From IMG/VR virus record IMGVR_UViG_3300034407_000723, positions 1 to 22,401 of that record: 22,401 bases of DNA; one strand, given 5' to 3'. A program made the translations under genes and the position numbers. The notes beneath the pieces were generated by a model. It was not told where the DNA came from and did no database searches. It saw nothing but the letters and a program-made list of their open reading frames with translations. The first letter of the stretch is position 1. Every line of letters starts with the position of its first letter. Below are positions 1 through 22,401 of this stretch, piece by piece. This DNA comes from a virus.

Positions 1-2
1 TA

Positions 3-58
3 GACTATATATAGTCCCCCTCTGTATATGGGGATAGGCTATCATTGATTTCGAAATC
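3..58. repeat. Cluster of three short perfect palindromes ahead of the replication operon
   Basis: Three inverted repeats sit back to back. GACTATATATAGTC at 3-16 is a perfect 14-bp palindrome. GATAG-G-CTATC at 33-43 has 5-bp arms around one base. GATTTCGAAATC at 47-58 is a perfect 12-bp palindrome. A further weak hairpin (TCCCC 15-19 with GGGGA 30-34) lies between the first two. They lie just upstream of a promoter-like sequence and the primase-helicase gene. Dyad symmetry of this kind fits regulator binding, an origin or RNA processing; the sequence alone does not say which. Seen directly; function not known. Confidence 0.5.
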
Positions 59-68
59 TGGCAACCCC

Positions 69-97
69 TTGACAAAAATAATTAGAGGATGTATTTA
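69..97 (+). promoter_or_regulatory. Candidate sigma70-like promoter for the replication operon
   Basis: A perfect -35 box TTGACA (69-74) is followed after 17 bases by TATTTA (92-97), which matches TATAAT only in its first three bases. Transcription would start near 104, giving a short leader with the strong AAGGAG site at 119-124 ahead of the ATG at 132. The -35 box and spacing are good and the -10 is weak, so this is a candidate only. Confidence 0.4.
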
Positions 98-131
98 TAG
101 GGTAAGACCCGCAAAAATAAGGAGACGACAT

Positions 132-1820
132 ATGACAACTAATAATCCTAACCCATTCGTAAGGCACACAACTTGTGATAAGTGTGGATCATCCGATGCC
201 AATGCTTTATATGCTGACGGCTCACGATTCTGCTTCTCGTGCCGCACCTACACTGAGCCTCCCAAGGACAAGACCCGCCTTGAGGAACTGCTCGGAGATG
301 ACACAAAAATTCAAGGCTCGGCGCCACAAGTTATACCACTAGGTATTAGTCAACCTATTACCGAAAGAAAGATAAGCCAAAAGACTTGTGAGTTCTTCGG
401 AGTGACTACAACTAACAGTGATAAACCTAATGTATATAAACACCACTACCCATACTATGATAGTGAGGGTAATCATATCGCCACTAAGGTCAGAAGAGTA
501 GCCGATAAATCATTCAGTGTAGAGGGCAAGACTGGTAAAGCTTTATTGTTTGGTCAACATCTATTTAGTTCTAACAATTTAAAAACAATAACAATATGTG
601 AGGGAGAGATAGATGCTTTATCTGTGTTCGAAATGTTTGCACCAAACTCCTATCCAGTTGTTAGTGTTAGAACTGGTGCAGCTGGAGCTATCACCGATTG
701 TAAAAAGCAGTATGAATTTTTAAATAGTTTTGAAAAGATATACCTATGCTTTGATAATGACGATCCAGGACGTGAGGCTAGTAGAAGAGTAGCCGAACTA
801 TTCCCTCCAAAAAAAGTACACATAGTTAATCTTAATCTTAAAGATGCTAATGATTATCTTATGCAAGGTAAACAAAAAGAATTTAAAGATAGATACTATG
901 CTGCACAAACATATACACCAGAGGGTATCATACTTGGTGAGAATACATGGGATCTTATTGCTAATGAAAAGGTAATTGAATCAATACCTTATCCGTGGGA
1001 GGGTATGAATACTATGACTTATGGTATGAGACTCGGTGAGTTATGTACGTACACTGCGGGGTCAGGTATAGGTAAGTCTAGTGTAATGAGAGAACTAGCT
1101 TATCATATAATAAAGAACAGTAATCATTCAGTTGGTTGTTTATTCTTAGAGGAATCTGTTGAACGAACAACCAAAGGTATCATGTCTGTACATGCCAACA
1201 AACCACTGCACCTACCATTCTGTGAATCAACTATGGAAGAGAAACGTGCAGCATGGGAGGCTACCCTTGGTACAAACAAAGTAAGAATGTGGGATCACTT
1301 TGGTTCTACTGATATCGATAACATCATATCTAAAGTACAATACCTAGCTAGTGGATTAGATTGTAAGTTTATTATACTCGATCACTTGACTATGATTGTA
1401 TCGGCTATGACTGGTGACAATGAGAGAAGAGCAATCGATAGTATCATGACAAGGCTTAGAACTTTAGTTCAAGAACAGAACATACATCTGATGTTGGTAT
1501 CTCATTTAAGTAGACGAGCTAGTTCAGATAGTGGACACGAAGAAGGTGCGATAGTTAGTCTGTCACAACTCAGAGGTTCACATGGTATTGCACAACTTTC
1601 TGACTTTTGTTTCTCATTAGAAAGAAACGGACAAGCAGAAGACATGGAGAAGAGAAACCAAACTACAGTTCGTATACTGAAGAACAGATTTAGTGGAGAG
1701 ACTGGCCCATGTTGTTGGTTACAATGGCATAAAGATAGTGGTCGCTTAACTGAAATATCTAACCCAAAATCCAAAGACAACGATGACTTCAAGGAGGTGA
1801 ATGATGGATTCAAAATTTGA
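132..1820 (+). CDS. T7 gp4-like DNA primase-helicase
   Basis: A bifunctional replisome protein that makes RNA primers and unwinds DNA at the phage fork. From the ATG at 132 it is 562 aa. An upstream in-frame ATG at 45 is less likely because AAGGAG (119-124) lies at ideal distance from 132. The N-terminus carries a four-cysteine zinc finger (C15, C18, C34, C37). A TOPRIM primase core follows, with E157 in the ICEGEID motif and the D208-x-D210 pair in CFDNDDPG. The C-terminal half is a RecA/DnaB-type helicase with Walker A GSGIGKS (310-316), Walker B-like FIILDH, the LVSHLSRR motif, and LRGSHGIAQLSDF plus RILKNRFSGETG, which closely match T7 gp4. Its stop overlaps the start of the polymerase gene, so the two are probably translationally coupled. 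Confidence 0.95.
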   Translation: MTTNNPNPFVRHTTCDKCGSSDANALYADGSRFCFSCRTYTEPPKDKTRLEELLGDDTKIQGSAPQVIPLGISQPITERKISQKTCEFFGVTTTNSDKPNVYKHHYPYYDSEGNHIATKVRRVADKSFSVEGKTGKALLFGQHLFSSNNLKTITICEGEIDALSVFEMFAPNSYPVVSVRTGAAGAITDCKKQYEFLNSFEKIYLCFDNDDPGREASRRVAELFPPKKVHIVNLNLKDANDYLMQGKQKEFKDRYYAAQTYTPEGIILGENTWDLIANEKVIESIPYPWEGMNTMTYGMRLGELCTYTAGSGIGKSSVMRELAYHIIKNSNHSVGCLFLEESVERTTKGIMSVHANKPLHLPFCESTMEEKRAAWEATLGTNKVRMWDHFGSTDIDNIISKVQYLASGLDCKFIILDHLTMIVSAMTGDNERRAIDSIMTRLRTLVQEQNIHLMLVSHLSRRASSDSGHEEGAIVSLSQLRGSHGIAQLSDFCFSLERNGQAEDMEKRNQTTVRILKNRFSGETGPCCWLQWHKDSGRLTEISNPKSKDNDDFKEVNDGFKI

Positions 1821-3501
1821 CACAGTAGTTCTAGATATAGAGACGGATAGTTTAGATGCTACCAAGATACATTGTATATGTATTCAAGACTATGCAACTG
1901 GAGAACAGAGAGACTTTATACAAGAGCAAGGATGTAAAGAGTTCAAAGAGTTTCACAATCAAGATCGTAAGTACATCATGCATAATGGTGTAAGCTTTGA
2001 TGGCCCAGTGCTAGAAAGATTATTAGGCATAACAATTCCCTTGGAAAATATTATTGATACACTTCTTATATCTCAAATGATTAATGCACACATAGATGGT
2101 GGTCATAGTTTAAAATCTTGGGGTAAGAAACTAACACGAGGTGGTAAGCTAGAGTTTAAAGACTTCGAGGAATATTCAGAAGAGATGCTGAAGTATTGTC
2201 AACAAGATGTACATGTCACACGTAAACTTATGGCACACCTAGCACCTAAGATAACACGGTTTAGTGTAGAGAGTGTACGTATGGAACATAGAGTCAGAAG
2301 AATTATAGATCAACAAGAGAAGAATGGATTCTATTTAAATGTAAATAAGGCACATGATTTATTAGAAGAGTTGAAAACAAAGTCAGAAGATTTAAAGAAA
2401 GATTTGAAAACTATATTCCCTACAATATATACACCACGATTTCATAAGACCACTGGTAAACCACTCAAGGATCACGTCGATGAGTTTAACCCTAGTTCTC
2501 GTAAGCAAGTGGCAGAACGATTACAAAAGAAATATGATTGGGTACCAAGTAAAACTACACCAACTGGACTACCAGTTATAGATGAGAAAGTTTTAAAGGA
2601 GTTAGATTATCCAGAGGCTAAGATGATTGCAGAGTATCTATTGTATGAGAAACGTGTATCACAAATACAATCGTGGTTGAAGAATGTTAAAGGTGATAAC
2701 CGAGTGCACGGCAGAGTCATAACACTGGGTTGTGTGACATCTCGTATGAGTCACTATGGCCCTAATATGGCACAAGTTCCAGCAAGTTACTCACCATACG
2801 GTAAAGAGTGTCGTTCATTATGGACTATACAAGATCCAAATAAGTATTGTTTAGTCGGTTCGGATGCTAGTGGTTTAGAACTACGATGCTTTGCGCATTA
2901 CTTACAGAACCCAAAGTTCACGGAGCAAGTAGTTGATGGTGATATACATACATACAATCAAAAGATTATCGGATTAAAAGATAGACCAACGGCAAAGACT
3001 TGGGTCTATGCATTTATCTATGGAGCTGGAGATGCAAAGCTAGGTCAGATAGTAGGTGGTGATACGGTTGCTGGATTAGGTAGTCGTAAGAGATTTATAA
3101 ATAAAGTTAAAGGTATGAAAACTTTAACAAGTAACTTAGTTAATTTATTACAACAACGTAAGCGCAAGTATGGTGAGTACCAATTGGTTGCGCTTGATAA
3201 AAGGATTCTACTTGCACGATCCATTCACTCTAGTTTGAATACACTTATTCAAGGGGCGGGTGCTATTATATGTAAGCAATGGCTACTCAATATAATTGAT
3301 GAGGTCGACAAGCAGAACTTGGATGCTAAGCCAGTGGCTAACGTCCATGATGAGGTGCAGTTTGAAGTCCGTAAGGAACAAGCTGTAGATTTTGGTAACA
3401 TTACAAAGGAGGCAATGAAACGTGTAGAGAAACAATTTGACCTACGATGTCCACTAGATAGTGAGTATTCAATCGGCACGACTTGGAAAGAAACCCACTA
3501 A
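1801..3501 (+). CDS. Family A DNA polymerase, T7-like, with 3'-5' exonuclease domain
   Basis: The phage replicative polymerase. The N-terminal proofreading domain shows exo I (LDIETD), exo II (HNGVSFDG) and exo III (YCQQD). The polymerase domain has motif A DASGLELR with catalytic D355, motif B K399-x3-Y403-x3-YG in TAKTWVYAFIYGAGD, and motif C VHDE with D517. EFNPSSR, SPYGKECR and LIQGAGAIICK also match T7 polymerase. At 566 aa it is shorter than T7 gp5 (704 aa). Y403 is at the position of T7 Tyr526/E. coli Pol I 762, the tyrosine type linked in marine virus work with fast lytic replication. A perfect ribosome site, AAGGAGGTGA (1791-1800), precedes tandem ATGs at 1801 and 1804. Its spacing favours 1804, so the true start may be the second Met. 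Confidence 0.95.
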   Translation: MMDSKFDTVVLDIETDSLDATKIHCICIQDYATGEQRDFIQEQGCKEFKEFHNQDRKYIMHNGVSFDGPVLERLLGITIPLENIIDTLLISQMINAHIDGGHSLKSWGKKLTRGGKLEFKDFEEYSEEMLKYCQQDVHVTRKLMAHLAPKITRFSVESVRMEHRVRRIIDQQEKNGFYLNVNKAHDLLEELKTKSEDLKKDLKTIFPTIYTPRFHKTTGKPLKDHVDEFNPSSRKQVAERLQKKYDWVPSKTTPTGLPVIDEKVLKELDYPEAKMIAEYLLYEKRVSQIQSWLKNVKGDNRVHGRVITLGCVTSRMSHYGPNMAQVPASYSPYGKECRSLWTIQDPNKYCLVGSDASGLELRCFAHYLQNPKFTEQVVDGDIHTYNQKIIGLKDRPTAKTWVYAFIYGAGDAKLGQIVGGDTVAGLGSRKRFINKVKGMKTLTSNLVNLLQQRKRKYGEYQLVALDKRILLARSIHSSLNTLIQGAGAIICKQWLLNIIDEVDKQNLDAKPVANVHDEVQFEVRKEQAVDFGNITKEAMKRVEKQFDLRCPLDSEYSIGTTWKETH

Positions 3502-3504
3502 CTG

Positions 3505-3531
3505 TTGACACCATTGATAGTATGGTATACT
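3505..3531 (+). promoter_or_regulatory. Candidate extended -10 promoter for the SSB gene
   Basis: A perfect -35 TTGACA (3505-3510) and a near-perfect -10 TATACT (3526-3531) are separated by 15 bases, which is short. The TGG just ahead of the -10 forms an extended -10 element that would compensate. It lies in the only real gap in the replication operon, so it could give the SSB and downstream genes extra transcription. Both boxes are seen directly; activity is inferred. Confidence 0.6.
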
Positions 3532-3537
3532 GTCGAG

Positions 3538-3557
3538 GTGTTTCTTTATTGAGACAC
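3538..3557 (+). other. Short hairpin in the SSB leader
   Basis: GTGTTTC (3538-3544) can pair with GAGACAC (3551-3557), giving a 7-bp stem with one G-U pair and a TTTATT loop. It sits at the 5' end of the transcript expected from the promoter just upstream. An AT-rich leader and the AAGGAG ribosome site follow before the ATG at 3602. It may stabilise the mRNA 5' end. The T-poor tail makes it a weak terminator candidate for the polymerase gene. Confidence 0.35.
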
Positions 3558-3601
3558 TAATTTTAATAACTTTTATAAACTTTTAATTTAAGGAGATAAA
3601 T

Positions 3602-4105
3602 ATGCCAGTAATTTCAGGCACTGCTTATTGGGCGAAAGTCCACCAACCACACTTTGATCAGTATAATGAACAAGGTATTTTTTCCATTGATGTAACAGTG
3701 GATGCAAAGACTAAGAAACAATTACAAGACTTGGGTCTTGGTCCTCGTATTAAAAACAAGGGTGACGAGAGAAATGATTTCGTTACTATCAAAAGAAAGT
3801 ACACTCGTAAAGATGGTACAAAGAACTCTGCACCTCGTGTTGTAGATTCTAAGAAGACACCAGTTAGTCCTGATGTTTTAATTGGTAATGGTTCAAAAGT
3901 TAATGTGGCTTTTGATACATACGATTACAACGTCGGTGGTAACCAAGGTGTTGGCTCATCTTTAAAAGCTGTACAAGTAACTAAACTAGTTGAGTACAGT
4001 CCTTCTGAAAACTTAGATGAGTTCGGTGAAGAGTCTGGATACCAGGCTCCAACTAACGGCGCATCTAAGAAAGATGGATTGGAAGACGACACACTTCCAT
4101 TCTAA
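3602..4105 (+). CDS. Single-stranded DNA-binding protein (T7 gp2.5-like)
   Basis: A 167-aa protein expected to coat single-stranded DNA at the fork and recruit replication partners. The body is rich in predicted beta strands (GTAYWAKVHQPHFDQYNEQG, VNVAFDTYDYNV), as in the gp2.5-type OB-fold proteins of marine T7-like phages. The C-terminus is acidic and ends in DDTLPF, the kind of acidic tip with a final aromatic residue by which SSBs contact polymerase and helicase. Position between polymerase and nucleases fits. It has its own promoter candidate and a strong AAGGAG site. The stop overlaps the next start as TAATG. The call rests on tip and context more than on a strong motif. Confidence 0.85.
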   Translation: MPVISGTAYWAKVHQPHFDQYNEQGIFSIDVTVDAKTKKQLQDLGLGPRIKNKGDERNDFVTIKRKYTRKDGTKNSAPRVVDSKKTPVSPDVLIGNGSKVNVAFDTYDYNVGGNQGVGSSLKAVQVTKLVEYSPSENLDEFGEESGYQAPTNGASKKDGLEDDTLPF

Positions 4106-4968
4106 TGTCAGATAAGAAGAGCATAGATACTCTTGTAAAAGATATTTACAAATTGTTTGACGAGGGCAACACTAATCAACCCACAACAAATAATTTAAAT
4201 GAATTTGCAGAGAGTATGAAAGATGCTGTTCTTACTTATCTAACAGAGAAACAATCTGGTAGCCGAGGTATTCGTATGTCGAGCCTCGGCAAACCAGATA
4301 GACAATTATGGTATGAGTTATACAAACCAGAACTAAGAGAGCATATGCCATCTCATGTTCGAATAAAGTTTTTATATGGGCATATGTTAGAAGCACTTCT
4401 ATTATTACTAGCTAAAACGGCAGGACATTCTGTCACAGATGAACAGAAAACATTAGACCTTGATGGAGTTGTTGGCCATCAAGATGCAGTAATAGATGGA
4501 GTTGTTATTGATGTTAAGTCGGCATCACAGTTTGGATTCAGAAAGTTTAGAGAGAATGATCTCACTCCAGAGACAGATGCCTTTGGATATCTTCATCAGA
4601 TTGCTGCATACTCACAAGCAAATAAGAATGATGAGGTAGGATTTCTTGCTATTGATAAACAAAGTGGAGCACTTGCATTATGTCGCCCACATAAATCAGA
4701 TATACCTAATGCACGAGAAAGAATTAAACACTTACGAAAAGTATTAAAGGATAAGAACAAACCACCACCAAGATGTTACGATGAAGAACCAGACGGAGTA
4801 TCGGGTAACATGAAGTTAAGTATCGGTTGTTCTTACTGCGCATATAAAGTTGACTGTTGGTCTGATGCTAATGATGGACAAGGATTACGAAAGTTTATCT
4901 ACAGTAAAGGGCCACGATGGTTAACCAAAGTGGTTAGCGAACCCAATGTATCAGAAGATATACCATGA
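4105..4968 (+). CDS. PD-(D/E)XK exonuclease, Cas4/RecB-like
   Basis: A 287-aa nuclease that probably stands where T7 has gp6 exonuclease, acting in host DNA breakdown, primer removal or recombination. The catalytic core is visible: GHQD with D127, then D136-V-K138 (the D-x-K pair), then Y162-x2-Q165-x3-Y169, the QxxxY motif of the RecB/Cas4 group. The C-terminus has C242-x2-C245-x5-C251, and C224 lies just before it. This resembles the iron-sulfur cysteine set of Cas4/AddB nucleases, but the usual N-terminal cysteine is absent (SSLGKPDRQLWY). Whether a cluster forms is uncertain. Start overlaps the SSB stop and the end overlaps endonuclease I as ATGA. Confidence 0.85.
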   Translation: MSDKKSIDTLVKDIYKLFDEGNTNQPTTNNLNEFAESMKDAVLTYLTEKQSGSRGIRMSSLGKPDRQLWYELYKPELREHMPSHVRIKFLYGHMLEALLLLLAKTAGHSVTDEQKTLDLDGVVGHQDAVIDGVVIDVKSASQFGFRKFRENDLTPETDAFGYLHQIAAYSQANKNDEVGFLAIDKQSGALALCRPHKSDIPNARERIKHLRKVLKDKNKPPPRCYDEEPDGVSGNMKLSIGCSYCAYKVDCWSDANDGQGLRKFIYSKGPRWLTKVVSEPNVSEDIP

Positions 4969-5447
4969 GTATATTAAGAAAAGAAAAAGGATTTTATAGA
5001 TCCATCTTTGAAGCTACTGTTTGCGCTAAGCTTGATGAAGATAAAGTTAAATTTGAATATGAAACACTTGTCATACCTTATGTAGTTCCAGAGATTAGGA
5101 AGACATACACCCCAGACATTATACTAACAAACGGTATTATAATAGAACTCAAAGGACAGTTAACAAGAGAAGATAGAGCCAAGCATTTGTATATTAAAAA
5201 GCAAAGGCCAGACTTAGATATTAGATTTGTATTACAAAATTCTAGAAATAAACTTTACAAAACTAGTAAAACAACTTATGGTGATTGGCTAACTAATAAT
5301 AATTTTATATGGGCAGATAGATTTGTACCAGTGGACTGGATAGATGAACGACCAAAAGAAATCAACACAACAGAAATCTTTGTTAAACCAAAGTCAAACC
5401 CGAATAGTTTTAGACCCTATACTCGATACGACCACCGAGGGAAATAA
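4965..5447 (+). CDS. Endonuclease I (T7 gp3-like Holliday junction resolvase)
   Basis: A structure-selective endonuclease that cuts branched DNA such as Holliday junctions, helping recombination, packaging and host DNA breakdown. The 160-aa protein carries E16, D51 (in YTPDIIL), E61 and K63 (in IELKG). These reproduce the exact spacing of the T7 active site E20/D55/E65/K67. T7 endonuclease I is 149 aa, so length fits too. Translation is coupled to the upstream exonuclease by an ATGA overlap. Its 3' end overlaps by 104 nt the longest version of the next reading frame, which is unusual for this operon. Confidence 0.95.
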   Translation: MSILRKEKGFYRSIFEATVCAKLDEDKVKFEYETLVIPYVVPEIRKTYTPDIILTNGIIIELKGQLTREDRAKHLYIKKQRPDLDIRFVLQNSRNKLYKTSKTTYGDWLTNNNFIWADRFVPVDWIDERPKEINTTEIFVKPKSNPNSFRPYTRYDHRGK

Positions 5448-5754
5448 AGAGGGAGAGAATGAAAGAGCATTATTCAGAGCCGTTATATACCAAGCTTTAC
5501 TTGATGCTAGTAACGATGATAATAACACCACTAAAGAAGCTATACAGATTAGGGAAGAAGCTGTTCGTTGGTTTAGCAAATCTGTTGGGGTTACTGCTTC
5601 TTGGTTCGTCGATGTTTGTGATCTTGCTGGTTTGCATTATAGTCAAGTGCGGTCTTTTGCTCGTAAGCTCATTCATGAACCTAATAACACAGACTTCCAA
5701 AGGAAGAGATTAAATGTACTACTAAACATGACACATGGAGAGGACAAAAAATGA
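5344..5754 (+). CDS. Small helical phage protein, unknown function
   Basis: Up to 136 aa. The part after about residue 38 looks like a genuine folded module: ENERALFRAVIYQALLDAS, then REEAVRWF, then VDVCDLAGLHYSQVRSFARKLI. A pattern of this kind (alanine/arginine helix, VCDLAGL, xVR) recurs in small phage proteins near replication genes and looks like a helix-turn-helix DNA binder, but I cannot name a family with certainty. The ATG at 5344 lies inside endonuclease I with no good ribosome site. No better in-frame start is visible, so the true N-terminus is unclear. The end overlaps the DUF3310 gene as ATGA. Confidence 0.7.
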   Translation: MNDQKKSTQQKSLLNQSQTRIVLDPILDTTTEGNKEGENERALFRAVIYQALLDASNDDNNTTKEAIQIREEAVRWFSKSVGVTASWFVDVCDLAGLHYSQVRSFARKLIHEPNNTDFQRKRLNVLLNMTHGEDKK

Positions 5755-5981
5755 AAGATGATTTAGTTAATCACCCACCACATTACAAGTACAATGATAA
5801 AGGTATTGAATGTATAGAAGCTATCGAAGCTGCACTTACACCTGAAGAATACAGAGGATACCTACGTGGACAAGTAATGAAATACTCTTGGAGATGTAAT
5901 TACAAAGGCAAAAGACTAGAGGATTTACAGAAAGCTCGATGGTATTTAAATAGATATATTGAATTGCTAGAAAAAGAATGA
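5751..5981 (+). CDS. DUF3310 protein (T7 gp1.7 C-terminal-like)
   Basis: A 76-aa protein matching the DUF3310 family in full: N7-H-P-P-H-Y12 near the start, IECIEAIEAALT, then LRGQVMKYSWRCNYKG and LEDLQKARWYLNRYIELL. This domain forms the C-terminal part of T7 gp1.7, a nucleotide kinase, and occurs alone in many phages, usually next to nucleotide metabolism or replication genes. Here it stands three genes ahead of a ribonucleotide reductase reading frame, consistent with a nucleotide-related role. A stand-alone catalytic function is not established. Both ends overlap neighbours as ATGA. Confidence 0.88.
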   Translation: MKDDLVNHPPHYKYNDKGIECIEAIEAALTPEEYRGYLRGQVMKYSWRCNYKGKRLEDLQKARWYLNRYIELLEKE

Positions 5982-6208
5982 TAGTATCAGAACTTCCGAT
6001 ACTTGAAATAATCTGCTCACTCAGTGCATGTGTGTCAGTGTACTTGTACGGAAACGGATCACTGAAAGCACCGTTGTTTGGTATATGCTCCCAAGTTTTT
6101 TGGTGGGCATGGACGATCCAAGAGGGTCTATACTTTATGATGGTACTGAATGTGGTAATGACATTAACACATATTAGAAACATAATTAAAATGAAAGGGA
6201 GATCATGA
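5978..6208 (+). CDS. Small integral membrane protein, unknown function
   Basis: A 76-aa hydrophobic protein with two or three predicted membrane segments (about residues 5-24, 31-48 and 48-66) and a basic tail RNIIKMKGRS that should face the cytoplasm. The middle, YGNGSLKAPLFGICSQVFWWAWT, has the Gly-Asn, aromatic-rich look of a half-unit of PnuC- or SemiSWEET-like small transporters. This is only a resemblance in style. Overlaps at both ends (ATGA) show it is translated with DUF3310 and the RNR. Function unknown. Confidence 0.7.
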   Translation: MIVSELPILEIICSLSACVSVYLYGNGSLKAPLFGICSQVFWWAWTIQEGLYFMMVLNVVMTLTHIRNIIKMKGRS

Positions 6209-8133
6209 CGACATTACCAACTGTTTACCAACAATTTATACACAAATCTAGATATGCTAGATGGTTACCAGAAGAAAAGAGAAGAGAGGAATGGCACGAA
6301 ACTGTAAGTCGGTACTTTGATTTCTTTAAACAACAACTAAAAAAGAATTGTGACTATGATTTAGATAAAAAAACTATGGACTATTTATCTAATAAAGTCA
6401 TGAAGTTAGATGTCATGCCTTCAATGAGGGCACTGATGACTGCGGGCCCAGCCTTGGAAAAAGAAAACATAGCTGGGTATAATTGTTCTTATGTTCCAGT
6501 AGATCACCCAAAAGCTTTTGATGAAATATTATATGTACTTATGTGCGGGACGGGAGTTGGCTTTAGTGTTGAGAAAAAATATACCAGAAATTTGCCTAGT
6601 GTTGCTGATGAGTTTCACAATACAGAGACTGTTATTATGGTCAGAGACTCCAAGCTTGGTTGGGCAAAAGCATTTAGGGAAATCATTACACTACTGTATG
6701 CCGGGCAAATCCCAAGGTGGGATGTATCTAACGTGCGACCATCAGGAGCAAGACTTAACACTTTCGGCGGCCGAGCTTCTGGACCTGCACCTCTCGTCGA
6801 CCTCTTTAACTTCGCCATCGAAACCTTTACTAAAGCGAAAGGCAGACAACTAACACCACTTGAGTGTCATGATCTTGTCTGTAAAGTAGGGGAGATTGTT
6901 GTTGTCGGAGGAGTAAGACGTTCGGCTATGATTAGTTTATCAGACCTTGATGATAGAGACATGAGAGATGCAAAGTCTGGTGAGTGGTATAGAGTTGAGG
7001 CACAACGTGCGCTATCAAATAACTCTGCCGTATACGAAACCAAGCCAGATAACATCGGAACTTTTATGGAAGAATGGTTAGCGCTATATAAATCTGGTAG
7101 TGGTGAACGCGGTATCTTTAACAGACAAGCCTCAAAGAAAGTTGCATCACGTAATAAAAGAAGAGACGCTGACTTTGAGTTCGGAACTAATCCGTGTTCG
7201 GAAATAATTTTACAACCTTTCCAATTTTGTAACTTATCCGAAGTAGTGGTACGTGAGGGCGATAAAGAAGAAGACTTACTAGATAAGGTTGAAGCGGCTA
7301 CTATACTTGGTACTATGCAAGCTACCTTAACAAACTTTAAATATCTACGAAGACAATGGAAAGATGCAACAGAGAAAGAAAGATTACTCGGAGTATCTTT
7401 AACTGGTATCATGGATCATAAAATATTATCTGGAGATATTTATAACAAAGCTGTACTAACAGAGTTGCTTGTGAAGTTAAAAGATAAGGCAGTAGCTGTT
7501 AATAAGATATGGTCTAAACGATTTGGTATCAACCAAGCTACGGCTATTACTTGTGTTAAACCATCAGGTACAGTATCACAATTAGTTAATGCTGCATCTG
7601 GTATACATGCAAGGCACAATGATTATTACATTCGTAGAGTTAGAGGAGACAAGAAAGATCCACTAACACAATTCTTACAATCTCAGAACATACCAATAGA
7701 AGACTGTGTTATGAAACCAGATTCTACATCTGTCTTTTCATTTGTAGAGAAAGCACCAAGTGGTTGTATAACTCGTAATAAACGTACGGCTATAGAACAA
7801 TTAGACCATTGGTTAGCTTATGCTAAACATTGGTGCGAGCACAAACCAAGTGTAACTATATCAGTTAACGAAGATGAGTGGCTTGGTGTGGCTGATTGGT
7901 GTTGGAAAAACTTCGATGATCTTAGTGGTATATCTTTCTTACCTAACTTCGGACATGTGTATCAACAAGCACCGTATGAAGATATAGATGAAATAAAATA
8001 TCACAAGTTAAAAAAGAACCAACCAAATAAAATTAACTGGAATGAACTAGCACTGTATGAACAAGAGGATCACACCAAGTCCTCCCAAACTCTTGCATGC
8101 AGTGCTGGGTCATGTGAGGTTGTAGATGTATAA
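6205..8133 (+). CDS. Class II (adenosylcobalamin-dependent) ribonucleotide reductase, monomeric type
   Basis: Makes deoxyribonucleotides from ribonucleotides for phage DNA synthesis, using a B12-derived radical. The 642-aa protein shows the catalytic set of the Lactobacillus-type monomeric enzyme: redox-pair cysteines C94 (YNCSYVPV) and C342 (FQFCNLSE), N329/C331/E333 in TNPCSE with C331 as the thiyl-radical residue, and a swinging C-terminal pair C632-x4-C637. CVKPSGTVSQLVNAASGIH is the usual phosphate-binding P-loop-like strand. No class I metal-radical subunit is nearby, in agreement with class II. It needs cobalamin from host or sea water. Start overlaps the upstream gene and the 3' end overlaps the oxygenase by 8 nt. 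Confidence 0.95.
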   Translation: MTTLPTVYQQFIHKSRYARWLPEEKRREEWHETVSRYFDFFKQQLKKNCDYDLDKKTMDYLSNKVMKLDVMPSMRALMTAGPALEKENIAGYNCSYVPVDHPKAFDEILYVLMCGTGVGFSVEKKYTRNLPSVADEFHNTETVIMVRDSKLGWAKAFREIITLLYAGQIPRWDVSNVRPSGARLNTFGGRASGPAPLVDLFNFAIETFTKAKGRQLTPLECHDLVCKVGEIVVVGGVRRSAMISLSDLDDRDMRDAKSGEWYRVEAQRALSNNSAVYETKPDNIGTFMEEWLALYKSGSGERGIFNRQASKKVASRNKRRDADFEFGTNPCSEIILQPFQFCNLSEVVVREGDKEEDLLDKVEAATILGTMQATLTNFKYLRRQWKDATEKERLLGVSLTGIMDHKILSGDIYNKAVLTELLVKLKDKAVAVNKIWSKRFGINQATAITCVKPSGTVSQLVNAASGIHARHNDYYIRRVRGDKKDPLTQFLQSQNIPIEDCVMKPDSTSVFSFVEKAPSGCITRNKRTAIEQLDHWLAYAKHWCEHKPSVTISVNEDEWLGVADWCWKNFDDLSGISFLPNFGHVYQQAPYEDIDEIKYHKLKKNQPNKINWNELALYEQEDHTKSSQTLACSAGSCEVVDV

Positions 8134-8692
8134 AACATTTATAACTATACCGAAAGCTGTTCCGATAAAGTTATGTGATGAGATGGTAAAAGAATCACCA
8201 GATTATTCGGAACAGTTGGCTGGTGTCATGTGGAAAAAAGAGGCGGACTTAAAGAAAGACAGAAACTCTAAAGTTAGATGGTATCCTCTTGAGCATTGGA
8301 TTGTTCCTAAGTTATGTGAAGTTGCATCGCAAGTAAACAAACAAGATTATGGTTTCGATGTGACTAACTTACAGTGCCCTCAGTTTACTGAGTATACAAA
8401 AGGACAACACTACCAATGGCACAGAGATATATACCCACCAGAGATGGATGGACCATACCCAGGACTAGTGCGAAAGTTATCTATGATTGTACAGTTATCT
8501 AACTTCGAGGATTACAAAGGTGGTATCTTACAAATTAAAAATATGGACGGTAAGATAGAACCGATTGAAGGATTCAAAGATAAAGGTGATATGATTATCT
8601 TCCCATCTTTTTATTTACACAGAATAAAAGCAGTAACAGAAGGAACACGACACAGTTTAGTGTGTTGGTTCATGGGGCCACCGTTTAGATAA
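8126..8692 (+). CDS. 2OG-Fe(II) oxygenase, prolyl-4-hydroxylase-like
   Basis: A 188-aa dioxygenase that would use 2-oxoglutarate, O2 and Fe(II) to hydroxylate an unknown substrate. The double-stranded beta-helix fold is shown by the iron triad H99-x-D101 (in YQWHRD) and H165 (SFYLHRI), and by R175 (TEGTRHSLV) for 2-oxoglutarate. FPSFYLHRIKAVTEGTRHSLVCWF is the usual C-terminal signature, broken here only for reference (H165, R175). Such genes are frequent in marine phages, with proposed targets from proteins to sugars or nucleobases. Context before a cupin and a nucleotidyltransferase leans toward sugar or surface chemistry, as inference only. A TAATG overlap leads into the next small gene. 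Confidence 0.9.
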   Translation: MYKTFITIPKAVPIKLCDEMVKESPDYSEQLAGVMWKKEADLKKDRNSKVRWYPLEHWIVPKLCEVASQVNKQDYGFDVTNLQCPQFTEYTKGQHYQWHRDIYPPEMDGPYPGLVRKLSMIVQLSNFEDYKGGILQIKNMDGKIEPIEGFKDKGDMIIFPSFYLHRIKAVTEGTRHSLVCWFMGPPFR

Positions 8693-8781
8693 TGGATAAA
8701 TTCTTGTGGGGACTTCTTAAATTTTCATTATATGTATTAGCTATACAGTGGATATGTATTTTTATGGCTTCTATTGTATGA
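8692..8781 (+). CDS. 29-residue single-span membrane peptide
   Basis: A very small reading frame fills the whole space between the oxygenase and the cupin. It starts in a TAATG overlap with the oxygenase stop and ends in an ATGA overlap with the cupin start. The product (MDKFLWGLLKFSLYVLA followed by IQWICIFMASIV) is a short charged head plus about 24 hydrophobic residues, enough for one membrane helix. Exact joining at both ends is the pattern of the real genes in this operon, which supports translation. Function unknown; a small membrane regulator or a coupling leader is possible. Confidence 0.6.
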   Translation: MDKFLWGLLKFSLYVLAIQWICIFMASIV

Positions 8782-9128
8782 AAGATTTAGTAGTACGACC
8801 ATGGGGAACATATCGTGTGCTAAAATCTACACCAAAAATGGTTGTAAAGATATTACATGTGTATCCAGGTAAGGCAATGTCTGTTCAATATCATAAATAT
8901 AGAAATGAGCACTGGAAAATACTTGAAGGCGAAGTAACGGCCCTCATAGATGAGCACTGGTGGACGTTTCTACCTGGCCATAGAGTTTATATCCCAAAAA
9001 ATACTGTTCATTGTGTACGAGCTTCTAAGGGCCATATAACGATATTCGAGGTTTGGGAGGGTGAAAAACTAGATGAAAACGATATAATAAGGATACATCA
9101 TGATTATAGTAGTGAGTGGAGGGTTTGA
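8778..9128 (+). CDS. Cupin, ManC-type mannose-6-phosphate isomerase-like domain
   Basis: A 116-aa stand-alone version of the C-terminal cupin of bifunctional ManC/type II phosphomannose isomerases. It shows RPWGTY at residues 7-12, metal-site residues Q37-x-H39 in SVQYHKYRNEHW with E44 and H45, the EGEVTALID strand, YIPKNTVHC with H78, and EVWEGEKLDENDIIRIHHDY, all typical of the family. It may isomerise a sugar phosphate or bind a sugar nucleotide. The start at 8778 is preferred over 8748 because it begins the RPWG module and overlaps the preceding small gene as ATGA. It overlaps the nucleotidyltransferase by 29 nt. Confidence 0.85.
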   Translation: MKDLVVRPWGTYRVLKSTPKMVVKILHVYPGKAMSVQYHKYRNEHWKILEGEVTALIDEHWWTFLPGHRVYIPKNTVHCVRASKGHITIFEVWEGEKLDENDIIRIHHDYSSEWRV

Positions 9129-9525
9129 TCCTCTACATTCTGGGCATATAAATATGTTCAAACAAGCTTATGAGTTCGGAACTGTGTGGGCAATCGTTAA
9201 TACAGACGAATGGCTACAAAAAAAGAAAGGTTATAACTTATTAAGCTACGACGAACGTGAGCTTGTAGTAAGTTCAAACAAATATATAGACAAAGTTATC
9301 AAAGCAAAAGATGATGACGATACTGTAGTAAATAATTTAAAAGAGTTTGTTAAGAACGATATGGATTTTGCTTTTGCTAACGGTGGCGATCGTATACCTA
9401 CATCTACACCAGAGATGACATATTGTCTTAAACATAACATACCGATGCTATTTAATATTGGTGGGACTAAGACTAAATCTTCTTCAGATATTGTTAGAAA
9501 TTTACTTGACCAAGCTACTAAATAA
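9100..9525 (+). CDS. Cytidylyltransferase-like nucleotidyltransferase (TagD/HldE-C type)
   Basis: A 141-aa Rossmann-type nucleotidyltransferase expected to activate a small phosphorylated sugar or polyol with CTP or ATP. Seen are GGFDPLHSGH (the HxGH nucleotide-binding site, H13 and H16), NTDEWLQKKKG, a YDERE helix start, FANGGDR and the C-terminal KTKSSSDIVR, which matches the ISSSxxR phosphate-binding motif. Substrate cannot be read from sequence; glycerol-3-phosphate cytidylyltransferase and heptose-phosphate adenylyltransferase are the nearest named relatives. A good AAGGA site lies 6 nt before the ATG. It is the last gene of the plus-strand operon and is followed by a terminator. Confidence 0.88.
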   Translation: MIIVVSGGFDPLHSGHINMFKQAYEFGTVWAIVNTDEWLQKKKGYNLLSYDERELVVSSNKYIDKVIKAKDDDDTVVNNLKEFVKNDMDFAFANGGDRIPTSTPEMTYCLKHNIPMLFNIGGTKTKSSSDIVRNLLDQATK

Positions 9526-9559
9526 TATATATTTAGAAGTGAACACCAACGTCGTCAAT

Positions 9560-9602
9560 AATCCCTAGGGGTGGGTAATGTAAACCTCTAGGGATTTTTT
9601 TT
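9560..9602 (+). terminator. Strong intrinsic terminator of the plus-strand operon
   Basis: AATCCCTAGGGGT (9560-9572) pairs with ACCTCTAGGGATT (9584-9596) in a 13-bp stem with one G-U pair and an 11-base loop, followed by an unbroken run of eight T (9595-9602). It lies 35 bases after the nucleotidyltransferase stop. There is no matching T run on the minus-strand side, so it should act mainly on plus-strand transcription. Confidence 0.93.
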
Positions 9603-9702
9603 GCCCAAACAAATTATCGGACATCTATACCCTAACAAGTTTCTTTTATTACTATTTGGAAATCTACTACCTTTAGGAGGTCTGTGAAGAATTGTAATGG
9701 GT

Positions 9703-9718
9703 GGGGCTGATTCGCCCC
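9703..9718. other. GC-rich hairpin just beyond the pqqA-like gene
   Basis: GGGGC (9703-9707) and GCCCC (9714-9718) form a tight stem around a 6-base loop. On the minus strand it begins 6 bases after the pqqA-like stop and could block 3' exonucleases or pause RNA polymerase, but no T run follows. On the plus strand it is followed by a broken T-rich stretch. The rest of the 9603-9723 interval holds nothing I can identify. Confidence 0.4.
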
Positions 9719-9723
9719 TTCCC

Positions 9724-9798
9724 TTATTTTTCGGCACAAGCATAGCTATTGATTTCAAGACCAATAGATACAACCGTGATTGATGGTTTAGACCACAT
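9724..9798 (-). CDS. pqqA: PqqA-like precursor peptide of coenzyme PQQ (phage-borne, orphan)
   Basis: A 24-residue peptide encoded in the convergent gap, starting MWSKPSITVV and ending GLEINSYACAEK. PqqA is the ribosomal substrate from which PQQ is built: PqqE, a radical SAM enzyme, with the chaperone PqqD, links the glutamate to the tyrosine of an E-x3-Y motif. Here E15 and Y19 have exactly that spacing and the same numbering as in Klebsiella PqqA. The MWxKP head, the G-L-E step and the length (PqqA is usually 22-29 aa) match too, and the INSY tail resembles alphaproteobacterial forms as I recall them. GGAG lies 6 nt before the ATG (minus strand 9808-9805), an ideal ribosome site. No pqqB, C, D or E is in the window, so maturation would need host enzymes. 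It is last in the late operon after the holin. Confidence 0.85.
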   Translation of the reverse strand: MWSKPSITVVSIGLEINSYACAEK

Positions 9799-9809
9799 AA
9801 TCAACTCCA

Positions 9810-9862
9810 TTTGTTAAAGGTTAACAAACAGTGCTGGTTGCCTTAACGACCGCAGCCCACTG
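9810..9862 (-). promoter_or_regulatory. Two-hairpin leader of the pqqA-like gene
   Basis: Read on the minus strand, a hairpin with outer stem CAGTG/CACTG and inner CTG/CAG pairing (9829-9862) is followed at once by a perfect inverted repeat, TTTGTTAA-CCT-TTAACAAA (9828-9810). That repeat ends one base before the GGAG ribosome site. It could shape translation or mRNA stability, or the second repeat could be a protein-binding operator. The structures are seen; a role is inferred. Confidence 0.5.
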
Positions 9863-9868
9863 ATTATT

Positions 9869-9874
9869 ATTATA
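9869..9874 (-). promoter_or_regulatory. Perfect -10 box at the end of the holin gene, possible pqqA promoter
   Basis: TATAAT lies on the minus strand immediately downstream of the holin stop codon, and a start near 9862 would place the two-hairpin leader at the RNA 5' end. No convincing -35 is found at 16-18 bases; a TTGCAA is 22 bases upstream, too far. In such AT-rich DNA this match could be chance, and co-transcription with the holin remains likely. Confidence 0.25.
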
Positions 9875-9876
9875 TT

Positions 9877-10287
9877 TTACTTCTTCATGTTCTCTCTTGC
9901 AACCCCTTTTGATTTTTCAAAAGAACGTAAGCCTCCCATTCCGAGTAAGGCTATCGTTAAAGAAATAAGTTCACCAGTATCTATAAAGTTTGGCATACTA
10001 ATTTCTGGTGCAAACAAGGCTGTGAACCAAGTCATTAGTGGTAGTATAAAGAAGTTTACAAATAAACCTATTGCGCAGACCCACATGATTGCTGGTCGTG
10101 CTCCTGCTACAAACATGCTTGGATGTTTAGCTGCCTCGGTGTTAGCTTTGGCTTGTTCTTTTGCTAAAGCATTCGCATGCTTCTGTGACATGGTAGCTAT
10201 GTCGTGAGCTAGACGTGCTTTTTGGTCTTTGTCTTCTATGAATTTATCAAGTAGCCCAGTAACTGGACCGATGAGTGCTGTTAACAT
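9877..10287 (-). CDS. Holin of the 3-TM family (GTA/phage holin-like)
   Basis: A 136-aa membrane protein expected to open the inner membrane for lysis. It has the layout of the 3-TM holin family: N-terminal LIGPVTGLLDKFI, a charged KDQKARLAHDIATM helix rich in Ala/Lys/Gln, then AGARPAIMWVCAIGLFVN (about 61-78) entering the first long membrane segments, and a final hydrophobic stretch ending LLGMGGLRSFEKSKGV. The RPAxxW and LGMGGLRSxEKxKGV blocks are the family signatures. Its ATG overlaps the preceding stop as TAATG. No endolysin is found beside it in this window, so the lysin is encoded elsewhere or not recognised. Confidence 0.88.
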   Translation of the reverse strand: MLTALIGPVTGLLDKFIEDKDQKARLAHDIATMSQKHANALAKEQAKANTEAAKHPSMFVAGARPAIMWVCAIGLFVNFFILPLMTWFTALFAPEISMPNFIDTGELISLTIALLGMGGLRSFEKSKGVARENMKK

Positions 10288-10598
10288 TACTTAGATCCTT
10301 CTTCAATTTTCTCTAGTATAACATCTTTTAGTTGGTCCATCAAAACGTAGGCCATATGTAAGTTAATACTACCTGCAAAGTAATCTACTAAGGGTCCTTT
10401 ATCATCAAACAAAACAGTCATGACACCAGTGGCTTCATGCTTACTAGCATCTTCTTTAATAACATCTATTTGATTCATAACTAATTTATTAAAATGATCT
10501 GGTGGAAACTGTCTAGCCATGTCAGCAGTCATGATATGTTCGTTAGTGTCTTTAAATAAATTAACAACCACGTCTTCAGGTTTCTTTTTATCTGTCAT
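10287..10598 (-). CDS. Small late protein, unknown function
   Basis: A 103-aa soluble, acidic protein that I do not recognise. It contains the segments DVVVNLFKDTNEHIMTADMA, FNKLVMNQIDVIKEDASKH, and a predicted beta segment GVMTVLFDDKGPLVDYFAGS followed by a helical end. There are no cysteines, signal peptide or membrane spans. Position next to the holin, with a 1-nt stop/start overlap, ties its expression to the lysis step, but the sequence does not support a lysis role by itself. It is probably real: it is tightly packed and uses ordinary codons. Confidence 0.75.
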   Translation of the reverse strand: MTDKKKPEDVVVNLFKDTNEHIMTADMARQFPPDHFNKLVMNQIDVIKEDASKHEATGVMTVLFDDKGPLVDYFAGSINLHMAYVLMDQLKDVILEKIEEGSK

Positions 10599-10646
10599 CT
10601 AAAACAATAGAAATATTATTACGTTTATAATTATGTATGTTGTCAT
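10599..10646 (-). CDS. Possible 15-residue hydrophobic peptide filling a gene gap
   Basis: MTTYIIINVIIFLLF starts in an ATGA overlap with the stop of the upstream glycosyltransferase-like gene and its TAG stop abuts the ATG of the next gene. It fills the 44-base gap exactly. It may serve only to carry ribosomes across, or be a tiny membrane peptide. At 15 codons, chance is a serious alternative. Confidence 0.3.
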   Translation of the reverse strand: MTTYIIINVIIFLLF

Positions 10647-11551
10647 TTGCTTTCCAATAAATGTTTATATGGTAGACCATGAGCCATTTCTGTTACAGTC
10701 CACTGTGTGTAAGCTAAGTCGTTAAACAGTTGTTGTCTATCTTCCATCTTTGGATTCTCTACACAACTAATATCGTGGGAGCTGATTGGATAAGCAAAGT
10801 TAAGATTGCTAGGTGTAATAACAGGGACACCAGCAAGCAGACTATCCACAGTACCTCCCGACGAGTATCCAACAGTTGCCCAAGCGCCTTGCAAGTCTTT
10901 ATAAATTGGGTCTTTATTTCCATAAACCATAGTAACATTTTCTTGTCCATCTACAAACTCCTCAAATTTAGACAGATCGTAAGACGATATAAGAGGATGC
11001 ATCCGTACTCTTATAGGTCTCTTCGATACCTTTTTACATTTAATTATTTCTTCTCGTAACCATTGTAATATATCTACGTTAGCCGTAGCTGCATCACCTG
11101 GTAGCTGCATCAAGAATAGTATATAGTCTCCATCTTTTCTCCAGTCCTTAATCCCAAGATCAAGGTCTGTTTTAATTATACCCCATCTATCTTTTTCAGA
11201 ATCTTTATTGTTGAAGGTGCCTAACGTATTCATGTAGTGTCCCTTACCAACACGATAATACTTATGATCTTCTGTTATTGTTCTACCTAGTAGTGGTGTC
11301 TCAATAACAAGTAGGTCACCTTTGTGTCTGTTAACAACACTATTCTTTAATAGATGATGAGACGTACCTCTATCTTTCCAAGATCCAAATATAATAGCTA
11401 CGTCACACTCCATATATTCTGTTGAGTTAGATAAGAATACTAGGTCGTCTGTTGTTTCTCTAATACCATGAGTCATGGCTGTTAATGTATTTACATGTGG
11501 TTGATGTACAGCCGAGTTTAAAAATACACCGACTACTTTACGGGATGTCAT
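10643..11551 (-). CDS. GT-B-type glycosyltransferase, capsule-biosynthesis-like
   Basis: A 302-aa protein with the two-Rossmann look of GT-B enzymes. The C-terminal half carries RPIRVRMHPLI, then GAWATVGYSSGGTVDSLLAGVP with VITPSNLNFAYP. A basic -HP- strand followed by a Ser-rich nucleotide-phosphate loop and an A/L-x2-G-x-P helix is the pattern of KpsS/KpsC-like capsule enzymes and CDP-glycerol glycerophosphotransferase relatives. The N-terminal half has weaker matches (VVGVFLNSAV, DVAIIFGSW). The second family name is of interest because the early operon encodes a cytidylyltransferase-like protein that could make a CDP-activated donor; that link is inference. It overlaps the upstream gene by 14 nt. 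Confidence 0.65.
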   Translation of the reverse strand: MTSRKVVGVFLNSAVHQPHVNTLTAMTHGIRETTDDLVFLSNSTEYMECDVAIIFGSWKDRGTSHHLLKNSVVNRHKGDLLVIETPLLGRTITEDHKYYRVGKGHYMNTLGTFNNKDSEKDRWGIIKTDLDLGIKDWRKDGDYILFLMQLPGDAATANVDILQWLREEIIKCKKVSKRPIRVRMHPLISSYDLSKFEEFVDGQENVTMVYGNKDPIYKDLQGAWATVGYSSGGTVDSLLAGVPVITPSNLNFAYPISSHDISCVENPKMEDRQQLFNDLAYTQWTVTEMAHGLPYKHLLESK

Positions 11552-13166
11552 CGAATAACTCCTTGTAACTTAATTGTTTATTTTTATCTTTAAGACCATC
11601 TTCCCACAGTGCTTTGACAAGACCGTCACCGTGCACGTGGATATCTATATCGACTTCTTCTCTTTGCATAAGTTTTTCAAAGTCTTGGGCTTGAGCTAGT
11701 AACTCACCTGTTGTCCAGTGTGGTTCGTTCTCTTCGCCAACAGATACCTTTAGCCATTTCTTTCTCCCATCCTCGGCTAACTCATCCTTATTTTTTGGCT
11801 CGCCCTCAATTGATGAATCAAATCCGAACAAGTGTACGGATCTAAAACCCAATGTATGTAGCATACCAATAGTTCTCATACCTGCGCAAGTGCCACCAGT
11901 AATTAATGTTTTGTTCTTAAAATAATCCCAACCTTCAATTGCATTACAGTAGGCATCCCAAGCTACAATTTTACATTTATGTTCTAATAGATGTGTAACT
12001 ACTTCTGGATTAGACATGGTTGCTACCCAATACATTACATCTTTATGTGGTTTAGCTAGTAAATCTTTACGTACATAACCGTGTGTAGATTTTTCGTTGA
12101 ATGGTCTTGGATCAAGTATTGTACAAGCCCACGGTATTACACCATTATCTATTAGTGTATTGTGACTATGTTTAACACACACAACTTTTATACCTTTAGC
12201 TTGCATCTCTTTTATTTTGTCAAGGTCTTTCATAAGAGATGGACCAGCTGATGCAATGATAACTTCTTCGTTGTTCCATTTACATCGTTCTAGTTTAGAG
12301 TCAACTCTTTTAGAATTAGTTATGATATTCATACGGATATCTTCTATCGGCATACAATCTTGTGGTGTAACTACAATTGGTTTCTTAGTTGAGCCTTCTT
12401 CCTTCTGCGCTTGTACTTTAGTATTTGGCGGTTCTTGACTAGCTTGTTGTTGTTTGAACTTCAACATACCTTTGTTGTGATACATGTGTCGGACTAACGG
12501 TGAGGCCTCAAATGCATTTAGATCGGCACAGTGTGGTGAAAGGTTATGTACCTTGAGACCATGCGCTTGATGTAAATTAATTATACGTGTCAATACAAAA
12601 GCATCATGCCACTCACGATAGTTATACACTTCACCCGTGTTCCACACTCCAAACATATCAGCAAACAAAGCCTTGTTGAGATCAGACATACGTAAAGCTA
12701 AGAACCCCGCCTCGATATAGTTGACAGCCGTTCGACCGAGTACAGATATATCGACATCTTCTGGGATCCACTTTTGGATATCATCCATAGTTACCTTTTT
12801 GTACGTAACGGTATCAGCATCAAGCCATATACCGACATCACACTTAGGCGCATTCTTAACAAAGAAGTCATACTCAGTGTATACTTTATAGGCCCACCTC
12901 TTTACATCGGTTCTCCAGTTAGGGTCATCTTTCTTATCTTTATGTTTAGCAAAGAACTGACAGAGTTCTTCTGATTGATTCATAAGGTCAATGAACTCGA
13001 CTCTATTAGGGTCATAGTTCTGTAGACCACGTTCAGGCCAGTCATTATAATATACATATAATTTAGTTTCTTTAGGCCAGTATTTTACGAAACTGTCTAT
13101 ACATTCTTTTGCATAGACATTCCAATGGTCGCCGCGAAACGACGTTACAAGTGAAAATGTAGGCAT
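11538..13166 (-). CDS. Two-domain protein: GT-A glycosyltransferase fused to a DUF115 (Maf-like) domain
   Basis: The N-terminal part (about 1-235) is a GT-A fold: FSLVTSFRGDHW at the start, then IWLDADTV with the metal-binding D116-x-D118, followed by GFLALRM and REWHDAFVL. A hydrophilic linker rich in Q/K/E/P (about 236-270) leads to a C-terminal domain (about 295-520) with EVIIASAGPSL (307-309 AGP), KVVCVKHSHNTLIDNGVIPW, ILDPRPF, GGTCAGMRTIGMLHTLGF and HLFGFDSS. These are marks of DUF115, found in Maf-type flagellin glycosyltransferases and MptE-like pyrophosphokinase relatives. The 542-aa fusion would combine sugar transfer with a nucleotide-sugar or nonulosonate-related domain. Substrate and target are unknown. 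It overlaps the upstream gene by 22 nt. Confidence 0.8.
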   Translation of the reverse strand: MPTFSLVTSFRGDHWNVYAKECIDSFVKYWPKETKLYVYYNDWPERGLQNYDPNRVEFIDLMNQSEELCQFFAKHKDKKDDPNWRTDVKRWAYKVYTEYDFFVKNAPKCDVGIWLDADTVTYKKVTMDDIQKWIPEDVDISVLGRTAVNYIEAGFLALRMSDLNKALFADMFGVWNTGEVYNYREWHDAFVLTRIINLHQAHGLKVHNLSPHCADLNAFEASPLVRHMYHNKGMLKFKQQQASQEPPNTKVQAQKEEGSTKKPIVVTPQDCMPIEDIRMNIITNSKRVDSKLERCKWNNEEVIIASAGPSLMKDLDKIKEMQAKGIKVVCVKHSHNTLIDNGVIPWACTILDPRPFNEKSTHGYVRKDLLAKPHKDVMYWVATMSNPEVVTHLLEHKCKIVAWDAYCNAIEGWDYFKNKTLITGGTCAGMRTIGMLHTLGFRSVHLFGFDSSIEGEPKNKDELAEDGRKKWLKVSVGEENEPHWTTGELLAQAQDFEKLMQREEVDIDIHVHGDGLVKALWEDGLKDKNKQLSYKELFDDIP

Positions 13167-13930
13167 TTCATATCCTTCAATGTTGATCCATGTTGGTAAT
13201 CCATGTGAGCTTTTTCAGCAAACCATTTGTCTGCATACTCACAGTCGTCATAGCCACTCATCCACGGACCACCTAAAGAAAAGTGAACAGCTGATGGTGT
13301 AAGCGGGGTATGTTCTCCCATTATACCAGGAACATAATTCCATTTTGGGTTGAGTTCTCCTACACTAGCAGGCCCTCGTGAGAGCCATGCGAATTGATGA
13401 AGGTCAAGACCTTTCATATCGTTGACATCATAACAAGATAATTCTTTGTTAGCTTTATGGTTCATATTAAAAGCCATAAGCGAAGACCACAACTTACAGT
13501 TGTACTTCGTCTGTATCTTATTATCCATCTTAGTATCTTCTTCTGGGTGATAATTAAATTTAACTGTCATTACTGGATAGTCATCATCTAGTTCATCAAG
13601 TAAATTTTTTATATCATCAAGCCATAAAAAGTCGCAATCACAAAAGATTACCCACCCTTTTACTTTGTTTCTTCTCGCTAGTTCTGGAATAAGAAACCGA
13701 GTATGACTGAACTCCGTAGAAAAAGGTGCGTTGTCTTTAACGTCCCAGTGTTGTCCGTTCTTATCAATGCGCCATTCACGATCAAACAATTTAAAGAATC
13801 GTAAATTATTATGCATGAGTGGAGTGACAGCCACAGGTATTGACGATCGTCTGACAACTGAGTGTGCACATACATCGTATGCATCTATTTCTCTTGAGTC
13901 CCAACCAATCGCCACGTGGACGTCTTTCAT
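13145..13930 (-). CDS. GT-A glycosyltransferase (GT8-like)
   Basis: A 261-aa protein with VAIGWDSREIDAYDVCAHSV at the N-terminus, then a substrate loop, and VIFCDCDFLWLDD with the D98-x-D100 metal motif. These are the features of GT8-like transferases seen in many marine phages. The C-terminal GIMGEHTPLTPSAVHFSLGG and PWMSGYDDCEYADKWF are typical of that group. The role is probably to add sugar to a phage particle or host surface molecule. It is the first gene of a three-gene glycosyltransferase group and has a separate promoter candidate. No clear Shine-Dalgarno lies before the ATG at 13930, in contrast to most genes here. Confidence 0.82.
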   Translation of the reverse strand: MKDVHVAIGWDSREIDAYDVCAHSVVRRSSIPVAVTPLMHNNLRFFKLFDREWRIDKNGQHWDVKDNAPFSTEFSHTRFLIPELARRNKVKGWVIFCDCDFLWLDDIKNLLDELDDDYPVMTVKFNYHPEEDTKMDNKIQTKYNCKLWSSLMAFNMNHKANKELSCYDVNDMKGLDLHQFAWLSRGPASVGELNPKWNYVPGIMGEHTPLTPSAVHFSLGGPWMSGYDDCEYADKWFAEKAHMDYQHGSTLKDMKCLHFHL

Positions 13931-13937
13931 ATAGTTA

Positions 13938-13965
13938 AATATATACCTTAGTCATGGTTAGTCAA
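13938..13965 (-). promoter_or_regulatory. Candidate promoter of the glycosyltransferase group, giving a near-leaderless mRNA
   Basis: On the minus strand TTGACT (13965-13960, five of six consensus bases) and TATATT (13943-13938, five of six) are 16 bases apart. The -35 overlaps the stop codon of the 1836-aa gene. A start about 7 bases downstream falls at or beside the ATG (13930), so the mRNA would have almost no leader, in accord with the missing ribosome site. Confidence 0.5.
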
Positions 13966-16900
13966 TACCTCGTGGTAGTTTTTTAAGTCTTTCTCTAGCC
14001 ATATATCTATCATCAGACGGAAGGTTAGATAATGTTCTATTACCTCCAGCTATTTCGTTGTAAAAATTATCAGCAATTGTGTCGGCATTAAGCTTAATAG
14101 TCATATTAATTTTACCATCACTAAGCATCTTCTTATTATGTTCGGTAATATCTTCGTACATTTCTCTTATATCATCTCGTGCGCTTTGAATAGCTTGTTG
14201 ATCTTTGGCTTGGATGGCTCTGTGTAATTGTCCTTGGTATTTTTGTAGTCTTCTATAAAATCTTCTACTGATATGCGCCGAAGCATTTCGTTCTGTCTTT
14301 GTTAAATACATAGCTTCTCTTTCTCTAGCAACATCTGCTGGTGTAAAACCTAAACTTTGCATAATTGCATCAAAAGAAGATACATCTTTAGGAACAATAA
14401 CTTTATCACCAAATCTTGTTTTATATCCATCAGCTTTTAAATGCACTGACTTAATAATATTTGCAAACGGTTTAGGCATAAGCTCAGCTACGGCTAATCC
14501 AACATCATCTGTTTGTAAATAATCATAAGCAACACTTGGTTTACTTAATACACTAAACAAAGGCACACTTGCTTTTGAAAAACCTTTATCACTAAATAAG
14601 AAATCTATTAGACCACCACTAACGGGGTGTGAACCAAGACCAACTCTTCTACCAATATCAACACCACCTGCAAATCTAAAGCCACCTCTATAAATTGCTT
14701 CGGCAAACTTTGGATGCATAATATCTCCAGTAATGTCATACCATAGCTTCGTGGCATTTGCATTTTTATAACCCGCAGTTTTTAATAAACCCTCAGTTAA
14801 TTCTGTTAAGTCTTCTACAAAAGGTAGACCCATTAAACCTGATGTCATCATAAGGGCTAACATGTAAACCAAAAAAGCTTTTCTACCTTCTGGTCCTTTA
14901 TCATATGCTAATCGTTTCATTAAAGCTAACATCATTGTTGGATATTCACTAAACTGAAATGCTAAAGCGCCCCATCCTCTACTGATTCTTGGCTTAGTTT
15001 CTTTACCATAAAGGAACTGTGTTTCTTCAACAGCATTACGTGCAATTAAATCTCTAACACCTTCGTTTTGTTCTGTTGTTAGATTATCTATGTTTTGTAA
15101 TATTGTGTTTGGATCTAGTTTTAAATCATCTTGTAGCCTAACTTTAAATACTTCATCTTGTAGAGCATAGTTGATAGCCTTACGAAGTGTGTTACGGTCA
15201 GCAGTTAATTCATATGATGAGATATACGAAGCTAATCTGTTTGCTACCTCTGTTGTTGTAAACATCAAACCAAGTGTTCTTACAAACTTTTCAAGTTTAG
15301 CCTTACCTCTGGGTATACCAGCCTTGTTAATTAGCTTTTCGCCTTTTATAAAATCTGTAGTTTGTTTACCTAAATATTCATTAGCACGACTTGGATTTAT
15401 GACAGAACTTAATAAATTATTAGGATCTCTAAACAGTGGTATTCGTTGTCCAAATGCCTTTGATAGTTTTTCTAAATCAAACTGATTATCTGAGGTTGTT
15501 GTTGGTGTAATACCTTTGGCAAATAATTCTTTAGTGACTGATGCTTGTTTCTTAGCTGCTTTAAACTGCCCCGCATATATACCGTTGTATACCATAGCAG
15601 GTATACCTTGAAACATGTTCATAGCTGAAGCACTAATATCTGTTAAGAAATATAAGAAACCAATTTGTCTTAAATTTTGAAACTCGTGTGGATCATTATC
15701 TAAATACTGTTCTAGTTTTTCTGAATACTCTGCTGCTGGTGAATTAGGAACTTTTTTAGCATCACGAAAAGCTGTTCTTATTCTATCGTCAAAAACAAAA
15801 CCAGCATCCCAAGTAGCAAAAGAGTTAATATGTTTACCTATAGCATCAAGACCATCTTTAGGATCAAACCCAGCAATCATTCGTGACTCTCTTAAAAATG
15901 TAGGTATACCTTTGGTAGCTTTTAATGCTTGAGCTTTGTCTTTTAAACTTTCATAAAAATTTACATCTGGGTTTACGGCATCTGTATCTGTTGGGGATAG
16001 TTGTAAAAACGCATCAAGACTTTCAATAAAATCTGGACCGACTCTTTTAGCTATATTATTATATGTATTATCTTGAACACCAGAGTGTATATATTTTTTT
16101 ACAGTTTTACCTTTTTCATCTTTATATATTTCATTAGTATTTGGATCTCTTACAACTTCATCTTTAGAAAATTTATCAAGCAGTTGTGAAGCCATACTTT
16201 TAGCTTTATTCATCTCAGCAACATTAATACCTTTGTTTGTGTCATAAGCTTTCCACAACACAACTTCTTTTTTAATCTTTCCATCTTTCAAAACATTCTT
16301 TGTAACGGCAACATACTTATCACCTGATCGACTCATTGGAAAGTAAACGGTATTCATTTGTTTACCTATTTTTTCAATACGACTGATAGCATTTTTAATT
16401 GATTGAGAACCGTCTCTATCAATACCTTTTAAACTTTCACTTGCTGTTTCTAGTTGACCTATTAGTTTTAACAAGGCTTGTGTATCTCTGGCATAGTTTG
16501 TGGTAAAGTCAATGTTCTTTAAATACTGTGTCACCGTAGAACTTGTAACTTTATTACTTTTTAATTGATCTATAGTTTGTTCAATAATTAATTGTCTTTC
16601 ATAATTACCCATCTCAAGTAAAGCATTATATGCTTCTATCTCTGCACCAGTAAGAGTGATGGTCTCTGGGTCAAACATACGAGATACACCAAACTTAAAT
16701 TTTTTATCACCATTCTCATCAACTTGTGTACCAAATCTAAACTCATCCTCAGTTACAGTAATCTCTCCGTCTACTGGTGTTAATACTTTTCTGTTACCAT
16801 TTACGGAAGCTTCGTTTCGAGCAAAGATTGCAACCTTAGTTACACGTTCAGCTTGTTCCTCTGTTAAGTTTGCCCACGGCTTCATTATTGCCATTAACTC

Positions 16901-19468
16901 TTCGTATATTCTGCCTCTAAATTCTGATCGTTTAACAATTACATTTAAAACTTTTGCAAGTGCTTTATCTTTTGAAGCTAGATGTCTTAGATCAGCAAAC
17001 CAGTTGCCAACCAAACGACCGATAGATGTTTTAGCTCCAGTTAAAAAGTTTGAAGCCCTTTGAAATAATGTTCGATTATCTGCCTCCGCTTTTGGATTTG
17101 TTTTGTATTCGGCCTCATTGTCACCTGCATCATCTATCTCGTCAGCTTCTTGTGCTTCTGGTGTATGTTCATTGGCTAGTCTTTCGTCTGTCTTCTCTAT
17201 CTGTTCTTGTGTTTTGTTTGCAGGTCGTTCGTTTTCAGTAACACCAGGATTATTTGTTTTCTTACCACTTCTATAACTCTTAGCTATAAAGTCTTGAAAC
17301 ACATTAAAGTCTATAGCTTTAGCACTGGTATCAATACTTGATGTTGGGTCTGGATCAAGAGCAACACTTGGTGTTTCATTTGTTTCTTCGTTATCGGCAA
17401 TCTCTTGCGTTTCGTTTTGTAATTGATCGTTTAAATATGTTGTAGCTTCTGCTTCAGTCTCAAATATTTTTGCCGATGATGGGTTGTTTATAGCGACGGC
17501 TCCAAATTTAATTGGCTTTGCACCACTTGCTTGTATCTGTTGTATCTTACCTAATACTTTATTTGTTTTTAAATTGTAAATATCTTTGGTAACTACTGAC
17601 TGTTGTTCTTTTTGCTGTAATACTGCATCAAGTTCTGTCTTTTCAATTTCGTTTTGTAATGGACTTGTAACATTTTCGGTATCAAAGAAAGCATTTTCTA
17701 AGGGTTGTTTTCTTGATTCAATTACCTCTTCTTCAGTCGGAGCTTTCTTTTCAAATTGAGCTGCAAACATTGGTGTCGATAATTTAACAGCCTCAACCTT
17801 TTTCTTTCTAACTTTCTTTTTTGCTTTCTCTGTTTGTTTAACGGTGTCTTCGTCGTATGGCGACCACGTTGTAAAATCTTTACCTTCTTGCTTAATAACA
17901 TTGTTTTCGGCTAGTTGTTGATATATCTTTGCTTCAACATCTGGATTCTCTTCTAAAAACTTTTGTTCAACTTTACTTAGTAATTTTTCTCTAACTTTTT
18001 TTGGATTTATCTTTGAACCACCAACACCATCTTTAGTTCGTGTCTTTGCAACTTCTGATACGTTGTTGTATATCTTACCAACAAGTTCACCAATCTCCAT
18101 ATCGGCAAACTCATCGTCAGCAAGTTGGTCAATGGTTTCTTTTTTCTCTTTAAATTTAATTTTTTTAGATTTTTCTTTTAGTTCTTTTTCTGCATTTTTA
18201 AATTTAGTGCTATTAATTATTTTACCATATTCAACATGTATATTGTCTTTTTGATATTCATCATAATTTTCTTGTATAATTTTTTTGTATTCTTCAGCTG
18301 TCATATTTACTGACTCTGCTTTTTCTTTTAATTCTTTAGGATTATTTAACAATCTTTTTCTGCGCTCTTGACTTTCTTTAGCACGAAAAAATGCTGCCTT
18401 TGCTTTTTGAATGTTTGTGTAAGGATCAAAACCAAAAAGTTTTGTTTCATTTGTTTTCTTTGTTATCTCTGGTGTTTTAAGTGGACTACCATCATCGTCT
18501 TCTGGTTTAAACTCTTTGACATCATAATCTTTGTCGGGTCTTGCCGCTAAGCCAGCCTCCACGATACCGATAGGACCCTCGGCTATACCTTCGAGTAAGA
18601 CTTCACCAGGTCTGGACACAAAGCCATCCGTCATGATCTGTGCCGTAGCCTCACCCAAAGCACCGAGTGAACCCGCTTGGACTGTCTCGCCGAGAGCACC
18701 TGCGACACGTGCACCTAGTCCTACACGACCAGCATCTTTAATAGCTTTTGTTAACAGACCCGCCGTACCAAAGGCTAGAGCATCAAAGGCACCAATAGGT
18801 ATGGCACGTCTCTTCGCATTGTCTCTAGCTTCGGCTAAAACTTTAGGGTCGTTAAAGGCGGTGGCTAAAGCAATACCATCATTAATATCAACACCAGTCT
18901 CACTAACAGCTTCAATAAATGATGTACCATATTCTGTTGCTGCACTACCAGAACCAGTAGCTAACCCACCAACAATACGAGATAGTAATGGTATAGCTGA
19001 ACCTTTAGTGGCTAAAGCCGCACCACCCGCTACAGCAACGGTCGGTAAATAAGTACCAATAGATTCACCAATGATTGGTAAGATAACCGATGGATTCTTA
19101 GCAAGAGCCTTGAGTGCCTCGCCTGTAGTTTCGGCTTTGGATATTTGTTGTAAAGTTGTGAAGTCATCTTTATCAAGAGGTATTTCTTTTATACGTTGCT
19201 CATATTGACGAATGTCATAAGCCGCACTCTCTGGATCTTCAAAACCTAGTTCAAGTGTACCAACATTAAAAGCTTGTTGTGCTCTACGAAAACCACGTTC
19301 TACAGAATCAGGTAGTAATGGTATACCTCTTAGTTTAGGAGGTGGGACATTTAATTGATTCTCTATTTTTTTGTAGTTATCTTTTACGTAGTCTTGGATC
19401 TGCTCATCAGTGACATCATCACCGAATGTTACTGTCCCATATCCACCATAATCGAGGACTTTAGGCAT
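13958..19468 (-). CDS. Giant internal virion/ejection-type protein (polyvalent-protein-like)
   Basis: An 1836-aa protein, probably packed in the capsid core and ejected with DNA, in the place of T7 gp16. It opens with YGTVTFGDDVTDEQIQDYV, a start style common in large phage virion proteins, then a Gly/Ala hydrophobic region (about 105-300: LPTVAVAGGAALATKG, GLATGSGSAATEYGTSF) that could enter membranes. A long charged, low-complexity middle (about 320-750) rich in Lys/Glu/Thr follows. The C-terminal half is ordered, with FLYFLTDISASAMNMFQG, TEVANRLASYISSYELT, LAFQFSEYPTMMLALMKR and a hydrophobic AFLVYMLALMMTSGLMGLP. The last part resembles the end domains of large polyvalent proteins (LPD38-like), from memory. 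I see no clear lysozyme active site. It abuts the 695-aa gene with no gap. Confidence 0.75.
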   Translation of the reverse strand: MPKVLDYGGYGTVTFGDDVTDEQIQDYVKDNYKKIENQLNVPPPKLRGIPLLPDSVERGFRRAQQAFNVGTLELGFEDPESAAYDIRQYEQRIKEIPLDKDDFTTLQQISKAETTGEALKALAKNPSVILPIIGESIGTYLPTVAVAGGAALATKGSAIPLLSRIVGGLATGSGSAATEYGTSFIEAVSETGVDINDGIALATAFNDPKVLAEARDNAKRRAIPIGAFDALAFGTAGLLTKAIKDAGRVGLGARVAGALGETVQAGSLGALGEATAQIMTDGFVSRPGEVLLEGIAEGPIGIVEAGLAARPDKDYDVKEFKPEDDDGSPLKTPEITKKTNETKLFGFDPYTNIQKAKAAFFRAKESQERRKRLLNNPKELKEKAESVNMTAEEYKKIIQENYDEYQKDNIHVEYGKIINSTKFKNAEKELKEKSKKIKFKEKKETIDQLADDEFADMEIGELVGKIYNNVSEVAKTRTKDGVGGSKINPKKVREKLLSKVEQKFLEENPDVEAKIYQQLAENNVIKQEGKDFTTWSPYDEDTVKQTEKAKKKVRKKKVEAVKLSTPMFAAQFEKKAPTEEEVIESRKQPLENAFFDTENVTSPLQNEIEKTELDAVLQQKEQQSVVTKDIYNLKTNKVLGKIQQIQASGAKPIKFGAVAINNPSSAKIFETEAEATTYLNDQLQNETQEIADNEETNETPSVALDPDPTSSIDTSAKAIDFNVFQDFIAKSYRSGKKTNNPGVTENERPANKTQEQIEKTDERLANEHTPEAQEADEIDDAGDNEAEYKTNPKAEADNRTLFQRASNFLTGAKTSIGRLVGNWFADLRHLASKDKALAKVLNVIVKRSEFRGRIYEELMAIMKPWANLTEEQAERVTKVAIFARNEASVNGNRKVLTPVDGEITVTEDEFRFGTQVDENGDKKFKFGVSRMFDPETITLTGAEIEAYNALLEMGNYERQLIIEQTIDQLKSNKVTSSTVTQYLKNIDFTTNYARDTQALLKLIGQLETASESLKGIDRDGSQSIKNAISRIEKIGKQMNTVYFPMSRSGDKYVAVTKNVLKDGKIKKEVVLWKAYDTNKGINVAEMNKAKSMASQLLDKFSKDEVVRDPNTNEIYKDEKGKTVKKYIHSGVQDNTYNNIAKRVGPDFIESLDAFLQLSPTDTDAVNPDVNFYESLKDKAQALKATKGIPTFLRESRMIAGFDPKDGLDAIGKHINSFATWDAGFVFDDRIRTAFRDAKKVPNSPAAEYSEKLEQYLDNDPHEFQNLRQIGFLYFLTDISASAMNMFQGIPAMVYNGIYAGQFKAAKKQASVTKELFAKGITPTTTSDNQFDLEKLSKAFGQRIPLFRDPNNLLSSVINPSRANEYLGKQTTDFIKGEKLINKAGIPRGKAKLEKFVRTLGLMFTTTEVANRLASYISSYELTADRNTLRKAINYALQDEVFKVRLQDDLKLDPNTILQNIDNLTTEQNEGVRDLIARNAVEETQFLYGKETKPRISRGWGALAFQFSEYPTMMLALMKRLAYDKGPEGRKAFLVYMLALMMTSGLMGLPFVEDLTELTEGLLKTAGYKNANATKLWYDITGDIMHPKFAEAIYRGGFRFAGGVDIGRRVGLGSHPVSGGLIDFLFSDKGFSKASVPLFSVLSKPSVAYDYLQTDDVGLAVAELMPKPFANIIKSVHLKADGYKTRFGDKVIVPKDVSSFDAIMQSLGFTPADVAREREAMYLTKTERNASAHISRRFYRRLQKYQGQLHRAIQAKDQQAIQSARDDIREMYEDITEHNKKMLSDGKINMTIKLNADTIADNFYNEIAGGNRTLSNLPSDDRYMARERLKKLPRGID

Positions 19469-21556
19469 TTACTCTGTCCCAGTAAGTTTTTTAATAAAAC
19501 TAGTAATACCACTTGGTGATTTAATTTTTGTATCTTCAGTGCTTGGTAATGTGGTTGACGGTGCCATTCCCAGTTTACCAACAATTGAATTAGTTTGTTC
19601 AATTAATTTTGGGATAGCTGTTTCCATATCCTCACTTAATAACATAGGACTATTTTTACTTAAAGATTCAAATACTTTAGTTGCTTGATCACCACGTAGC
19701 TTTAACGTATCCATCATGTATTTATAAATCGCTTTTGTATTATCTGCGGCTAACGATCTTTCTTTTAAGTCAAGCTCGTTTATAGCGACCATACGAGCGA
19801 AGTCTTTGTTTACTTCATCGGCTTCAAATTTCTGTTGAGCTAATCCTCTTTCTGTTATTCTTTTAGCTGCTTCTTCGGCACCTGCTCTACCAGTTCTAAT
19901 ATCTTCAGCCGCTATTAAATCAAGTAAACCAGTTTTAGCTTGCATAATATCTATACCCTCTTCTTCTTTTGGTTGAGCCATACGTTTTAATATATCCAAA
20001 GTTGTTTCTTCTTTCTCAACTGGTATGACGACTTCGTCTTTTTCGTCTACATCCTTTTTAGGAGGTTCAATCTTTGCATCTATTTCATCTTTGTCTTTTT
20101 CTTTATCATCACTACCAATTAACTTTAAATCTTTATTAGTTACATACTCACCTACACTTGGTCCAAATTCAGATGCTTTAGGAAAAGCTTCTTTATAGTT
20201 TGGTAAATCCATACCAGTTAAATATTCAGTTGCCTTACTTGATGTATCATAAACTGTTCCTGCTACAGTAGATAAAGGTCTACCAAAATATTTTAACAAA
20301 GGATTAGATTTTAAAGACTCAAATGGTCTTGATACCCCAGTGTAAATATCTTCAAACAATGATTTACCCACAATCGGTTGTGATTGTTTTGCCGCTTCTG
20401 CTAAATCTGAACCTCCACCTTTTTGGAATGTCATCTTACCACCTACATAGGCATTCATAACTTCTTGTGGATCAAAGCCCATCTTCTCTACAACTTGTGG
20501 AGCTTTGGCGGCTAACTTTTTAATACCTGGATTATCTGGGACTTCACCACCCTCGGCAAATAGTCCTACACCTTTACCCGCACCATAGATACCTAGTGCA
20601 CCTAGACCAAGACCAGCCGCTTGTTGTCCAAATGTCGGTGGAGCTTGTTGTGCTTGTGAGGTTGTGTATGTCGATACTGGTAAATTAAATCCACGAAGTA
20701 CAGATGACATCTCTTGTACTTGTTGTGATGGTCTGGTTGTTTCTCGTGCAAAATCTTCGTAACCAATGTCTAATGCTCTTTGTTGTTGTGCTTGTTGCGT
20801 ACCACCTACAGTTTCAAGAGCACCTAATCCAGCTAAACCTAACTGTTGTTGTTGCGCACCTAGACCTGCAAACTGTTGACCAGCTGCTAACGATGCGGCT
20901 CTATCTGCTGCTAACTGATTCATAGCTTGTTGATAGGCTTGTTGTGAACCTACGGCTTGAATGTCGGCTAGTCTTTGACCAGTCTGTCTACCTAATTCTG
21001 ATTCTTGTAATGCTTGTCGTGATCCTCCGAATGCACCTGCACCAACTGCCGATGCTCCTATTTGTTGCTGTAGTTTATTAGCATCTCGTAAGGCTTCTCT
21101 TTTTTGTATATCAATAACAGATTGTTGATATGGACTCATACGTGAAGCAATAGCTGCTGGGTCTGTTGATTGCTGTGCGGCTTGTTGTGTAAGTATATCT
21201 GCCGTAGCTATATATGGTTTGTATCCACCAACCATTTCTTCAACACCTTGATATGCCGCTTGTTGTTGTGGTGTTGTTGTAGCTAGTCTTTGTCCTTCGT
21301 ATCTTTGAAACGGTTCGGTTGTAACAGCTTCGGCTCTTTCAAATAATCTTTCTAGATACGGTTGAAAATATTCTGGTATGTTACTTGTTTGTTGTGTAAC
21401 TGTTGACGGAGGAGGAGGGGGAGGTGAACCACCACCACTACCACCAAAGCATGTATGCATACATTCATCAGGTGATGCATTATGGAATGGATTGTCCTCC
21501 ATGCCTACACCGTATTGTTGTTCAGAAGTTTGTAGTCGTTTTAATAAGTCAGCCAT
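19469..21556 (-). CDS. Virion-associated Q/A-rich protein, gp14/15-like position
   Basis: A 695-aa protein of the structural block. The N-terminus has a Gly/Ser stretch then six prolines, followed by NIPEYFQPYLERLFERAEAV, a start seen in virion proteins of marine podoviruses. Residues about 85-320 are extremely rich in Gln and Ala (REALRDANKLQQQIGASAVG, AFGGSRQALQESELGRQTG) and should form long helices or coiled coils. A Gly-rich hydrophobic piece (LGLGALGIYGAGKGVGLF) is followed by AEGGEV. The C-terminal third is charged and helical. No enzyme motif is seen. Gene order (GNAT-like, this protein, giant protein) mirrors T7 13-14-15-16. It overlaps the upstream gene by 16 nt. Confidence 0.7.
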   Translation of the reverse strand: MADLLKRLQTSEQQYGVGMEDNPFHNASPDECMHTCFGGSGGGSPPPPPPSTVTQQTSNIPEYFQPYLERLFERAEAVTTEPFQRYEGQRLATTTPQQQAAYQGVEEMVGGYKPYIATADILTQQAAQQSTDPAAIASRMSPYQQSVIDIQKREALRDANKLQQQIGASAVGAGAFGGSRQALQESELGRQTGQRLADIQAVGSQQAYQQAMNQLAADRAASLAAGQQFAGLGAQQQQLGLAGLGALETVGGTQQAQQQRALDIGYEDFARETTRPSQQVQEMSSVLRGFNLPVSTYTTSQAQQAPPTFGQQAAGLGLGALGIYGAGKGVGLFAEGGEVPDNPGIKKLAAKAPQVVEKMGFDPQEVMNAYVGGKMTFQKGGGSDLAEAAKQSQPIVGKSLFEDIYTGVSRPFESLKSNPLLKYFGRPLSTVAGTVYDTSSKATEYLTGMDLPNYKEAFPKASEFGPSVGEYVTNKDLKLIGSDDKEKDKDEIDAKIEPPKKDVDEKDEVVIPVEKEETTLDILKRMAQPKEEEGIDIMQAKTGLLDLIAAEDIRTGRAGAEEAAKRITERGLAQQKFEADEVNKDFARMVAINELDLKERSLAADNTKAIYKYMMDTLKLRGDQATKVFESLSKNSPMLLSEDMETAIPKLIEQTNSIVGKLGMAPSTTLPSTEDTKIKSPSGITSFIKKLTGTE

Positions 21557-21966
21557 TTAGTTCTCTGTATAAATTGTTGGTTGTCGAAACCAAGTTTATC
21601 ACATACTTTATTCCATTGCATGCGACCTGTTAATTCAATGCCATCTAACTTTAGCTTCTTTGCTAAGTCTTCTAGCTTTTTAAATATTTGTTTACCAATA
21701 TTGAAGTTAAGATTTCTACCAAAGATAAATAAAATTTCTAGTAGTCTTTTCGCCGTTGGATAAACATTTATTTTTATTACATAACCTGCGACTATTCTAC
21801 CATTATGTTTAATTCTTAACAAACCTAGCACTCCTGTTTCAATATGGTTCCTTAGTATTTCTGGTGTATATTTATTATCAAACGGTATTCGTTCTACCTC
21901 CACTGGAAATAACATAAACACTTCATTAATATCGTCATATGATTGTACCTCTTCTACCTCAACCAA
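21541..21966 (-). CDS. GNAT-like small virion-block protein (T7 gp13-like)
   Basis: A 141-aa protein with the strand-helix pattern of the N-acetyltransferase fold: EILRNHIETGVLGLLRI, then GRIVAGYVIKINVY (strand 4 region), LLEILFIFGRN, IFKKLEDLAKKLKLDGIELTG, and finally WNKVCDKLGFDNQQFIQRTKWL, which is the usual end of phage GNAT-like proteins. The acetyl-CoA loop (R/Q-x2-G-x-G/A) is not clearly kept (NFNIGKQIF), so catalysis is doubtful. T7 gp13, needed for core assembly, has a related fold and position. It overlaps the upstream gene by 8 nt and the downstream gene by 16 nt. Confidence 0.65.
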   Translation of the reverse strand: MVEVEEVQSYDDINEVFMLFPVEVERIPFDNKYTPEILRNHIETGVLGLLRIKHNGRIVAGYVIKINVYPTAKRLLEILFIFGRNLNFNIGKQIFKKLEDLAKKLKLDGIELTGRMQWNKVCDKLGFDNQQFIQRTKWLTY

Positions 21967-22396
21967 TAGCCGTTCTCATCAACTGTCCTAACCCTCGTGT
22001 AAGTTCAGCTGGTTGTTTCGTTGTTCCTGTTTTTGTTTTACGTACGTTTCTCATTAGCGCATATAGTTTATTTGATCCCTTATCATAACTACCTTGTCCT
22101 AATTCTGCAACAATATCTCGTGGTACTACAAATTCTTGTGGACTGACGGCAGCGGCTCGTTTACCCTCGATGCTAGTTTGGATTAAGTCATCCATACCAC
22201 CACCTGGTCCTTGGAGTTCACCCGCCATAATCCCACCCGCTTGATACTGTTGCGGGTTCATACCCAAATAACTTTGTAATCTTTGAGCACCAGCATCAGA
22301 TGAACCGTCACCTATGTGACCCACGACATCTGCTGGTATAACGAATGCATTCTCTTGTAATGTTTTGTCGGAGTTTACTTCTCCACCCTCGGCCAT
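21959..22396 (-). CDS. C-terminal part of a virion-associated protein with an internal repeat (probably cut by the window edge)
   Basis: At least 145 aa; the reading frame is open to the window edge upstream of the ATG at 22396, so the true start may lie outside. Two copies of one motif are seen: AFVIPADVVGHIGDGSSDAG (17-36, ending RL at 39-40) and EFVVPRDIVAELGQGSYDKG (88-107, ending KL at 110-111), sharing F, V, P, D, V, G-x-G-S-x-D-x-G and L at 71-residue spacing. The AEGGEV at residues 2-7 recurs in the 695-aa protein. Motifs of this kind occur in tail or core proteins of marine phages. Function unknown. Confidence 0.65.
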   Translation of the reverse strand: MAEGGEVNSDKTLQENAFVIPADVVGHIGDGSSDAGAQRLQSYLGMNPQQYQAGGIMAGELQGPGGGMDDLIQTSIEGKRAAAVSPQEFVVPRDIVAELGQGSYDKGSNKLYALMRNVRKTKTGTTKQPAELTRGLGQLMRTAIG

Positions 22397-22401
22397 TTCT
22401 T

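Follow-up and report, generated by a model that had tools for sequence, protein, structure and literature searches.

The window, by which we mean the whole stretch of 22,401 nucleotides analysed here, contains a convergent gap between two operons, and a first-pass annotation made from the sequence had proposed that the minus strand of this gap encodes a peptide of 24 amino acids. This ORF indeed translates to MWSKPSITVVSIGLEINSYACAEK and is the last gene of a minus-strand operon, downstream of a holin gene that ends at 9877; the opposing plus-strand operon ends at 9525. The region is organized as follows:

9100..9525, plus strand: cytidylyltransferase-like gene, the last of the convergent plus-strand operon (PF01467)
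9563..9605, plus strand: hairpin and T8 tract resembling a terminator of the plus-strand operon (sequence; fold z -2.6)
9699..9723, minus strand: strong GC hairpin immediately behind the stop codon of pqqA (fold -16 kcal/mol, z -3.9)
9724..9798, minus strand: pqqA, encoding the 24-aa PQQ precursor peptide with its E15-x3-Y19 pair (PF08042, 22.5 bits; TIGR02107, 29.6 bits)
9805..9808, minus strand: Shine-Dalgarno sequence GGAG, ending 6 nt before the pqqA ATG (sequence)
9824..9867, minus strand: leader RNA of three stacked short stems (covariance model R1, 51.9 bits, with the window sequence in the model; covariation)
9877..10287, minus strand: holin gene, upstream of pqqA in the same operon (phrog_3427, E 8e-31)

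Both the E15-x3-Y19 pair and the GGAG 6 nt before the ATG are as the annotation had described them from the sequence. An in-frame ATG that overlaps the GGAG, as part of ATGGAG, is not a better start, because the homologous leader of a bacterial rpoH gene reads ATCGGAG. The GC hairpin behind the gene has no T-run and may possibly form an mRNA 3′ end. The hairpin at 9563..9605 is missing from the list of a simple terminator scan, its loop being longer than that scan permits.

The PqqA family search that the first-pass annotation had called for confirmed that the ORF encodes a member of this family, with no biosynthetic enzymes nearby. The 24-aa peptide passed the curated cut-offs of both PF08042 (22.5 bits against 21.1) and TIGR02107, the NCBIfam equivalog for PqqA (29.6 bits against 20, E 4.5e-7). 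Since PF08042 reached 20.3 bits in the whole-record search, slightly below its cut-off of 21.1 (E 2.8e-5), the peptide clears the Pfam threshold only narrowly and the NCBIfam threshold by a wide margin. Given the 515 candidate sORF starts (18-44 aa) in the window, chance alone would be expected to yield about 2e-4 NCBIfam hits of such quality. A PqqA-like regular expression had no matches when shuffled viral DNA amounting to 3.5 Mb was scanned. The peptide shares with bacterial PqqA its length, a W near the start, P5 and the G-x-E-x3-Y core, including, as E15 and Y19, the Glu-x3-Tyr pair that becomes PQQ, and its core GLEINSYACAEK is as in HIMB59-type bacterial PqqA. It differs from bacterial PqqA in being phage-encoded without pqqB, pqqC or pqqE and in having a leader RNA, which none of the tested host pqqA genes showed. 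That the window holds no pqqB, pqqC or pqqE gene had been noted before and was borne out; homologues of PqqB, PqqC, PqqE and XoxF were found neither there nor in 198 other viral loci searched. The missing linkage to pqqB-E is not decisive for membership in the family, because bacterial orphan copies of pqqA lack it as well.

Relatives of the window phage were picked without using pqqA, with the gene across the gap (9100-9525) as bait, which gave 14 loci, 10 of them close relatives, and of these 10, 7 span the gap. pqqA is present in 7/7, and the retention of the reading frame, E15 and Y19 with a low dN/dS, proposed earlier as a test of the gene, was found at all seven loci. Eight distinct alleles gave a dN/dS of about 0.16, third positions make up 11 of the 17 variable sites, and W2, K4, P5, G13-E15, Y19 and C21 are unchanged as residues across the alleles of the relatives found with this bait; purifying selection on the window pqqA is supported. 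The gene sits in a genuine phage operon, between the holin and the replication operon, and has the same place in relatives. When holin relatives were compared, pqqA followed the holin directly in all of those at ≥96% identity, and at 90% identity three of four (L010, L012 and L071) had other sequence after the holin and no pqqA there. The ORF is very short and shares DNA with a 61-aa ORF read in a different frame, as might be expected of a chance or relic ORF without function, but two curated models, the Shine-Dalgarno sites, the dN/dS of 0.16, the presence of the gene in unrelated phages and the linked leader RNA all contradict this explanation, which we regard as very improbable.

The annotation had also proposed a search of marine phages, and in a degenerate scan at least 120 marine viral stretches encoded PqqA of the GLEIN[S/C]YAC type. 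Our extracted viral set comprises 127 pqqA ORFs with 78 distinct peptides, in which W and P are invariant throughout, W having been demanded by the extraction and P left free; the window peptide has V where 74 of the 78 have E. An SD-like site precedes 125/127 of the ORFs, the upstream neighbour lies on the same strand in 100/108, and the neighbouring genes are diverse (among them portal, terminase, GroES, T4-type ssDNA-binding protein and holin). PQQ_2 domains were absent from the 39 viral records searched for them. Complete genomes of isolates are among those with a viral pqqA. When a gammaproteobacterial PqqA was used as tblastn query against 50,697 GenBank phage records, the matches were confined to OM43/LD28 methylophages, one metagenome phage from Manatee Spring and one contig labelled Acinetobacter phage MD-2021a (L358, CAKLQF020000010.1). 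The last was rejected, as it has pqqBCD and a radical SAM gene in a host-like operon and looks like bacterial chromosome mislabelled as phage.

At least nine OM43/LD28 methylophage isolates carry pqqA (Venkman, P19250A, MEP301, MEP401, MEP402 and four Melnitz phages). The methylophages MEP431-434 and phIMB624-A, also listed in the taxonomy, did not turn up among the matches and may be absent from the records searched. The ORFs checked are all full length, with an ATG start and an SD-like site before it, and TIGR02107 scored five of the peptides at 34-41 bits. The gene is easily missed, being annotated as PqqA in none of these isolates, where the site is blank or assigned to an opposite-strand hypothetical protein. 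Roseobacter-type PqqA was represented in phages by weak Melnitz matches only, and among GenBank phages the window gap had no DNA match and the window peptide no tblastn match.

Where the first-pass annotation knew of no described phage system of this kind, it has to be corrected. Viral PqqA was published in 2020 for the Lake Baikal methylophage contig VP_266 and proposed to raise the PQQ supply of a methylotroph (PMC7678222), and it is also listed for reservoir viruses (PMC13188868), besides its unannotated presence in the isolated methylophages. VP_266 resembles the window phage in having a phage-encoded PqqA proposed for host PQQ supply, but it represents one freshwater T4-like population with a phage methanol dehydrogenase, whereas here pqqA occurs alone and in marine phages. 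The open-access literature, most subscription journals being outside the search, yielded no report of pqqA spread in marine phages, of pqqA in cultured methylophages or of the leader RNA. Viral PqqA is thus already known, and what is new is the covarying leader RNA at 9824-9867(-).

This structured RNA lies directly upstream of pqqA and had been overlooked by the first-pass annotation. A spacer of about 25 nt separates it from the pqqA start, and it has the sequence CAGTGGRCTGCGGYC-loop-GRCAACCAGCACTG in the window family. In the window its stems read GUG/CAC, CUG/CAG and GUC/GGC, and its unpaired elements are a bulge (GN) and an internal loop (CG/AAC). Across divergent phages both sides change in step, so that compensatory changes are seen in each of the three stems: P1 occurs as GUG/CAC, GAG/CUC or AAG/CUU, P2 as CUG/CAG, CCG/CGG or UCG/CGA, and P3 as GUC/GAC, GUC/GGC, GCC/GGC or AUC/GAU, with the bulge (GN, plain G in three) and the CG/AAC internal loop constant. 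The leader loci before pqqA amount to 76 distinct sequences from at least 164 viral loci. In an alignment of 33 distinct leaders, 91.5% of cells pair, compared with 24-57% when the partners are slid, and the covariation score was reached by 0/500 shuffles. P2 pairing was imposed while the sequences were being collected and P1 and P3 pairing was not; P1 and P3 alone were 94.8% paired, with double changes in 6/7 pairs, and again 0/500 shuffles reached their score. Single-sequence folding of the leader was not significant (z -1.3 to 0.3), so the case for the RNA rests on covariation. A different RNAalifold fold, obtained from the narrow window family alone, was replaced after divergent leaders had been aligned.

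A scan using the RNA alone returned at least 119 stretches with the leader pattern, and among the matches listed pqqA was directly downstream at 84 of 90 new leader sites, the rest being five GC-rich, chance-like sites and one that was cut off. With a looser pattern, 29 sites had pqqA and 75 did not, the 75 being mostly expected by chance, while an unrelated phage hairpin given the same treatment had pqqA downstream at 12/104. The leader is a covariation-backed structure whose nearly exclusive gene partner is pqqA. OM43 phages and many other pqqA phages, mostly of the CYACAE type, have no leader RNA, indicating that a phage pqqA can in some cases do without it. No match to the leader above chance was found among 4227 Rfam families, and matches of the RNA model in other Alphaproteobacteria, at 19-29 bits, were discarded since they looked like chance. 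The unrelated hairpin of the comparison above, GGTG-N4,5-CCTAGYAACAGAA-CACC, stands before some pqqA genes as well (L109, L132, L144, L151, L166, L170, L198 and many of L606-L673); its stems seem to covary, but with pqqA downstream at so few of its sites it was put down as a widespread, general phage element.

Most likely, the leader RNA controls the translation or stability of pqqA in cis. Like the small cis-regulatory RNAs and riboswitches in Rfam, it is a conserved structured 5′ leader with covarying stems near the Shine-Dalgarno sequence of one gene; unlike them, it matches no Rfam family above chance. A speculative proposal, which we consider unlikely, is that the leader belongs to a new and mobile kind of regulatory RNA through which the phage meters PqqA to the PQQ status of the host, perhaps as a riboswitch sensing PQQ or an intermediate of its pathway. 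The word mobile refers to a copy of the leader found before rpoH in a bacterium of the HIMB59 order, in one of 32 genomes (G006, AG-896-A16; 48.7 bits). This copy, at G006:C2:10940-10985 (-) (L564:1400-1560), lies directly before the rpoH gene (TIGR02392, 343 bits) and resembles the phage leader onward through the SD region, while the other 27 rpoH genes retrieved from the order have no leader before them. Its position before rpoH speaks against a purely PQQ-specific role for the RNA.

The same copy ties the window phage family to the HIMB59 order, and an exchange of the leader between such a phage and a HIMB59-order cell is the simplest and a likely explanation, and it supports this host group. 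The 32 HIMB59-order genomes contained no DNA of the window phage family, and the DNA polymerase gave only PolA-like matches there, at 22-26% identity. By DNA polymerase, the closest isolates are SAR11 phages (43% identity); the SAR11 phage HTVC103P had no pqqA in the 49.9 of 54.1 kb examined. The holin was abandoned as a host marker because it is too widespread in Alphaproteobacteria to discriminate.

The PqqA subtype of the window is found in marine Alphaproteobacteria, HIMB59 included, and 31/32 HIMB59-order genomes have PqqA, with 1-5 copies each. In one genome of this order, a pqqA copy heads pqqB, pqqC and pqqE near a PQQ-dependent alcohol dehydrogenase-like gene, the gene names resting on position, PqqC and PqqE family searches and reading of the sequence. 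PqqE and PqqC scored above cut-off in 19/19 alphaproteobacterial genomes tested, from the candidate host group and its relatives. The hosts had been expected to carry the pathway, and from this putative host group pqqC and pqqE are on record. The annotation had named the lack of a model hit, loss of the frame or of the Glu and Tyr residues, and hosts that all lack pqqC-E as evidence against its reading; what we found were model hits, a kept frame with both residues, and pqqC and pqqE in the candidate hosts. Phage and host PqqA seem to be matched in type: GLEINSYACAEK ending in AEK is seen with HIMB59 and CYACAEI/L with other marine Alphaproteobacteria, and OM43 phages carry the type FGFEVTMYVMNK. 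Four peptides are common to the viral and bacterial genome sets, two of them coming only from phage-looking contigs in MAGs. Streamlined HIMB59-order genomes of 1-2 Mb also contain several orphan pqqA genes each, which are scattered among unrelated genes and encode identical or almost identical peptides (L326-L333); the genome in which pqqA heads the operon likewise has such copies elsewhere in its chromosome.

We think it likely that the window gene encodes a genuine PqqA that feeds host PqqB-E and is expressed through the cis-acting leader RNA. Points against this reading are the shortness of a 24-aa match, the V of the window peptide at a position that is mostly E, the lack of phage-family DNA in the HIMB59-order genomes, and the SAR11 hosts of the nearest isolates, one of which had no pqqA in the part examined. 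PqqA would be made at the end of the phage lysis/late operon and would enter the PqqD/PqqE/PqqB/PqqC pathway of the host, in which PQQ would arise by cross-linking of the Glu15 and Tyr19 side chains and their excision, at the cost of one peptide per cofactor. PQQ, and hence the periplasmic PQQ-dependent dehydrogenases, could in this way be kept supplied as host transcription drops while the energy demand of virion production is high, and the conserved structured 5′ leader would govern pqqA in the window family and in many other marine phages. Modification by host enzymes, higher PQQ in infected cells, a benefit to the phage and the role of the RNA are what we infer for this mechanism.

PQQ is made stoichiometrically from PqqA, each molecule of the cofactor using up one of the precursor. 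In Methylovorus MP688 the amount of available PqqA has been described as rate-determining (Ge et al., as cited in PMC11317620), and additional orphan pqqA copies are in use in bacteria (PMC9851590). Taken together, these points make phage PqqA a cheap way to sustain PQQ: as the peptide is a consumed substrate and not an enzyme, a phage with only pqqA could raise or sustain the cofactor for 75 bases of DNA, and since it brings no enzymes, any effect requires spare capacity in host PqqB-E. The orphan or multiple pqqA genes of Methylovorus and Methylorubrum extorquens, as far as they are described in PMC11317620 and PMC9851590, likewise lie off the operon with their own regulation, but they are chromosomal.

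A variant compatible with this supply of PQQ is that host shut-off ends the provision of a consumed precursor and that the phage merely restores it, which fits both the late-operon place with its own leader RNA and the stoichiometric use of PqqA. Such a replacement differs from a boost in degree only; we hold it to be quite possible, at somewhat less than even chances. A peptide that occupies PqqD/PqqE, or is cross-linked but left unprocessed, could instead block host PQQ synthesis, and the phage loci searched do have only the substrate and never the enzymes, while a substrate mimic would need the recognition residues too. However, neither E15 and Y19 nor the core around them varies, as expected of a productive substrate, some phage peptides are identical to those of bacterial genomes (the four in common), and the hosts themselves have additional orphan genes for their own PqqA, which is hard to square with poisoning. 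In view of these extra copies and of the strong constraint on the cross-linked residues and the positions near them, we prefer a productive substrate, and such a decoy appears improbable to us.

The invariant C at Y+2, unlike gammaproteobacterial PqqA, could point to a peptide repurposed for radical SAM cross-linking into a non-PQQ product, e.g., a signal or antimicrobial, and orphan precursors are presumably frequent in other peptide families. Nevertheless, the C-containing core also occurs in marine alphaproteobacterial genomes, once in the pqqA of a pqqB, C, E operon, and OM43 phages have a different, FGFEVTMY-type core without C. What the two cores found in phages share is thus PqqA as such, and repurposing seems a little more improbable still than a decoy. 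The preferred reading, a genuine PqqA supplied to the host pathway, suggests that marine phages may keep host PQQ supply running during infection. Among the processes on which phages of abundant ocean bacteria act, it draws attention to the oxidation of methanol and other small alcohols by PQQ-dependent routes.

Other genes of the window were recorded alongside. Positions 6205-8133 encode a ribonucleotide reductase of the phage, in which an insertion domain of the B12-dependent class (class II; PF21995) was recognized, and 2OG-Fe(II) oxygenase, cupin/mannose-6-phosphate isomerase-like and cytidylyltransferase-like genes follow one another at 8126-9525, a row suggesting sugar or surface modification. 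The minus-strand operon also includes, at 11538-13166, a gene for a 542-aa protein with an MptE-like (PF01973) domain.
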